A DNA stretch of 64,000 nucleotides from Halobacteriales archaeon YIM A00013 (GTDB lineage: Archaea > Halobacteriota > Halobacteria > Halobacteriales > Haloarculaceae): NCBI GenBank assembly GCA_025041195.1, contig JAKCFM010000001.1, forward strand, positions 1,178,001 to 1,242,000. Direction: 5' to 3'. This document shows positions 1-64,000 of the stretch, piece after piece; within the stretch, counting starts at the first letter, position 1, and each line of letters opens with the position of its first letter. The notes beneath the pieces were generated by a model. The model had not been told where the DNA came from. It did not search any database and was given only the letters and a program-made list of their open reading frames with translations. The translations under genes and the position numbers were made by a program.

Positions 1-540
1 GGATACGCCGACCAGCCACGCGAAAACGCGGCCAACTGGCTTTCCGAGGCCGCTGGGCCAACGGATGCCGTCGAGGTGTACGAACGTGACATGCAGGATT
101 CGGCCGTTCCCCACGGAATGACAACCAGTCACTATCGCCACCGGTATCCAAACGGAACGCTTGCCCACACGGACCAGCCCGAAGCCCAGTGGCAACGCAA
201 CATCGAACAGCGCTGTCCAGCGTACGTCTTGCTCACCTGGGATGACCTCCGTCATCTTGCAAGCCCAGCACAGACACCGAACGCTAAATCGAGCGAGACA
301 CCGTTTGCCAAACACGTCGCGGCCCTCGTTTCGACGAACGATGGCGAGTATACAGCCTACGAACCGGTGAAATCGTTCGGACCGACACCGACGTGGCTGA
401 ACGGCACACAATCGGTTGGACTTCCGGAACTCCTTCGCGTCGGGATCGTGCCACGGACGATTCAGTACGGCGACGAACAGAATCTCGGGCCAGAGGGATA
501 CGTGCTCATCATCAAACGGACAGCGCCCTGTACCCCGTGA
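1..540 (+). CDS. C-terminal part of a probable membrane glycosyltransferase (partial)
   Basis: The reading frame is open from the first base of the window to TGA at 538-540, so the gene starts upstream. About 179 residues are visible. The opening stretch (PRENAANWLSEAAGP) followed by a Tyr-rich soluble region resembles the extracytoplasmic tail of haloarchaeal GT39/PMT-like glycosyltransferases, where a similar segment follows the last membrane helix. No membrane helix or catalytic residue is visible in this part, so the assignment rests on style of sequence only. It ends 4 bp before the convergent protease gene. It could instead be another membrane protein with a soluble tail. Confidence 0.45.
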   Translation, partial: GYADQPRENAANWLSEAAGPTDAVEVYERDMQDSAVPHGMTTSHYRHRYPNGTLAHTDQPEAQWQRNIEQRCPAYVLLTWDDLRHLASPAQTPNAKSSETPFAKHVAALVSTNDGEYTAYEPVKSFGPTPTWLNGTQSVGLPELLRVGIVPRTIQYGDEQNLGPEGYVLIIKRTAPCTP

Positions 541-544
541 GCAA

Positions 545-1777
545 TCACGAAAAGCCGAGCGCGTTTGTCACCGACAGCAGTCCACTTCCGGCCTCATTCT
601 GTGAAAGCCCAATGTCTTCTGCGGTTGCGAGCAGTCGATCCTTGGCAGATTCGGCGGAGTAGCCCGATGCAAGCAACAGCCCGCCGGCCGCTCCAACGTG
701 TGGCGATGCCATCGACGTTCCAGAGAGCGTTTTGTACGACGCAACGCTCGTGGCGTATGACGACCGGATGGATTGACCGGGGGCAACGATATCGGTGTTG
801 GGGCCCCGCGCCGAGAACGAAGCGTACGAGTCGTCGGTTGTCGTCGCACCGACGCCGATCACCATTGGATAGGCTGCCGGATAGCGAACGCAGTTCGAAC
901 ACGGGCCGTTGTTGCCAGTCGCCGCCACGAGCAAGGTGTCGTTCTCGATTGCGTGTTGACACGCGTCTTTTACCACGGCAGACGGCTGCGCTCCGCCGAG
1001 ACTGAGATTTGCCACGTCCCACCCCTGGTCGACCACATAGTCAATCCCAGCAGCGATATCGGACGTCGATCCAACGCCAAATGACCCGAGCACTCGAACT
1101 GCGTGTAACGTTGCCGACGGCGCAACGCCGACGATTCCGTTGTCGTCGTTCGAGCCAGCAGCAATCCCCGCAATGTGTGTCCCGTGCCCGGTGGTGTCGT
1201 GCCAGTCTGGCTGGTCCGAATCGAGCGGACCGACGAGCCCGGCGCCTAACGCCCCAGAAGCGTTCGGGCCTTCCGACAGCAGTCCAAGCGAGGACGTAAA
1301 CGACACCCCGTTTCCAACGTTCGATTGCAGGTCTGGATGTGTTGCATCGATACCGCTGTCGAGGATGGCAATGTCAACCGCTCCGGCGTCGATCGTTGTG
1401 GTGCGGTCTGGAGTGGCTCCCACCCTGTCGACCCCCCAGGGCGTCGTCTGCGAGAGTGGTCGGTAAGTCCGATCGAACTCCACGTACCGGACCGATGGAT
1501 GCGTCCGGAGCCGGTCAACGAGCCCGCTGGACAGATCCGTGAGCGAGACCGTCAACGCATCAAAAGAATACTCGTGGACCACGTCGTGGGCAAGTCCTGT
1601 CGCGTGGCGATAGCCACTCGACCCCGAATAACCTACTGTTACGGGAACGAGTTCGTCGGTGGATTCTGACACCCGCTCTCCGATCGGTCCAAGGAGGCCA
1701 AGTCCCCCCATCGAACGTAAGAGCGTGCGGCGATTCGTCGCTGGTGAATTCGTGGTTGATTGGTGATGATCGTTCAT
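545..1777 (-). CDS. Secreted subtilisin-like serine protease (halolysin-like, Tat-exported)
   Basis: A 410-residue S8 subtilase. The start is set at the ATG at 1777 because it places a twin-arginine signal (NRRTLLRSMGGLGLLG) near the N-terminus; the open frame extends to 1891 but that part looks non-coding. An inhibitor-I9-like propeptide follows. The catalytic triad is present: Asp in ILDSGID, His in GHGTHIAG and Ser in GTSMASPH, with the oxyanion Asn in ATGNNGPCSNC. A Cys pair lies just after that Asn. The protein ends soon after the catalytic domain, without the C-terminal extension of classical halolysins. It probably acts outside the cell as an endopeptidase. A paralog lies at 23652-24782. 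Confidence 0.9.
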   Translation of the reverse strand: MNDHHQSTTNSPATNRRTLLRSMGGLGLLGPIGERVSESTDELVPVTVGYSGSSGYRHATGLAHDVVHEYSFDALTVSLTDLSSGLVDRLRTHPSVRYVEFDRTYRPLSQTTPWGVDRVGATPDRTTTIDAGAVDIAILDSGIDATHPDLQSNVGNGVSFTSSLGLLSEGPNASGALGAGLVGPLDSDQPDWHDTTGHGTHIAGIAAGSNDDNGIVGVAPSATLHAVRVLGSFGVGSTSDIAAGIDYVVDQGWDVANLSLGGAQPSAVVKDACQHAIENDTLLVAATGNNGPCSNCVRYPAAYPMVIGVGATTTDDSYASFSARGPNTDIVAPGQSIRSSYATSVASYKTLSGTSMASPHVGAAGGLLLASGYSAESAKDRLLATAEDIGLSQNEAGSGLLSVTNALGFS

Positions 1778-2273
1778 GGTGTGAGTTTCCTCTGATTGCG
1801 TTTCGATGGACTCAAGGGACTGAAAACGGTGGATTCGCTCCGTTTTGGGACGGGTGATGCGTGGGCGCAAATGGAGCCGCTGTTGGCACAACGCACTTGG
1901 GGGCTACCGGTGGCACGTGAAATTGGTTCTCCATCCCCAGTGGATGCTGCTAGCTGCATATTCGATATATAATCGAAATATGATATAGCAATACCCATTC
2001 TCGGTGATGGCATATGATAGTAATTGTGTGGGATGAAAGATGCTTTAATCTTTGGGTATCGCTATCGGACGTCGACCTCCAAAATACGGATTAAGGCGAT
2101 CTCCCGACACCTTTGCTGCGATGCAGTCTCGCCAATCTAATGAACATTGTTTGGTACTATCAATATTAATATGGAATATTTATCGCGATGTGGTCATAAT
2201 AGTACTAGACGTACTACCATCTCCCATGGTGATCTGGAAAAAGCGTATATTTTCGAGCGAATGTGTCGGATAG
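1778..2273. other. AT-rich intergenic region with inverted repeats
   Basis: This stretch between the protease and the zinc finger gene holds no convincing ORF. It is clearly more AT-rich than the flanking genes. It has a perfect 6-bp inverted repeat with a 5-bp spacer at 1961-1977 (TTCGAT/ATCGAA) and a longer imperfect inverted pair at 1985-2065. The protease promoter may lie here. Confidence 0.5.
1985..2065. repeat. Imperfect inverted repeat pair, 13-bp arms about 55 bp apart
   Basis: ATAGCAATACCCA at 1985-1997 is matched on the opposite strand by TGGGTATCGCTAT at 2053-2065, with 12 of 13 positions complementary. The arms bracket about 55 bp of AT-rich DNA. This could be the ends of a very small non-autonomous mobile element remnant, or chance. 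No target-site duplication was evident. Confidence 0.35.
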
Positions 2274-2375
2274 TCAGTCCGCGCCGTGCGAGGGAGCAAA
2301 CCCACACCGACCACACATCCACGACTGGTACTCCTGTTGCAACGTCCCATCACAGCTGGGGCAACGGTATTCCAT
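2274..2375 (-). CDS. 33-residue CPxCG-type zinc finger protein
   Basis: A very short ORF reads ATG at 2375 to TGA at 2274 and encodes 33 residues. The sequence contains two zinc-knuckle motifs, CPSC near residue 5 and CGRC near residue 21, with about 12 residues between them. That is the pattern of haloarchaeal CPxCG-related small zinc finger proteins, several of which affect growth, biofilm or swarming. A TATA-like element (GCTATAAGT, minus strand, 2401-2409) is centred about 29 bp upstream of the ATG, which fits a leaderless transcript, and an in-frame stop lies just upstream of the start. The molecular role is unknown; a protein or nucleic-acid contact through the zinc site is likely. Confidence 0.7.
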   Translation of the reverse strand: MEYRCPSCDGTLQQEYQSWMCGRCGFAPSHGAD

Positions 2376-2400
2376 GCATCATCCCCTACTATCGACGATT

Positions 2401-2409
2401 ACTTATAGC
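2401..2409 (-). promoter_or_regulatory. TATA-like box for the small zinc finger gene
   Basis: On the minus strand this reads GCTATAAGT, centred about 29 bp upstream of the ATG at 2375. The spacing is right for a leaderless haloarchaeal transcript. Confidence 0.55.
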
Positions 2410-2591
2410 TTGTTTCGACGTTCATCGAAGATCACTGTACTTACAGTTTCCAGTAGCCGGGTGCATCCACGCTGTCTGTTTCTCGAATGGGTACGTGTAC
2501 GCACCGAAGCCGTCGTTTCAACGTGGGATCCTCGGCAGAAGTGAGCGATGACCACAACATTTATTTTCAGTGTGTTCACAGGGAATAGTTG

Positions 2592-3281
2592 ATGATATTC
2601 GATGGGAGCGTGCAGGGGTCTGCTGCCCTCATAGACGCACTTGACCGTCTGAAACAGCAGGGGAGTGTGTTACTCGTCGTGGGGGAACTTTCGCGCGGGA
2701 GTCACCAATTGGCGTGCCAGCATCTGATGGGTGATCAGAGCATGCACCGACACCGGCTGTTCATCTCAAGCGATGGAACCAGTTCGGTGCAACAGTCGGC
2801 CATCTCTGACAGTTCTCACCACCGTGATTACATTATTGATTATCTCACGGACACTGACGAGGAGGTTGAGTGTCCGTTGAGCAGTCCGGATCCCACGGGC
2901 GTCCCGCATACGACTGCGACGAGCCCATCGACGCTGCTCGGGGGCATAGTCAGTACACTCCAAGAGATTGAGCGCGCTGCACAGCCATTCACGGCGGGCG
3001 AAGTGCGCGTCTGTGTCGACTCTCTGGAGACGCTAATCGAAACGTATGGCCGTCGAACGGCGCTTCGACTGGTCAGATACGTGACCGAGGCGGCCCAGAG
3101 ACGGACCGGAATCGTTCACCTCCATCTGCCCGTCAACCGAGATGATCCGTTGACACGGCTGTTCGAACCGCTCGCCGATGCAGTGATCGAACTCAGGGCG
3201 GCTGATGCGCACCCACAGCAGCGCTGGCATCTGATGAACGAAGGCATTCAATCGGACTGGACAAGCGTTGCCGTGAAGTGA
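2592..3281 (+). CDS. KaiC/RecA-fold-like haloarchaeal protein (DUF7504-like)
   Basis: A 229-residue soluble protein; the ATG at 2592 is preferred over the TTG just before it. A TTTATTTT box is centred about 29 bp upstream, which suggests a leaderless mRNA. A hydrophobic strand near residues 26-35 (GSVLLVVG) and a later strand ending in a DSLETLIETYG-like stretch recall the degenerate RecA/KaiC-like proteins common in haloarchaea (DUF7504 group). The usual Walker A GxxxxGK is missing, so ATP hydrolysis is unlikely. Such proteins often sit near signalling genes, but none is adjacent here. Function unknown. Confidence 0.5.
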   Translation: MIFDGSVQGSAALIDALDRLKQQGSVLLVVGELSRGSHQLACQHLMGDQSMHRHRLFISSDGTSSVQQSAISDSSHHRDYIIDYLTDTDEEVECPLSSPDPTGVPHTTATSPSTLLGGIVSTLQEIERAAQPFTAGEVRVCVDSLETLIETYGRRTALRLVRYVTEAAQRRTGIVHLHLPVNRDDPLTRLFEPLADAVIELRAADAHPQQRWHLMNEGIQSDWTSVAVK

Positions 3282-3285
3282 CCGT

Positions 3286-4560
3286 TTACTCGAGTGCGCT
3301 GGCCGTCCGGAACAGTCTCCCTTCACCGAATGCAGGTGCAATGAGCTGTAATCCGACTGGCCGACCGTCGGCCTCCCCGATCGGTACCGAAATAGCCGGC
3401 ACGTTGGCGAGATTTACGGGCACCGTGTTCGCATCGATCTGATACAGTGCCAACGGATCATCGAGATTTTCACCAATCTTGGGCGCAAGCACTGGCATCG
3501 TTGGGCTTGCGAGCACATCCGCCTGGGTAAACGCCTCTGCAAAGTCCGATTTCACCCACGCCCGTGCGTCCTGTGCTTTCTTGTAGTATTTGTCGTGGTA
3601 GCCCGCCGAGAGCGCGTACGTCCCCAGGAGAATGCGTCGTTTGACTTCCTCGCCAAAGCCGTCGTTTCGACCGTCTGCGAACGCCTCGTTCCAGTCGCCA
3701 TCGTAGCCACCGGAAACGCCATACCGGACGCCGTCGAATCTGGCCAGATTCGAGGAGGCCTCAGACATGGCGATGACGTAGTAGGCGGCAAGCGCGTGTT
3801 CGACTGACTCGAGTTCGATCTCGACGATGGAGGCACCCTGTGCTTCGAGAGCTTCGATCGCCGCCCCAAAGCGGGTTTGTACTCGCTCATCGGAGCCGTC
3901 TGTCAAGTTTTTCAACACACCGATCGTCGTCCCCGAGACGTCGCCGTCGAGTGTGTCGACGTAGCTGCCGTCGAGATCGGCAGTTCGTGTCGTCCCGTCG
4001 TGGTCGTCTGGGCCGGCGATGACATCAAGCAGCCGGGCAGTCGATTCGACAGTTGGGGCGATCGGTCCAATCTGCTCTAAGCTGTTTGCATACGCGATCA
4101 GTCCATAGCGCGAGACGAGACCGTACGTGGGCTTTAGCCCGACGACGCCACAAAACGCCGCCGGATTACGAATCGACCCACCAGTGTCCGTGCCAAGTGC
4201 AAGATCTGCCACACCGGCTGCAACAGCAGCCGCACTCCCACCTGAGGAGCCCCCGGCAACGTGGCCGGGTGCTCGGGGGTTCTCCGTTGGTTCGAACGCA
4301 GACGTTTCGGTCGTGCCACCCATGCCGAACTCGTCCATGTTCGCTTTGCCAACGATCGTCGCGCCTGCATCGAGGACGCGCCGCACGACAGTGGCATCGT
4401 ATGGCGGCTCATACGACGCAAGCATGGCCGATCCACACGTGGTCCGGACGTCCTTTGTTGAAATGTTGTCTTTCACCGCAACGGTCGCTCCCGAGAGTAC
4501 CCCCTCGCCGTCGCTCTCGATCGAGGCGTCCGTGATAAACGCGTTATACTCCGAGCTCAT
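3286..4560 (-). CDS. gatA: Asp-tRNA(Asn)/Glu-tRNA(Gln) amidotransferase subunit A
   Basis: A 424-residue amidase-signature protein. With GatB and GatC it converts mischarged Glu-tRNA(Gln) or Asp-tRNA(Asn) to the correct aminoacyl-tRNA, taking ammonia from glutamine. The Ser-cisSer-Lys catalytic set is visible: Lys in VAVKDNIS, and the Gly/Ser-rich signature GGSSGGSAAA followed by GTDTGGSIRNPAA. It overlaps gatC by 4 bp, so the two are translationally coupled. gatB is not in the window. The length is somewhat shorter than bacterial GatA (about 480), as usual for haloarchaea. Confidence 0.95.
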   Translation of the reverse strand: MSSEYNAFITDASIESDGEGVLSGATVAVKDNISTKDVRTTCGSAMLASYEPPYDATVVRRVLDAGATIVGKANMDEFGMGGTTETSAFEPTENPRAPGHVAGGSSGGSAAAVAAGVADLALGTDTGGSIRNPAAFCGVVGLKPTYGLVSRYGLIAYANSLEQIGPIAPTVESTARLLDVIAGPDDHDGTTRTADLDGSYVDTLDGDVSGTTIGVLKNLTDGSDERVQTRFGAAIEALEAQGASIVEIELESVEHALAAYYVIAMSEASSNLARFDGVRYGVSGGYDGDWNEAFADGRNDGFGEEVKRRILLGTYALSAGYHDKYYKKAQDARAWVKSDFAEAFTQADVLASPTMPVLAPKIGENLDDPLALYQIDANTVPVNLANVPAISVPIGEADGRPVGLQLIAPAFGEGRLFRTASALE

Positions 4561-4835
4561 GACACCCGCGGCCCTTTGAAGTAGTCGTCGTCAGTCTCCG
4601 GGGCGTTTTTGAGGGCTGCTGACTGCGGAAGGGACTCCTGTGGCACATCAGAGCGCATCACGTTCACCAGTTCTTCGTCTGCATCGACGGCTGGGACCTC
4701 GTCAAGCGAGTCGAAATACTCGAGAATGTCTGCGAACTGCGCCTCGAACAGTTCAATCTCTGCGTCCTCAAGGTCGATTCGCGCGAGCTCCGCCACGTGA
4801 CGAACGTCGTCGGCGTTGACGGTCTCTGTAGTCAT
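4557..4835 (-). CDS. gatC: Asp-tRNA(Asn)/Glu-tRNA(Gln) amidotransferase subunit C
   Basis: A 92-residue protein with the GatC pattern: an N-terminal helix containing VRHVAELARIDL, then an acidic helix with the F-x-x-Q-F-x-x-I-L-x-Y-F segment, and a C-terminal segment ending DDYFKGPRV. GatC wraps around GatA and stabilises the GatA-GatB interface. It is the first gene of the gatC-gatA operon. Confidence 0.93.
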   Translation of the reverse strand: MTTETVNADDVRHVAELARIDLEDAEIELFEAQFADILEYFDSLDEVPAVDADEELVNVMRSDVPQESLPQSAALKNAPETDDDYFKGPRVS

Positions 4836-4883
4836 ATTCGCCCACAGTCCGGGGGGCCCACTAAGCGTTTCGAAACCGCAGAC

Positions 4884-5591
4884 TCAGAGGAGTCCGCCAC
4901 CGACGCCTGCCAGCATGTCCCTCGCCGCGTATTTGACGCGACGAGTGACCGCTTCACTGGCCTGCTGGACGCTGATATGCCACGGCGTTCGCTTTCCGAC
5001 GACGGTCGTATCGCCGTTGGCTATTGCCGTTAAAATGCTGTCACTGTCTGGATCAGTACTAGCGACGTGAGTGACTGCCTGGCCAACCATTTCGGCGATG
5101 TGTGCGTCGCTGCCGGCAGTCATTGGGAGCTCTCTGAGACAGGCAAACCGCTTTGCTTTCCGGTTTGAACGGCCGGTTACCAATCGAGAGTTGTACACTT
5201 CGATGGCGTCAGCTCGTTCGAGCAAGTCGGTGGAGATATTGGGTGCAACACCGTGTCTGGCCGCCTGGAACGGATGGGGAACGACCGCTATGCCGCCGAG
5301 ATCGTGAATCCGCTCGATCGTCTCCTCAAACGGGCGTCCAGCGCGGATTCGCTGTTCGATACCGAGTCCAAGCACGTGTCCAGCCCGGCACGTGATCTCA
5401 AGGCCTGGAATCCCGATGAGTCCGTATTCGGGCGCCCGTTCCATCGCCCGCAAACTGCCGTCGATCTCGTCGTGGTCCGTGATCGCAATCGCATCGAGGC
5501 CGACCGACGCCGCCTGCTCAAGCAGTAGCTCGATCGAATCGTGGCCATCGTAGGAGTGGGCAGAGTGAGAGTGAAGCTCGACCGATAGCAC
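4884..5591 (-). CDS. PHP-domain phosphoesterase
   Basis: A 235-residue PHP superfamily protein. Metal-binding motifs are visible in order: ELHSHSAHS at the N-terminus, AITDHDE near residue 40, EITC near residue 65, HPF near residue 105 and GSDAH near residue 160. The family hydrolyses phosphate esters, for example histidinol phosphate or the 3',5' ends of small nucleic acids (YciV/RNase AM type). The start is GTG at 5591, since an in-frame stop lies just upstream. It is transcribed away from purL. Confidence 0.85.
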   Translation of the reverse strand: MLSVELHSHSAHSYDGHDSIELLLEQAASVGLDAIAITDHDEIDGSLRAMERAPEYGLIGIPGLEITCRAGHVLGLGIEQRIRAGRPFEETIERIHDLGGIAVVPHPFQAARHGVAPNISTDLLERADAIEVYNSRLVTGRSNRKAKRFACLRELPMTAGSDAHIAEMVGQAVTHVASTDPDSDSILTAIANGDTTVVGKRTPWHISVQQASEAVTRRVKYAARDMLAGVGGGLL

Positions 5592-5706
5592 AGCCAGACG
5601 TTAGTCGCAGCTACCAAAAGCGATACGATACGTTCGCGTGGGACGGGTACATCTCCCACACACCGGATAGAAAGTGCTTTCACCCGGCTTTCCCGATTCA
5701 CGAACG

Positions 5707-7863
5707 ATGAGTCTCAGTCCGTCGGATTATCAACTCGTCGTTTCTGAAATCGATCGCGATCCGACACCTGCAGAGGAGGCGCTGTTTGAAAATCTCTGGA
5801 GTGAGCACTGTGCGTATCGGTCGTCGTGGCCGCTGTTAGCGGCGTTCGACAGTGATGGTCCGCAGGTCGTCATCGGTCCCGGCGATGATGCTGGCGTCGT
5901 CGAGCTATCGGATGACGTGTATCTGACGCTCGGCATCGAGAGCCACAATCACCCATCCTACGTCGATCCGTACGACGGCGCTGCCACCGGCGTCGGCGGG
6001 ATCGTCCGTGATACGCTTTCGATGGGGGCGTATCCCATCGCACTGACCGACAGTCTGTATTTCGGTTCGTTCGACCAGGAGCATCCGCGGTATCTGTTCG
6101 AAGGCGTCGTCGAGGGGATTGCAGATTACGGCAACTCCATTGGCGTACCGACGGTTGGCGGCAGCGTTGCCTTTCATCCGTCCTACGAAGGGAATCCCTT
6201 GGTCAACGTCGCCTGCGTCGGCCTCGTTACCGACGATCGCCTCGTCACCGCAGAGGCCCAGGCGCCTGGCAACGCCCTGGTGATCGTCGGGAACGCCACC
6301 GGTCGTGATGGACTCGGTGGTGCGAGTTTTGCCAGCGAGGATCTGGGTGACGACGCTGCAACGGAGGATCGGCCCGCCGTCCAGGTTGGCGATCCGTACG
6401 CGGAGAAGCTGCTCATCGAGGCCAACGAGCAATTCATTGATGAAGGGCTGATCGAATCGGCCCGTGATCTCGGTGCGGCCGGTCTCGGTGGCGCATCGAG
6501 TGAGCTGGTTGCAAAGGGTGGTTACGGCGCAGAGATCGAGCTCACGAACGTTCATCAGCGCGAGCCAAACATGAACGCGCTCGAAATTCTCCTCGCCGAA
6601 TCCCAGGAGCGCATCTGCTATGAAGTTGCGCCGGAGAACGTCGATCGCGTCGCCGAGATCGCAGACCGATTCGATCTGGGCTGTTCGGCCATCGGGACGG
6701 TCACCGAGGGGAACTACGTCTGCACGTTCGAGGGCGACACTGTCGTCGACGTTTCAGCCACGTTCCTCGGTGATGGTGCACCCACAGAGGTGCTTGAGAG
6801 CACGGCACCAACTCCCGCTACAGAGTCGTCACTCCCAGAGATACCGCTCCGTGAAGCGTTCGAGTCGGTGGTTTCGAGTCCGAACACGGCGAGCAAGCGC
6901 TGGGTGTATCGCCAGTACGACCACGAAGTCGGCAACCGAACGCTAGTGCGTCCGGGCGACGACAGCGCGCTGTTGGCGATCGATGAGTGCGACGACGAGA
7001 CTGCCATTGCAATTTCCGCGGGTGCTGATCCCAACTGGACCGAGGCCGATCCGTATCTCGGCGCAACGGCCGTCGGGCTTGAGGTGGCAACGAATCTCGC
7101 GAGCAAAGGCGCAACACCGCTCGCCGCCGTCGACTGTCTCAACGGTGGAAATCCCGAGACGCCAGCCGTCTACGGCGGCTTCAAAGGAATTATTGACGGA
7201 CTCGCAGAGAGCTGTTCGGCACTGTCCGTTCCAATCCTTGGCGGCAACGTCTCGCTCTACAACGACTCCTCGGCTGGACCGATCGCCCCAACGCCCACGA
7301 TCTGTATGGTTGGCGCTACCGACGGATACGAGACACCACCCGCCGGCCTGCCAGCCACCAGCGAGACAGCGAGTCTCTGTGTCGTCGGAGATCCCACGAT
7401 TGCGGGCACAGCACGCGGTGCGCTCGGGGGGTCCGAGTATCTCGCACAGCTTGGTGGCGAAGACACGTTCCCAGATCCATCCCCAGAATCCGATCCTGAA
7501 GCGTTTGTTGAGACGCTCGCAGCGGTCGCCACCGAAACGCACGTCCAGGCCGTTCACGACGTGAGCCACGGCGGCCTGGCCGTGGCGCTGGCAGAGATGG
7601 TGACCGAAGATCGCGGAATTTCAGCAACATTTGGAGGCACCGCTCACGAACGTCTGTTCAACGAGCGCGCCGGACGGGCTGTCGTTGCGACGACCGATCC
7701 CGATGCCCTCACCGATGCGTTCGATGGTGTCGCCCCAGTCGCGACGATCGGCGAAACAACCGACGATGGGGCGCTTACCGTACAGACCGAGGAGGACGAG
7801 CTTGTTTACGACGCGACGACGATTGTCGAGCTTCGCAACGTTCTCGAAGCCGAGCTTGAGTGA
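5707..7863 (+). CDS. purL: Phosphoribosylformylglycinamidine synthase, PurL subunit
   Basis: A 718-residue small-type PurL, which works with PurQ and PurS to convert FGAR to FGAM in purine synthesis, using ATP and glutamine-derived ammonia. The start is the ATG at 5707 ([12 protein letters not shown]); an 11-residue upstream extension of the frame is unlikely. Motifs include SEHCAYRSS near residue 35, GPGDDAG near residue 57, ESHNHPS near residue 80, and a second synthetase-like half with [10 protein letters not shown] and HDVSHGGLA. It is probably monocistronic, with about 140 bp before the next promoter. Confidence 0.97.
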
Positions 7864-8007
7864 GTCCACAGCGTCGGTGTGTTCGCGGTCGATTTTTCAA
7901 ACGTACAGATTTAACACGGGGAAACCGATCGTACCGACCGACGACAGTGCGTCATCACAGATAAACCAGAGGTAAGTTTATTATCCCGTACTTCTATGGT
8001 CAGTATC

Positions 8008-8103
8008 ATGTTGGAGGGTAGCAATGAGTTTGCGAAGATCACACACAAACAATTCGGTGGGGTTGTGGCGTCCGACCTGTGGTCCGGGGGGTGGTATCAG
8101 TGA
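8008..8103 (+). CDS. Short leader ORF of the symporter operon (31 residues)
   Basis: ATG at 8008 opens a 31-residue frame that stops at TGA 8101-8103, overlapping the GTG start of the next gene (GTGA). A TATA-like run (GTTTATTATCC, about 7976-7986) lies about 27 bp upstream, so the ATG matches a leaderless 5' end. The peptide has balanced composition (FAKITHKQFGG, then SDLWSGGWYQ at the end) with no membrane helix. It may be a real small protein or a translated leader that couples ribosomes into the DUF4212 gene. An overlapping frame, ATG 8024 to TGA 8107, has a GGAGGG site upstream and is the main alternative. Confidence 0.45.
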   Translation: MLEGSNEFAKITHKQFGGVVASDLWSGGWYQ

Positions 8104-8405
8104 CTGACGTCCGAACCGACGGGGGAACAGGCGATGACGGTGAGCTATCCCTGGATGACCCACGATTGGAGGAGTACTGGCGTCGAAACGTTCGCCTGAT
8201 TCTCGGCCTGTTCGCCGTCTGGTTTGGAGTTTCGTTGCTGGCGGGGATTTTGTTGGCCCGTCCGTTGACCGAGATTCAGCTCGGAAACATTCCAGTCGCG
8301 TTCTGGTTCGCACAGCAGGGTTCGATCATCGTGTTCGTCGTGCTGATATTCGTCTACGCCTGGCGAATGAACGCGCTTGATCGTGAGTTCGGGGTGGAAG
8401 ACTGA
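8100..8405 (+). CDS. Sodium:solute symporter small subunit (DUF4212-like)
   Basis: A 101-residue protein with two membrane helices (about residues 37-57 and 70-92) after an acidic N-terminus. It resembles the small subunit found with VC_2705-type sodium/solute symporters, which often take up acetate or other short organic acids. The start is placed at GTG 8100, behind a G-rich run that could serve as ribosome site; the frame also allows GTG at 8079. Its stop overlaps the start of the large subunit by 1 bp (TGATG). Confidence 0.8.
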   Translation: MTDVRTDGGTGDDGELSLDDPRLEEYWRRNVRLILGLFAVWFGVSLLAGILLARPLTEIQLGNIPVAFWFAQQGSIIVFVVLIFVYAWRMNALDREFGVED

Positions 8406-10177
8406 TGCTGGGAGCTACTCCGACCGTTGGGCAGTTGGGCTGGGGAGTCGACAGATGGAGTCTGGTTCTCATCGTGGGAACGCTAATCGTCTACTTCGGG
8501 ATCGCAATCCTGATGCACGTAACCGACACGGACGACTTCTACGTTGCCGGGCGAACGATCCCAGCATCGGTGAACGGCATGTCGGTTGCGGCAGACTGGA
8601 TGTCTGCGGCGTCGTTCATCTCGATGTCAGGGCTGGTCGCGACGCTTGGCTTCGATGGCACCATCTATCTGATGGGCTGGACCGGCGGCTACGTCGTGCT
8701 TGCCCTGTTGATCGCACCGTATCTCCGCAAGTACGGAAAGTACACGATCCCCGATTTCATCGGTGATCGCTACTACTCAAACACGGCTCGTGGCGTTGCC
8801 GCGGTGGCGACGCTGTTCGTCTCGCTAACCTACATCGCAGGACAGATGCGCGGTGTGGGGATCGTCATGAGCCGGTTTTTAGGGTTACCGATCACACAGG
8901 GCATTCTCGTTGCGCTGGCTATTGTGGCGGCGATCGGCGTCCTGGGTGGAATGAAGGCAATCACGTGGACGCAGGCGGTGCAGTACGTGGTGTTGATCAT
9001 CGCGTTTTTGATCGTGACGGTGGCGATTTCGCTGAATCTCACCGGCAATCCGTTCCCACAGGGCGCACTGGTCACCAGCCAGATCTCAGAGCGATTGGCA
9101 CAGCTCCAGACCGACGTTCAGATGGGCCGGTATTTCATGCCGTTCACGGAGTACTCCCAGCTCAACGTGTTTGCCATCGCGTTGACGTTGATGATCGGGA
9201 CAGCAGGATTGCCCCACGTCATCATGCGATTCTACACGGTTCCCAGCGCATCTGAAGCCAGACTCTCTGCTGGGTACGCGCTGTTTTTCATCGCCCTGTT
9301 GTATCTCAGCGTGCCGGTGCTGGCGATTTTCGCGAAGTTCAATCTCATCAGCACACTCCACGGCGAATCCATTGCCACCGCACAGCAGATTCCATGGGTC
9401 AGTCGCTGGATGGAGACCGGACTGCTCACAATCACCGACAGCAACGGCGATGGCATTATTCAGATGAGTCAGGGATTAACTGCCGCGGGCAGCGAGGTGT
9501 TCGTTGATCCCGACATCATTGTGCTCTCGACCCCAGAGGTGGCCGGACTGGCACCGATCGTCATCGGACTGGTTGCGGCGGGCGGGATGGCCGCGGCGCT
9601 GTCGACGGCCGACGGGCTGTTGATCGCCATGTCGAGCGCCGTGAGTCACGATATCTACTACAAGATCTTCCGCCCGGAGGCGACTCAGCGCGAGCGTCTC
9701 ATCGTCGCCAGGGTTGTGATCCTCATTGCGGCCGTCGTTGCGGCGTATCTCGGCGTCAATCCACCCGGATTCGTCGGTGAGGTGGTGGCGATAGCGTTCG
9801 GCCTCGCGGCTGCCAGTCTGTTCCCGCCAATCTTGTTGGGCATCTTCGATCAACGGATGAACAAAGAGGGTGCGATCTCCGGTCTGGTCGTCGGGCTGAG
9901 TTTCACGCTCGTGCTTGTCGCATTGATGCGCGCGAACGTGGTGCTCGGCCTCGAAGAGCCGTTCCTTGAGCTGTTCCTCGGTGTTAACGCGCTCGGCGTC
10001 GGGCTGTACGGCGCGATCCTGAACTTCGCTGTGGCGCTCGTCGTCTCGCGGGTTACGCCCGCGCCGCCGACGGCAATCCAGGAGATGGTCCAGGAAGTTC
10101 GCCTGCCACGTGGCTCGCGCACCGTCGCGACTGACGAGCCCGTTCAAGCAGATGGCGGCGAACCACCAGTGGAGTAA
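8405..10177 (+). CDS. Sodium:solute symporter large subunit (SSS family, VC_2705/ActP-like)
   Basis: A 590-residue membrane protein with about 13 helices by eye. It matches the SSS family: FYVAGRTIPASVNGMSVAADWMSAASFIS near the N-terminus, RGVGIVMSRFLG, and a conserved LPHVIMRFYTVPSA segment around residue 270. The VC_2705 group pairs with a DUF4212 small subunit, exactly as here. Probable role: sodium-driven uptake of acetate, pyruvate or a related acid; the substrate cannot be read from the sequence. An insertion around residues 330-375 contains an ITDSNGDGII loop. Confidence 0.88.
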   Translation: MLGATPTVGQLGWGVDRWSLVLIVGTLIVYFGIAILMHVTDTDDFYVAGRTIPASVNGMSVAADWMSAASFISMSGLVATLGFDGTIYLMGWTGGYVVLALLIAPYLRKYGKYTIPDFIGDRYYSNTARGVAAVATLFVSLTYIAGQMRGVGIVMSRFLGLPITQGILVALAIVAAIGVLGGMKAITWTQAVQYVVLIIAFLIVTVAISLNLTGNPFPQGALVTSQISERLAQLQTDVQMGRYFMPFTEYSQLNVFAIALTLMIGTAGLPHVIMRFYTVPSASEARLSAGYALFFIALLYLSVPVLAIFAKFNLISTLHGESIATAQQIPWVSRWMETGLLTITDSNGDGIIQMSQGLTAAGSEVFVDPDIIVLSTPEVAGLAPIVIGLVAAGGMAAALSTADGLLIAMSSAVSHDIYYKIFRPEATQRERLIVARVVILIAAVVAAYLGVNPPGFVGEVVAIAFGLAAASLFPPILLGIFDQRMNKEGAISGLVVGLSFTLVLVALMRANVVLGLEEPFLELFLGVNALGVGLYGAILNFAVALVVSRVTPAPPTAIQEMVQEVRLPRGSRTVATDEPVQADGGEPPVE

Positions 10178-10183
10178 CGACCG

Positions 10184-10633
10184 ATGTTACCAACCGCTGA
10201 TTCGGTTTCCCGACCCGACACGCGAACGCTCGCCTTGCTGGCGGTCCGGAGAGCGTTCGGTGTAGCGATCGTCCTCTATGCGTTCTATCTCGGGTTGTTC
10301 ATGCTTGGACAGTATCCATTTCTCAGGCCGACGGCTGTGCTCACGATCCTCGGCGTTGTGCTCCTGGGAACGGTGTTCGGAGTGGGATTCTCTACGATGT
10401 CGCCATTGCCGGCCGGTCGTGGGCTTCCGAGGGTGATTCGGACCGTCCTGCTGTCGATTCCAGCGCTCGGAATTGGGGCGATCATCCAGGTGCTGCTCGA
10501 AGGCGCGCGTGCTGATATGGCGATTTTCGCCATCTTCGCGCTCGCTGCGTGGCTCGGCTCAACATTCATTCGGGAGGACGACACGGCGGCTGCAAACGAA
10601 GAGGAGTCGAGTGTAGCCGGACTGTTCACCTGA
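10184..10633 (+). CDS. Small polytopic membrane protein of the symporter operon
   Basis: A 149-residue protein with about four membrane helices and a short acidic C-terminal tail. It starts 6 bp after the symporter stop, so it is very likely cotranscribed. I do not recognise a characterised family. Its constant-looking position suggests a role in the assembly or regulation of the symporter, but that is inference only. Confidence 0.65.
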   Translation: MLPTADSVSRPDTRTLALLAVRRAFGVAIVLYAFYLGLFMLGQYPFLRPTAVLTILGVVLLGTVFGVGFSTMSPLPAGRGLPRVIRTVLLSIPALGIGAIIQVLLEGARADMAIFAIFALAAWLGSTFIREDDTAAANEEESSVAGLFT

Positions 10634-10718
10634 CTCACTGCACAGTCGTAGCCCCCGTTTACGTTCACTTTCACTGCGGGTGGCAAGCAGTTATTTTCAC
10701 ACGTTGTGCGTGTATTGT

Positions 10719-11147
10719 ATGGCGGATGCTACCGATTCGACAGGCCAGGCGCATTGTAAGGGAACAGACTTCGTCTTCTACACCGTCGACGACATTTCTG
10801 CTGGCGTGCAGTTCTATCGCGACACGCTGGGATTGTCTCTCGAACTCCACAACGAGGAGGCAGGGTGGGCTGAGTTCGCAGCACCGCCGACAACGTTTGC
10901 GATCGGCGAGGAGAATGACCGAATGCCGTTTACCCCCGGCGCCGACAGCGCAGGAATCGCCTTTGCCGTCGATGATCTCACGGCGACGGCCGAACGGCTC
11001 CGTGACGATGGCGTTCCCGTTCGAATGGAGCCGGTTGAAAGCCAGGTGTGTCAGATGGTTGTGATCGAGGATCCAGCTGGCAACGGTGTCGTGCTCCACG
11101 AACGCAACGATGGCACACACGGACGCAGAGATCCGTTCCCAGAGTGA
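10719..11147 (+). CDS. VOC (glyoxalase/dioxygenase-fold) protein
   Basis: A 142-residue single vicinal-oxygen-chelate unit pair: a beta-alpha-beta start (DFVFYTVDDISAGVQFYRDTLGL) and a second half ending in VVIEDPAGNGVVLHE. Members bind a metal and act as glyoxalases, dioxygenases or resistance proteins. Start ATG 10719, with TTATTTTC about 26 bp upstream consistent with leaderless expression. Substrate unknown. Confidence 0.8.
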   Translation: MADATDSTGQAHCKGTDFVFYTVDDISAGVQFYRDTLGLSLELHNEEAGWAEFAAPPTTFAIGEENDRMPFTPGADSAGIAFAVDDLTATAERLRDDGVPVRMEPVESQVCQMVVIEDPAGNGVVLHERNDGTHGRRDPFPE

Positions 11148-11223
11148 AAGCGCATCGGTGAGGCAATCCTAGCGATAGCGCTTTCACGAAGCATATCACC
11201 AAACACCGACGATATCGGAGAAA

Positions 11224-11376
11224 TCAGAGGCCGATCGCAGCCAGCGGAATGCCAAAGACGACCGCCATCCCGACGATGGCGATGATCGTTCCAATGGTAA
11301 CGGTACGCATCGTGTATTCGCCCTGTGGGGCAGTTTGGCGGACGAGTTCGTACTCAGCGTCATCGTGTTCGACCAT
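11224..11376 (-). CDS. 50-residue single-helix membrane protein (DUF7550-like)
   Basis: Starts at ATG 11376. An acidic N-terminal half contains VRQTAPQGEY, followed by one hydrophobic helix (about residues 26-48) ending LAAIGL. It resembles tiny conserved haloarchaeal membrane proteins encoded next to hisF. Divergent from hisF with a short shared promoter region. No function is known. Confidence 0.65.
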   Translation of the reverse strand: MVEHDDAEYELVRQTAPQGEYTMRTVTIGTIIAIVGMAVVFGIPLAAIGL

Positions 11377-11430
11377 GATACACGGTGAGTGACGCCGCCA
11401 CTTTGACGTATCGATTGCCAGAGGAAGGCA

Positions 11431-11438
11431 ATTTAAAA
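11431..11438 (+). promoter_or_regulatory. TATA-like box of hisF
   Basis: ATTTAAAA is centred about 28 bp upstream of the hisF ATG at 11463. This places the transcript start at or next to the start codon, so hisF mRNA should be leaderless. Confidence 0.6.
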
Positions 11439-11462
11439 CGAGCGGCCAGCTACATCCACACA

Positions 11463-12278
11463 ATGACTTTGACCAAGCGGGTCATCCCGTGCATCGACGT
11501 TGATCTCGATGAGTCCGGCGAGCCGGCCGTGTACACCGGCGTCAACTTCGAGGAGCTGAAATATACGGGTGATCCGGTCGAGATGGCAAAGCGATACAAC
11601 GAGGCGGGGGCCGACGAATTCGTCTTTCTGGATATCACAGCCAGTGCTGACGGTCGCGAAACGATGCTTGAAACGGTCTCTCGGGTGGCAAACGAGGTGT
11701 TCATCCCGCTCACCGTTGGTGGCGGAATCCGAACCCGCGAGGATGTCAAAGAGACGCTCCGCGCCGGCGCGGATAAAGTGTCGATCAACACCGGTGCACT
11801 CGAACGACCAGCACTGATCACGGACGCTGCCAGCGCCTTTGGCAGTCAGTGTGTCGTCATCAGCATCGACGCAAAGCGCCGATACGACGAACGGGGCGAA
11901 CAGTACGAACGAATCGATGGCGAATCGTGCTGGTTCGAGTGTACGATCAAAGGCGGGCGAGAGGGAACGGGCGTCGATGTCATCGAATGGGTAACGGAGG
12001 CACACGAGCGCGGTGCTGGAGAGCTGTTCGTCAACTCGATCGACGCCGACGGCACGAAAGACGGCTACGACATTCCGCTCACGCGTGCGGTCTGTGACGT
12101 GACACCCACACCAGTGATCGCCTCGTCGGGCTGTGGTGGTCCAGAAGATATGTACGAGGTGTTTACCGATGCGGGCGCTGACGCCGCGCTTGCGGCCTCA
12201 ATCTTCCACTTCGATGAGTACTCGATCGACGACGTAAAAGCATACCTCGCAGATACCGACGTACCGGTCAGATACTGA
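11463..12278 (+). CDS. hisF: Imidazole glycerol phosphate synthase cyclase subunit
   Basis: A 271-residue TIM barrel. With HisH it closes the imidazole ring in histidine synthesis, forming IGP and AICAR from PRFAR and ammonia. The catalytic aspartates are visible in IPCIDVD near residue 11 and ISIDAKR near residue 140. Phosphate-binding loops read VGGGIRT, and SSGCGG near the C-terminus. The start is the ATG at 11463, because the TATA box fits and the family starts with LTKRVIPC. hisC lies far away at 32140, so histidine genes are dispersed. Confidence 0.97.
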   Translation: MTLTKRVIPCIDVDLDESGEPAVYTGVNFEELKYTGDPVEMAKRYNEAGADEFVFLDITASADGRETMLETVSRVANEVFIPLTVGGGIRTREDVKETLRAGADKVSINTGALERPALITDAASAFGSQCVVISIDAKRRYDERGEQYERIDGESCWFECTIKGGREGTGVDVIEWVTEAHERGAGELFVNSIDADGTKDGYDIPLTRAVCDVTPTPVIASSGCGGPEDMYEVFTDAGADAALAASIFHFDEYSIDDVKAYLADTDVPVRY

Positions 12279-14540
12279 TCACTGGAAGGTTCTGCTGACC
12301 GGCTCTTCTTCGCGTGGCTCGCTGGCTTTCGTAAAGCGCTCTTCGATCTGCTCGTACTGCGATCGGACGTCCTGATCGACGCTGGGCTGAATTTCTTCAA
12401 GTGCGCGCTCGAAGTGGTCCATCGTGATTCGGACGTTCGAGACCGAGCTTTCGATCTCTTCGGGGTCAACGCGGCCGATGAACTCTCGCGTTGCGATCAT
12501 GGCCGCTTCACGACAGACTGCCTCTATGTCAGCGCCGACGTAGCCGTCGGTCTGAGCCGCGAGTTCATCCCGGTCGATCGCGTCGGCCAGGGGCTTATCG
12601 CGGGTGTGTACCTCGAAGATCGCCTTGCGCGCATCAGCATCGGGGACTGGCACGTGGATATGTCGATCGAGGCGACCAGGCCGAAGCAAGGCGTTGTCGA
12701 TGAGATCCGGACGGTTCGTGGCGGCGATAATCACCACGTCGTCAAGCGCTTCGACACCATCAAGCTCGGTCAGTAGCTGGGAGACGACTCGCTCGCCGAC
12801 GCCCGAATCCGTCATGCGCTGACCACGCTCTCCAGCAATCGAGTCGATTTCATCGAAGAACACGACGGTTGGTGCGTTCTCGCGAGCCTTCGAAAACACG
12901 TCACGGATCCCCTTCTCGGACTCGCCGACGTATTTGTTGAGCAGTTCCGGACCCTTGATGGAGATGAAGTTGCTGTTGGCTTCGTTGGCAATGGCCTTTG
13001 CGAGCATCGTCTTGCCCGTTCCCGGCGGCCCATAGAGCAACACGCCGGTTGCCGGTGCCATATCCATCGCCGAGAACACCTCTGGATACTCGACAGGCCA
13101 CTGAATCGTCTCTCGAAGCCGGTCTTTGGTCCCTTCAAGACCGCCAACGCTGTTCCAGGTGACATCCGGAACCTCGACGAACACTTCACGCAGGGCAGAG
13201 GGTTCGATGCCGCGAAGCGCACCCTTGAAGTCATCATCGGTAACACGCAACTGTTCTAAGACCTCGCTATCGATCTCGTCGCTTTCGAGGTCAAGCTCGG
13301 GCCGTATCCGTCGAAGCGCCATCATCGCTCCCTCTTTGGCGAGCGATTCCAGATCTGCCCCCACGAAGCCGTGAGTGCTCTCGGCGTACGTGTCGAGATC
13401 AACGTCGTCGGTCAACGGCATCCCACGGGTGTGGACCTGTAAGATCTCCTTGCGGCCCTCCTGGTCTGGGACGCCGACTTCGATCTCACGGTCGAATCGT
13501 CCACCCCGGCGCAGCGCTGGATCAAGCGCGTCAACGCGATTTGTCGCCCCGATCACCGTCACCTGCCCGCGCTCTTCGAGCCCGTCCATCAACGAGAGCA
13601 GCTGTGCGACGACGCGTCGCTCGACATCGCCGGTCGTCTCGCCGCGTTTGGGAGCAATGGCGTCTAGCTCGTCGATAAAGACGATCGCCGGCGCGTTTTC
13701 CGAAGCCTCCTCGAACACCTCTCGGAGCTGCTCTTCGGATTCGCCGTAGAACTTCGACATGATCTCCGGTCCGGAGATATTGGTGAAGTAGGCGTCAATC
13801 TCGTTGGCAACGGCCTTGGCCATGAGCGTTTTCCCGGTGCCAGGCGGCCCGTGGAGCAACACACCCTTGGGCGGGTCGATGCCGAGCTGTCGGAACAGCT
13901 CAGGATGTCGCATCGGGAGCTCAATCATCTCCCGGACCTGTTCGAGCTCGGAATCGAGCCCGCCGATGTCCTCGTAGGTGATCGATGGCGTCTCCTGGCT
14001 GGTTTCGCTCCCCGAGACAATCTGTTCGGCGGGCTTTTCGCTCACCTGCATCTCCGTCGTGTCCGTGATAACCACGGTCCCTTCTGGTGAGGTGTCGGCA
14101 ATTTTCAGCGGGATCCGCTGCCCAGACATGCTTGAGAGCGGCCCCAGCCCGAATGAGATCGGGACTGTCTGCCCGGTGGTGACTGCGTGACCGCTCAGCT
14201 GATCGCGAATCAGAGAGCCAAGATCACCCTGAATCCGCAGCGACTGTGGTAGCGCAACCGTCACGCGTTTTGCCGGGTTCACGTCGGCTTTTTCGACCGC
14301 AACGGCGTCGTCGATTCCGGCGCCGACTTCCTGGCGGAGGCGCCCATCGACACGAATGATTCCCTTGCCCTGGTCCTCGGGATAGCCCGGCCACACGCGG
14401 GCAACCGCCTTCCCCTCATCAGAGCTAATAACGATGTAATCGCCGTTTTCTAGATCGAGCTCGGCCATTGCGGCGCGGTCGACCGCCGCAAGTCCCCTCC
14501 CAGCGTCTTTTTGTTTAAGAAACTTGACAGTGAGTTTCAT
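12279..14540 (-). CDS. cdc48: Cdc48/p97-type AAA ATPase (VAT)
   Basis: A 753-residue unfoldase that feeds substrates to the proteasome in archaea. The N-domain (double-psi barrel and clam) spans about residues 1-190. D1 and D2 ATPase modules follow, each with a Walker A ([11 protein letters not shown] near 230, [11 protein letters not shown] near 505), a Walker B ([22 protein letters not shown]) and arginine-finger segments. The C-terminus ends SRTFQ and lacks the eukaryotic PIR tail. It overlaps the upstream small gene by 4 bp. Its stop abuts that of hisF with no spacer. Confidence 0.96.
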
Positions 14541-14773
14541 CGGTCCACCTCTACACCAACAACGCCATTTTTCATAAACGCTCGTGCGTCACCATCGGGC
14601 AGTTCGAACTCGATTTGCTCACCACCAACGACGACAATCGCCGTGCTTTCGACCACGTCGATTGACGGCGCTGCGTTCGCACCGCAGTCCATCACCAACA
14701 CTGTCGTGCCGTCGTCGTAGTCGTACCGAGTGAGTCCACCAACATCATCGGTAACGAGTTGTTCCTCTTTCAT
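14537..14773 (-). CDS. Small acidic partner protein of the Cdc48 operon (DUF7127-like)
   Basis: A 78-residue protein encoded immediately upstream of cdc48 with an ATGA overlap. It is predicted to be mostly beta strand ([24 protein letters not shown]), resembling haloarchaeal DUF7127 or a minimal Hsp20-like half domain. Coupling to cdc48 suggests it is an adaptor or cofactor of the unfoldase; that is inference. It carries the promoter of the operon directly upstream. Confidence 0.65.
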
Positions 14774-14774
14774 G

Positions 14775-14806
14775 CTAACGCAAGGTTAGTTACGATACTA
14801 TATAAG
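14775..14806 (-). promoter_or_regulatory. cdc48 operon promoter: TATA box plus inverted repeat at the transcript start
   Basis: On the minus strand a CTTATATA box (14799-14806) is centred about 29 bp upstream of the ATG at 14773. Between box and ATG lies a perfect inverted repeat, CTAAC-5 bp-GTTAG (14775-14789). A protein bound there would cover the expected transcription start, so this looks like a repressor operator, perhaps for a stress regulator. Confidence 0.5.
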
Positions 14807-14925
14807 TCTTTGGTGGTTTTCGGCTATCTGTATTAAAGCCACGCAACAACGATGGAAATGCGGTTCCATCCATTCGATGACGTACACCGGGGTGTATTTA
14901 GGATGTTCGCTTCCAATTGGCTGGT

Positions 14926-15705
14926 ATGAAAACAGTTACACACCACGGTCGAACGACAGCGTACCGCCAGCCAGCGGATGGCACTGACGAGCCGATTGTT
15001 TACGTCCACGGAAGCGGCGGAACGCACCAGCTCTGGGTCAATCAGTACGCCCCAGCTTCAGGGGGTCGGTCGGCCGTCGCCCTTGATTTGAGTGACCACG
15101 GCGAAAGCGGCTCCATCGACACCCCGGCCGGAGCGGAGACGCTTTCGGCCTACGCTGACGATCTTGCGGCCGTCGTTAATACTGTCAACGCCAAGTACGT
15201 TGTTGGGAACTCACTCGGTGGAGCGGTGGTGCTGTGGAGCGCCCTTGAGCGGGAGCTTGACGTCGATGGGCTCGTCCTCTGCGGGACGGGCGCAAAACTG
15301 GGTGTTGCAGACCCACTGAAGGAGGCGCTCACGGCCGATCTGTCGTCTGCGACCGAGTTGCTCCACGGCGTTGATCTCCTGTTTCACGACGCGTCAGACG
15401 AGGTTGTCGCACAGTCACGACAGGCGATGGAAACGACGGGGCTTGACGTCTTACGACGTGATTTTCTGACGTGTGATGCGTTCGACGTTCGGGATCGACT
15501 GGATGCGATTACGACACCAGCACTGGCGTTGACGGGTGTCCACGACCAGTTAACGCCGGTTCAGTTCCACGAGTATCTCGCCGAGGAGCTGCCCAACTGC
15601 GAGTTGGCGACGATCGACGACGCCGCACATCTTTCCATGCTCGAACGACCCGACGCGTTTGCGAGCACGCTGGAGTCGTTTTTCGACGGGATAGACACTC
15701 AGTAG
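14926..15705 (+). CDS. Alpha/beta hydrolase
   Basis: A 259-residue serine hydrolase. The oxyanion strand reads IVYVHGSGG near residue 27, the nucleophile elbow GNSLGG near residue 91, the acid LTGVHDQ near residue 205 and the histidine DAAHLSM near residue 235. Substrate cannot be read; esterase, lactonase or haloperoxidase-like activity are all possible. GTATTTAGG lies about 28 bp upstream of the ATG at 14926, matching a leaderless mRNA. It overlaps the end of panB by 7 bp in convergent orientation. Confidence 0.85.
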   Translation: MKTVTHHGRTTAYRQPADGTDEPIVYVHGSGGTHQLWVNQYAPASGGRSAVALDLSDHGESGSIDTPAGAETLSAYADDLAAVVNTVNAKYVVGNSLGGAVVLWSALERELDVDGLVLCGTGAKLGVADPLKEALTADLSSATELLHGVDLLFHDASDEVVAQSRQAMETTGLDVLRRDFLTCDAFDVRDRLDAITTPALALTGVHDQLTPVQFHEYLAEELPNCELATIDDAAHLSMLERPDAFASTLESFFDGIDTQ

Positions 15706-16511
15706 AGTTCGTCGAGGTCGGACTCAGTATGGCTGTGTTCTGCTTCGGGGAAGCTGCCGTCCTTGACAGCTCCAACGTAGGATGAAAGGGCTTCATCAAG
15801 TTCGCTTGCCACGTCACCGAACGGTTTGGCAAATGGCGGCGTTCGCTCGCTGAGACCGACCACGTCGTGGAACACCAGCACCTGTCCGTCGCAGTCACGG
15901 CCAGCACCGATTCCGATCGTGGGAATTGAGAGCAGTTCGGTGAGATGGGCACCCAGATTTTCGGGCACGTGTTCGAGCACCAGTGCGAACGCACCCGCCT
16001 CCTCGTGCGCGCTCGCAAGTGCTTCGATCTCGGCGGCGGCTTCATTCGTTGTGCCCTGTCTGGTAAAGCCACCCAGTTGCTTGACACGCTGTGGCGTCAG
16101 TCCAAGATGAGCCATGACGGGGATGCCGAGATCGACCAATCGTTCGGTCAGCTCGACCGTGTGCGGACCACATTCGAGTTTTACAGCGTCAGCACCGGCG
16201 TCTTCGAGCATTCGCCCACAGTTGCGAATGCTCTCTGATTCGTCCACGCCAACGGAGAGAAACGGCATGTCGGCGACGACGAGCACGTCTGACGTTGCCC
16301 GGGAGACGGCCGCCGTGTGTTCAGCCATCGAATCGACGGAGACCGGCAGCGTGGTCTCGTGACCGAGAACGACGTTACCAATGCTATCACCGACGAGAAT
16401 GATCTCAACGCCCGCAGCTTCGACAAACCGAGCGGTGGGTGCATCGTAGGCCGTGAGCATCGTGATCGGCTCACTGCCAGCCATCGACCGAATCTCTGTC
16501 ACTGACGACAT
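15699..16511 (-). CDS. panB: 3-methyl-2-oxobutanoate hydroxymethyltransferase
   Basis: A 270-residue TIM-barrel enzyme that makes ketopantoate from 2-oxoisovalerate and methylene-THF, the first step to pantothenate and CoA. Motifs are clear: MLTAYDAPTARF near residue 18, LVGDSIGNVVLGHE near residue 42, VVADMPFLS near residue 80, VMAHLGLTPQ near residue 135 and IGIGAGRDCDGQVLV near residue 195. Its substrate is the valine precursor made by the ilv genes at the other end of the window. Confidence 0.96.
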   Translation of the reverse strand: MSSVTEIRSMAGSEPITMLTAYDAPTARFVEAAGVEIILVGDSIGNVVLGHETTLPVSVDSMAEHTAAVSRATSDVLVVADMPFLSVGVDESESIRNCGRMLEDAGADAVKLECGPHTVELTERLVDLGIPVMAHLGLTPQRVKQLGGFTRQGTTNEAAAEIEALASAHEEAGAFALVLEHVPENLGAHLTELLSIPTIGIGAGRDCDGQVLVFHDVVGLSERTPPFAKPFGDVASELDEALSSYVGAVKDGSFPEAEHSHTESDLDELY

Positions 16512-16559
16512 ATGTTGCTGTCAGTGCCGGATCGGGTAAACGTGATCGGTCATGATTGC

Positions 16560-17264
16560 TCACTCTTTCCATTCGCCGTACTCGTGTTCACGAAACTCGC
16601 CTTTGGCAAGACGTTTTCTGGGCCGGAACGTAATGATTGCGAGCAACAGATAGTATACGGTCACGATGAACAGCACCAGACGGCCTGGAACGCTCCCAAA
16701 GGCGGCGGTTTCGATCCAGGGCTGATTTGAGAGAGCAGTGAGCTTGAAAAACCAGGCTCCGAGAAGCAAGGTGAACAGTGGAAAGTAGACGCGTCGGAGC
16801 CGCCGTGCGAGCGCTTCTGCAAACGGCACTTTCTTCGCCGGGTGGCGGTAGTCCTTGCTGAGCTGTCGGCGCCAGTCCCGGTGTTCGACGCCCTGTGACG
16901 GATCAAGCGCGTTCGCAAACAGGTTCTGCTGGAGCATTCGCGCACGCGCTCGAAAGACGTCGTAGTCCTGGTATCGTCGTGCTTCGATCCCAACGAAAAC
17001 GCTGATGACGACGATGCCAGCGATGATGATCTCATCGCGCCCTTCCGTCGAGAAGGCATACACCAGAATAGCAGAGATGATCGTCACTGCCCAGTTGATC
17101 GTCTCGTCGAGTCGGCTTCGCCACGTCGTCACCCGACTCATCTCACCCCGGTAAAAATGTGCTACGACGGAGCCAAGGCCAACGCTTTTATCGACCATCT
17201 CGCGGCCAATTTCGCGCTCAGATTTTGACTCCGGATCGAACGGCTCGTCCTCATCACCGGCCAT
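16560..17264 (-). CDS. DUF2270 family membrane protein
   Basis: A 234-residue protein with an acidic N-terminus, the DUF2270 hallmark HFYRGEMSR-x-TTWR-x-RLD-x-TINWA near residue 35, and about four membrane helices in two pairs (about 60-95 and 160-215). It ends in a basic, charged tail. No function is established for the family. Confidence 0.8.
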   Translation of the reverse strand: MAGDEDEPFDPESKSEREIGREMVDKSVGLGSVVAHFYRGEMSRVTTWRSRLDETINWAVTIISAILVYAFSTEGRDEIIIAGIVVISVFVGIEARRYQDYDVFRARARMLQQNLFANALDPSQGVEHRDWRRQLSKDYRHPAKKVPFAEALARRLRRVYFPLFTLLLGAWFFKLTALSNQPWIETAAFGSVPGRLVLFIVTVYYLLLAIITFRPRKRLAKGEFREHEYGEWKE

Positions 17265-17362
17265 ATCCCCGTGATTCGGCAGCCAGCCACATATGTCCGC
17301 CCCCGGTCACTGAACGAGGCGTTTATTCGTTCGAATCACGCACTCCGACTAACGGGAGATGC

Positions 17363-17596
17363 ATGCCTGAGCACATCGGAACGACGGATCCTGATGGGGT
17401 AGATTTCGGTTGGGTAATGCAGATGACGTTCGTGCTCACGATCGTGATCGGCTCGCCACTAGTTGCCATAGTGGGACTCTGGGTTGGTGGCCTCACGAGT
17501 TGGATGGACAGGTTGGTGTTCGCCATCCGCGTCGGGGCAGTGGTCTGGATCATCACGGCCGTTGGGCTGTACGTGGTTGCCCGCCAGCGACACTAG
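17363..17596 (+). CDS. 77-residue two-helix membrane protein (DUF5822-like)
   Basis: Starts at ATG 17363 behind a GGGAG ribosome site. The N-terminus reads DPDGVDFGWVMQMTF, followed by two membrane helices (about residues 22-42 and 52-73). It resembles a small conserved haloarchaeal family. The stop overlaps the convergent HAD gene by 4 bp. Function unknown. Confidence 0.65.
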   Translation: MPEHIGTTDPDGVDFGWVMQMTFVLTIVIGSPLVAIVGLWVGGLTSWMDRLVFAIRVGAVVWIITAVGLYVVARQRH

Positions 17597-18114
17597 ACGT
17601 ATTTGAACGCCGTTCCGGCGCGCTGTGCCGTCCGTTCGTCTCGCGGTGAATCACCGATGAAGACGGTCTCTTCCGGTGTTCCACCAATTCGATCGATCGC
17701 CGTGAGTAGTGGTTCGGGATCGGGTTTTTCCGTCGGAACCGTATCCCGACCAACAACCGTCTCAATGTGATCGGCGAGTGAGTGGTGTTCGAGTGCAATC
17801 TCACACGCATCCTGGCAGTTCAACGAGCAGACGGCTACTGGAACCGACTGTGGGAGCTCTGAAGCCGTTTCGAGCAATCGCGAATTTCGAGCGCCAGCCC
17901 GCTCGTGTTCGCTCACAACCGCCTCAAGCGTCGAGCGGTGGCCAGTGGCATCTGCCACCCCAAAGAGGCTCCAGAGATCCGTCTCTTCCACCGCAACCCC
18001 AGCAGAACGGAGCGCTGTGAGTCCTTCATTCGCCGTGGCCTCCCAGTCGACCGCGAGTTCGACCAGCGTCCCATCCAGATCGTAGACGATCGCGTCGTAC
18101 GCACTCATTGTCAT
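17593..18114 (-). CDS. HAD-superfamily phosphatase
   Basis: A 173-residue HAD subfamily IA hydrolase, phosphoglycolate-phosphatase-like. Motif I is VYDLDGTLVE near residue 12, motif II VCSLN near residue 95, motif III Lys in TEKPDPEP near residue 130, and motif IV FIGDSPRDE near residue 151. The helical cap is short. ATG 18114 and ATG 18108 are both possible starts. Substrate unknown. Confidence 0.85.
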   Translation of the reverse strand: MTMSAYDAIVYDLDGTLVELAVDWEATANEGLTALRSAGVAVEETDLWSLFGVADATGHRSTLEAVVSEHERAGARNSRLLETASELPQSVPVAVCSLNCQDACEIALEHHSLADHIETVVGRDTVPTEKPDPEPLLTAIDRIGGTPEETVFIGDSPRDERTAQRAGTAFKYV

Positions 18115-18134
18115 TTATTCAGGGCGCGTGATCC

Positions 18135-18608
18135 TTAGCTGGAGTGATCGCTCGATGCCGTCTCGATCGCATCACAGCCGATCGTTGTTGTGTCCTGATC
18201 CAGCTCGCTCGTTTCGAGTGCCGACCGGTCGTACCAGGCCCACGCTGAAGCCGGTGTTTCGCCCGGTGCAGGATCGATCGCACGAGAGTCGACGGTGGCA
18301 TAAAATATCAGATCGACGTGCTGGTGGCCGACGACGCCGTCGTGGACGTTCACGTCGTAGAGTCGCGTATGACGTGGCTGGGGAAGCGTTCGACCAGCTC
18401 CCTCGATCGGCTCGGTCGCATCGAGCAGCGTCGGTTCGAGTCCCATCTCTTCGGTAACCTCGCGCAGCCCTGCCTCGTGGGGGAGCTCACCACGATCAAT
18501 ATGACCGCCCGGCGGCAATCGCTTGCCGAGCCGTTCGTGCTCGTGAAGCGCAATTGCACCGTCGTTGACGACATAAACGGTGGCGGTGAAATGTCGCGTC
18601 GTTTCCAT
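18135..18608 (-). CDS. Nudix hydrolase
   Basis: A 157-residue protein with an intact Nudix box, GGHIDRGELPHEAG followed by LREVTEEMGLE, at about residues 34-58. Such enzymes cleave nucleoside diphosphates linked to another group, as in MutT or ADP-ribose pyrophosphatase. The ATG at 18608 gives the family-like start METTRHFTATVYVV; a GTG at 18623 would add five residues. Confidence 0.85.
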   Translation of the reverse strand: METTRHFTATVYVVNDGAIALHEHERLGKRLPPGGHIDRGELPHEAGLREVTEEMGLEPTLLDATEPIEGAGRTLPQPRHTRLYDVNVHDGVVGHQHVDLIFYATVDSRAIDPAPGETPASAWAWYDRSALETSELDQDTTTIGCDAIETASSDHSS

Positions 18609-18647
18609 GGCGAGAGCTTGCACCGAAGCCGACTTCTGTGCTGTGTT

Positions 18648-19775
18648 TCAGTGGTCGTCGATGACGCCGCGCGCGATCACTGTCTGCTGAATCTGTGAGG
18701 TCCCCTCGTAGATCGTCGTGATGCGGGCGTCGCGGTAGAGCCGTTCAACGTCGAACTCCGTGGTGTAGCCGTAGCCGCCGTGGAGCTGGAGCGCATCGTT
18801 CGTTACGTCCATCGCGTTCTCACTGGCGACGTATTTTGCCGTGCTGGCCGCGGTCGGCGTGTCAGCCGACGGCTCTTGTTTTGTTCGGGCCGCATGCCGT
18901 GTGAGACGCCTGCCAGCTTCTGTTTTCGCGTGCATCCGTGCTATAGTGTGGCGAACCGACTGAATATCCGCAATCGGTCCATCGAACTGCTCGCGTTCGG
19001 TGACGTACGAGCTGGCCGCATCGAGCGCCGACTGGGCGAGCCCCACTGACTGTGCCGCAATTGCGATTCGACCGCCGGTCAGAATCGAGAGTGCGGCGCT
19101 CAGTCCCTCTCCCTCGGGAGTCAGTCGGTTTTCGACAGGGATTGCAACGTCATCGAACGACAGTGGTGTCGTATCGCTGGCGCGCAAGCCAAGTTTCGTT
19201 TCAGGCGTTCCGACGGAGAGACCGGGCATCTCCTTGGGGACGACAAACTGCGTGATCTCCTCGGGGCCGGTTTTCGCGAACAACACGATAACGTCCGAAC
19301 GCTCGCCGTTCGTGATCCACTGTTTGTCGCCGTTGATGACGTACTGGTCTCCCTCACGCTCGGCAGTGGTCGCCATCTCTGCGGGATTCGATCCCGCTCC
19401 GGTTTCGGAGAGGGCAAACGCACCCACCGGACGCCCACCAGCCATCTCCGGGAGCCAGCGTTCTTTTTGCTCCTCAGTTCCGAACGAGGCGATACACGAG
19501 GTCGCAAGACAGTGAACTGATACTGCTGTCGCCACCGCGAGCGTTCCGTAAGCCAACTCCTCATTGATGATGGAATACGTCACCGGATCGGCGTCAAATC
19601 CACCGTACTCCTCCGGGACGGTCATGCCAAGGAGATCAAGCTCGCCGAGTGCATCCCAGATTTCCTCGGGAAACTGTTCGGTTGTGTCGGCCTCGCTCGC
19701 AACCGGGCGAATCTCCTCAAGAGCGAACTCGTGGACGAGATCCTGAATCGCCGCTTGCTCGTCGGATAGCTGCAT
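18648..19775 (-). CDS. Acyl-CoA dehydrogenase
   Basis: A 375-residue FAD enzyme that introduces the alpha-beta double bond in acyl-CoA. The start MQLSDEQ at 19775 matches the family. Landmarks: FALSETGAGSNPA near residue 115, WITNG near 155, LHGGYGYTTEFDVERLYRDARI near 335 and the catalytic Glu in IYEGTSQIQ near 358. It may act in fatty-acid or branched-chain acyl-CoA oxidation; no partner electron-transfer gene is adjacent. Confidence 0.92.
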   Translation of the reverse strand: MQLSDEQAAIQDLVHEFALEEIRPVASEADTTEQFPEEIWDALGELDLLGMTVPEEYGGFDADPVTYSIINEELAYGTLAVATAVSVHCLATSCIASFGTEEQKERWLPEMAGGRPVGAFALSETGAGSNPAEMATTAEREGDQYVINGDKQWITNGERSDVIVLFAKTGPEEITQFVVPKEMPGLSVGTPETKLGLRASDTTPLSFDDVAIPVENRLTPEGEGLSAALSILTGGRIAIAAQSVGLAQSALDAASSYVTEREQFDGPIADIQSVRHTIARMHAKTEAGRRLTRHAARTKQEPSADTPTAASTAKYVASENAMDVTNDALQLHGGYGYTTEFDVERLYRDARITTIYEGTSQIQQTVIARGVIDDH

Positions 19776-19825
19776 ACCTGGGTCTGGCGACCCGGGAACA
19801 AAATTTGTGCGTTCCAAACCGCTTT

Positions 19826-20110
19826 TTATGCTGCAGCTTCGAACGTGTCGCGGAAATTCTCGGATTTCTGCTGGACGTTTCGGGCGGCTTCACCCAGCAC
19901 GTCAAGTGGGTCGGTGGCTTCGTCCGTTTTGATCGTCAGAATCGGATCGGTCTGTCCGCCGGACTGTTCGGGGTTGAGGTCGTATGTTGCAGCCTGGACG
20001 GCCGCAAGTTCGAGCAGTGCTCCTTTCAACACGTTCATGAACGTGTGATCCTCGCCGGCGATCTCGATGGATAGTTCTGTCGGCTCTTTATCGATGACCC
20101 GGAGTTCCAT
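19826..20110 (-). CDS. rpo11: RNA polymerase subunit Rpo11 (RpoL)
   Basis: A 94-residue protein of the Rpb11/AC19/alpha-N family that dimerises with Rpo3 to form the assembly platform of RNA polymerase. Starting [24 protein letters not shown] and continuing [10 protein letters not shown] it matches archaeal Rpo11; the frame extends upstream to 20230 but the family start is the ATG at 20110. Confidence 0.93.
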
Positions 20111-20160
20111 ACGGATACGAGGACGAACGGCTGTTTCAACGTTTCGGAGCACGGACGCCC

Positions 20161-20931
20161 TCACCAGAACCACAGCGTCCCAACGAACGCTGTCTCTGGT
20201 GAAAATTTCATCGAGAGATAGCTCAGCCACAGCAACGTGGCGTTGTAGAAGCCGTGAATGATTGAGGGAACGACGATGTTGCCGGTCCGTTCGTAGGCCG
20301 TTCCGAGAACGAGTGCTGGGACGAGCAACAGCCCGATCGAGAGAACTCGCTGGAGTGGCGCTCCTGTGAGCGAATAAAAGTGCACTGAGGCGAAGATCAG
20401 CGAACTGAGCCCAATCGCACTGATTGGGCCGAACCGTTCGCGCAGGGTCCCCTGAACGATCCCTCTGAACACAAGCTCCTCGCTCGGTCCAACCACGAAA
20501 ATCATCAATGGGATCAGCAGGGTGACGATCATGGGATCTGAGGCGATCACGCCCCCGATCTTATTCTGTGCGGGCAACATTCCAACGCCGAACACGACGA
20601 CGACCGAAACGACGACTACGCCGATGAGTGTCCCGAACCAGCCACCAATGATCCACAATCCACCCCTGATGTCGGGGCGAGAAATACCGAGCCAGTCGGT
20701 TGAGAGCCCTCGCCAACGTAGAAACAGCATACAGGCACCGAGGAATATGACACCTTGTTGAATACCAATCGAGAGCAACACGCCACCCCAGCGGGGGACC
20801 GAGAGCGACGCGACAGTCATCGTTCGGTTGATGCCGTACATCACTATCCTGGAGAGGAGGATCACAGAGACGGCGACGCTACACGCCAGGGCAAACACTC
20901 GAAACCGGTCATCAAACTGGAGGCGATTCAT
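20161..20931 (-). CDS. CPBP family intramembrane metalloprotease
   Basis: A 256-residue protein with about seven membrane helices. CPBP/Rce1-like motifs are present: [14 protein letters not shown] near residue 150 (two Glu and Arg), FASVHFYS near residue 185 and IIHGFYNA near residue 228. In bacteria and archaea such proteins process membrane peptides or prenylated proteins. Independent of rpo11, which lies 50 bp downstream on the same strand. Confidence 0.85.
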
Positions 20932-20987
20932 GGTCGTAGAAGAGCTGTGCGGGGCACACCAATATAACCCCTAGAACTTCGACTGTC

Positions 20988-22349
20988 CTATGGGCGATGG
21001 CCGTCGCCGAGTGCGCTCTCACCAACTTTCTTGCGCCCCTCGATTCGGTCCATGCCATTCAGATACGGCTGGAGCGCGTCCGGGACGGTGACCGTCCCAT
21101 CCTCGTTCTGGTAGTATTCGAGGATCGCGACCATCACCCGAGGCAGGGCGAGGCCCGAAGCGTTGAGCGTGTGGAGATACTCGGCGCTCTCGTGGCGTTC
21201 GGGCCGGTATCGCAGCCCAGCACGGCGCGCCTGATACGCCTCGAAGTTCGAGACACTAGAGACTTCGAGCCACCGGCCACCCTCCTCGGGTCCATCCGCC
21301 ATATCATCGCCGGGTGCCCACACCTCAATGTCGACCTGTTTGGCCTGTTTATCACCAATATCACCGGCACAGATTTCGAGGATCCGATATGGGAGTCCGA
21401 GCGTGCGGAGCACCGCCTCAGCTTCTTCGAGCAGTCCGTCGAACCGCTCGTCGCTTTTCTCGGGCTCGACGAAGTTGACGAGCTCGACCTTGTTGAACTG
21501 ATGGACGCGAACGATGCCGCGGGTTTCTGTCCCGTGCTCGCCGGCTTCGCGCCTGAAGTTAGGTGTGTACGCCTGGTGTTTCAGCGGAAGGTCATCGCTG
21601 AGGAGAATGTCGTCTGCATACATGTTGGTGACCGGAACCTCCGCCGTTGGGCAGAGCCAGAGGTCTTCGTCCTCGATCTTGTAGGCGTCCTCGGCGAATT
21701 TTGGCAGTTGGCCGGTGCCGGTCATCGATCGGGAGTTGACGGGAATCGGCGGGAACACGTCGACGTACCCCTGTTCGCGGTGACAGTCGAGCATGAACTG
21801 GACCAGTGCGTGTTCGAGTTGTGCGCCGGCACCCACGAGGAAGTAAAATCCACTCCCTGTCGTTTTGGCACCCCGAGCCTCATCGATAATTCCGAGCTGC
21901 TCGCCGAGTTCATAGTGTGGGATCACCGTCTCCGGGAGTGGTCTGATGGTATCGAACCCCTCTCGTCTGAGTTGGACGTTGTCAGATTCGTCGGCTCCAG
22001 GTGGAACACTCTCGTCGAGGATCTGTGGCAGCTCCAACAGCGCGGTTTCGAGCTCGGCCTCAAGGTCACTCGCGCGCGTTTCCACCGTTTCGAGCTCGGT
22101 CTTTAGCTCCTGGGATCGATCGATCGCTTCCTGGGCGGCTTCATCATCACCCTCTCGTTTGAGCGTCCCGATCCGTTCGCTCACCTCATTTCGCTCGTGG
22201 CGGAGTTCGTCCCCACGCGCTTTGTGCTCGCGCCACTCCGTATCGATGGTCAGTATTCTATCCAGATCGATCTCGTCGGTCATCCCGCGTCGTTCGAGCG
22301 TCTCTCGAACCACGTCCGCGTTGTCGCGGACGAACTGCCTCGATAACAT
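20988..22349 (-). CDS. serS: Seryl-tRNA synthetase
   Basis: A 453-residue class II aminoacyl-tRNA synthetase of the canonical bacterial/eukaryotic type. The N-terminal coiled-coil arm covers about residues 30-100. Motif 2 is visible as NFRREAGEHG near residue 270, and motif 3 ends ASGLALPRVMVAILEYYQ near 400. Diverges from the MBL gene at 22450. Confidence 0.97.
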   Translation of the reverse strand: MLSRQFVRDNADVVRETLERRGMTDEIDLDRILTIDTEWREHKARGDELRHERNEVSERIGTLKREGDDEAAQEAIDRSQELKTELETVETRASDLEAELETALLELPQILDESVPPGADESDNVQLRREGFDTIRPLPETVIPHYELGEQLGIIDEARGAKTTGSGFYFLVGAGAQLEHALVQFMLDCHREQGYVDVFPPIPVNSRSMTGTGQLPKFAEDAYKIEDEDLWLCPTAEVPVTNMYADDILLSDDLPLKHQAYTPNFRREAGEHGTETRGIVRVHQFNKVELVNFVEPEKSDERFDGLLEEAEAVLRTLGLPYRILEICAGDIGDKQAKQVDIEVWAPGDDMADGPEEGGRWLEVSSVSNFEAYQARRAGLRYRPERHESAEYLHTLNASGLALPRVMVAILEYYQNEDGTVTVPDALQPYLNGMDRIEGRKKVGESALGDGHRP

Positions 22350-22449
22350 GCCCTGCCTTTCTGGGGGGCGTGACTAAGGCGTATCGCATCCTCGGTGTCT
22401 CCTCACAGCGTGACGGAACGCTTTTGGAGTGTCGTGGGAATTTCCGGGT

Positions 22450-23355
22450 ATGGTTACTGGTGAGCTGTTCTCCGTCAACATTGGCAGCTGTTCTGAGCTC
22501 CATTACGTCGATACCGGGATGTTCGACACCGCAGAATACGGTGCGGTGTATCTGCTCACCGGCGAACGGATCGCAATCATCGACACCGGAATCGGAAAGC
22601 GCCCAGAGCTGATCCTCGATGCGCTCGAAACGCTTGGCTACCAGCCAGCAGATGTTGACGTTATCGCCCCGACACACGTTCACCTCGACCACGCCGGTGG
22701 TGCTGGCCAGCTCGCAAACGCCTGTCCCAACGCGACGGTGTACGTTCACGAGCAGGGGGCTCGCCACCTCATCGATCCCGAGCGGCTGATTGCGGGCACG
22801 AAAGCGGCCGTTGGAGACCAGTGGGAGTATTATGGTGATATTGTCCCGGTTCCGGCAGACCGCGTCGAAAAGTGCGCTGACGGTGACGTGATCGATCTCG
22901 GCAACCATGAGCTTCGCATCCATCATATGCCCGGCCATGCCCCACATCAGGTCATATTCGATGATCCAGCAAACGACGCCGTGTTCACCGCCGATGCCGC
23001 GGGAATTTACGTTCCGGGGCTCGACCGGGTTCGCGAAACGTCGCCACCGCCGGATTTCGATCTCGAACGCTGTCTCGAAGATGTCGATCGGATTGTCGAA
23101 CTCGATCCAGAGGTGTTGTGCTATGCACACTTCGGGCCGGCGCGGACGACCGATCGACTGTCGGCGTATCAAACGGTGCTGTCTGAGTGGGTTGCGTCGG
23201 TTCAACGGCGTCGCAGCCGGCTTGGCAACGACGCGGCGGTGATAGCGTCGTTCGTCGAAGAGCAATCAATTGACGACCAGTGGGGCACCGCAAAGGCCGC
23301 GGGAGAGACGAAAATGAACGTTCGAGGCGTCTTTCAGTATCTGGATGACAGATGA
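22450..23355 (+). CDS. MBL-fold metallo-hydrolase
   Basis: A 301-residue metallo-beta-lactamase-fold protein. The metal site is THVHLDHAGG near residue 77, with further ligands in HHMPGHAPHQ near 160, TADAAG near 182 and HFGPA near 228. A C-terminal helical region (about residues 240-300) follows. The start ATG 22450 gives VTGELFSVN. Probably a glyoxalase-II-like thioester or lactone hydrolase; the substrate is unknown. Confidence 0.85.
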   Translation: MVTGELFSVNIGSCSELHYVDTGMFDTAEYGAVYLLTGERIAIIDTGIGKRPELILDALETLGYQPADVDVIAPTHVHLDHAGGAGQLANACPNATVYVHEQGARHLIDPERLIAGTKAAVGDQWEYYGDIVPVPADRVEKCADGDVIDLGNHELRIHHMPGHAPHQVIFDDPANDAVFTADAAGIYVPGLDRVRETSPPPDFDLERCLEDVDRIVELDPEVLCYAHFGPARTTDRLSAYQTVLSEWVASVQRRRSRLGNDAAVIASFVEEQSIDDQWGTAKAAGETKMNVRGVFQYLDDR

Positions 23356-23431
23356 TTGGATCACCACAACGGTACGGTCGTGATCGTATGTACCTGAAAG
23401 CTTATTCCGCCGTTCGTAATACTACCGAACA

Positions 23432-23605
23432 ATGAACTGGACCCCAGGTGGTGTACTCATCGCATTGTCCGGTGATCACAGCACAGACTGTGGCCCGTTC
23501 GCCTGTCAGCACTGTGGGGCGCGATTCGATCTCGACCGACAGGTGTGTCCACAGTGTGATGGTCACTGCATCGAGCGGACGGAGTGGCCCGATCTCAAAA
23601 AATGA
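23432..23605 (+). CDS. 57-residue zinc ribbon protein
   Basis: A short ORF absent from typical length cut-offs. It has a CQHCG knuckle near residue 25 and a CPQCDGHC cluster near residue 39, with an extra Cys at residue 20, consistent with one or two zinc sites. The N-terminus is MNWTPGGVLIALSGDHS. AAGCTTATTCC is centred about 29 bp upstream of the ATG, matching a leaderless mRNA. Function unknown; could be a nucleic-acid or protein adaptor. Confidence 0.65.
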   Translation: MNWTPGGVLIALSGDHSTDCGPFACQHCGARFDLDRQVCPQCDGHCIERTEWPDLKK

Positions 23606-23651
23606 CGGACGGGGACGACGATTCCAAACGGAGAGAGCCTCTCTCCTACGA

Positions 23652-24782
23652 CTACAGTCCAAGCGAGCTCGCCACGTCGAGGAGCCCTGCTCCCTGTTCG
23701 GTTTCTGAGAGCCCGATATTTTCGGCGGTGCCTCGCAGCCGTGCACGCGCCTCCGTGTTCGTGTAGCCAGCCGCCATCAGTTGTCCGGCGGCACCCGCCA
23801 CGTGTGGACAGGCCATCGATGTACCGCTCAGGGTGTCGTAGCCGCCGCCGTCGTACGTGGAGTAGATCTCTGCTCCCGGGGCTGCGATTTCGATCTCCGG
23901 CCCGGTTGAGGAGAACTCCGCAATGTTGTCTGCATCGTTCGTTGCGCTGACGGCCATCGCATCCGGATTGGCAGCAGGATAGCTCACACAGTCAGTACAC
24001 GGTCCGCTGTTGCCGGCGGCTGCAACGACGAAGACCCCGTTCGAGCGAGCGTAGGATATCGCGTCCGCGACGGCAGCAGACTGACTCCCACCGAGACTCA
24101 GACTGGCCACGTCCCAGCCCTGGTCTGCGGTGTGTTCGATGCCGGCCGCGATATCCGAGTACGATCCCGAACCGTAGAAGTTCAGCACCTTCACTGCATG
24201 CAGCGTGGCGTTGGAGCTTACGCCAACCACCCCCTCGGTGTTGTCCACTGCGTTCGCGATTCCTGCACAGTGGGTGCCGTGTCCGTTGTCGTCGCCCCAG
24301 GGTTCAGCACAGCCCCACCAACAGCTCGTCACCGCGTGACCCGCTCCCAGGTTCGCCTGCAGATCCGGGTGTGTGGCATCGATGCCCGTGTCGATGATTG
24401 CAATATCTGCCCCGTCTCCGGTGTAGCCGTTGTCCTGTGCGATGTCTGCATCCACGCGATCGACGCCCCACGGCGTCGATTGGGCGATTGCGTGCATTTC
24501 GCCGTTCTGTTCTACATACCGAATGTCCGGGCGGTTTCGGAGCCCGGAGAGTGCCTGTTTCGGCAGCTGGAGGGTAACTGCGTCAAACGAAAATTCTCGG
24601 ACGGTTTTTCTGGCCGCCGATTGGGCTGCACGCCGTCCACGCGTCGATTTGTAGCCGACGTTCACCGCAACCGTTTTTTTGGTTTCCGCTGCTGTTACTG
24701 TGCTTGTCCCTACCAGTGCCGTCGTCGCGCCGATCGCCTTCAAAAGTCGCCGTCGGGTTGGATTGCCATTCCGCTCTCGCAT
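23652..24782 (-). CDS. Secreted subtilisin-like serine protease (second paralog)
   Basis: A 376-residue S8 subtilase with a Tat signal (TRRRLLKAIGATTALVG), a propeptide, and an intact triad: Asp in IIDTGIDATHPD, His in GHGTHCAG, Ser in GTSMACPHVAG, with oxyanion Asn in AAGNSGPCTDC. It has more cysteines than the 545-1777 paralog, including CWWGC before the His motif and one beside the catalytic His. The C-terminus ends right after the catalytic domain. ATG 24782 is preferred over GTG 24794. Confidence 0.92.
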   Translation of the reverse strand: MRERNGNPTRRRLLKAIGATTALVGTSTVTAAETKKTVAVNVGYKSTRGRRAAQSAARKTVREFSFDAVTLQLPKQALSGLRNRPDIRYVEQNGEMHAIAQSTPWGVDRVDADIAQDNGYTGDGADIAIIDTGIDATHPDLQANLGAGHAVTSCWWGCAEPWGDDNGHGTHCAGIANAVDNTEGVVGVSSNATLHAVKVLNFYGSGSYSDIAAGIEHTADQGWDVASLSLGGSQSAAVADAISYARSNGVFVVAAAGNSGPCTDCVSYPAANPDAMAVSATNDADNIAEFSSTGPEIEIAAPGAEIYSTYDGGGYDTLSGTSMACPHVAGAAGQLMAAGYTNTEARARLRGTAENIGLSETEQGAGLLDVASSLGL

Positions 24783-25031
24783 ACCCACATACACAATACA
24801 AGTCCTATCATTAATTATTTTCTATTAATAACTAATAAAATATATTTTATTACGTTAGTGAAATTTATTGATTCCTATTTTGGTGGAACTGTTTCACTAT
24901 AGGAGTATATATATTCGATATTGAGCAACTAAATTACGCATTGGTAGTTAGTCGAATGGGTAGCACTGACAGACGCATCGCGGAATCCATCGGGTAAGAC
25001 AGTTACCATTTGATGGATAATACGCTTCTAC
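24783..25031. other. AT-rich divergent promoter region
   Basis: This spacer between the divergent protease and M48 genes is strongly AT-rich at 24800-24920, with long runs of A and T and a TATATATAT element near 24905-24915. It probably carries both promoters. No ORF is convincing. Confidence 0.5.
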
Positions 25032-26615
25032 ATGGCAGCGCTCATGCGATGGCTTCCAGTTACCCATCATTTTATCGTGCTCTGGTTTCTGATAGCAGTT
25101 CTCTGGGGGACTGTCTTCGGTGCTGAGACACAGCCCTATCTCTCAGCGGCCGTGATCATGTCGTTTATCGCGGGTCTGTTACTGTATGGAAACGTCTCTC
25201 CCAAAGCGTGGGATTCGGGTGCGAAACTGTTCTATCAGGCGTGCCCCGTGATCGTGTCGGTTTGTTTTGTCGTCTATCTTGCCATTGTTACCGTCTGGTA
25301 CACGGTGTGGCTTCCCATCACGGCAATGAGTGTGGCGATCGTGGGCCATCCACTCCTTGCGGGTGGTATCGGTGGTGGATTGATGATCAGCATTGGAATT
25401 TCGGTAGTGGTCGGTGCGTGGCGGACTGGACCGGTCGTTAACTGGTCGTTGCTGAGACGGATGGTGTCGTCGCTGTGTCTGCTAACGGCCCTTTCGCTCA
25501 TCTTCCTGATCGCACTCTGGCGACTCATTGAGGTGTTCGTGTGGTTTGGGCTCTCCTTGATTGGAATTGGCAACGTCTGGGTCGTATTCGACACGATCGT
25601 TTCGGCTTACCCCAACTTTACCACTCCACAACACGCCACTCCCACACCTGAAGCCGCTGTTTGCACGGGAATCATATTCAGCGGGTTCACGGTGGCCGCA
25701 GTGTGGCGGCTCTACCAGAGTGATCCATTGGGTGCTGAGATGAAAGTTGATCGCGCTGAGCGGACGTATCCAACGCTCTATGCTGTGACGAGTGCCGTCT
25801 CTGCACAGTTTGATATCCCAACCCCGAAGATTGCTGTTACCACGAGGACGACACCGGTCGCGTTCGTCACTGGCGTTCGACCGGCGGCTGCGACCTTTGT
25901 TGTTTCTGAAGGTCTACTCGATGCTGTGACTGACGACGAGTTACTGGCTGTTATCGCCCACGAGCTCGCTCACATCAAAAATCGCGACGTAATGGTGATG
26001 ACGATGCTCACACTCCCAAAGCGACTTTTTGATACACTCACGGCCACAACGGACGACGACGAAGAGCCGGGAGACGACGCAATCGAGCTGACAGTGGACT
26101 GTGGTGGATCACTGGCTTGTCGTATCCTCCGCCTCCCGCTGTTGATCGTCGGGTACTGCGTTGGGGCGATAGCCATTCGAATTATCCCACTGATCTATCT
26201 CTCGTTGGTGGCACTGAGTGGATCGATGGCCACACTCAGCCAGCCAGCCATCGCGATGCTCTCGCGAGCACGAGAAGCAGCCGCAGATCGGGCTGCACTC
26301 CGTGTGACTGGCTCACCTGCGTCGCTGGCGAGTGCGCTACAGACGGTGGATGAAACGATTGCACGCCGACCGACCACCGATCTCCGTGCAGCCACATCCG
26401 TTTCAGCACAATCCATTCTACCGCCAGATCCCATCGATCCACCGACCAACGAACCAGAAGACACTCTGCTGGGGACGCTCGGGACAGTTTGTGTCGGTGA
26501 TGGTGAGCGAGCCGACCTCTGGGAGGTGATCACTGCCAGGTGGTCACAGCTCAGATGGGTACTCAAAGCAACGCATCCCCCAACTGCAGCGCGGATCAGG
26601 AACCTGAACCAGTAG
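25032..26615 (+). CDS. M48 family membrane metalloprotease (HtpX-like)
   Basis: A 527-residue protein with about six membrane helices before and two after the protease domain. The zinc site is VIAHELAHIKNRD near residue 312, with a third ligand region SRAREAAADRAAL near 418. HtpX-like enzymes degrade damaged membrane proteins. The N-terminal half is longer than in bacterial HtpX. The stop lies 1 bp before that of the convergent acyltransferase. Confidence 0.88.
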   Translation: MAALMRWLPVTHHFIVLWFLIAVLWGTVFGAETQPYLSAAVIMSFIAGLLLYGNVSPKAWDSGAKLFYQACPVIVSVCFVVYLAIVTVWYTVWLPITAMSVAIVGHPLLAGGIGGGLMISIGISVVVGAWRTGPVVNWSLLRRMVSSLCLLTALSLIFLIALWRLIEVFVWFGLSLIGIGNVWVVFDTIVSAYPNFTTPQHATPTPEAAVCTGIIFSGFTVAAVWRLYQSDPLGAEMKVDRAERTYPTLYAVTSAVSAQFDIPTPKIAVTTRTTPVAFVTGVRPAAATFVVSEGLLDAVTDDELLAVIAHELAHIKNRDVMVMTMLTLPKRLFDTLTATTDDDEEPGDDAIELTVDCGGSLACRILRLPLLIVGYCVGAIAIRIIPLIYLSLVALSGSMATLSQPAIAMLSRAREAAADRAALRVTGSPASLASALQTVDETIARRPTTDLRAATSVSAQSILPPDPIDPPTNEPEDTLLGTLGTVCVGDGERADLWEVITARWSQLRWVLKATHPPTAARIRNLNQ

Positions 26616-26616
26616 C

Positions 26617-27750
26617 TCAATCCGCAGTAATTTCGCCACTGGATCCGCTTGACGGGACTCTGGACCGGAGTAGCGCCACAAACGGGATGTGACTCCCATC
26701 GGGGTCGATCACCCGCCCGTGTACCAACCCGAGATACACCACCAGCGAGAGCGCATAGACCACTGGAACGATGAGAAGCTGATACAGCACGGTCGACGCG
26801 AGATCAAATCCAATGATTGGCGTCAGGCCATTCTGTGCTGCTTGCACCACATGATACACCGGGAGATGGACGAGAAACACGCCACCAGCGTGCGTTCCAA
26901 GCCATGGCAGGGTCGTCCCTTTGCCCAGCTCCGGAGTGGCCAGTGCGTACGCAAAGATGAAAAACACCAGTGGGGCGGTCGACATCGTGAACTCCGTGTA
27001 GTAGATCTCCTGGCCGAAAACGAGCCCGTTGGCGTGATAGGCAATCAGATACTGCTCAACTATCTGGAGCAGTAAAAAGAAACAGATTCCACCGAGATAG
27101 CGCCGACGAGCGGCCCCGCTCGGCGAATAATTCGAGTTTTGGATGTGAAATCCGAGTGCAACGTAGAAAAAGCCAAAGAACAGCGCATCCTGGGTCTGTA
27201 GTCCGATATCGAAAACCATCGGATAGTTGCGGCTGATGATACCGACAGCGTGGATGAGTGTTGCCACACCGAGCACGTAGCGTTCCTTTCCAATCGCTAC
27301 GAAGGCGGAGACGAAACAGAGTGAATAGAGCAGTCCCATGAGGAACCACAGATGAATCGCGATGGAATCGCCGTAGTAGAAGAGTTCGATGAACGAACTC
27401 TGGCCGATCGATTGGGCAACGACCGCATTCGTGACTGATTGCCCGTGAACGAGCGCAAGGAGCGCCGTGACAAACAGCGCAAAGATGATTCCGAAACTGT
27501 AGAGTGAACACAGCTTTCGGACGGAGTATTTCGCATACGCTCTGACGGTATCGGGACTAACACGCGACGCAAAGAAATAGCCAGAAGCAACGAAGAAAAA
27601 CGGCACGTCGAACTGACCGATCGTATCCAGCAGGAAAAAGACGGTCGTTCCATACGAACCAACACCAAGAAACGGTGTAACGTGCGCAATAACAACAAAA
27701 ATTATCGCAACAGCGCGAAGGCTATCGATGCTGTAGAGTCGGTTCGACAT
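26617..27750 (-). CDS. Acyltransferase 3 family membrane protein
   Basis: A 377-residue protein with about ten membrane helices. The N-terminus matches the AT3 family: SIDSLRAVAIIFVVIAHVTPF with the conserved His and Arg, then FDVPFFFVASGYFF. AT3 proteins acylate sugars, lipids or peptides at the membrane surface. AATATAATAC (27771-27780) lies about 26 bp upstream of the ATG. Acyl acceptor unknown. Confidence 0.85.
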   Translation of the reverse strand: MSNRLYSIDSLRAVAIIFVVIAHVTPFLGVGSYGTTVFFLLDTIGQFDVPFFFVASGYFFASRVSPDTVRAYAKYSVRKLCSLYSFGIIFALFVTALLALVHGQSVTNAVVAQSIGQSSFIELFYYGDSIAIHLWFLMGLLYSLCFVSAFVAIGKERYVLGVATLIHAVGIISRNYPMVFDIGLQTQDALFFGFFYVALGFHIQNSNYSPSGAARRRYLGGICFFLLLQIVEQYLIAYHANGLVFGQEIYYTEFTMSTAPLVFFIFAYALATPELGKGTTLPWLGTHAGGVFLVHLPVYHVVQAAQNGLTPIIGFDLASTVLYQLLIVPVVYALSLVVYLGLVHGRVIDPDGSHIPFVALLRSRVPSSGSSGEITAD

Positions 27751-27933
27751 TGGATTTGCTTGCTCGGCCTAATATAATACCGTTTTCAAAATCATCGACA
27801 TCATTCCAGCTACAGCCTACTCCGCGTCGGCGTTCGCACAAATGAATGCGTGGTACTACGCACATCGACTCCAGAAAAACTCATCCACTCCACACGAGGG
27901 GTCCCCGTCGGGGGAAACGGTGAGCGTGGTAGC

Positions 27934-29076
27934 TTACAAACGGTTGAGTTTTCGCAACAGTTGGCCCTCGTACTGCTCGTCGCTCCGCGTGCCTTTCAGC
28001 TCAAGCACGTTGCGTTCGAGTCGGTCGAGCGCCACCCGGAAGGCAGAATCTGCACCGTAGCCCTCGCCAGTGCCAGCCACGCTGCCACGATTCGTCCGAA
28101 GGCGAATCTGGCAGTTGATGAGCGGGGTGCCCCGGAGTTTCTCCTTGTGTTTCTGGAACCGAACGTGTGCATGCTGAACGCTCATTCGCTGGTACTTCTC
28201 GGCGACCTGCTCGATGCTCTGGCGGATTTCCTCACGGCTGAGCGTATCAAGCAAGGAGATGTTCGTGATCTGGACGTCGAGATACTCCTCCTCGGTGAAC
28301 GTCAGTGCACGAAGCACGTCAGTTTTTGTCACCACGCCCTCAACAAACGATGTATCCTCAGTTTCCGTGACGATGAGTCCACCGTAATCGAACTCAAGCA
28401 TCCGTTCGACAGCCTCCTGAACGGACTCGCTCGCCGTAATCGTCTCGACAGGGCTTGCCATCACGTCGTACACCGGGATATCGAGCACCCGTTCGCTGTC
28501 ACCCGCTCGATCGCCGTGTGTTGGCTTATCCATATCACGAACGGCAACGTCGATGATGTCGTGCGTGGTGACAATCCCGGTGAGCTGGTTGGTTTCATTG
28601 ACAACCGGCAGCCGAGAGATGCCGTTCTCTCGGAGGAGATTGATGATCCGCCCGATGTTCGTGTCTTCAGTGACGGTCACTGGCGAATCGGAGTAGATCT
28701 GCTTGATCGTGAGCACATCAAGATTGTCGAGAACGGCCTCAAGAATGGCGTTCGCGGTTACCATTCCCCAGAGATCGTCGTGTTCGAACACCGGTGCCAC
28801 CTTCGTGCCACCTTCGACAAGCATGCGCGCGACGTCACGAACGTCGCTCCCACGATCGATCTTTGGCGCGGACTGCACGAGAGCCTGCACTTTCGTGCTG
28901 TCTTCGACGTGGGATTGTAACAGCAACTGCTCTGTTACGATGCCACGATAGCCACCGTCGTTCGTGACGATAACACCTTTCGGGTTGTCACGATCGAAAA
29001 TGGCACGAACCTTCGAGACAGTCTCCGAAGCGTCGACTTCGACCGTATCACGGGTCGCGATATCTGCGATGTCCAT
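27934..29076 (-). CDS. Four-CBS-domain protein fused to an HPF/RaiA-like ribosome hibernation domain
   Basis: A 380-residue soluble protein starting MDIADIATRDT at ATG 29076. Four CBS units are visible (about residues 1-60, 62-120, 125-185 and 205-265); such tandem pairs bind adenine nucleotides or S-adenosylmethionine. The C-terminal 100 residues resemble the hibernation promoting factor fold: DVQITNISLLDTL, AHVRFQKHKE and a final helix FRVALDRLERNVLELKG. The architecture suggests that nucleotide levels control binding to the ribosome. Family function is known for HPF; the nucleotide link is inference. Confidence 0.75.
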   Translation of the reverse strand: MDIADIATRDTVEVDASETVSKVRAIFDRDNPKGVIVTNDGGYRGIVTEQLLLQSHVEDSTKVQALVQSAPKIDRGSDVRDVARMLVEGGTKVAPVFEHDDLWGMVTANAILEAVLDNLDVLTIKQIYSDSPVTVTEDTNIGRIINLLRENGISRLPVVNETNQLTGIVTTHDIIDVAVRDMDKPTHGDRAGDSERVLDIPVYDVMASPVETITASESVQEAVERMLEFDYGGLIVTETEDTSFVEGVVTKTDVLRALTFTEEEYLDVQITNISLLDTLSREEIRQSIEQVAEKYQRMSVQHAHVRFQKHKEKLRGTPLINCQIRLRTNRGSVAGTGEGYGADSAFRVALDRLERNVLELKGTRSDEQYEGQLLRKLNRL

Positions 29077-29163
29077 GGTGGCCTCCACAAACAGGTTCGG
29101 TGTGAACGACTATCAAAGTTGTCGCGAAACGTATTCCCGTGACGGGCCCGTGGTAGAACGGAG

Positions 29164-29712
29164 CTACTGAAAGCCGTGGTCGATGCCATCTTCTTCGATG
29201 ACATCCTCAAGATCGGATTCGAGGAGGCGTTCAGCCTCTTCGAACGTGGTAGAGAGCTCGTCAAGTTGTTCCGGTCTGTCGTACTGATCGTACGCCATTG
29301 GCCCGTATGCCGGCGAATCCAGCGCCCCCATCACGTCTTCGAACAGCGCGTCGGGTGTTGTCGGTGCCGAAGCGTGCGTTTCGATCACTGTCTCAAGCTG
29401 TTCTGCAGTTCGTTCGGCGTCACTTTCGTCCTCAATCGGACGCTGGACGCCGAATCGAGCGGTTGCATCGGTCGGGAACAGTGGTTCGAGATCGTCATCG
29501 ATCCGTCGCGCAACTTTCGAGCCAACGCCCTTCACTTCAAAGGGATTTTTCGCGTACGTTTTTAGCTGAAACACACCCCGATCCGGATGGCCAAGATACA
29601 GATCTTCACCGACGCCTCGTTTGCGATCGCCGGCAACTGCGCGCCAGTCTTCAGGCGTTGCTGTAGAGTCGACGACATCGGTCAGAATGTCCTGCCAATC
29701 ACGAATACGCAT
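29164..29712 (-). CDS. Conserved haloarchaeal protein of unknown function
   Basis: A 182-residue acidic protein, soluble by eye. It has the stretches EDLYLGHPDRGVFQLKTYAKNPF near residue 36 and GVGSKVARRIDDDLEPLF, and a helical acidic C-terminal region. I recognise no characterised family. It lies between the CBS-HPF gene and tpiA on the same strand, with about 40 bp before tpiA. Confidence 0.7.
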   Translation of the reverse strand: MRIRDWQDILTDVVDSTATPEDWRAVAGDRKRGVGEDLYLGHPDRGVFQLKTYAKNPFEVKGVGSKVARRIDDDLEPLFPTDATARFGVQRPIEDESDAERTAEQLETVIETHASAPTTPDALFEDVMGALDSPAYGPMAYDQYDRPEQLDELSTTFEEAERLLESDLEDVIEEDGIDHGFQ

Positions 29713-29751
29713 TGACGTGACGTACGCAATCCCATTTAAAGAGCGTATCGG

Positions 29752-30402
29752 CTAGTCGTGAACGCCAGCCACTAGCCCGTTGAGCGCGCGTGCAGGATCA
29801 TCGGCGAGCGCAACACCGCTTGCCAACAGGACGCCGTCACTGCCGAGTTCGCTGGCGGCCGCCACGTCGTCGCCAGAAGAGATGCCCGCACCGCAGAGGA
29901 CGGACACGCTTTCGTCGATTGCTGTGGCTCCAGCAACCGCTTCGCGAACGATCTCTGGATCGGCCTGGCTGACTGGCGTGCCCGATCCAATCAGCTCTGG
30001 GGGTTCGACAGCAACCGCCGTGGGCGACAGCGCCGACACCGCGCTGATCTGAGCGGGATTGTTGGCACAGACGATTGTTTCGAGGCCCACGTCGTCAGCC
30101 CGACTGATCGCGCCATCGATCTCTGCGAGCGTGCGTCTGCGCTCTGAATGATTGAGAAGCGTCCCAGTTGCGCCCGCGTTGGCGACCGAACGCGGCCGTA
30201 CGTGGCCGGTGTGGCTTCCCGAATCGATCGAATCGACGTGCTGGGCCCACGTTTCGACGCCATGGTCAGCGACGGCTGCGATGTCGGTCGGCTGGGGCGC
30301 AACGGCGAGTCTGGCAGTCGTGTCATCGGCCACATCTCCGACGGCGGTCGCCACGGCGATCGGATCACAGTCGTACGCCTTCAGGTTAACGACGATGAAC
30401 AT
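29752..30402 (-). CDS. tpiA: Triosephosphate isomerase
   Basis: A 216-residue archaeal-type TIM, shorter than the bacterial enzyme. It interconverts DHAP and glyceraldehyde 3-phosphate. Catalytic residues are visible: Asn and Lys in VNLKAY near residue 6, His in LLNHSERR near residue 84, Glu in VEPPELIG near residue 134, and a phosphate loop [10 protein letters not shown] near 171. Confidence 0.95.
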
Positions 30403-30450
30403 ATCGGAGCAGGGACGCCAGGAGGGAAATAGCTGGCCGTTCGCAACGGC

Positions 30451-30972
30451 TTACTTGCGTTTGACGACGTCACCAAGCGTGTAGTTACCGGTTGAGCCAC
30501 CACCATCCCACTCGTTATCCTCGGAGTCACCCGATGCTGAGAGCGTGATGTCGAGTTTGCGTTCAAGTTTTTCCTGCACGTCATCGCTCGGGAGCACGTC
30601 ACCGTGTTCGAGCTTGCTGATGAGGCTGGCCTTCTCGTTGAGCTGATCGGCCAGTTCTTCCTGTGACAGTCCGGCCGATTCACGGGCAGCTCGAATCCGG
30701 TCATCGTAATCCTGAGCGACTTCGTCCATCTCGTCGAACATATCCGTCCGACGGGAGCGACTGCGTGACCCACTACTGCTCGACCCACTGGTCTTCGATG
30801 ACGAGGAGTCGCTCGACCCCGTCGAGTATTTCGTGGACGTGCTCGAAGTGGAGGACGTCGTGACCTCCGTGCCGAAGTCCGTACAGTCGTTACACACATC
30901 GATCTGTGCCCCTTCGATACGGACCGTCGTCAGGGACCCCACCTCCTTTCCACACATCTCACATTGAGGCAT
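30451..30972 (-). CDS. MBF1-like transcription factor (zinc ribbon plus HTH)
   Basis: A 173-residue protein starting MPQCEMCGKEV at ATG 30972. An N-terminal zinc ribbon (CEMC, CNDC) is followed by a Ser/Thr-rich linker (about residues 38-75) and a Cro-type HTH (IRAARESAGLSQEELADQL, about 95-140). Homologs of eukaryotic multiprotein bridging factor 1 bridge activators and TBP or bind ribosomes. The C-terminus ends TGNYTLGDVVKRK, as in archaeal MBF1. Confidence 0.9.
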   Translation of the reverse strand: MPQCEMCGKEVGSLTTVRIEGAQIDVCNDCTDFGTEVTTSSTSSTSTKYSTGSSDSSSSKTSGSSSSGSRSRSRRTDMFDEMDEVAQDYDDRIRAARESAGLSQEELADQLNEKASLISKLEHGDVLPSDDVQEKLERKLDITLSASGDSEDNEWDGGGSTGNYTLGDVVKRK

Positions 30973-31037
30973 ACCAGAATCTTTGCTACCGTTGGGTATA
31001 AATGGTACGCCGACCGATCCGCGATCGCGAGATATTC

Positions 31038-31646
31038 TCACTCCAGCGCGGCCAGTGCGTGGTAGAACCGCTGGAGCGCCGTGAGGTGTCCGACGACCGT
31101 TAACACGATCAGCAGCCAGCCAAACACGGTGAACCCAGCGATCGAATCCGTCAGAACTGTCGTGAGAACGCCACCGACCCCAACAAGCGCAAGTCGGTCT
31201 GCTCGACCGACAAGGCCGCCATACACCCGGTCAAGCCCGACTGCTTGCGCCTGTGTTCCCAGATATGAGGTCATCAACACCCCAGTGACCGCCGTGAGCC
31301 CGAGCCAGTACTGCCCACAGCCCGCAGCAACGCCCACGATAACGAGAATGTCAGCGTACCGATCGATGACGTGGTCGATGAGATCGCCAGCCGGCGAGGT
31401 GGTATTTCGCTCGCGAGCAATTGCTCCATCGAGGAGATCGAGCCAGCCGTTGGCAAACACCAACAGCGCACCAAGCAGCCCAAGCGCCGGCGTCGTAGCC
31501 ACACCACTGAACGCCAGCGCGGCCCCTCCAGCAACGACGAGCGCAATGACACTGACGGCGTTGGGTGTCAGCCCGATCGATATCGAAGCAGCCACCAGTG
31601 GCGAAAGCAGTCGTTCGGTGACGGGACGGAGCTGATCCAGGGTCAT
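31038..31646 (-). CDS. CDP-alcohol phosphatidyltransferase
   Basis: A 202-residue membrane protein with about six helices. The family signature D-G-x2-A-R-x8-G-x3-D-x3-D is present around residues 71-95 (LLDGAIARERNT, then GDLIDHVIDRYAD). It probably makes archaetidylinositol phosphate or a related archaeal phospholipid. It overlaps the AK6-like gene by 4 bp and belongs to the hisC-AK6-pgsA-type operon common in haloarchaea. Confidence 0.9.
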   Translation of the reverse strand: MTLDQLRPVTERLLSPLVAASISIGLTPNAVSVIALVVAGGAALAFSGVATTPALGLLGALLVFANGWLDLLDGAIARERNTTSPAGDLIDHVIDRYADILVIVGVAAGCGQYWLGLTAVTGVLMTSYLGTQAQAVGLDRVYGGLVGRADRLALVGVGGVLTTVLTDSIAGFTVFGWLLIVLTVVGHLTALQRFYHALAALE

Positions 31647-32143
31647 AGATACGAGGTGTAATCAACGGTGCCGACGCCCGGTTCGCGGTCGCCAGACAGA
31701 ACGCGTTCTATCTCTGTGGCCACGGCTGACGGTGCCGTGTCTGTCGTTTCGATTTCGTACACCGAACCAGGGCCGTGTCGATCGACCGCTTCGGAGAGAA
31801 TCACGTCGAGTGCTTCTGCCTCTGCGTTTTCAGCGCGGGACGCGCGTGATTCGTCTCGGTCCTTCAATCGCTCAACCAGTGTGTCTGGCGCACAGCGCAA
31901 CACGACGACGCGATCTGCCGGGAAGTGGTGTGCGAGATGGGATTCGACGATCGCTGGCGACTGCGCTTCGAGCCACGCTTCGATCGCCTCGAAATCCGCA
32001 ATGTGGCTGTCGCGTTCGTCGTCAGTGTCAGTGTATAACGACTCCGATTTGATCACCTCATTGAGATGAACCACATCGTCAGCAAGCTGGTCAGTGGCGG
32101 TCGTCTTTCCCGTTCCAGGGGTGCCAGTTATCGCGAGTTTCAT
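31643..32143 (-). CDS. Adenylate-kinase-like NTPase (AK6/Fap7 family)
   Basis: A 166-residue P-loop protein, Walker A GTPGTGKTT near residue 8. It matches the AK6/Fap7 group, linked to small-subunit ribosome maturation and adenylate kinase activity. Overlaps hisC upstream and the CDP-alcohol transferase downstream by 4 bp each, so all three are cotranslated. Confidence 0.85.
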   Translation of the reverse strand: MKLAITGTPGTGKTTATDQLADDVVHLNEVIKSESLYTDTDDERDSHIADFEAIEAWLEAQSPAIVESHLAHHFPADRVVVLRCAPDTLVERLKDRDESRASRAENAEAEALDVILSEAVDRHGPGSVYEIETTDTAPSAVATEIERVLSGDREPGVGTVDYTSYL

Positions 32144-33207
32144 ACGATATCGTTGAGGACATCTACGGCGCGTTTCGTTTCTAGTTCCGTGCCACAGGTG
32201 ATGCGCACACAGTCATCGAGTCCAAAGCTCGTACAATCGCGGATGATGACGCCACGCTCTTTGCACGCCTGTGCGACCTCGCTTCCATCGCCGACGGCCG
32301 CGAGGACGAAGTTCCCCCCGCTCTCGAACGTCTTCGCATCGAGGTGGTCGTGCATGTACGACCGGGCCCAGCGGGCGAGCGCAACGGTTCGTTCGACGTG
32401 ACGCTGATCGTCCAGCGCGGCAAGTCCTGCCCGACAGGCGAGCAAGCTCGCAGCGAACGGCGTTGTCACCTTCGAGTACACCGACGCCCACGCAGCGGGC
32501 GCAACGAGATAGCCCAGCCGGAGCCCGGCCAGGCCGTGATCTTTCGAGAACGTTCGGAGCACCGCAATATCATCGCGGTGGTCAAGCAGCTCGATCGCGC
32601 TGGGCGCGTCGGTGAACGAGCCGTAGGCCTCATCGACGAGCAAGAGCGTCCGTTCGTCAGTTTGCTCTGCGATCGTCGATAGCGCCGCGTGCGAGAGCTC
32701 GCTCCCCGTCGGATTGTGTGGTGACGTGAGATAGATAATCCGCTCGCCGTCGTACGCATCGAGCACGGTCGATGCGCTCTGTTCGAACTCCCGGCTGCGA
32801 TCGAGACTGTAGGAAGCCACGGTTGCGTGATGATAGCGGGCGCTCATCGGATAGTAGGCAAATCCCGGATCCGGAACCAGCACTCGATCTCCAGGGTCGA
32901 GAAACGCACGAGCGAGATAATCGAGCGCGCCATCGCCGCCGTTGGCGAGCCAGATCTGCTCGAACTCCACGTTCCAGTGGCTGGCAATGGCTCCCCGGAG
33001 GTCCGTGTGAGCGGCTTTGGGATAGTCGTTGATCTCCGTTGCCCCCGCTTCGATCGCGTCGACGGCAGCCGGATTCGGACCGAGCGGATTTTCATTTGAG
33101 GAGAGGGTGACCAGCTCATCGGGCGTGACCCCGAGCTCGCGAGCCACCTCCTCGATCCCCCGTCCAGCCCGATAGACGCTGTGTGAACTGAGATCCCGAG
33201 GCTGCAT
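32140..33207 (-). CDS. hisC: Histidinol-phosphate aminotransferase
   Basis: A 355-residue PLP-dependent class I/II aminotransferase that converts imidazole acetol phosphate to histidinol phosphate. The start is MQPRDLSSH at ATG 33207. Visible: LSSNENPLGP near residue 34, the Schiff-base Lys in RTFSKDHGLAGLRLGY near residue 215, and a C-terminal DCVRITCG. It heads the three-gene operon. Confidence 0.92.
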   Translation of the reverse strand: MQPRDLSSHSVYRAGRGIEEVARELGVTPDELVTLSSNENPLGPNPAAVDAIEAGATEINDYPKAAHTDLRGAIASHWNVEFEQIWLANGGDGALDYLARAFLDPGDRVLVPDPGFAYYPMSARYHHATVASYSLDRSREFEQSASTVLDAYDGERIIYLTSPHNPTGSELSHAALSTIAEQTDERTLLLVDEAYGSFTDAPSAIELLDHRDDIAVLRTFSKDHGLAGLRLGYLVAPAAWASVYSKVTTPFAASLLACRAGLAALDDQRHVERTVALARWARSYMHDHLDAKTFESGGNFVLAAVGDGSEVAQACKERGVIIRDCTSFGLDDCVRITCGTELETKRAVDVLNDIV

Positions 33208-33295
33208 GAGTAGTATGTGAACGCTGCAGACGGTCGCTCTTAAACGTGCCCACACGAATCGCAGCTAGCCACCACTCACGATCTGCCTGTCACCC

Positions 33296-34519
33296 TCACA
33301 CGCGCTCGGGGTCGTACACCTGCGTGAGCACGAGAATTACACCGAGCGCTGCCAGCCCAGCACCGAACGCAAACGGCGTAACGTAGCCAAACTGAACCAA
33401 CACGCCGGAGGAAAGCGGCCCCAGCGCCGTTCCGAGACCGAATGTCATCGTCAACAACGACAGCTGTGAGCCCGAGTGCCCTTCGAGCGCAAAATCACCA
33501 GCAAGCGCGAGCGCTGGGGCAAACACCATCGCCCCTGCTACCCCCTGAAAAAATCTGGCACCGACCATCGCAAGTGAGGTCGTGATATATCCCTGTGCCA
33601 GCGTCGACGGGACGAGCAACACCATTCCCACAAGGATGAACGGCCGGCGGCCAATGCGATCGCTCGCGTGTCCGATCGGCGTCTGTAACACCACCTGCGC
33701 GACGACGAACGCCGCAAACTGGACGCCAAACATCGCGGGGGTCTGCTGAAGCCGTCGGTTGACGTGGGGTTCAATCGTGGAGAGCAAGGCGATGGAGATG
33801 GCCATAAACAGCGACACGATCGCCAACGCGAAGATTGGATCTAGCCTGGTCGGCCCATCCGAAAAGACGTCCACGTGGAACGGCTCGGTGCTTGGCGACG
33901 TTTCTGGGCTGTCATCAACGAACACGGTCACCAGCACGAAACTGGCAAAAATCGCCAACCCAGCAACGACAAACGCCAGGTGAAACCCATCGACAGTCTG
34001 CCCGGCGAACCGAAACGTACGGACGTGGAGTATCGCCCCGGAGACGATCGGGCCAAGTCCAAAGCCCACGAGTCGAAACGTGTTGTACACGCCCATATTC
34101 CCACCTCGGTGGCCCGCACCAGCGTACTCATCGATCAGCGCCACGGATGCAGGAATTGTGAGCGCTGCACCAATTCCCTGAAACGCGCGAATGATGAGCA
34201 AACTGCCGTAGCTGTTCGCAAACGAATAGGCAAAGCTTGACAGACAGAGCACCGCTAACCCAGCCAGCACGAACAGCTTTCGTTTGCCGGCACGATCGGA
34301 CGCTCGACCGGTGAACGGCTGCCCGAAACTGTTCAAAAATCCAAACATCGACAGGATAACGCCGGTGAGCAGCGACGCTGAGAGCCCCAACGGCGGCGTG
34401 CCAAACCCCTGGGCGATGTACACTGGCAACACGACGATCAGAAACGAATTGCCGAACGAATCCACCATCCGTGCGAGTGCAAGCGAGAGCACCGATCGAT
34501 TCACGCCAAGTGTGACCAT
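33296..34519 (-). CDS. MFS transporter
   Basis: A 407-residue major facilitator protein with 12 predicted helices in two six-helix halves. Motif A-like loops occur in both: GRASDRAGKRKLF near residue 70 and GHASDRIGRRPFI near residue 280. The substrate is unknown; resemblance is to drug/metabolite efflux carriers. Single gene with its own promoter region. Confidence 0.9.
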   Translation of the reverse strand: MVTLGVNRSVLSLALARMVDSFGNSFLIVVLPVYIAQGFGTPPLGLSASLLTGVILSMFGFLNSFGQPFTGRASDRAGKRKLFVLAGLAVLCLSSFAYSFANSYGSLLIIRAFQGIGAALTIPASVALIDEYAGAGHRGGNMGVYNTFRLVGFGLGPIVSGAILHVRTFRFAGQTVDGFHLAFVVAGLAIFASFVLVTVFVDDSPETSPSTEPFHVDVFSDGPTRLDPIFALAIVSLFMAISIALLSTIEPHVNRRLQQTPAMFGVQFAAFVVAQVVLQTPIGHASDRIGRRPFILVGMVLLVPSTLAQGYITTSLAMVGARFFQGVAGAMVFAPALALAGDFALEGHSGSQLSLLTMTFGLGTALGPLSSGVLVQFGYVTPFAFGAGLAALGVILVLTQVYDPERV

Positions 34520-34684
34520 CTATCGCCTCACCCATCGAACAGAGTGCTGGCGGGTCGAGAGTCGTCGTGGTACAGAGTATATCTGTTGGCCAACTGTCTC
34601 GTTCATACCGGCCAGTCTCACGAACATCGACTGCGAACCGATACACCAGCAATACCCAAGAAAGTTCGTTCCAGCTTGCTCTCG

Positions 34685-35575
34685 TTATACTGTCGGAGAT
34701 ATGACTGTTTCAGTGGATGAAAACAGTTTGACGGCACACTCGTGGTGCGAGGTCCGTTCCGACCCGTTTTCGAGAAGCACCGTTTCGGACGGAAACAGCT
34801 GCTCACCGATCGTGAGGCCGTTTTCCCGCGCTGTCGAGCCAGAGACCGTGAGATAGACGCCCAGTCCGGTGTTTGCGATTGCCCGTTCTTCATCGGTCCC
34901 CTGAGCAGGATAGCAGAACTCGACGGACTGCATGGCGGTTGTGCCGAGGACGGCACGGACGAGGCGTTCGTAGCGTGGGTCAATGCAGAGCGCCCCATCG
35001 TACTCCTCGACGAACGACCGCGTCAGGCTCTGTGCACCGACCGTCTCGGTCGTTCCAAGCAGTGTGTGATACACCGTATCGCCGAGTCCGTTCACGACGC
35101 GAACGTCAGTGTCGTGTGGATCGATCCGACCGTTGATGGCGTTTACATCCCGCAGTGGCTTGGAATCGAGCGTCACCACTTCTTCGAGCACCAGGTCAGC
35201 ACTGTCGAATCCCAGCGCGAACTCGTGCTTTCGTAACGCACGAAACGGCTCCTCTCGGCCGATGAGCTGGAGGTCGAACCCGTCCATCGAAATCGTCACC
35301 GAGTCGAAAACGATGCGTCGCGGAAGACCATCGCGGGCGTCCCGACAGAGGGTGTACTCCGGTGCGGTTCGATCGGTAGCGTTGCTATGGGCAGCCAGTC
35401 TGTCGTACACCGACCGATCGTCGTCGATCGTTCCTTTGGTGATCGCCTTTTCCCGATCGAGCGTTTCGATGATTCGCTCTGGGAGGACCCAGTCGGTTCG
35501 TGTCTCACGCAGTCGCCGGAGGACGGCGTACAACGGCCGCCCCTTGCGCGGCACCGCAACCCGAATCGTCGTCAT
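34685..35575 (-). CDS. HisG-like (ATP phosphoribosyltransferase-fold) orphan
   Basis: A 296-residue protein. The N-terminus MTTIRVAVPRKGRPL recalls HisG (IAVPNKGR), and the stretch TVSGSTARENGL followed by ETVLLENG near residues 240-270 matches the HisG phosphate-binding signature, where GTTLRxNGL is typical. The middle is divergent and the family's ATP and PRPP residues cannot be confirmed. It may be a non-catalytic paralog or a different binding-fold enzyme. No other his gene adjoins it. Confidence 0.55.
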   Translation of the reverse strand: MTTIRVAVPRKGRPLYAVLRRLRETRTDWVLPERIIETLDREKAITKGTIDDDRSVYDRLAAHSNATDRTAPEYTLCRDARDGLPRRIVFDSVTISMDGFDLQLIGREEPFRALRKHEFALGFDSADLVLEEVVTLDSKPLRDVNAINGRIDPHDTDVRVVNGLGDTVYHTLLGTTETVGAQSLTRSFVEEYDGALCIDPRYERLVRAVLGTTAMQSVEFCYPAQGTDEERAIANTGLGVYLTVSGSTARENGLTIGEQLFPSETVLLENGSERTSHHECAVKLFSSTETVISPTV

Positions 35576-35645
35576 TGTTCACAGTGAGTCTATCGAGTGG
35601 TATAACCCGTCCGATCGTGCCATGGGCTTGCCTCTCAATCGACGA

Positions 35646-36839
35646 TCACTGCCAGTGCAGCGCAACCAGTTCCATTTCACCAGAGTCGACCATCACTGGA
35701 ACGTAGAGGCGTTCGTTCCCGACGGTCATCGCTGGGCCGATTCGACGGCCAAGCTGGTGTGTCCAGTTGCGAATATCAAATCGTACCCCGGCCAGGCTTT
35801 TCCCACCGCCTGCATCGAGCGCCACCAGCGTTGGTCCGGAGCCTAACAAAAGCGTCGAGCCAACCAGCAGCGGTGCTGCCTCAATCGTGTGATCGAAGGT
35901 TTCTTTCCAGGCCGTCGACCCCGAATCGGTCGTAATCGCCCGCACTTGCTGGTCCGAAACGGCGTAGATCGACCCGTTGCCCACGACCATTCCGTCGGAT
36001 TGGAGCGCCGTCTGGTAGGATTTCCACTGCTGTGATCCCGTGACGGGATCGAGTGCATAGCAGACCGACTCCGTATCGACCACAAACACGTTCCGTGTGG
36101 TGATCACCGGCGGAACGTCACAGCCACCAGAAAGCGACGTTCGCCACAGGCCGGACCCATCAGCGGTGAACCCGTACACTTCACCAGCGTTGGTCGTCGC
36201 GACGATATACTCAGCTGCCACGCCGAGTGCAGCGGTGACAGGACCGAACACGGAGCGCTGCCAGTTTCTCGTTCCATCGGTGGTTTTGATGGAGACGATC
36301 TGTTCAGTGGTCGTTCCAGTCAGCAGTGTGTGGCCGCCGTTCGTCACCGTCGGACCGGCCGTCACCTGACCAATCTCTGCCCTGTCGATCGACCAGCGAC
36401 GATCGCCGGTGTGACGATCCAGCGCAACGATTGCAGCATCGCCGCCTGCAATCCCAACATACACGGTATCACCGTGGACGGCTGGCGACGTGACCGTCCC
36501 CGAAACGGTGAACTGCCATTGGTTGCGCCCGGTGTCCCCTTCGAGCGCGAGTAGCCCGTCCGACTGTGGGACGAACACCGTATTCCCTGCGACGATTGGC
36601 TCTCGAACGTCAGCACCAATCGATTGTCGCCAGTCAACAGTTGGGCGGGCGACGGATCCCGTCGCCGAAGCTGCTCGCGTGTTGGCCGTATCGTATCCGA
36701 CGGTCGGCCACTGCTGGTCGGCCGAAATCGGCTGGGCCCCACTGGCGTTTGACGGCGAATCCCCGCCGACACAGCCCGCAAGCACCCCGCTGACACACGC
36801 CGCCAGAAAATGGCGGCGAGAGAAGTCGGATTCAGACAT
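35646..36839 (-). CDS. PQQ-like beta-propeller lipoprotein
   Basis: A 397-residue exported protein. A Tat motif with lipobox is clear (SRRHFLAACVSGVLAGCVGG), so Cys-22 or so should be lipid-modified. The rest is a PQQ-like/WD-type propeller of about seven blades, with repeated AL(D/E)xxTGxxxW-like elements. It lacks obvious cofactor residues and may act in protein assembly like BamB or bind ligands. Function unknown. Confidence 0.8.
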   Translation of the reverse strand: MSESDFSRRHFLAACVSGVLAGCVGGDSPSNASGAQPISADQQWPTVGYDTANTRAASATGSVARPTVDWRQSIGADVREPIVAGNTVFVPQSDGLLALEGDTGRNQWQFTVSGTVTSPAVHGDTVYVGIAGGDAAIVALDRHTGDRRWSIDRAEIGQVTAGPTVTNGGHTLLTGTTTEQIVSIKTTDGTRNWQRSVFGPVTAALGVAAEYIVATTNAGEVYGFTADGSGLWRTSLSGGCDVPPVITTRNVFVVDTESVCYALDPVTGSQQWKSYQTALQSDGMVVGNGSIYAVSDQQVRAITTDSGSTAWKETFDHTIEAAPLLVGSTLLLGSGPTLVALDAGGGKSLAGVRFDIRNWTHQLGRRIGPAMTVGNERLYVPVMVDSGEMELVALHWQ

Positions 36840-36980
36840 CTACTGTGACCTACTCTGGTGGCCCGGTATAAATTCCTCTTCACTCTGGATTGGTCTCCCA
36901 CAGCTGAACGCGTCGCTATGAGAACAAAACTGGCCGCAACTACCGACTCAATCAGGACTGTGTGGACCCTACGTCGCGAT

Positions 36981-38120
36981 TCATGCGTCAAACACCGACT
37001 GCATCCGCTCTTTGAAGCTGGCCAGATTGTCGAGTTCGGCACGGATCTGCTCGAGCTCGTCCTCCGTTGCCGTGGAGTTGTCCATCCGACGCACACGCGA
37101 TTGCAACCGGGAGATGTCCGACGTAACCGAGTCGAAATCCGACTCTATCGTGCCGAGATCGTCCGAAAGCGAATCGACAAACTCCTGGATTGAATCGACA
37201 TCGCCCGTGAGCGACCGAACGTCGCCCTCCACCGTGTCGACCGTCGTCGAGAGTTCATTCGTCTGCGTCTCAAGGGAGTTCACACGCGGACTGAGATCGT
37301 CGAGCTCCTTGCGAAAGTCCGAGAGGATAACCTGGGCCTCGCCGTTCTCGTCGAGAAAGCCCTCAAGTGCGTCCGTGTACGCGCGTAGATCTCCAACATC
37401 AGCCTGCAAGCGTCGAATGCGCGCGTCCATGCTGCTGTCACTTTTGGTGTTGGAAGATCGGTGTGATCGGTCAGACTGGCGGTGGCCAACACCCAAGCTC
37501 TCACGGAGCGTCTGGAGCGTCTGGCTGTCGACACGACCACTCCGGATCTCCTCGGCGAGCGATTCGGCAATGGATTCGGTGTGACCGCGGGCAGGTTGTG
37601 CGTCGTCAGTTCGACGACGGCCTGGCCGGACGCTCGGGACGCCACGGTCGTTGACGCCGCCTCGATTACCCGCACTCGGCTGCCGACCGCGCCCGTCGTC
37701 GCTCTCTCCAGCAATCACGTCGCGAACGTGCTGACCACTGTTTTCACCCAGGATATCCGTCGCCGGATCAAGGATCTCGATCTCCGGTTCAACAAGGAAC
37801 TGATCGGCCGTGTCCACGTAGATGTGTCGGAGACCATACACCGTGATGTACTCCTCGTTCGGATCGAACGGCCGTTTGAACACCGCGCTGTTCTCCTTGA
37901 CTGTCCAATGTTCACCACCGTATTCGGGGTGTAACCCGATGTGATCGGAGTTGACCTCGTCCGGGAGCGTATCGTGCATACGGAGCGTGATCGGATCGTC
38001 GCGCTTCGAGCTGATGGTAAAAGCGATAGCTGGTACCGGAAATTCATCCGGCTCGAAGCGTTTTTCGACTGTTACACCGGCCGCCTCGGCGATAACAGTC
38101 TCTGACTCTGCAGTACGCAT
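36981..38120 (-). CDS. Haloarchaeal coiled-coil protein
   Basis: A 379-residue protein. The first 115 residues look like a compact beta-sandwich (VEKRFEPDEFPVPAIAF, YITVYGLRHIYVD), the middle is a charged, disordered linker, and the last 150 residues form a long coiled coil rich in Leu/Asp heptads (residues about 230-375). No membrane segment or signal. It may be a scaffold or signalling partner. Function unknown. Confidence 0.6.
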   Translation of the reverse strand: MRTAESETVIAEAAGVTVEKRFEPDEFPVPAIAFTISSKRDDPITLRMHDTLPDEVNSDHIGLHPEYGGEHWTVKENSAVFKRPFDPNEEYITVYGLRHIYVDTADQFLVEPEIEILDPATDILGENSGQHVRDVIAGESDDGRGRQPSAGNRGGVNDRGVPSVRPGRRRTDDAQPARGHTESIAESLAEEIRSGRVDSQTLQTLRESLGVGHRQSDRSHRSSNTKSDSSMDARIRRLQADVGDLRAYTDALEGFLDENGEAQVILSDFRKELDDLSPRVNSLETQTNELSTTVDTVEGDVRSLTGDVDSIQEFVDSLSDDLGTIESDFDSVTSDISRLQSRVRRMDNSTATEDELEQIRAELDNLASFKERMQSVFDA

Positions 38121-38199
38121 GTTACTCTAACGCTACAGCTCACGGCGCATAAATCTAGTCCGTTGACTTTCTCAAGTAAATTTCACATAATATGGATGG

Positions 38200-39033
38200 T
38201 TAAAGAATACGTACTGAATCCCCAATTCTAGCGATATCGATGTGTTTAGGGTATCGTAGAGATTGTTTGTGATCGAAGAGTGCCGTCGGATCTGCCCTGA
38301 GTCCACGCCACATATCCCAGTGAGTTGGCAATAATCTATCAAGTTTGAGCTGTTCGGCAGCTCGTAGAATCTCATTTTCATCATTGTACCATTTTGTTCT
38401 CTGCGGTTCGTTCGTATTTTTGTCAGGAATGTAACCGATCGAACCGAACGCGATCGCACCAAGATCCAGATCGAACTCGGTGCCGACCGTTTCGAACGCC
38501 TCGGAAGGGCGTGCATCGCCGGCGTGGAAGAAGGTGTGTCCAGCATGTTCGATGACATAGGAAACCGGATGTGTGGCGTCAGGATCGTTGGCAGCTCTGA
38601 CGTGGACGGTGACGTCACCGATTTCGAACGAGTCAGTTTCAGCAACAGTGACGAACGTTTCCGCAGGGAGATCGTACGTCTCAGCCCAGCCGTTGTCAGT
38701 ACAGACGGCAACACTGTCGTCGGGACCGTAGAATCTGGCATCCGTTGCCCCGAGGATTGGCCCCTGGCTCGGACCGTCAACGTGATCTGAGTGCTCGTGT
38801 GTGGCCAAAATTCCATCACACTGGGTGACATCGGTCGGATCGAACGGCACTGGAATCATTCGAACGGTCCGTGGAGGGTTGCCACCCCCCATGTACGGAT
38901 CGATTGCGATCGTCGTTCCATCACTTGCTTTCACGAAAAACCCGTTACAGCCGAGATACCAGACGGTGAGTCCGTCCGGGCGCGTCGATTCGATCTCACG
39001 CAATAGCCAGTCGCCCCAGTCGCTGTGAGTCAT
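38200..39033 (-). CDS. MBL-fold metallo-hydrolase (UlaG-like)
   Basis: A 277-residue protein starting MTHSDWGDWLL at ATG 39033. Metal motif ATHEHSDHVDG near residue 78, later HAGDARPS near 160 and a C-terminal LLPTHWDMWRG near 235. This resembles UlaG-like lactonases. Substrate not known. Confidence 0.85.
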   Translation of the reverse strand: MTHSDWGDWLLREIESTRPDGLTVWYLGCNGFFVKASDGTTIAIDPYMGGGNPPRTVRMIPVPFDPTDVTQCDGILATHEHSDHVDGPSQGPILGATDARFYGPDDSVAVCTDNGWAETYDLPAETFVTVAETDSFEIGDVTVHVRAANDPDATHPVSYVIEHAGHTFFHAGDARPSEAFETVGTEFDLDLGAIAFGSIGYIPDKNTNEPQRTKWYNDENEILRAAEQLKLDRLLPTHWDMWRGLRADPTALFDHKQSLRYPKHIDIARIGDSVRIL

Positions 39034-39093
39034 ACTGGCTCTCTCGTGAGCCCGGCTAAAAAACATCGGTCCTTTCCCCGGCGCGTTCGCCAA

Positions 39094-39453
39094 TCAATCG
39101 TCGTGAGATGGCCGTTGTTCTCCCCGCAATCGATAGCTGTCGATGCTCTCAGGATGGATATCGATCCCGATCCCACTGTGGCCCGGAACGATCGGGTGAC
39201 AGGTCGTACATGAACTGCCGTATCGGAGCGAGATGGTTACCGTGTAGGTCTCGGCTTGCTCGAAGACGCCACGCCACGTGAGATCGCCTCCCCGTACGAT
39301 GCTACGGTGTGCGGAGAGCACCGTCTCGTCGGCCTCGTCAACAACGGTGACGTTGACCTGCCGTTCCATCAGATCAAAGTTCGTGATCCGAAGGTCAGGG
39401 ACGATTCGGGTGATTGGCGACCGAGTCCGTGCCCGGCAGCCATCGTGACTCAT
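39094..39453 (-). CDS. Small hypothetical protein
   Basis: A 119-residue protein from ATG 39453. It is mostly predicted beta strand (LRITNFDLMERQVNVTVVD, TYTVTISLRYG), suggesting an Ig-like fold, with a Cys pair SSCTTCHP near residue 83 and a hydrophilic tail. No signal peptide is seen, so the fold may be a truncated member of a secreted family. Not recognised. Confidence 0.5.
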   Translation of the reverse strand: MSHDGCRARTRSPITRIVPDLRITNFDLMERQVNVTVVDEADETVLSAHRSIVRGGDLTWRGVFEQAETYTVTISLRYGSSCTTCHPIVPGHSGIGIDIHPESIDSYRLRGEQRPSHDD

Positions 39454-39724
39454 ACCCGTACGCTCGAACCCATCCGTCAATAGGCTTCTGGCCAATTTGA
39501 CATACAATTAATACAATGAGATGCAGACCGTTGGCTGCAGGCGACGCAATTGTAATGAAAAAACACGCACTGGTACGAACCGCTGTTCTGAGTACACCCA
39601 TCAGACGCTCGATTGCTATCTAATTGTCATCCATTATGGAATCAGACGCGATGAATCTATGCTCCAGAAAAATGTAAATAATACTAAATTCATACTTTTG
39701 TGGGTGGAAGATGTTAACGAATGC

Positions 39725-40279
39725 ATGCCGGTTGACGAGAATGAGCGGACGACGACATCGGAGGGGGGACAGACCCGCGTCGCAGAGATGGAGAAAACAT
39801 CGATCACTGAGCGAGGAACGCCACGGCAGGAGCTCGTCGCGATCCTGACCGACGGCGTTGCTGGGGCGGCGGGAGGGCTCGTCGGAACGGCACTCATGAC
39901 AGTCGCCCTGTTGATTGGAAACGCGCTTGGTGGCTTCGATCTCGGCAGTTTTGCAGTGCTCGCGGAGTTAATCAACCTCGACGCGGTAGTTCCTGCCGGG
40001 CCTGCGGGATTTTTCATCTTTCTTGGCGGTGGGATGACCACCTGGCCGCTCTTGTTTGCGTCCGTTGAGCGGTATCTTCCGGGCTCGTCGATGCGAATGC
40101 GCGGAATCCCCTACGGGACGGTCCTCTGGACGGGGTTCGTGCTCGCGTTCTATGAAGGATACACCGGCCTCTCACTCGGCGTGTATCTCGTCTCGACGCT
40201 CGTTGGACACTGGCTGTATGGATTCGGACTCGGCTCGGTGTTTGATTATTTTTCAAAACGACCGGATACCCTGGTTTAA
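39725..40279 (+). CDS. DUF6789-like membrane protein
   Basis: A 184-residue protein with four membrane helices after a hydrophilic 40-residue N-terminus. The pattern VAGAAGGLVGTALMTV, FFIFLGGGMTTWPLLF, MRGIPYGTVLWTGFVLAFYEG and VSTLVGHWLYGFGLG fits the haloarchaeal DUF6789 group. ATG 39725 is chosen; the frame stays open upstream to 39521, and the ATG at 39788 is another option. First gene of the co-directional cluster. Confidence 0.65.
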   Translation: MPVDENERTTTSEGGQTRVAEMEKTSITERGTPRQELVAILTDGVAGAAGGLVGTALMTVALLIGNALGGFDLGSFAVLAELINLDAVVPAGPAGFFIFLGGGMTTWPLLFASVERYLPGSSMRMRGIPYGTVLWTGFVLAFYEGYTGLSLGVYLVSTLVGHWLYGFGLGSVFDYFSKRPDTLV

Positions 40280-40388
40280 CTGCCAGGTGCTCAATCACAG
40301 ACAGCATTGATATCGCTCCTACGTCCAAAATCACCTGACAGGAACCCACTGACAAGATTTATGCGTGTATGGTAATAGAACTGTATCT

Positions 40389-41051
40389 ATGGATCGCCGT
40401 CATTTCTTGACAACGTTCGGAGCCATGTGCCTCGTCGGCGTGACGGGGTGTCTTGGCGGCGATAACGCCCCGCCCCCGCGAAAGTCGAACGTAATCACGA
40501 CCATATCGCCCTCCACAGAGTCACTTCGTGTCGAGTTTCCTGCTGACCCCTGGGTTGTCTCTCGATACACGACAGACAATAATGTTGTCCCAGTTGGTGT
40601 TGCTGCCGCAAAAGGCGGTGGCGGCGCTGGCGGCCGAGGATTCACCGGCCGAACTGGAGGATCACATTCGAACGCACCGAAGACGACGCATGGCCGTATC
40701 TGGTTTTTTGGCGGTGGGTACACCGATGACTGGTACGACGACCACGACGATGAAACCACGAAATATCCCGTCGAGATCCGGACAGTTGGCGTCAGATACT
40801 ACGGCGACGACGACCAGTTTGAAGACATTTCTCCCGGACCAGGATCCGTAACCTGGGATGAAACCAAATCAAAATCCGGTTCAAGCGTCGCCTACGGACT
40901 CCCACTGCCGGGCTGGTACCGAATCGGGACACACATCTATGGCGCAAGATCCGGTCACGATTTCGGCTGGGAATGTGTCGATTGCAAACTCAAAGAGTCC
41001 AACGGAGGGCTCACTGTTGATGAGGAGTGGAAAGTGTCACCACGGATCTGA
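40389..41051 (+). CDS. Tat lipoprotein with Gly-rich segment
   Basis: A 220-residue exported protein starting MDRRHFLTTFGAM with lipobox VGVTGCLGG. After a Thr/Ser-rich linker comes a Gly-rich run (AAAKGGGGAGGRGF) and a beta-rich domain with Asp/Tyr-rich loops (DDWYDDHDDETTKYPVEI) and a Cys pair CVDCK near the C-terminus. TTTATG about 30 bp upstream. Possibly a DUF4247-like partner of the neighbouring SpeE-like enzyme; that link is a guess from gene order. Confidence 0.5.
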   Translation: MDRRHFLTTFGAMCLVGVTGCLGGDNAPPPRKSNVITTISPSTESLRVEFPADPWVVSRYTTDNNVVPVGVAAAKGGGGAGGRGFTGRTGGSHSNAPKTTHGRIWFFGGGYTDDWYDDHDDETTKYPVEIRTVGVRYYGDDDQFEDISPGPGSVTWDETKSKSGSSVAYGLPLPGWYRIGTHIYGARSGHDFGWECVDCKLKESNGGLTVDEEWKVSPRI

Positions 41052-41111
41052 CCGGTGATGGACTGACGGTCATAGCTCGATAGCAAACCAACCCACCAGC
41101 TAGTTCAACGC

Positions 41112-42854
41112 ATGCGCTCTCATCCCCGATTTCGAACGACAGCAGTGCTGTTCGTGACGTTCATCGTCTCGTTCTGTAGCTTTGCGTATGAGTTCGTCTA
41201 CTCGGAGCTGTTGACGGTGATGTACGGTGGGACGGTGACGCAGTATGTCATCACGATCGGGCTGTATTTCTTTAGCCTCGGTGTTGGGGCCGCATTTTCG
41301 GACGATCTCGCACCAGACGTGCCGACGAACCTCTTTCGAACCGAGCTCTATCTGGCCATTGTGGCGCCGGTTGGCTTTGGCGTGATCGTCGCCATCAACA
41401 GCGTTGCGCTGCCATCGTGGATACCGACGGCGGTCATCTGGGTTGTGGCCAGACTCCCAGTGATTGTGGTGGGCTGGCTCTCTGGTTTTGAGCTTCCCCT
41501 GTTGACGCGACTCGTTGGAACCGAGCCAGAACAGCCCTCGCTACCGGGCATCGTTCGCCGACCGATCGCGCTCTGCAGCTCGCTCTGCAATCGATTATTG
41601 GGGCTGTTCTGGAACACCGACAGCGCAGAAGCCCCTCGAAGCGGACTGTCTGTTGTCCTCGCGCTGGATTACGTCGGTGGACTGGCTGGTGCGGTAGTGT
41701 ACGCACGCGTGTTATACCCCATGTTCGGTCTCGTCACGACCATCCTCTTGCTCGCCCTGATCAACGCAGTCGCAGCGCTCGTTCTAGTTGCTCTGTACAG
41801 CGTTCGCTGGGGAACAGCAAGCGGATCGAGTCGGTCGTTTTCGACCGAGCCACGGGTGCTCGTCGTGGTCTGTCTGCTCGTCTGCAGCCTGCTCGCCTCC
41901 GGCGTTGTGGCACACGACACCGTCGATCGGTCCGTGACAGAGCTGTATCTCGAACAGCAGATTGAATCCGACCATCCACCGGGAACAATGTCGGCCGAGG
42001 TGACAGACCAGTGGACGACACCGTATCAGCACGTTGTTCGTTACAACAGAACGTGGTCAGGAACCGGATCGAACCCGTATTTTGCGGGCGAGAGTGAGCC
42101 GTGTCTCCGGCTCGATATGGCCGTCCAGCTCTGTGAGAGCTGGGTGGAGACGTATCATGATGGGCTCGTTTCGGTTCCGCTCTCGCAGTATCCACACAGT
42201 CCAGAGACGGAGGTGTTGCTCATTGGGGGCGGTGACTGGATCGCTGTTGATGAGCTCAGACAGCACAACGTCTCCGTCGATCAGGTGGACCTCGACGCAG
42301 AATTCATGAATCGCACCGCCTCCGATCCGTTCTATCGACAGTATCACAACGACGCCGACGAGTACGACCGGCTGAACACAACGGTCGCCGACGGGTACAC
42401 CTATCTCACGAAGACGGAGAAACAGTACGACGTCATTTTGCTCGACATTCCGGGCGCGACTGATGACGATCTGCTCGGGCTCTACTCCACGGAGTTCTAT
42501 CGGCTGCTCGCAGCCCATCTCGCGCCGAACGGCGTTGTTGGCACCTGGGGATACGACCGCAGTAGCTATCCCGAACATTTCAAAGCGTACACCAACACGC
42601 TTGCCGCCAGTGGATTCTCGCAGTATCTTCCCTACTGGTCGCGTGCGGATCTGAACGAAGATGGTAGCGCCGAGCGAGTTGAGCAGTTCTACCTGCTTGC
42701 GCCCTCTGATCGCGATTGGCAAGCTCCGAACCGAGCGAGCCAGCGCAGCCACAGTCCCAATCACTCGCGTTCCTGGCGGCAAATTCCACGGTTTGCGGGT
42801 GTGAGAAGCAACTCCCTCTTTCATCCGAACTACGACATCCTCATTAGCACCTGA
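41112..42854 (+). CDS. Membrane-anchored spermidine-synthase-like protein
   Basis: A 580-residue protein. About seven membrane helices cover residues 1-240. The C-terminal half has a spermidine-synthase (SpeE) methyltransferase-like fold: TTPYQHVVRY near residue 300, the nucleotide loop LLIGGGDWIA near residue 375 (canonical GGGDG is altered at Trp), DLDAEF near 395 and DVILLDIPGATD, then LYSTEFYRLLAAHLAPNG near 455. Polyamine or other amine transfer at the membrane is possible; the Trp in the loop may change substrate use. The preceding gene ends about 60 bp upstream. Confidence 0.75.
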   Translation: MRSHPRFRTTAVLFVTFIVSFCSFAYEFVYSELLTVMYGGTVTQYVITIGLYFFSLGVGAAFSDDLAPDVPTNLFRTELYLAIVAPVGFGVIVAINSVALPSWIPTAVIWVVARLPVIVVGWLSGFELPLLTRLVGTEPEQPSLPGIVRRPIALCSSLCNRLLGLFWNTDSAEAPRSGLSVVLALDYVGGLAGAVVYARVLYPMFGLVTTILLLALINAVAALVLVALYSVRWGTASGSSRSFSTEPRVLVVVCLLVCSLLASGVVAHDTVDRSVTELYLEQQIESDHPPGTMSAEVTDQWTTPYQHVVRYNRTWSGTGSNPYFAGESEPCLRLDMAVQLCESWVETYHDGLVSVPLSQYPHSPETEVLLIGGGDWIAVDELRQHNVSVDQVDLDAEFMNRTASDPFYRQYHNDADEYDRLNTTVADGYTYLTKTEKQYDVILLDIPGATDDDLLGLYSTEFYRLLAAHLAPNGVVGTWGYDRSSYPEHFKAYTNTLAASGFSQYLPYWSRADLNEDGSAERVEQFYLLAPSDRDWQAPNRASQRSHSPNHSRSWRQIPRFAGVRSNSLFHPNYDILIST

Positions 42855-42866
42855 TTGCAACCCACT

Positions 42867-43343
42867 ATGACAGCAGACACACATCACAGTCCGAAACGAC
42901 TCCATTTCAGTAACAGCGAAACCCCGCAGCCCCTCGCCGAACTGACGGTGAAAGCCGACACGAGTACGACGCTGCTCGGTCGGCCAGCAACCGTCTGCAT
43001 CATCGGCGAGTCGCATTATCTCAGCTGTCCACCGTTGCGGTATTTCGAGCTCTGTTCGTGTGCTCCACTCCGGACGGACGCGGTCACGATCTCGTTGATC
43101 GACCGAGCGACGCACTCGTTTTCGTTCGAAAACGAGTTGATTTCCGCAGACACTGTCGTCACCATCGATTCGATGGCGCCGCTTCCAGCTCCGGAGACTG
43201 TCACACTCGCCCACCGGTTTGGCGAACGGGCGTGGACGCTGCTCGACTGTCAGGAAGGTAGCGTGGAGACCTACCACAGCTACCCCGAACACGACCGGCT
43301 CGTTCGCTCACAGACTACCCTCAGAGCCAATGATTCATTGTGA
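42867..43343 (+). CDS. DUF2617-like protein
   Basis: A 158-residue soluble protein starting MTADTHH at ATG 42867. Patterns such as LGRPATVCIIGESHYL and LRYFELCSCAP resemble DUF2617 proteins, which in actinobacteria are encoded next to membrane SpeE-like proteins. Just 12 bp from the SpeE-like gene. Function unknown. Confidence 0.45.
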   Translation: MTADTHHSPKRLHFSNSETPQPLAELTVKADTSTTLLGRPATVCIIGESHYLSCPPLRYFELCSCAPLRTDAVTISLIDRATHSFSFENELISADTVVTIDSMAPLPAPETVTLAHRFGERAWTLLDCQEGSVETYHSYPEHDRLVRSQTTLRANDSL

Positions 43344-43363
43344 CGCCACTACAATCAGCTGGC

Positions 43364-44311
43364 ATGAACACTGCTACTGATCGGTACACTGGTGACGTGA
43401 CGCTTTCTGGATCGCTCTCTGCCCCCGTTTCCATGCGGAATCCGGACGATCTGTTTGTGATGCCCGCTGGCGTCACGGACTCGCTTGTCCTCCACAATCC
43501 AGAAGCGGTGTTCACGCACGGCCCGATCGAATCCAGTGCGTCCTCGATCGAGCCAGCGTCGACCGTCGAAGGGAATCTTGAGGACGGATACGTCGAATCC
43601 GAGGGTGTTACTGGGTCGCTGGTTGTCAGCGACGCAGAGGACGTCTTCGTACCAGCCTCTGGCGCGCCGTCAGTGACCGTCACCGGTGCGGAGACAACGT
43701 ACACCGACGAATCGATCGATGTCGAGCCACCAACCTCGTCGACCACAACCGGCTGGCGAGAGTCAGCAGAGATCACGGATCCAGCAGATGGGATCACCGT
43801 TACCGGCGCGAAGCATTCGATTTCAGTGACTGACGTGACCGGCGAGATCACCGTGTACGCCGTTGGCTACGGCCACGAAATCTCAGTTTCTGGACGCGGC
43901 GCAACCGTGGACGTGATCGTCCTCGGCTACGACAATGAGATTTCAATTGGGCCGCGCGCCTCGGTTGGTGAGACGACGCTCACGGGATTCGACAATTCGA
44001 TCGAGGAGGCGCCGTTTCCGGTGTCGGATCTCATCGAAACGACGAAACAGCAGGCCTGTCGGAACGCTGGATTCGGCCGGTCGAAAGTCACCTTCCAGGA
44101 GCCCGCAACCGATGAGAGCTGGTGTCAAAACTGTGGCAGCGACGCAAGCGCGATCATCGAACGGCACCAGCTCGATGCCTGGTTTGTGTTTGGCTATCCA
44201 CTCAAAGTGTTTGGAAAGAGCATGAATCCTGCCCATGAGTGCGAAGAATGTGCCGTGACCGTCGAACCCGGCGAGCTCTCCGAAGCCGAGCGGAAAAATC
44301 TGCTTGGCTGA
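43364..44311 (+). CDS. Beta-solenoid-like protein with C-terminal zinc ribbon
   Basis: A 315-residue protein. Residues about 60-225 form short beta-strand repeats (GITVTGAKHSISVTDV, GEITVYAVGYGHEISVSG, DVIVLGYDNEISIG), a DUF3060-like solenoid pattern. The C-terminus has a zinc site, WCQNCGSDA and CEECAVTV, split by a helix. No signal or membrane helix, so probably cytoplasmic. It starts 21 bp after the previous gene. Function unknown. Confidence 0.6.
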   Translation: MNTATDRYTGDVTLSGSLSAPVSMRNPDDLFVMPAGVTDSLVLHNPEAVFTHGPIESSASSIEPASTVEGNLEDGYVESEGVTGSLVVSDAEDVFVPASGAPSVTVTGAETTYTDESIDVEPPTSSTTTGWRESAEITDPADGITVTGAKHSISVTDVTGEITVYAVGYGHEISVSGRGATVDVIVLGYDNEISIGPRASVGETTLTGFDNSIEEAPFPVSDLIETTKQQACRNAGFGRSKVTFQEPATDESWCQNCGSDASAIIERHQLDAWFVFGYPLKVFGKSMNPAHECEECAVTVEPGELSEAERKNLLG

Positions 44312-44363
44312 ATTTTCGTTTCACTCTATTTTTCTATGGAGCAGTATTGAGACCAGGTAGTGT

Positions 44364-46469
44364 ATGGCTCCTGACCAGCTTGATGGCTCATCAGTGTTCG
44401 CACGGAGTCCAGCAGAGCGTGCAGACGATGGAATTACTCCGGACGACGTTCGTGACGCACTGCTTGATCTGCTGGCGGGAAGCGATGAGCAGGTGGTTAT
44501 TTCGGACCGTTCGTTCACCCATCTGGATCTATCGTACCGGCACGTTGATGGCGTGGCACAACATCCGGTCGTCTTCAAGCGCTGTTCGTTCGAGACGATC
44601 GACGCAACACACGCGAAAATCGACCGGCCAGTGCGGTTCGAATCGTGTTCGATCGACAGCGCAACGTTCGAAGACTGTGTGTTCGATGGCGAACTCACGA
44701 TCGACAGCTCCGTCGTCACTGGTGACTGTTCGCTCGTGGATGCCAGCTGTTTGGACGGCATCGATTGTACGGCCACGACGTTCGAGGGCGCCCTGGAGGC
44801 GAATGAGGCGTCATTCGACGATGAGGCAATCTTCCGAGATGTGACGTTTTCAGGACCTGTAACGTTCTGGGCGGCCGAATTTGCCGGCCGATCGAATGAG
44901 TTCGAAGACCACGCCTGTTTCGTCGATACGGTGTTCGAACAACAAGCAGATTTCCACCAGGCGTTGTTCCGATTCACAACGTTTGCCGGCGCCGAATTCC
45001 GCGGGCCGGCCCTTTTCGAGGAGGCCACGTTTCGTGGAGACGCCGATTTCGAAGCCGTCGTCTATCGCGACGACTGTCAGTTCAATGAAGTGACATTCAG
45101 TCACGACACCACGTTCGCCGACGCGCAGTTCGACGGCGTCGGAAGCTTTCGTGGCGCTCGCTTCGAAGGGGGAGAGCGGACGACACAGGACGACTGCCGG
45201 TTTGCAGGCGTCACGTTTGGTGGCGGTCTCGACTGTCATGGCGCGCAGTTTCGAACGCTTTCTGCAACGGGGATGGTGGTCGAGGGCGAGGCGTCGTTCG
45301 AGCTAGCGACCGTCGAGGAGCGTGCGACCGTTACTGACGCCCGATTTTGTGACGACGCGACGTTCGACCGCGTGGTGTTCGGCGGAGACTGCTCGTTCGA
45401 TGGCGTCCAGTTTGATAGCGACGTCTCGTTTCGTGACGGGGTGTTCGGGGGAACCGCAGCCATTCGGCGAGCGGTCACGAGCTTCGACCAGGCGACGTTT
45501 TCAACGGGGGCGACGTTCGACGGTGCACAAATCGAATCGGTGTCGTTCGATAGAACGACGATTCACGACACGCTCTCGATGCGCGGCGTTCGAATCACGG
45601 AGACGATCACGGTGAATCCGGCACCGCTTGCGTCACGCCAGCTGCTCGATCTCACGGATGGCGCTATCGAAGACGGATCGGTTATCCAGCCAGCCGGCCC
45701 CTGGCTCACAATCGACTGCACCTTGGCGAGCATCGGCGATCTCCGATTCGATGCGGAGACCGACGCCCACGAACGTCGACTGCTGGATTTCGTTCGCTTC
45801 TGTCAGACGGAATTCACCGAATTCGACGGAGCATACTTCGATTTCGCCAGACACGCGGCCGCCTTAGAACGTGCTCACTGGACGCTCCATCGATTCGAAC
45901 GCCCACCAAACTACGAGCCAGCAGTGAAAGCCACGCCCGCAACGATCGAGACGACGTATCTCAAGGCAAAAGAGGCGGCCTCAACGACCGGCTACATCAA
46001 AGCGGCCGGCGAGTTTCGCGTAAAGCGCCAGCGATTCGCTCGGGCGAAACAACACGCGCTACTGCGCTCGTCAGCAACGCCGAATCGAACGCGATTGCTT
46101 GCAGTGAGTCGATCGATCGAGAATCTCTTTCTCGATTTCACGTGTGGCTACGGGATGCGACTCGGACGGATCATTCTCGTGTTCGCCCTGGCTCCCCTGT
46201 TGCCGGCGCTGTTGTTCACGTTCGGTGGCGAGTCCTTCGCAACGAGTGCGCCCCAGCTCGATTCCGTTCAAGCACTGTTCACCCCAGCGGGGCTGGATAC
46301 GTTCTACACGAATCTGTATTTCAGCTACATCACGTTTCTCACCATTGGCTACGGCGGAATTGGTCCGGAGGGAACGCTTGCTCGGCTTACTGCCGGGCTC
46401 GAAGTGTATCTGAGCGTCGTCCTCGGTGGGCTCGTGTTGTACGCGTTCGTCAAGCGATCCGAGCTCTAG
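44364..46469 (+). CDS. Pentapeptide-repeat protein fused to a two-helix ion channel
   Basis: A 701-residue protein. Residues about 60-420 carry many degenerate five-residue repeats of the A(D/N)LxX type (SFDDEAIFRDVTF, QFDGVGSFRGARF) that build a right-handed beta helix. A helical linker follows. The C-terminal 120 residues hold two membrane helices and a pore loop with a K+-channel-like filter TIGYGG near residue 667. The repeat region probably acts as a cytoplasmic sensor or gate. Regulation of potassium flow is inferred. Confidence 0.8.
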   Translation: MAPDQLDGSSVFARSPAERADDGITPDDVRDALLDLLAGSDEQVVISDRSFTHLDLSYRHVDGVAQHPVVFKRCSFETIDATHAKIDRPVRFESCSIDSATFEDCVFDGELTIDSSVVTGDCSLVDASCLDGIDCTATTFEGALEANEASFDDEAIFRDVTFSGPVTFWAAEFAGRSNEFEDHACFVDTVFEQQADFHQALFRFTTFAGAEFRGPALFEEATFRGDADFEAVVYRDDCQFNEVTFSHDTTFADAQFDGVGSFRGARFEGGERTTQDDCRFAGVTFGGGLDCHGAQFRTLSATGMVVEGEASFELATVEERATVTDARFCDDATFDRVVFGGDCSFDGVQFDSDVSFRDGVFGGTAAIRRAVTSFDQATFSTGATFDGAQIESVSFDRTTIHDTLSMRGVRITETITVNPAPLASRQLLDLTDGAIEDGSVIQPAGPWLTIDCTLASIGDLRFDAETDAHERRLLDFVRFCQTEFTEFDGAYFDFARHAAALERAHWTLHRFERPPNYEPAVKATPATIETTYLKAKEAASTTGYIKAAGEFRVKRQRFARAKQHALLRSSATPNRTRLLAVSRSIENLFLDFTCGYGMRLGRIILVFALAPLLPALLFTFGGESFATSAPQLDSVQALFTPAGLDTFYTNLYFSYITFLTIGYGGIGPEGTLARLTAGLEVYLSVVLGGLVLYAFVKRSEL

Positions 46470-49123
46470 TTCCGAATTTCCTGGCAGACGTTCTCGTGGA
46501 AGGTTTCAATCGAAGAGCGGTCGCTGAGCGTCGCTTCGGTGAGCGACGCCAGTCCGAACGCAAGCGGCGTTGGTGATTCGACGCGATGGGTGACGATCCG
46601 AAGCGAGCCGTTCGCAAGCCAATCGAGCATCGTCTGCAGCGTTGAGAGCCCGAGTAGTTGCTGGAGAGAGTCACGGTAGGTTTCGTCGAGAATGGCAAAG
46701 TCAGGGAGTTCGTGTGCAAACCCGAGTAGCGTGTCACTGGTCACCTGTTGCTGTCCCGGTGATTTTCTGTGGCCCTTATACTGCTTGAGAATCATCAGCC
46801 CGCGGGTGGCTGTGATCCGAAACTGGCGCTTTAGGAGTTCGGTGCCCTCGATTGCGCGCTTGAGCTCCGATCGGAGGGTTGCTGGATCGAGCGATCGAAC
46901 GATGCCAGCGAGATCGATTTTCTGGTTTAGCGCGAGCGTACACGTGATTCCACGGTCGGCAACGGCGGTCGTGATCTCATCGAAGCCCTGTTGTTCGCAG
47001 TGATGGACCAGTAAGCGGGCAAGCCCGTCGTTGCATCGGCGACCAAACGGCGCGTGAACGTGGTAGTGGCGGCGATAGCCCTCGTGATCCAGTTCGATCT
47101 CGATCACGATTCGGTCGGGCGTCGGGACGCTTTCGGGCCCTCCAAAGCGGTATTGTTGCTCAATGAGGCGAGCGAGCAGTCGCACTGCGTTCTCATCGAA
47201 CAGCCCATCGTCTCTGAGCCACCGGCGGACGGCCGCCCCACCGCCAGATTCGTATGCCTGGATGAGTCGGCCCTGGAATCTCGCGAGGCCAGTGGCCACC
47301 GGCGCCGGCATGGGCCGGCGCTGTGCGTACCACCGCGGCACGGTTGGGCGCTGACTGGTGGGTTCAACGGTGAGCTTCGAGCCACGGCGATACCGATAGA
47401 CGTAGCGCGAGCCACCGAGCACGAACACGTCTCCCGCCGCGAGCGTGTCGAGATACGAGCCGTCGAGCTCACCAATCCACTCGCCGTCGCTCGTCTGAAC
47501 GGTGCACGAAACCGACTCGGTGATCGTTCCGATGTTGGTCATGTAGATCGCCCGCGCCAGCCGGCCACGCTTGCCGATCAGGGGCATGCCGGGCGGAAAT
47601 TCGGCGTGGTGATGCTCGCCGTCCGGCGGATCGTTCTCGTCGCGCCAGATCTTCGGATAGACGTTCCGGTCCGCGAGACCGTCGTAGTCGGCGATCAGGT
47701 AGGCAAACAACGACTCGAAATCAGCGTCAGTGTAGTTTCGATACGGATAGGCCGACCGGAGGATCGACCGACAGGCTGCTTCGGGTCGGATTGCAGCAAT
47801 AGCCATTCCATAGACGTGCTGTGCGGCCACATCGTGGGCCCGCTCTGGAATCGAGACGGCTTCGACAGCACCGGTGTGTGCCCGGTGGCAGATCGCCGCA
47901 CATTCGAGGGCGGCGTCGCGATCGAGCGCGATCACCCGCCCGGTGACGGTTGCCCCGGGTCGGTGCCCAGCCCGACCGACGCGCTGGAGCAGCGTCGCGA
48001 CGGATTTTGGTGAGCCAAGCTGGACGACGAGATCCACGTCTGGCATGTCGATGCCGAGTTCGAGACTCGTTGAGGTGGTGACAACGTCGAATGCACCGGC
48101 TCGGAGCCCGTCTTCGACGGCCTGTCGTGTCTCTGCTGCGAGCGAGCCGTGGTGACAGGCGGCCGTCTCCTCGGTGTATTCGAATCGCTCGCGGAGATTG
48201 AACAGCGTTCGTTCGGCTCCAGATCTTGAGTTCGTAAAGATGATCGTGGTGGTGTGGGCCTCGATCAGCCGGTGGAGCGTCTCGTACAGCCGGTCACCAA
48301 CGCGGTCGCTATCCATGCCAATCGGATCGGCAACCGGACAGAGCAGCTCCAGATCCAGTTCGCGGTCAAACCGCGCGTCGACAATTTCACACGGACGGGG
48401 GGCGCCCGACTCGTAGCCGGCCAGAAATTCGGCCATTGTTTCGAGCCCGTCGATCGTGGCCGAACAGCCAATCCGTGTGAGCCCTCCGTCGACAAGAGCT
48501 TCGAGTCGCTCTAGTGAGACCGAAAGATGCGTGCCACGCTTGCCATCGGCCAGGCTGTGAATCTCATCGACGATCACGTATTCGACCGTGCTGAGTTTCT
48601 CGCGGAAGGCGGGGGCGCACAACAGGATTGCTAACGTTTCGGGCGTCGTGTTCAGGATATGCGGTGGCGTTTCGAGCATCGCCCGTTTGGTCGCATCATC
48701 GGTATCACCGTGACGAATGGCGTGTCTGATGGAGATGTCGTGGTCGCTGCACTCAGCGATTCCTTCGAGTGGCGTGGTTTGATTGCGGTGAACGTCGTTT
48801 GCAAGCGAACGCATCGGAGAGATGTACAGACAATAGACGCTGTCGTCGAGCTCGTCCGCAATCGCCTTTTGATACAGCGCATCGATGACGGCGATATGAC
48901 TCGCGAGCGTTTTGCCGCTCCCGGTCGGGGCACAGATCAGCGTTGACCGCTCACTGGCGACGTGCGGAATCGCCTCGCGCTGTGGTGGCGTGAACAGTCG
49001 ATCGGTTGGTTCGTCACCGAACCGATCGCACCACCACTCACTCACCGCCGGTTTGAAGCGATCGAGCAGCGCTGCGTCGTCGTCGTGGACCGCGCGAACG
49101 GTCTCACCCTGGTGTCCATCCAT
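46466..49123 (-). CDS. Lhr-type superfamily 2 helicase
   Basis: An 885-residue DEAD/DEAH ATPase. Walker A CAPTGSGKTLASH near residue 65, DEVH-like box IVDEIHSLADGKRG near 190, and helicase motifs VQLGSPKSVATLLQRVGRAGHR near 395. The C-terminal region beyond residue 580 matches Lhr-core-like proteins. Archaeal Lhr enzymes act on forked DNA and RNA:DNA hybrids in repair. The ends overlap the channel gene by 4 bp. Confidence 0.88.
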   Translation of the reverse strand: MDGHQGETVRAVHDDDAALLDRFKPAVSEWWCDRFGDEPTDRLFTPPQREAIPHVASERSTLICAPTGSGKTLASHIAVIDALYQKAIADELDDSVYCLYISPMRSLANDVHRNQTTPLEGIAECSDHDISIRHAIRHGDTDDATKRAMLETPPHILNTTPETLAILLCAPAFREKLSTVEYVIVDEIHSLADGKRGTHLSVSLERLEALVDGGLTRIGCSATIDGLETMAEFLAGYESGAPRPCEIVDARFDRELDLELLCPVADPIGMDSDRVGDRLYETLHRLIEAHTTTIIFTNSRSGAERTLFNLRERFEYTEETAACHHGSLAAETRQAVEDGLRAGAFDVVTTSTSLELGIDMPDVDLVVQLGSPKSVATLLQRVGRAGHRPGATVTGRVIALDRDAALECAAICHRAHTGAVEAVSIPERAHDVAAQHVYGMAIAAIRPEAACRSILRSAYPYRNYTDADFESLFAYLIADYDGLADRNVYPKIWRDENDPPDGEHHHAEFPPGMPLIGKRGRLARAIYMTNIGTITESVSCTVQTSDGEWIGELDGSYLDTLAAGDVFVLGGSRYVYRYRRGSKLTVEPTSQRPTVPRWYAQRRPMPAPVATGLARFQGRLIQAYESGGGAAVRRWLRDDGLFDENAVRLLARLIEQQYRFGGPESVPTPDRIVIEIELDHEGYRRHYHVHAPFGRRCNDGLARLLVHHCEQQGFDEITTAVADRGITCTLALNQKIDLAGIVRSLDPATLRSELKRAIEGTELLKRQFRITATRGLMILKQYKGHRKSPGQQQVTSDTLLGFAHELPDFAILDETYRDSLQQLLGLSTLQTMLDWLANGSLRIVTHRVESPTPLAFGLASLTEATLSDRSSIETFHENVCQEIRN

Positions 49124-49189
49124 CGGCCAGCAGTGGATACTTTCGCCAACAGTAAGTCGATTCGCCCTGGAAAGGAAACAGGATCGACG

Positions 49190-49933
49190 ATGCGTGTCAC
49201 CTTTCTCGGAACGGGCAGTGCGCTCGCTGGCGGCGATCGAGTACAGACGGGACTCCTGATCGACGGCGAGGAGGACGGCCCATTGTTGGTCGACTGTGGT
49301 GCCGGCGTCTTGCAGTCACTGACCCAGACGGCGGTTGGCTACGCGGGGATCGAGACGGTGTTGCTCACGCATCTCCACGTCGATCACGTTTCGGATCTGT
49401 TCGCCATCCTCAAAGCCCGGTGGCTCGCGGGCGAACCAGCAACCGAAATCGTCGGCCCACCCGGCACGGAGTCGTTTCTGGAGACGATGCTGTCGGCCTA
49501 CGACTATCTCCGGGAGAAAGTTGAGCTGTCAGTCCGTGAGGTCGGCCCATCGGAATTCGACTGTGCTGGCTTTCGGATTGATGCCGTTCAGACCGTCCAT
49601 TCGATCACCACGTTCGCCTACCGGCTTGACGACGGCGAGTGTGTGCTGACGATCAGCAGCGACACTGAGGCGAGCGACGAAGTGATGGATCTCGCCGACG
49701 GTTCGTCGCTGTTGATTCACGACTGTTCGTTCCCCGACAGCGTGGACGTCGCGAACCATCCGACGCCAACACAGCTCGGCGACGTTCTCGCCGGCCACCC
49801 AGTCGACACCGTGGTGCTCACACATCTCTATCCACACACGAACGGCGAGCACGAGGCGATGCGAAACGCCGTAGGCGACGCCTTCGATGGCGACGTACTC
49901 ATCGCTCACGATGGGATGGTGCTTGACGTCTGA
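49190..49933 (+). CDS. RNase Z-like MBL-fold protein
   Basis: A 247-residue protein starting MRVTFLGTGSALAGG at ATG 49190; the frame is open upstream but overlaps the helicase gene. The zinc site is LLTHLHVDHVSDLF near residue 60, and CGAGVLQSLT precedes it. Later ligands fall in HSITTFAYR near 145 and THLYPHTNGEH near 208. Its order resembles short RNase Z-like enzymes, but substrate is uncertain. Confidence 0.75.
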   Translation: MRVTFLGTGSALAGGDRVQTGLLIDGEEDGPLLVDCGAGVLQSLTQTAVGYAGIETVLLTHLHVDHVSDLFAILKARWLAGEPATEIVGPPGTESFLETMLSAYDYLREKVELSVREVGPSEFDCAGFRIDAVQTVHSITTFAYRLDDGECVLTISSDTEASDEVMDLADGSSLLIHDCSFPDSVDVANHPTPTQLGDVLAGHPVDTVVLTHLYPHTNGEHEAMRNAVGDAFDGDVLIAHDGMVLDV

Positions 49934-51001
49934 TCAGTCCAGGCGATACCGGAGCAAGGCGGCGATACCGCCCAGATTCCGGAGCTGTTGGCCGGGGTCG
50001 AACTCTCCGGAAAAGACGACGATCTCTCCACCTTTCTGATCGACCGCTTCTAAGAGCTCGTTCACGTCTTGTTCGAACTCACCGTCGGTGCCGCGTTCTC
50101 TGCGTAGCACGTCGTCGACGACCAGTAGCGTCTCGATCGCGCCGTACTCAGCGGCGGTTTCGACCGCATCGACGCCGTAGCTGGCTTTTGCGCTCTCGGC
50201 GATCGCGGCCGTGAGATCGTCGATCAGTTCTGCTTCCCTGGCAATGCGGGTTTCTTCCTGGATCTCCTCGACGGCGCCGCGTTTGAGTACTTCGTGCACC
50301 CCCCGGTCGCCAACGGCGGCCGTATCGACCATCGTGATCTCGGCTGCGAGATCTGAATCGTTCGATTCGATGTAGCCGTAGGCGTCCTGTTTCGTAAAGC
50401 CAGGGCCAGCAAGGATGATCGCATCCACATCCATCCGACCGAGCACGGCAGTCAGTTCCGCGAACAGCTCCGATCGCGAACGGGCGTACTCCCCTTTGCC
50501 GGTCGGGCCGGTGAGCGACGTCCGGTGTTCTGCGCCGTACTGGGCAACGGTGTGGACGTGAGCGGCTCCCTCCTCGACGGTTGCGATGGCCACATCCGGC
50601 GTGTCACTCGCCTCGTCGGCCTCGGAGAGTCGCTGGCGCTGGTCGGGCTTCCACCGCTTGGTGATCTCGGTCTCATCGTTCACCTCCACATTGAGCGTGT
50701 GATGAAAGTCCAGCTGGTCCTCTCGCGAGGCGTCGACGATAACACCACCAACCCGCAGTCGGTTGGCAAACCGTGCGAACTCGATCGATTCGACCGACAG
50801 CGTTACGTACATATGTTCGCGCTCGCCACCGGTGTCGCGGAGCTGGTCGTCGTCGCGCGTGACGCGCCGGTGGGTGTCGCCACCGACCTCGTCGCCAGCC
50901 TCAAGCACGTTCGATAGGTGCCAGAGATCGTCCGTGGATTCGGGAACGACCGTGATCCGCTCTCGGCCACCGTCGAGCTGCTGGCGATCGCTGATTCGCA
51001 T
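49934..51001 (-). CDS. pelA: mRNA surveillance protein pelota
   Basis: A 355-residue protein homologous to Dom34/pelota, which with ABCE1 rescues stalled ribosomes. N-domain [12 protein letters not shown], then [28 protein letters not shown] near residue 85; middle domain [21 protein letters not shown] near residue 135; C-domain after residue 270. Its stop is adjacent to that of the RNase Z-like gene with no spacer. Confidence 0.95.
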
Positions 51002-51032
51002 ACTCGGGCTACATCGCCTGGCCGGGTAGTGC

Positions 51033-51809
51033 CTATCGATTTTCGAAGGGCGCTGTCTCGGGGGCGATCGCCTGTCGGTAGCCGCGCCCGACCGCGTACA
51101 GGCCAGCCATCATTCCATACCAGAGCACCGGCAGCCCAACAACAGCGAGCGACAGCAGGGCACCGATGGAACCGATGGTGGCCAACACGGAAACGGCGAG
51201 GACGTAGCCGACGAAAAATCCACTGTGGATGCCGACACGGACCACTGGCTGTGGCGACAGGCTCAGTTTCAGAGTGCCGGTGGCCGCATAGCGAGTGAGC
51301 ATAACCGTCAGCAGATACCAGACCAGCCCCGACGCAAGCGTACTGGTGAACAGACCAAGGAGCCCAATGAGCGAGGGTGATGATGGGATCGATGTCGCCT
51401 GTGAGAGCACCGCCAGTCCAAGCGATGCGCCCGTTAGCCACACGAGCACGAGAAGATTCGCACCCAGAGTCACAATCGTGGCTCCGAGTACGTAGCCCAA
51501 ACAGACCACCCCGACCCGAAAGAGCGGTCGAACGGGTCGAATGGCGGGAAGCGTCCCGCTGGCAGCTACCGCGTGTTCCAGCACGCGCACGTGATAGCCG
51601 GCGATCACGATAGCGCCCAGCAGGGCGAGGAGGCCGCCGAACGCGAGAAGATACGTGGCGCGGTTGAATCCAATCGTGAACTCGCCACTGACGAACCGGC
51701 TGACGGCAATCGCCTCGCGCTGAAGGATGAACAACAAGATGCTCCCCGCAACGAGTCGGCGTTTCCAGCCGTCTCCAGCCACTGGAACGACGAGCGCATC
51801 GCCTAACAT
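51033..51809 (-). CDS. DUF4013 family membrane protein
   Basis: A 258-residue protein with about six membrane helices, ending near a hydrophilic tail. The pattern of paired helices separated by RLRPL-like loops and GYxLG segments fits DUF4013. The ATG at 51809 is used. Role unknown. Confidence 0.7.
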
Positions 51810-51914
51810 GACACACAAACTGGTTTCGAGCCGTCGTTCTTAATATTTGCCTGACATCGGTGCTGGCAAGCTCCTCAGCATGTGATATTTAGCGCTGGCT
51901 ACCCATCGTCTGGC

Positions 51915-52604
51915 ATGGCGTTTACCCTCCGGTGGCTGGCACTTGAAGTGAAAAATCTCGATCGGGCGCGCTCGTTTTACGAACGGGTTCTTGATCGATC
52001 GCTCAGCGAACGGAATCCTGACGAGTTTGCTCTCAGTGCTGGAGAGACAGAACTCATCCTGCGCCGGCCAACCGGCGTTCCACGTGGTGGTCTTCACACT
52101 CATTTTGCGTTCTCGACGCCAGCCGACGCGTATGATAGCTGGTATGACCGTCTCGAATCGCACGTTTCGCTCACTGAGGCGACGTTTGGGTCGGCTCGCT
52201 CGCTCTATTTCGACGATCCGGACGACCACTGCGTCGAGATCGGACAAAAAAACGTTGCTGAGACGGAATCGTTGCTCAGTGGCATTTTCGAAGTCGTCCT
52301 TGAGGTAACGGAGCTCGAACGCGCGCTCGAATTCTATACGGACCTCGGATTCACCATCGTTGACCGTGGAGCGGATAGACGCCGCTGTCGGCTCTCTGGG
52401 GGCACGTTCGATCTGGAGCTGTGGGAGCCACATCTCGGCATTGCAGACGCGAGAGGCGGGTGTCACGTTGATCTAGGGATCGAGCTGTCGGAAGGGGATC
52501 CCGACGAACGCATCGACCACCTCAGTGATCGAGCAACGATCGACCGCGTAGACGATCACACGATTCTGGTCGATCCCGATGGCCACCGTCTCACGCTGTT
52601 GTGA
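51915..52604 (+). CDS. Tandem VOC-domain protein
   Basis: A 229-residue protein with two glyoxalase/dioxygenase-fold units: WLALEVKNLDRARSFYERVL and FEVVLEVTELERALEFYTDLGF at residues about 6 and 125. Ends VDDHTILVDPDGHRLTLL. Metal-dependent ring-cleaving dioxygenases or isomerases are possible; substrate unknown. Confidence 0.8.
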   Translation: MAFTLRWLALEVKNLDRARSFYERVLDRSLSERNPDEFALSAGETELILRRPTGVPRGGLHTHFAFSTPADAYDSWYDRLESHVSLTEATFGSARSLYFDDPDDHCVEIGQKNVAETESLLSGIFEVVLEVTELERALEFYTDLGFTIVDRGADRRRCRLSGGTFDLELWEPHLGIADARGGCHVDLGIELSEGDPDERIDHLSDRATIDRVDDHTILVDPDGHRLTLL

Positions 52605-52892
52605 CTACAGTCGATCGGTATCAACGTGGATTCCTGGCGGAGTCACGATGAGAAAGCCCCTGAAATGAACGAGATGACCTCCCATGTCCTTGATCGTCCG
52701 CGCGAAATCGGCCGCGAGCTCGTTGAGATCGCCTTCAATAGCGAGCACCAGCACGTAGCCGTCCCGAATCGAACCAATCCACTCCGATGGAGACGTGTTC
52801 CCGTCAAGAATGCCCAGCACAATGCGCTGCTCGACGTTCTGCTCGTCCAACTGATCTTCTACTGCCAGCAGATCGAGATCGAAGGTGTCCAT
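52605..52892 (-). CDS. Conserved haloarchaeal protein (DUF5779-like)
   Basis: A 95-residue protein from ATG 52892. It has a repeated beta pattern (VLGILDGNTSPSEWIGSI, YVLVLAIEGDLNELAADFAR) and ends ITPPGIHVDTDRL-like. A conserved haloarchaeal family of unknown function. Stop abuts the convergent VOC gene. Confidence 0.6.
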   Translation of the reverse strand: MDTFDLDLLAVEDQLDEQNVEQRIVLGILDGNTSPSEWIGSIRDGYVLVLAIEGDLNELAADFARTIKDMGGHLVHFRGFLIVTPPGIHVDTDRL

Positions 52893-53144
52893 ATCCACGG
52901 ACTCGCAACCGTCCCCTAAAAAACGCACACTCCTCGACCTATATCCGTCGGATTATGAAGATATCAATCAGTAATGAGAATGGCCCGCTGCGGGAGACGT
53001 TCGCATCCGTCCCGAGAACTGAGAACACGACACAGTAGGCTCGGACTTCAATGGATAATTATTTCTGATTTTCAAATTCCGATGTGGGGTGGTGAGGAAT
53101 CAGTTCGACGAGTAGACTGACATATAAGGTGATCTAATCTCCTT

Positions 53145-53162
53145 CATGACGATTACGTCATG
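53145..53162. promoter_or_regulatory. Perfect palindrome, possible leuA operator
   Basis: CATGACG-ATTA-CGTCATG: two perfect 7-bp arms around 4 bp. It sits about 60 bp upstream of the leuA TATA-like box, and a second TATA-like element (near 53130) would start transcription inside it. This looks like a binding site for a dimeric regulator. Confidence 0.5.
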
Positions 53163-53216
53163 CGGTTTGTTCCTGTCCTGTTGGAGTGGCTGGTGCAGGA
53201 ATCACCGTGAGGGGTA

Positions 53217-53226
53217 GGTTTAAGGC
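53217..53226 (+). promoter_or_regulatory. TATA-like box upstream of leuA
   Basis: GGTTTAAGGC, with TTTAAG centred about 26 bp upstream of ATG 53247. The spacing points to a leaderless start at that ATG, not at the GTG that opens the LeuA frame. Confidence 0.5.
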
Positions 53227-53246
53227 ATGGCTGTGATATTGGACAA

Positions 53247-53330
53247 ATGCACATGAGTGAAACCACGGAGGACACGTCGGCGTCGCCGGCGGGTCGAGTT
53301 CTTGCAGGGCACGTTAGATTCCACTTCTGA
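53247..53330 (+). CDS. Out-of-frame 27-codon ORF at the leaderless start of leuA
   Basis: ATG 53247 (with ATG 53253 two codons on) opens a frame ending TGA 53328-53330. It encodes 27 residues beginning MHMSETTEDTSASPAGRV and ending RFHF. The ATG is the codon that best fits the upstream TATA box. It has few leucine codons (one), so a classical leucine attenuator is unlikely. The SPAGRV end resembles the segment that normally precedes EFxQGT in LeuA, so this may be the true N-terminus of LeuA cut off by a frameshift. Confidence 0.45.
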   Translation: MHMSETTEDTSASPAGRVLAGHVRFHF

Positions 53331-54474
53331 GATCAATCACGCACGCCTTTTCGACACGACGCTCCGCGACGGAGAGCAGTCCCCTCGCACGTCTTTCTCC
53401 TATGAGGACAAACGGGAGATAGCTACAGCGCTTGATGCGATGGGAACGCACGTGATCGAGGCCGGATTTCCCGTTAACTCCACGGCGGAGTTCGAGGCAG
53501 TCCGTGATATCGCTGAAGGCACGTCCACAACAGTCTGTGGACTGGCCCGTGTTGTCGACGCCGATATCGAGGCAGCACTCGATTCGGGTGTCGAAATGGT
53601 GCATCTGTTCGCGAGCACGAGCGACGTGCAGATCGAAGATTCGATGCACTCGACGCGGTCTGCGGTGCTAGAGCGGTCGGTCGAAGCGGTTGACCGGGTG
53701 GCCGACGCGGGCGTGTCGGTCATGTTCTCACCAATGGACGCGACGCGAACTGACGAATCGTTCCTGATCGACGTGATCGAAGGCGTCAGCGACGCCGGGA
53801 CGGACTGGATTAACATTCCAGACACCTGTGGTGTTGCCACTCCCGGTCGATTCAATGCGCTGATCGAGACCGTCTGTGCACACACAGACGCCCGCGTCGA
53901 CATGCACACGCACGATGATTTCGGCCTGGCAACGGCCAATGCGCTCTCTGGGTTTGAAGCAGGGGGTGCACAGGCGCAGGTGAGCGTTAACGGAATCGGT
54001 GAACGCGCCGGCAATGCGGCCTACGAAGAGGTCGTGATGGCGCTCGAAAGCCTCTATGACGTGAGCACGGGTATTGACACGACGCAGTTGATGGAGCTGT
54101 CTCGGCTCATCGAAGCCAAAAGTGACATCCCGGTACCGGCGAACAAGCCTGTCGTCGGCGCCAATGCGTTTGCACACGAATCCGGCATTCACGCCGCAGG
54201 CGTGATCGAAAACGCAGAGACGTTCGAACCGGGTGTGATGACACCAGAGATGGTCGGTGCGAGTCGAGAACTGGTGCTTGGAAAACACACCGGACAGCAT
54301 TCCGTTCGAGAGCGGCTCAAATCGGCCGGCTTCGAGCCGACCGACGACCAGGTGAGCGAAATCACCGATCGCGTCAAAGCCACCGGTGCGAACGACGAAC
54401 GAGTTACCGACGAAACCCTGCGCCGGTTTGCCAGGGAGCTCGACGTTAGTACTGAACAGGTGAGAGTGAACTGA
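53257..54474 (+). CDS. leuA: 2-isopropylmalate synthase, N-terminus uncertain
   Basis: The enzyme condenses 2-oxoisovalerate and acetyl-CoA, first step of leucine synthesis. Landmarks: RLFDTTLRDGEQSP near residue 29, HVIEAGFP, the metal-binding VDMHTHDDFG near residue 213 and NGIGERAGNAAYEE near 247. At about 405 residues it lacks the usual C-terminal LeuA_dimer regulatory domain of about 120 residues. The GTG 53257 start gives an Arg-rich leader that looks non-coding; the true N-terminus probably lies in the other frame. No ribosome site precedes the GTG. It could be a damaged or alternatively started gene. Confidence 0.85.
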   Translation: MKPRRTRRRRRRVEFLQGTLDSTSEINHARLFDTTLRDGEQSPRTSFSYEDKREIATALDAMGTHVIEAGFPVNSTAEFEAVRDIAEGTSTTVCGLARVVDADIEAALDSGVEMVHLFASTSDVQIEDSMHSTRSAVLERSVEAVDRVADAGVSVMFSPMDATRTDESFLIDVIEGVSDAGTDWINIPDTCGVATPGRFNALIETVCAHTDARVDMHTHDDFGLATANALSGFEAGGAQAQVSVNGIGERAGNAAYEEVVMALESLYDVSTGIDTTQLMELSRLIEAKSDIPVPANKPVVGANAFAHESGIHAAGVIENAETFEPGVMTPEMVGASRELVLGKHTGQHSVRERLKSAGFEPTDDQVSEITDRVKATGANDERVTDETLRRFARELDVSTEQVRVN

Positions 54475-54530
54475 TGACTCTCACCGTCTGCTACGACGAC
54501 CAGCAACGGCACAATTGCCGCTCGCCAAAG

Positions 54531-54538
54531 GTTTATGC
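54531..54538 (+). promoter_or_regulatory. TATA-like box of the ilvB leader transcript
   Basis: GTTTATGC is centred about 28 bp upstream of the leader peptide ATG at 54562, giving a leaderless 5' end for the peptide. Confidence 0.5.
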
Positions 54539-54561
54539 ACGATCCACGGTACGTACGAACC

Positions 54562-54621
54562 ATGACACTGGGCTGCACCACGGTGTCGATCCGCATCAGC
54601 CCGATTGTAGGGCCCGCCTAG
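54562..54621 (+). CDS. Putative ilvB leader peptide (19 residues)
   Basis: ATG 54562 to TAG 54619-54621 encodes MTLGCTTVSIRISPIVGPA. Seven... of its residues that matter are branched-chain: Leu-3, Val-8, Ile-10, Ile-12, Ile-15 and Val-16. The start fits a TATA box 28 bp upstream, so it should be translated from a leaderless end. Codons 16-20 form the 5' arm and loop of a hairpin. Enrichment in the end-product amino acids and overlap with the hairpin are what a translation-linked attenuator would show. Confidence 0.6.
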   Translation: MTLGCTTVSIRISPIVGPA

Positions 54622-54628
54622 GCCCTAC
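54607..54628 (+). terminator. Perfect 8-bp hairpin upstream of ilvB (possible attenuator)
   Basis: GTAGGGCC (54607-54614) pairs with GGCCCTAC (54621-54628) around a 6-nt loop. The 5' arm overlaps the last codons of the leader ORF and the loop contains its stop. T-rich DNA follows, including TTTTT at 54653-54657. This can terminate or pause transcription before ilvB. Confidence 0.55.
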
Positions 54629-54733
54629 TCCATCGTTATTTCGTTCACGTCGTTTTTCGCATCGTTCTGGAACAGCAGAGACACAGCAACAGACGTATGT
54701 ATTCGATTAGACACGAAAGAGGTGACACGTTCG

Positions 54734-56497
54734 ATGAGTGAACGTGGTTCGACGGCGATGCCGGCCGAGGAACAGACGACGACAAATGAACCAGCAGAGG
54801 AACCAGCACCGATAACGACGGGCGCCGAGTCGGTGGTCCGGGCGCTCAGTACGGCCGGTGTGAACGCGATGTTTGGCGTGCAAGGAGGGGCGATAATGCC
54901 GGTGTACGACGCGTTGTACGCTGAAACCGACCTCCAGCACGTGACGATGGCACACGAACAGGGTGCGGCCCACGCGGCCGACGCCTACGGCCAGCTAACG
55001 GGTGAGCCAGGGGTCTGTCTTGCGACCTCCGGACCGGGAGCGACGAACCTGGTGACGGGGCTTGCAGACGCTGATATGGACTCTGATCCCGTGATTGCGC
55101 TGACGGGGCAGGTGCCGACCGAGCTTGTCGGTCACGACGCATTCCAGGAGACAGACACCGTGGGCGTCACACGCCCGGTCACCAAGGCGAACTACTTCGC
55201 TGAAGATGCGGATTCAGTAGGCGATCTCGTTGGAAAGGCGTATGCGCTCGCCCGAGAGGGCAGACCCGGACCGACGCTCGTCGATCTTCCCAAGGACGTA
55301 ACAAACGGCGAAACGGACCAGACACCCGGCGCGCCTGCATTGCCAAAATATCACGAAATTCAGGAGATGGCGGACGAGGCTGCGGTCGAGGCCGCAGCGA
55401 GAGCGCTCGAAGCATCCAGTAAACCGCTGGTGCTCGCGGGTGGTGGCGTGATCAAAGGCGACGCCACAGAACAGCTGCGAACGTTCGCACTGCGTCACGA
55501 GGTTCCGGTGGTGACAACGATGCCGGCCATCGGGAGCTTCCCCGAAGACCACGAGCTCGCGCTCGAATGGGCCGGCATGCACGGCACTGGCTACGCGAAC
55601 ATGGCGATCTCACACTGTGATTGTCTGCTCGCTATCGGGACGCGGTTCGATGACCGACTCACAGGTGGCATCGAGACGTTCGCACCAGCAGCAGAGATCA
55701 TCCACGTGGACATCGATCCCTCTGAGATCTCGAAAAACGTTGCGGCCGATATCGCACTGATCGGAGATGCGGGCACGGTGATCGAACAGCTCGCGAGCGC
55801 AATGGATCGATCGCCATCGGCGGCTGACTGGCGCACAGACTGTCAGCGCTGGAAGTCGACCTACGAGATGGGCTATGACTGTCCGAAAGATGGCCCGCTA
55901 AAGCCACAGTTTGTGGTCGAGGCGATGGACGAGCTCACGCCGGATGAGACGATCGTCACAACCGGCGTTGGCCAACACCAGATGTGGGCGGCCCAGTACT
56001 GGACCTACACCGAGCCACGGACGTGGATCTCATCACACGGGCTCGGAACGATGGGATATGGCCTGCCGGCCGCAATCGGCGCAAAGGTGGCCTGTCCGGA
56101 CCGAGAGGTCGTCTGTTTCGATGGCGACGGCTCGTTTTTGATGACGATCGAAGAGCTGAGCGTTGCCGTTCGAGAGAACCTTGACATCACGGTGTGCGTG
56201 CTGAACAACAACGCCGTGGGGATGGTTCGCCAGTGGCAGGACGCCTTCTTCGAAGAGCGTCGGATGGCCTCGGAGTATCCCTGGGTGCCAGCATTCGACA
56301 AACTGGCCGAATCGTTCGGTGCTGCAGGGTTTACCATCAAAGAGTATGACGAGGTCGCAGAGACGCTCGCAGACGCCCGGTCGTACGACGGCCCGAGCAT
56401 CGTTGACGTGTTTATCGACCCCGAAGAAAACGTCTACCCGATGGTGAAAAGCGGTGGCAACAACGCTGCATTCGCACTCTCGGAGGACCAACTATGA
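54734..56497 (+). CDS. ilvB: Acetolactate synthase, large subunit
   Basis: A 587-residue ThDP enzyme that makes acetolactate or acetohydroxybutyrate, first common step to valine and isoleucine. After a variable acidic N-terminus it reads GAESVVRALSTAGVNAMFGVQGGAIMPVYDAL, then the catalytic Glu in AHEQGAAHAADAYGQ near residue 78. The ThDP motif is GDGSFLMTIEELSVAVREN near residue 463. The start at ATG 54734 follows a good ribosome site (GAGGTGA, spaced 8 nt), as expected on a leadered mRNA. Overlaps ilvN by 4 bp. Confidence 0.95.
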   Translation: MSERGSTAMPAEEQTTTNEPAEEPAPITTGAESVVRALSTAGVNAMFGVQGGAIMPVYDALYAETDLQHVTMAHEQGAAHAADAYGQLTGEPGVCLATSGPGATNLVTGLADADMDSDPVIALTGQVPTELVGHDAFQETDTVGVTRPVTKANYFAEDADSVGDLVGKAYALAREGRPGPTLVDLPKDVTNGETDQTPGAPALPKYHEIQEMADEAAVEAAARALEASSKPLVLAGGGVIKGDATEQLRTFALRHEVPVVTTMPAIGSFPEDHELALEWAGMHGTGYANMAISHCDCLLAIGTRFDDRLTGGIETFAPAAEIIHVDIDPSEISKNVAADIALIGDAGTVIEQLASAMDRSPSAADWRTDCQRWKSTYEMGYDCPKDGPLKPQFVVEAMDELTPDETIVTTGVGQHQMWAAQYWTYTEPRTWISSHGLGTMGYGLPAAIGAKVACPDREVVCFDGDGSFLMTIEELSVAVRENLDITVCVLNNNAVGMVRQWQDAFFEERRMASEYPWVPAFDKLAESFGAAGFTIKEYDEVAETLADARSYDGPSIVDVFIDPEENVYPMVKSGGNNAAFALSEDQL

Positions 56498-57135
56498 GCC
56501 AGGGACTTGAGGGCCCGGCGCCAGAAGAGCGATCGCTTCCCGAGGCCAGACGGTCTCCGGAAGGGATCAGACTCGACCCAGCAACCGGTGTCGACCACTC
56601 GCCGCGGCGGACGGTCATTTCAGCGCTCGTTGCGCACGAACCGGGCGTGCTCTCTGAGGTGTCCGGCCTGGTGAGTCGCCGGCAGTTCAACATCGAGAGT
56701 CTCACGGTCGGTTCGACGACGAATCCCGAGACAGCGCGGATCACGCTCGTGATCGAAGAATCAGAGCAGGGCATTCGACAGGTCGAAACCCAGCTCAAAA
56801 AGCTCTTGCCGGTGATTTCCGTGCGAGAGCTCAACAACGACGCCGTGCGTCGCGAGCTCGTCGTGCTGAAAGTTCACGCCGAGGCGCCCGAGCAGGTGCA
56901 CGCCATCACCGAAATGTATGATGGAACGGTGTTGGACGCCGGCCCGCGAACGATCACGGTCGAAATCACGGGCGATGAGCTGAAGATCGACGACGCGATC
57001 GACGCCTATAACCAGTTCGGCATCCGTGAGATTGCCCGAACCGGCCAGACCGCCCTTGCACGCGGTGATGAATGGACGACGCATGCTGAGGAATCGCGAT
57101 ACGAACGAACGACACCAGTACATTCCAATGACTGA
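56494..57135 (+). CDS. ilvN: Acetolactate synthase, small regulatory subunit
   Basis: A 213-residue protein with two ACT-like domains (about residues 40-115 and 125-195). The first has VISALVAHEPGVLSEVSGLVSRRQFNIESLTVG. It activates IlvB and confers valine feedback. An N-terminal tail of about 35 residues precedes the ACT fold. Overlaps ilvB by 4 bp and ilvC by 8 bp. Confidence 0.95.
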   Translation: MSQGLEGPAPEERSLPEARRSPEGIRLDPATGVDHSPRRTVISALVAHEPGVLSEVSGLVSRRQFNIESLTVGSTTNPETARITLVIEESEQGIRQVETQLKKLLPVISVRELNNDAVRRELVVLKVHAEAPEQVHAITEMYDGTVLDAGPRTITVEITGDELKIDDAIDAYNQFGIREIARTGQTALARGDEWTTHAEESRYERTTPVHSND

Positions 57136-58177
57136 GAACGCAACGATCTACTACGCGGACGATACGGACCGAGCAGCAATCGAGGACCGCACCGTAGCTG
57201 TCATCGGCTACGGGAGCCAGGGCCACGCCCACGCGATGAACCTCAACGACAACGGTGTCGATGTCGTGGTCGGGCTGCGCGAGGACTCTTCATCGCGCCC
57301 AGCAGCAGAGGAGGCCGGACTCACGGTGGCTACCCCAACGAGGGCGGCTGCACAGGCGAGCGTGATCTCCATGCTCGTTCCAGACACCGTACAACCGGCT
57401 GTGTACGAGGCGATCGAAGACGAGCTAGACGCAGGTGATACGCTCCAGTTCGCACACGGATTCAACATTCACTACGGGCAGATCGATCCGGCCGAAGACG
57501 TGAACGTCACGATGGTCGCACCCAAAAGCCCCGGGCATCTCGTCCGACGGAATTTCGAGCATGACCAGGGAACGCCGGGACTGCTTGCCGTCTATCAGGA
57601 TCCCACCGGCGAGGCAACCGACATTGGGCTCGCCTACGCCGATGCGATCGGCTGCGCGCGGGCCGGCGTCGTCGAGACCACCTTCAAAGAGGAGACGGAG
57701 ACGGATCTGTTCGGTGAACAGGCCGTCCTCTGTGGTGGCGTGACGAGTCTGGTGAAACACGGCTATGAGACGCTCGTTGATGCGGGATACAGCCGGGAGA
57801 TGGCCTACTTCGAGTGTATGAATGAGCTGAAACTGATCGTCGATCTGCTGTATGAGGGTGGATTGGCCGAGATGTGGAATTCGGTCTCAGACACCGCCGA
57901 GTACGGCGGATTGACCCGTGGTGATCGCATCGTCGACGAAGACGTGCGAGCAAACATGGAGGAAACGCTTGCGGCGGTGCAAAACGGTGAATTTGCACGC
58001 GAATGGATTGTGGAAAACCAGACCGGTCGGCCGAGTTACACACAGCGCCGGCAGGCCGAGCTCGATCACGATATTGAAGCCGTGGGTGCCGAACTCCGCG
58101 AGCTGTTCGCCTGGAGCGCAGCGCCAGATGTAGAAGAAGAGACAACCGAACGCAACGGCGTCCCAGCCGACGACTGA
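57128..58177 (+). CDS. ilvC: Ketol-acid reductoisomerase
   Basis: A 349-residue class I KARI. NAD(P)-binding GYGSQGHAHA near residue 26 and a loop LREDSSSRPA that favours NADPH (Ser residues binding the phosphate). The active-site Glu/Asp occur in LFGEQAVLCGG near residue 200 and YFECMNELKLIVDLLYEGG near 225. ATG 57128 lies within the end of ilvN (8-bp overlap). Confidence 0.96.
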   Translation: MTENATIYYADDTDRAAIEDRTVAVIGYGSQGHAHAMNLNDNGVDVVVGLREDSSSRPAAEEAGLTVATPTRAAAQASVISMLVPDTVQPAVYEAIEDELDAGDTLQFAHGFNIHYGQIDPAEDVNVTMVAPKSPGHLVRRNFEHDQGTPGLLAVYQDPTGEATDIGLAYADAIGCARAGVVETTFKEETETDLFGEQAVLCGGVTSLVKHGYETLVDAGYSREMAYFECMNELKLIVDLLYEGGLAEMWNSVSDTAEYGGLTRGDRIVDEDVRANMEETLAAVQNGEFAREWIVENQTGRPSYTQRRQAELDHDIEAVGAELRELFAWSAAPDVEEETTERNGVPADD

Positions 58178-58182
58178 CGAGC

Positions 58183-58398
58183 ATGACAGGCAACACACTC
58201 GGCGATATCGAACACACGCAGCCGAACACTGACGAGCCGTTCGGGACGAATCTGGTCTATCGACGCGGGCCGGTTGTCATCGCTGATGGTGGCCGCGCCG
58301 AAAGCGAGGCGAAAACGCTCGGCGCAATCGATCACGTTGGCCCGATTGACGAGCAAACGGCACACAACCGCGTGTTCGACCGGGGAGGCCCCAAATGA
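58183..58398 (+). CDS. Small conserved protein between ilvC and leuC
   Basis: A 71-residue protein starting [11 protein letters not shown], with [18 protein letters not shown] near residue 20 and ending FDRGGPK. No membrane helix. ATG is 5 bp after ilvC, and the stop overlaps leuC by 4 bp (ATGA). Position inside the operon suggests a role with LeuCD or IlvC, but no such function is known to me. Confidence 0.75.
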
Positions 58399-59816
58399 GC
58401 GAGCGAACGCTCTACGATACCGTGTGGGATCGCCACCACGTGACGACACTTCCGAACGGACAGGATCAGCTGTTCGTGGGGCTGCACCTGATTCACGAGG
58501 TGACGAGCCCGCAGGCGTTTGGCATGCTCAGAGAGCGCGACATCGACGTGGCCAGACCGGAGCTGACCCACGCGACGGTCGATCACATCGTGCCGACGGC
58601 CGATCAGTCTCGGCCGCTGTCGGACGATGCGGCCGAAGAGATGATGAGCGAGCTCGAACGCAACGTTCGAGCGTCCGGTATCCAGCTGGACGATCCGACG
58701 AGCGGCAATCAGGGGATCGTTCACGTGATCGGCCCGGAACAGGGGCTGACCCAGCCCGGCATGACGATCGTCTGTGGTGACAGCCACACCTCAACACATG
58801 GTGCGTTTGGAGCACTGGCGTTTGGGATCGGAACGAGCCAGATCCGCGATGTGCTCGCCACACAGACGATCGCCATGGAGAAGCAGAAGGTTCGAAAGAT
58901 CGAGGTAACCGGCGAACTTGGCCCGCACGTCGGTGCCAAAGACGTAATCCTCACGATCATCCGCGAGCTCGGCACCGACGGCGGTGTCGGCTACGTCTAT
59001 GAGTACGCCGGCGAGGCGATCGAAGCGCTTGACATGGAGGGTCGAATGAGCATCTGCAACATGTCGATCGAGGGCGGTGCTCGCGCAGGCTACATCAATC
59101 CCGACGAAACGACGTACGAGTGGCTCCGCGAGACCGAGGCGTTCGACGGTGCTCCAGACGAGTTTGAAGCGCTCAAGCCGTACTGGGAGTCGATTCGGAG
59201 CGATGACGACGCCGTTTACGATGACGTCGTCGAGATCGACGGCGATGCAATCGAGCCAGCCGTCACGTGGGGAACCACCCCTGGCCAGGTTGTTGGCATT
59301 AGTGAGCCAATTCCTGACCCGGCCGAGCTCGCTCCAGAAAAGCGTGACACCGCCCGAGCGGCACAAGAACACATGCGCGTCGAGCCTGGCGAAACGATGG
59401 CCGGCTACGAGATCGACGTTGCCTTTCTGGGGTCGTGTACGAACGCCAGACTCAGCGATCTCCGCAGAGCTGCCCGAATCGTCGATGGACAGTCCGTTGC
59501 TCCCAGTGTGCGAGCAATGGTCGTCCCAGGCTCTCAGCGCGTCAAAGCCGCCGCGGAACGCGAAGGGCTCGACGAACGGTTCGAAGCCGCCGGATTCGAG
59601 TGGCGCGAAGCGGGCTGTTCGATGTGCCTTGGTATGAACGAAGACCAGCTCTCGGGTGAGCAGGCGAGTGCCAGCTCATCGAACAGAAACTTCGTCGGCC
59701 GGCAGGGCTCTCCTGACGGGCGGACCGTCCTGATGAGCCCCCGGATGGTCGCAGCGGCCGCGATTACCGGCGAGATTACGGATGTCCGGACGCTCCCGGA
59801 GGTGTCAGTAGCATGA
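58395..59816 (+). CDS. leuC: 3-isopropylmalate dehydratase, large subunit
   Basis: A 473-residue aconitase-family protein with [4Fe-4S] ligands: Cys in [14 protein letters not shown] near residue 347, and two in [12 protein letters not shown] near 407. Also [21 protein letters not shown] near residue 131. With LeuD it isomerises 2- to 3-isopropylmalate. Overlaps leuD by 4 bp. Confidence 0.96.
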
Positions 59817-60415
59817 GCGACGGCGTTCCATCCGTCGAGCGCGTCTCTGGGACGGGAATCTACGTCCGTGGAAATGATATCGACACGGACCAGATCATTC
59901 CCGCTCGGTTCATGAAGGTCGTCACGTTCGATGGCCTCGGCGAGTTCGCCTTCTTCGATCAACGGTTCGAAGACGATGACACTGAGACTGACCATCCGTT
60001 CAACGACGGCCGGTTTCAGGACGCTTCCGTGCTCGTGGTGAACGGAAACTTTGGCTGTGGGTCGTCGCGAGAGCACGCTCCCCAGGCGCTGTTGCGCTGG
60101 GGAATTGATGCGGTCGTCGGTGAGAGCTTCGCCGAGATTTTCGCAGGGAACTGTCTCGCGCTGGGAATTCCAACCGTCACTGCAGACCAGGCGTCGATTA
60201 CGGCGCTCCAGAAGCGGATCGACGACAGCCCTGACACGACGATTACCGTGGATGTCGCCGCCGAAACGGTCAGCTATGGCGACGAAACGATCGACGCTGC
60301 CGTTGATGCTGCCCAGCGAACCGCGCTCGTCGATGGCATCTGGGACACGACGGCCCTAATGCGATCCAACGAAGCAGCGATCGAAGAAACTGCCGCGGAG
60401 CTGCCATATCTATGA
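59813..60415 (+). CDS. leuD: 3-isopropylmalate dehydratase, small subunit
   Basis: A 200-residue swivelling-domain protein. [16 protein letters not shown] near residue 20, [16 protein letters not shown] near residue 78 and [14 protein letters not shown] near 110. Partner of LeuC; overlaps leuC and leuB by 4 bp. Confidence 0.95.
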
Positions 60416-61389
60416 CCGAAACGATTGCCGTTATCCCCGGAGATGGCATTGGGAAGTCGGTGGTGCCCGCAGCCGTTCGAGTGCTTGATTCGCTCGATCT
60501 TGGGCTATCGTTCGTAATGGCCGATGCGGGGGATGAGACCCGTGCGGACACGGGCACTCCACTCCCCGACCGGACGATCGAGACCGTCGAATCGGCCGAT
60601 GCAACGCTGTTCGGTGCTGCCGGCGAAACTGCCGCAGACGTAATATTGCCGCTGCGTTCGGTCGTCGGGTCGTACGCCAACATTCGCCCGGCGCGAACGT
60701 ATCCTGGCGTTGCTGCGGTGGCGCCGGATACTGATCTCATCTTCGTCCGTGAGAACACGGAAGGTGTCTACGCGGGCATCGAGAGCTCAATCGAACCCGG
60801 CATTACGACGCTTACTCGTGTGGTGACCGAGGACGCCTCGCGAGCGATCGCCGAAATGGCCGTCGAATACGCCACTGATCGCGATAGCTCGTTGACGATC
60901 GCGCACAAAGCAAACGTCATGCGCACTACGGACGGGCTGTTTCTTGACACCGCAACAGCGGTGGCGAACGAGCACGGCATCGATTACGACACCGCGCTCA
61001 TGGACGCGCTTGCCATGCAGCTCGTGATGGAGCCCGAGGCGTACGACGTGGTCGTCTGTCCGAATCTGGCTGGCGATCTGCTCTCCGATCTGGCAGCCGG
61101 GCTCGTCGGCGGTCTCGGCTTGCTTCCGAGTGCGAACATTGGTGGGGATAATGCGCTGTTCGAGCCCGTGCACGGCACCGCACCGGATATAGCCGGGGAG
61201 GGGATAGCCAATCCAACCGCGACGATCCTTTCGAGTGCGATGTTGCTTGAGTATCTGGGCTACGATCAGGCAGGCAGGCAGGTTCGTGCAGCCGTCGAGG
61301 CATCGCTCGAAAACGGGCCGAAAACACCAGATCTCGGTGGCAATGGATCAACCGAAGACGTGACCAGCGCGGTCATTGACCGGCTCTGA
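60412..61389 (+). CDS. leuB: 3-isopropylmalate dehydrogenase
   Basis: A 325-residue isocitrate/isopropylmalate dehydrogenase family enzyme. [13 protein letters not shown] near residue 11, [11 protein letters not shown] near residue 115 and [19 protein letters not shown] near 252. Oxidises 3-isopropylmalate using NAD. Last gene of the operon. Confidence 0.93.
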
Positions 61390-61398
61390 GCCCCACCG

Positions 61399-62040
61399 CT
61401 ACCGACGGTCGAGTTTTTCAACGAGCGCGTCGGTTAGCCCGCTGAGCGACGCACTTCCCCACAGACCGACAATGAGACCGCCAACGGCGTCGAAGATCAG
61501 ATCCATCATCGTGTCAGTCAACCCGTACTGCGTGAGAATTGAGCCGCCGATATACAGTGGCGTGATGATGCCAAGGAGAAATTCAAGAATTTCCCAGAGC
61601 ACGCCAAACGCAACGACGAACAGCACGGTGAACACGACCATGAACTGTGGCGGAAACGAGAGCTGCTCCGTGTGTAAATCGATGGCGCGAACGGTCGTAT
61701 ACCCCACGGCCGCCACGACGGATGCAGAAAGCGCATGGGTCAGATGGTCCCACCACCAGAACGACTGGTAGAACGAGACGCCGCTTCCCGGTACCGCCAC
61801 GGTTCCCAGTGCGTGAAAGAACACCGCGGCCGTGATCCACAGCGTGAGGCCTGGATTCATCGGGAGCCCGTAATCCCGCTGGAGAATTGCCGGGAGAAAC
61901 GACACCACCACGCCAATAGCGCTGTTGACGATGACGCTCACATTCCGGTGGGTGACGCCAACCAGAAACATTCCGATGAGAACGATCTGCATCGCGACCG
62001 CGAGCCGACGCTTGGGTCGCTTTCGGTGGAGCCATTTCAT
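61399..62040 (-). CDS. DUF2238/YjdF-like membrane protein
   Basis: A 213-residue protein with about six membrane helices and the signature WWWDHLTHALSASVVAAVGY near residue 95, then LWEILEF near 148 and DTMMDLIFDAVGGLIV near 175. This resembles YjdF/DUF2238. Overlaps the next gene by 4 bp. Role unknown. Confidence 0.75.
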   Translation of the reverse strand: MKWLHRKRPKRRLAVAMQIVLIGMFLVGVTHRNVSVIVNSAIGVVVSFLPAILQRDYGLPMNPGLTLWITAAVFFHALGTVAVPGSGVSFYQSFWWWDHLTHALSASVVAAVGYTTVRAIDLHTEQLSFPPQFMVVFTVLFVVAFGVLWEILEFLLGIITPLYIGGSILTQYGLTDTMMDLIFDAVGGLIVGLWGSASLSGLTDALVEKLDRR

Positions 62041-62624
62041 TCGGTCACCACCTCACGGAGATGCGCCGTCGACCGCAGTCGCCGGAAATACACCGAAAAG
62101 ATGAGCCCGCTAATAACGCCGGCGAGCGCAGAGTAGAGGAATTCGATCATGAGTTCCCGGGGAACGAGCACGAGCTGGACGCCGAGATAGCTGACGGCAA
62201 GCCAGCGCGCAACCGCCCAGAGTCCCGAGGCGGCAAGCGTCGTAATGGCGACAAAGCCCACGGCGAAACCGTCTGTCATTTTGACCGGTGTGAACGCGTC
62301 GAGTTCGACGGCAATAATCAGCGCCACCGTGGCTACCGCCACGTAGGTGAACAGCGAGTTCGTCGCTTCAAATCCAACCCCCAGCCCAACCAGCGGTAAC
62401 GCCGCCAGCAGGACGAGTTCCCACGGTAACATCACCCAGAGTGATCGATTGCCCACTGGTGGGACGACGACGAGCACCACAACGAAAAGACCAAAGCCTG
62501 CCCATATCGGATCCACACTACGTAACCCGCCCGAGACGGTGGCGACAAAGAGGATGAGAAACCATCCAATCACAGCGTTCAGTCGCTTGCTTTCGAGCAG
62601 CCCAACCAAATCCATCTGGTTCAT
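62037..62624 (-). CDS. Membrane protein, partner of the DUF2238-like gene
   Basis: A 195-residue protein of about six helices starting MNQMDLVGLLE at ATG 62624. Overlaps the downstream gene by 4 bp, so both likely form one complex. No characterised family recognised. Confidence 0.65.
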   Translation of the reverse strand: MNQMDLVGLLESKRLNAVIGWFLILFVATVSGGLRSVDPIWAGFGLFVVVLVVVPPVGNRSLWVMLPWELVLLAALPLVGLGVGFEATNSLFTYVAVATVALIIAVELDAFTPVKMTDGFAVGFVAITTLAASGLWAVARWLAVSYLGVQLVLVPRELMIEFLYSALAGVISGLIFSVYFRRLRSTAHLREVVTE

Positions 62625-62695
62625 GGTATAATGTTTTTGGTGGGCTGTGTAAAACAAACTGTGGTGCAATCGAATGGGGCCACCACACCGCTCGC

Positions 62696-62995
62696 TCACC
62701 TGCTGGGACGGCGTATTTCGTACCCTCCGCGGTTGTTGAGACGCATAACCACCCACTCTCTGGTCGGTGCTGCGGCTTCAATCCGTTCGACGACCGTCTG
62801 CGCCCGATCTGACGCCGTGACGAAACAGCGCAAGTTCCCCCGATCGACGACGGTGCGTGGATCACGATCCGTGATGTACACCACACGCCACTTTCGCTGT
62901 GCACGAAGCTCGTCTCCAGCAGCCTCGACGGTGTATCCGAGGTCTGTGAAGATCGAACAGGCCGTATCAAGTATTGGCGTGTTAACTACCCTCAT
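62696..62995 (-). CDS. Small haloarchaeal protein (DUF7116-like)
   Basis: A 99-residue protein from ATG 62995. Patterns IFTDLGYTVEAAGDELRAQRKWRVVYIT and REWVVMRLNNRGGYEIRRP match the haloarchaeal DUF7116 group. Likely cytoplasmic. Unknown function. Confidence 0.65.
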   Translation of the reverse strand: MRVVNTPILDTACSIFTDLGYTVEAAGDELRAQRKWRVVYITDRDPRTVVDRGNLRCFVTASDRAQTVVERIEAAAPTREWVVMRLNNRGGYEIRRPSR

Positions 62996-63052
62996 CTGGC
63001 AGAGTATACCATACACTCCCCTATAGGTGTACCGGCGATCACGCTGCCGGCG

Positions 63053-63853
63053 CTACGCCACCGTCCGACGGCTCACAACGGTGAGAACGCCCAGTACGAG
63101 CGCGCTAACCGACAGCAACAACAGTGCCAGGGGAAACGTATCATCGAGCCCAAACGTCTGATACGAATGATACATTTCAACCGGAAGCGTGGTTGGGGTG
63201 TAGGCGAGCATCATAGTTGCGCCGAACTCACCAATTGCTCGGGCGAACGTCAGGGCGATACCCGCAACCAGCCCAGGCCAGGCGAGCGGTAGCGTCACGT
63301 ATTGGATGGTTTCTCTATGGGTTTTGCCAAGCGAGCGAGAGGCGAGTTCAAGGCGTCGATCCACACGCTCAAACGCGGTCGTTGCGGTCACGACGAACAG
63401 CGGCGTTGCGACGAACGTCTGGGCGAGCACCACGCCGATGAGCGAGTTTGTGAGCGCAACGCCTGCGTCGGCTGCAAGCGTTCCGAGGAGGGTGTTCGGA
63501 CCGACGACAGTGAGGACGACGAATCCACCAACCGTTGGTGGCAGAACGAGTGGTAGCGTGACGACCCCGAGAACGATTCGTGACCAGGGTGCGTCCGCCC
63601 GCGCAAGCCAGTACGCAAGTGGTAGCCCGCCAGCCACGCCGAGCATCGTCGAAATCGTTGCCGTCACCAGGGAAGTCACCGTCGCTGACCGGATTGCTGG
63701 AGCCCCAATCCTGGAGAGAATCGTCTCTGGACCACCCAGATAGAGCAATGACAGGAGTGGAACGGCGTAAAAACACACTAACAGTCCGCCCAGCGACAGA
63801 GCGCGACTGGATGCGCCCCCAATCGTTCGCGCATGCGAATGCACACTGCCCAT
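63053..63853 (-). CDS. Molybdate/tungstate-type ABC transporter permease
   Basis: A 266-residue permease with six helices. The EAA loop ELASRSLGKTHRETIQYVTLPLAWPG near residue 175 contacts the ATPase. GLPLAYWLAR and VLPPTVGGFVVL also fit ModB/CysT/TupB-type permeases. Its start overlaps the stop of the upstream substrate-binding gene by 1 bp. The matching ATPase is not in the window. Substrate is molybdate, tungstate or sulfate. Confidence 0.88.
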   Translation of the reverse strand: MGSVHSHARTIGGASSRALSLGGLLVCFYAVPLLSLLYLGGPETILSRIGAPAIRSATVTSLVTATISTMLGVAGGLPLAYWLARADAPWSRIVLGVVTLPLVLPPTVGGFVVLTVVGPNTLLGTLAADAGVALTNSLIGVVLAQTFVATPLFVVTATTAFERVDRRLELASRSLGKTHRETIQYVTLPLAWPGLVAGIALTFARAIGEFGATMMLAYTPTTLPVEMYHSYQTFGLDDTFPLALLLLSVSALVLGVLTVVSRRTVA

Positions 63854-64000
63854 CAGAGCGCCTCGCTGATGTCGGACGGAACGGCTCCCGTAGCAATCGG
63901 GTGTTCGTCTCGGACGATGAATCCCGAGCGATCGAGATACGATCCCGTAATCTGTTCGGAAAACACCGCCCGGACTGACGGCGCATTTCGGCGGATTGTC
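63853..64000 (-). CDS. ABC transporter substrate-binding protein, C-terminal end (partial)
   Basis: The last 48 or so residues before TGA, with SVRAVFSEQITGSYLDRSGF and ending SDISEAL. The gene continues beyond the window edge. Position directly upstream of the permease suggests a molybdate or tungstate binding protein. Confidence 0.6.
   Translation of the reverse strand, partial: TIRRNAPSVRAVFSEQITGSYLDRSGFIVRDEHPIATGAVPSDISEAL

Follow-up and report, generated by a model that had tools for sequence, protein, structure and literature searches.

The ilvBNC-leuCDB operon of the Halobacteriales archaeon YIM A00013 is preceded by a short ORF whose last codons run into a hairpin, and this element is probably (at a rough estimate 0.72) a leader-peptide attenuator of the operon, read by the ribosome and sensing amino acids. 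The element lies in a 64,000-nucleotide stretch of contig JAKCFM010000001.1 (positions 1,178,001 to 1,242,000, referred to as the window), and its features are listed in table 1. The role of the leader as an amino-acid sensor is well supported: the leader codons track the product of the downstream gene in each of four gene types, with the remainder of the peptide free, which points to the ribosome as the sensor of aminoacyl-tRNA. Termination at the T tract downstream of the hairpin would be the simplest readout of such a sensor, with a translational readout through a second small ORF (uORF2) as its main rival.

Table 1. Features of the leader region and the downstream operon (window coordinates)
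Feature	Coordinates	Strand	Basis
BRE/TATA-like promoter CCAAAGGTTTATGCA	54525..54539	+	sequence; ~30 nt 5' of leader ATG
Leader ORF (uORF1) MTLGCTTVSIRISPIVGPA, then stop	54562..54621	+	19 aa, translated from sequence; putative leaderless start
Presumed sensor codons ATT GTA (Ile-Val), 5' edge of hairpin	54604..54609	+	codon conservation in relatives
Hairpin GTAGGGCC-CGCCTA-GGCCCTAC	54607..54628	+	8 perfect bp, stop in loop; covariation, folding
T5C tract, candidate termination site	54653..54658	+	sequence; T4+ position in relatives, H. volcanii terminator data
Second small ORF (uORF2) MYSIRHERGDTFDE, then stop, overlapping ilvB start	54697..54741	+	
Shine-Dalgarno-like AGAGGTGA of ilvB	54718..54725	+	sequence; 8 nt 5' of ATG 54734
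ilvB, acetolactate synthase large subunit, first gene of operon	54734..56497	+	TIGR00118 above cut-off
ilvN	56494-57135	+	above curated cut-off
ilvC	ends 58177	+	above curated cut-off
leuC	58395-59816	+	above curated cut-off
leuD	59813-60415	+	above curated cut-off
leuB, archaeal type	60412-61389	+	LEU3_arch match, below its cut-off

The Leader ORF and Its Promoter

A preliminary description of this DNA had proposed a leaderless 19-residue ORF with six Leu, Ile or Val residues, a perfect 8-bp hairpin that overlaps its last codons and holds the stop codon in the loop, T-runs followed by a ribosome site for ilvB, and the genes ilvBNC-leuCDB downstream. Each of these elements was recovered at the positions in table 1, including the six Leu, Ile or Val residues among the 19 of the leader peptide and all six operon genes (leuB by a match below its cut-off), and the distance from TATA box to ATG fits the proposed start. 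The second small ORF had been missed. The TATA-to-ATG spacing at the window leader implies a leaderless transcript that starts at or adjoining the leader ATG. A TATA-like sequence was present 27–32 nt 5' of a leader start in 90 out of 107 ilvB loci, a figure that is sharpened because the start and box closest to 28 nt were picked at each locus. Depending on the start chosen, the leader is 19–63 codons long across the loci. Within one genus the variable leader sites were spread 4/3/3 over the codon positions, without third-position bias, and this test therefore gives no independent proof of leader translation. The leader is presumably co-transcribed with ilvB.

Conservation Upstream of ilvB

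The upstream regions of IlvB relatives were collected from the order and from named genomes, and were screened for the pattern GTA[CG]GG[GC] followed by an in-frame stop 3–4 codons on and a C-rich 3' arm. The ORF, the hairpin and the in-frame stop were found together in 107 out of 116 ilvB-upstream loci, distributed over many families of a single order (Halobacteriales) and including the genera Halovivax, Haladaptatus, Halorubrum, Halolamina, and Natrialba. The invariance of GTA is partly by construction, since the pattern demanded it, but neither the 107/116 share nor the codon preceding GTA was fixed in this way. That codon encodes Ile in 103 of the 107 leaders (80 ATT, 22 ATC, 1 ATA). In nine ORFs of the window, mainly from the operon, ATT makes up only 23% of the Ile codons and GTA 7% of the Val codons. 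Of the eight residues that end at GTA, 58% are Ile, Leu or Val, compared with 20% in window proteins, again mainly from the operon. The leader stop is always the third or fourth codon after GTA; its identity is variable (88 TAG, 13 TAA, 6 TGA) and its place in the hairpin is constant. The C-terminal motif of the leader (IVGA or IVGV) is conserved throughout the order. Conservation of the peptide is confined to the residues at the hairpin, and its N-terminal sequence is free. Two genomes of the same genus (G002 and G006) had identical C1 coordinates and scores wherever they were compared, and their chromosomes are apparently near-identical.

A Stop-in-Loop Hairpin

The TAG stop codon of the window leader (54619–54621) has its TA inside the loop, and its G opens the 3' arm. 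Folded alone, the window hairpin has an energy of −15.7 kcal/mol (z = −3.2), and one out of 200 dinucleotide shuffles folds as well. Counts of stem pairs relative to downstream controls are only weakly informative due to the GC content, and a covariation test was used instead. Among 86 non-redundant sequences, 10 double-change cells were found in the stem compared with 2.5 in shuffles, and none of 500 shuffles reached this value, the cells being counts of sequences rather than of independent events. The double-change cells include the clade of the window itself (GGCC/GGCC type) as opposed to the common GGGGC/GCCCC form. A lack of conservation of ORF and stem, which the preliminary description had named as refuting its reading, was not borne out: both are retained, with conserved Ile and Val codons at the hairpin and covariation in the stem. 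RNAalifold returned a shorter and shifted stem from the same alignment, which is attributed to the mixture of loop lengths in it.

Leader segments complementary to either arm, as expected of a competing antiterminator pairing, were rarer than in shuffles; with neither arm having a conserved alternative partner, the classical antiterminator of the trp and ilv layout is missing. A search of window positions 50000–62000 against Rfam yielded no family at the gathering threshold.

The T Tract and the Second Small ORF

In the 50 nt after the leader stop, C makes up 45% and G 15%. T runs of at least four, mostly TTTTC, occur only within 0–50 nt past the stop (47 runs, compared with none at 50–110 nt) and are not contiguous with the hairpin but lie 10–45 nt further downstream. 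Such a run follows the stop in 44 out of 107 ilvB loci and is lacking in the other 63, so that a T-stretch terminator is not universal. In Haloferax volcanii the intergenic termination motif consists of T stretches ending in C, and a T stretch alone suffices as terminator; in a reporter, T5C terminated at 95% and a hairpin terminated too, at 59% (PMC7237163).

uORF2 is present in 88 of the 107 loci and overlaps the ilvB start by an exact ATGA in 77 of them; ATGs in the leader are distributed 91:22:6 over the three frames. This ORF, between the hairpin and ilvB, often carries an RYR or YRP motif.

Related Leaders before valS, pheS, and trpS

A covariance model built from the ilvB element matched once in the genome of the window and detected additional, second copies among relatives. 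Of these, the stronger ones are located 5' of valyl-tRNA synthetase genes (valS) of one class, with the exception of one that precedes an ilvB paralogue. The valS leaders are rich in Val and nearly free of Ile (Ile in at most 1 out of 27), ending for example in VFVGAP, VFVVGAS or VVAAVVVGAS before the stop. Ile directly precedes the hairpin Val in 103 out of 107 ilvB leaders but in 0 out of 17 valS leaders (p = 1.7e-17), the 17 being the leaders that end in VG, tabulated by hand; among ten further valS leaders that were read separately, one contains Ile (L298, ending in VIVAPR). The valS leader of the window's genome (L301) is the GTG-start ORF MSTRSIPGTLACPVTGSGVFVGPQ, with its stop again at the loop and its stem arms exchanged (GGCCCC-CAATA-GGGGCC), a form that several relatives have in common; in some relatives (e.g., L282, L288, L296) the valS stop lies beyond the hairpin. 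Haloarchaea have two distinct valS classes, both of which are found in some genomes including that of the window, and the leader occurs only at the lower-scoring class. At an ilvB paralogue, the second ilvB-type gene of genomes G009 and G062 (L047, L077, L216), the leader ends in SPVFVGAA, with Phe-Val and no Ile, and resembles that of valS.

Leaders before pheS were searched for separately from the covariance model, with at least two Phe in eight residues as the criterion. A small ORF with two to four Phe at its end (MAxEP...GFGFFFA) was found in 22 out of 29 pheS loci, and the leader in the window's genome reads MAETPLSVRTDLRARGSSRGPFFSA. In the pheS upstream regions (L252–L281) the Phe leader is followed by a long helix in which GGTGGA...GAAACC recurs as an element, and a separate sequence resembling a promoter, GGAACCGTTAAC, stands immediately 5' of pheS. 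As a search likewise independent of the model showed, a second trpS gene is preceded by leaders with Trp-x-Trp, namely MASRRATAWPWRSPSSGSDK in the window's genome and MVSTSRATCWRWRSTWEVDSIAV in Haloferax larsenii; the leaders of H. larsenii and H. mediterranei are both 23 aa long. At trpS (L302–L310, L401–L404) a long inverted repeat TCCACTTCCC...GGGAAGTGGA encloses the Trp codons, a layout unlike that of ilvB and valS. The amino-acid specificity expected of such leaders holds at other genes too, with Val without Ile at valS, Phe at pheS and Trp at trpS.

No such leader was found at leuS (0 out of 17 loci), at valS of type A (0 out of 30 loci in a GTA-GGG motif scan) or at ileS (five loci examined by eye). 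Two small ORFs at trpC satisfy a loose Trp criterion and neither is leader-like. The trpC upstream regions (L363–L391) carry a recurrent TTATGTACA...GTACAnTAATG around the TATA box and start, which resembles a transcription-factor operator. A phylum-wide search with the covariance model detected the ilvB/valS element in Halobacteriales only; four weak matches outside the order (E-values 8e-5 to 9e-4) appear to be chance matches, with no leader at any of them and at least one falling inside an amidotransferase-like coding sequence.

Proposed Mechanism and Alternative Explanations

In the proposed mechanism, transcription would begin at or beside the leader ATG and a ribosome would initiate at the 5' end of the transcript. 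Under a shortage of tRNA charged with Ile, Val or possibly Leu, the ribosome would stall on the last codons (Ile-Val among them), which form or adjoin the 5' arm, and would physically prevent the hairpin; when aminoacyl-tRNA is plentiful, it would reach the stop in the loop and leave, allowing the hairpin to form. The geometry suits such a switch: the sensor codons stand where the hairpin starts and the stop lies within it, so that a ribosome that stalls would cover the 5' arm and one that has left would expose both arms. The hairpin, together with a C-rich and G-poor leader no longer covered by ribosomes, would favor termination at the T tract, possibly aided by aCPSF1/FttA, and lower the expression of the operon. 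Readthrough transcripts would extend to uORF2 and then ilvB, and ilvB translation is probably coupled to uORF2, since the uORF2 stop usually overlaps the ilvB start.

Three other explanations were weighed against this attenuator. Control might be exerted on translation, with the leader ribosome and the hairpin governing how ribosomes load or reinitiate at uORF2 and ilvB, and no premature end of transcription. The conservation of uORF2 and its ATGA overlap with ilvB, an arrangement known for coupling, would agree with such control, as would a T tract that is weak or absent at many loci. However, the hairpin arms have no conserved downstream pairing partner, and the leader stop lies ~70 nt 5' of uORF2, beyond the 30–40 nt over which translational coupling acts in H. 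volcanii (PMC12548453), which leaves purely translational attenuation an unlikely explanation.

It is highly improbable that the palindrome serves as a DNA operator for a dimeric transcription factor, with the small ORF incidental: a perfect or near-perfect dyad does lie just 3' of the promoter and GTAGGGGC is strongly conserved in sequence, but the outer three pairs are unpaired in 26–42 of the 86 sequences, so that the outer symmetry is lost at many loci, the arms are swapped before some valS genes, and the cognate codons are conserved along with the in-frame stop. The spacing between the arms also varies (loops of 3–7 nt among the ilvB loci), which fits an RNA hairpin more readily than a DNA dyad bound by protein. 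Slighter still is the chance that the ORF is the gene of a functional small protein, with the hairpin and the position before the operon secondary. Such a protein would account for a C-terminal IVGA or IVGV kept over the whole order, but not for an unconstrained N terminus of variable length, for conservation limited to the hairpin residues, or for a choice of codons in the motif (ATT, which is rare, and GTA, in part fixed by construction) that exceeds what the amino acids need.

Novelty and Significance

The preliminary description had called a leader-peptide attenuator unusual in archaea, and searches of the open-access literature turned up no report of one. A 2014 archaeal transcriptome paper regarded attenuators and riboswitches in Archaea as being without direct experimental support (PMC4247193), and the main Haloferax TSS study considered control by structured leaders not typical of haloarchaea (PMC4983044). 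Conserved codon-specific leaders before four amino-acid gene sets point the other way. The odds are about even that haloarchaea, separately from bacteria, evolved attenuators in which a leaderless peptide serves as the sensor and a single stop-in-loop hairpin with a T tract as the switch, the archaeal termination there probably being assisted by aCPSF1/FttA. They would act at ilvB and valS, and the leaders of pheS and trpS would be related to them. The leader offers a natural system for studying a possible functional coupling between transcription and translation in archaea.

Comparison with Known Systems

The uORFs listed in the H. volcanii TSS map before trpS (HVO_A0127, 23 aa) and pheS (26 aa), both in long 5'-UTRs, match the leader class described here; the table of uORFs in that study has no entry for ilvB, and the parts of its text that were consulted make no mention of cognate amino acids or attenuation (PMC4983044).

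T-box riboswitches likewise provide amino-acid-specific control of ilv and synthetase genes, but a T-box binds uncharged tRNA directly, whereas in the haloarchaeal element, which matches no Rfam family, the specificity is carried by the ORF. Bacterial attenuators of the pheS and trpS type place a leader rich in Phe or Trp codons before the cognate synthetase gene. The haloarchaeal leaders are alike in being cognate and differ in sequence and structure, and no homology is implied.

The closest parallels are the leaders of E. coli ilvL and ilvB and of Corynebacterium ilvBNC, which likewise consist of a short ORF rich in cognate codons, a terminal hairpin and a T tract downstream. The reading as a translation-coupled attenuator in the preliminary description is supported by the cognate codons and a hairpin that covaries; the layout departs from the bacterial one of three hairpins, and the T tract is displaced from the hairpin rather than abutting it. 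The archaeal element differs from the bacterial ilv leaders by its leaderless start, by a single hairpin with the stop in its loop and no antiterminator partner found, by a T tract 10–45 nt away and by uORF2 with its predicted coupling to ilvB, and shares with them the idea that a stalled ribosome would alter the formation of the hairpin.
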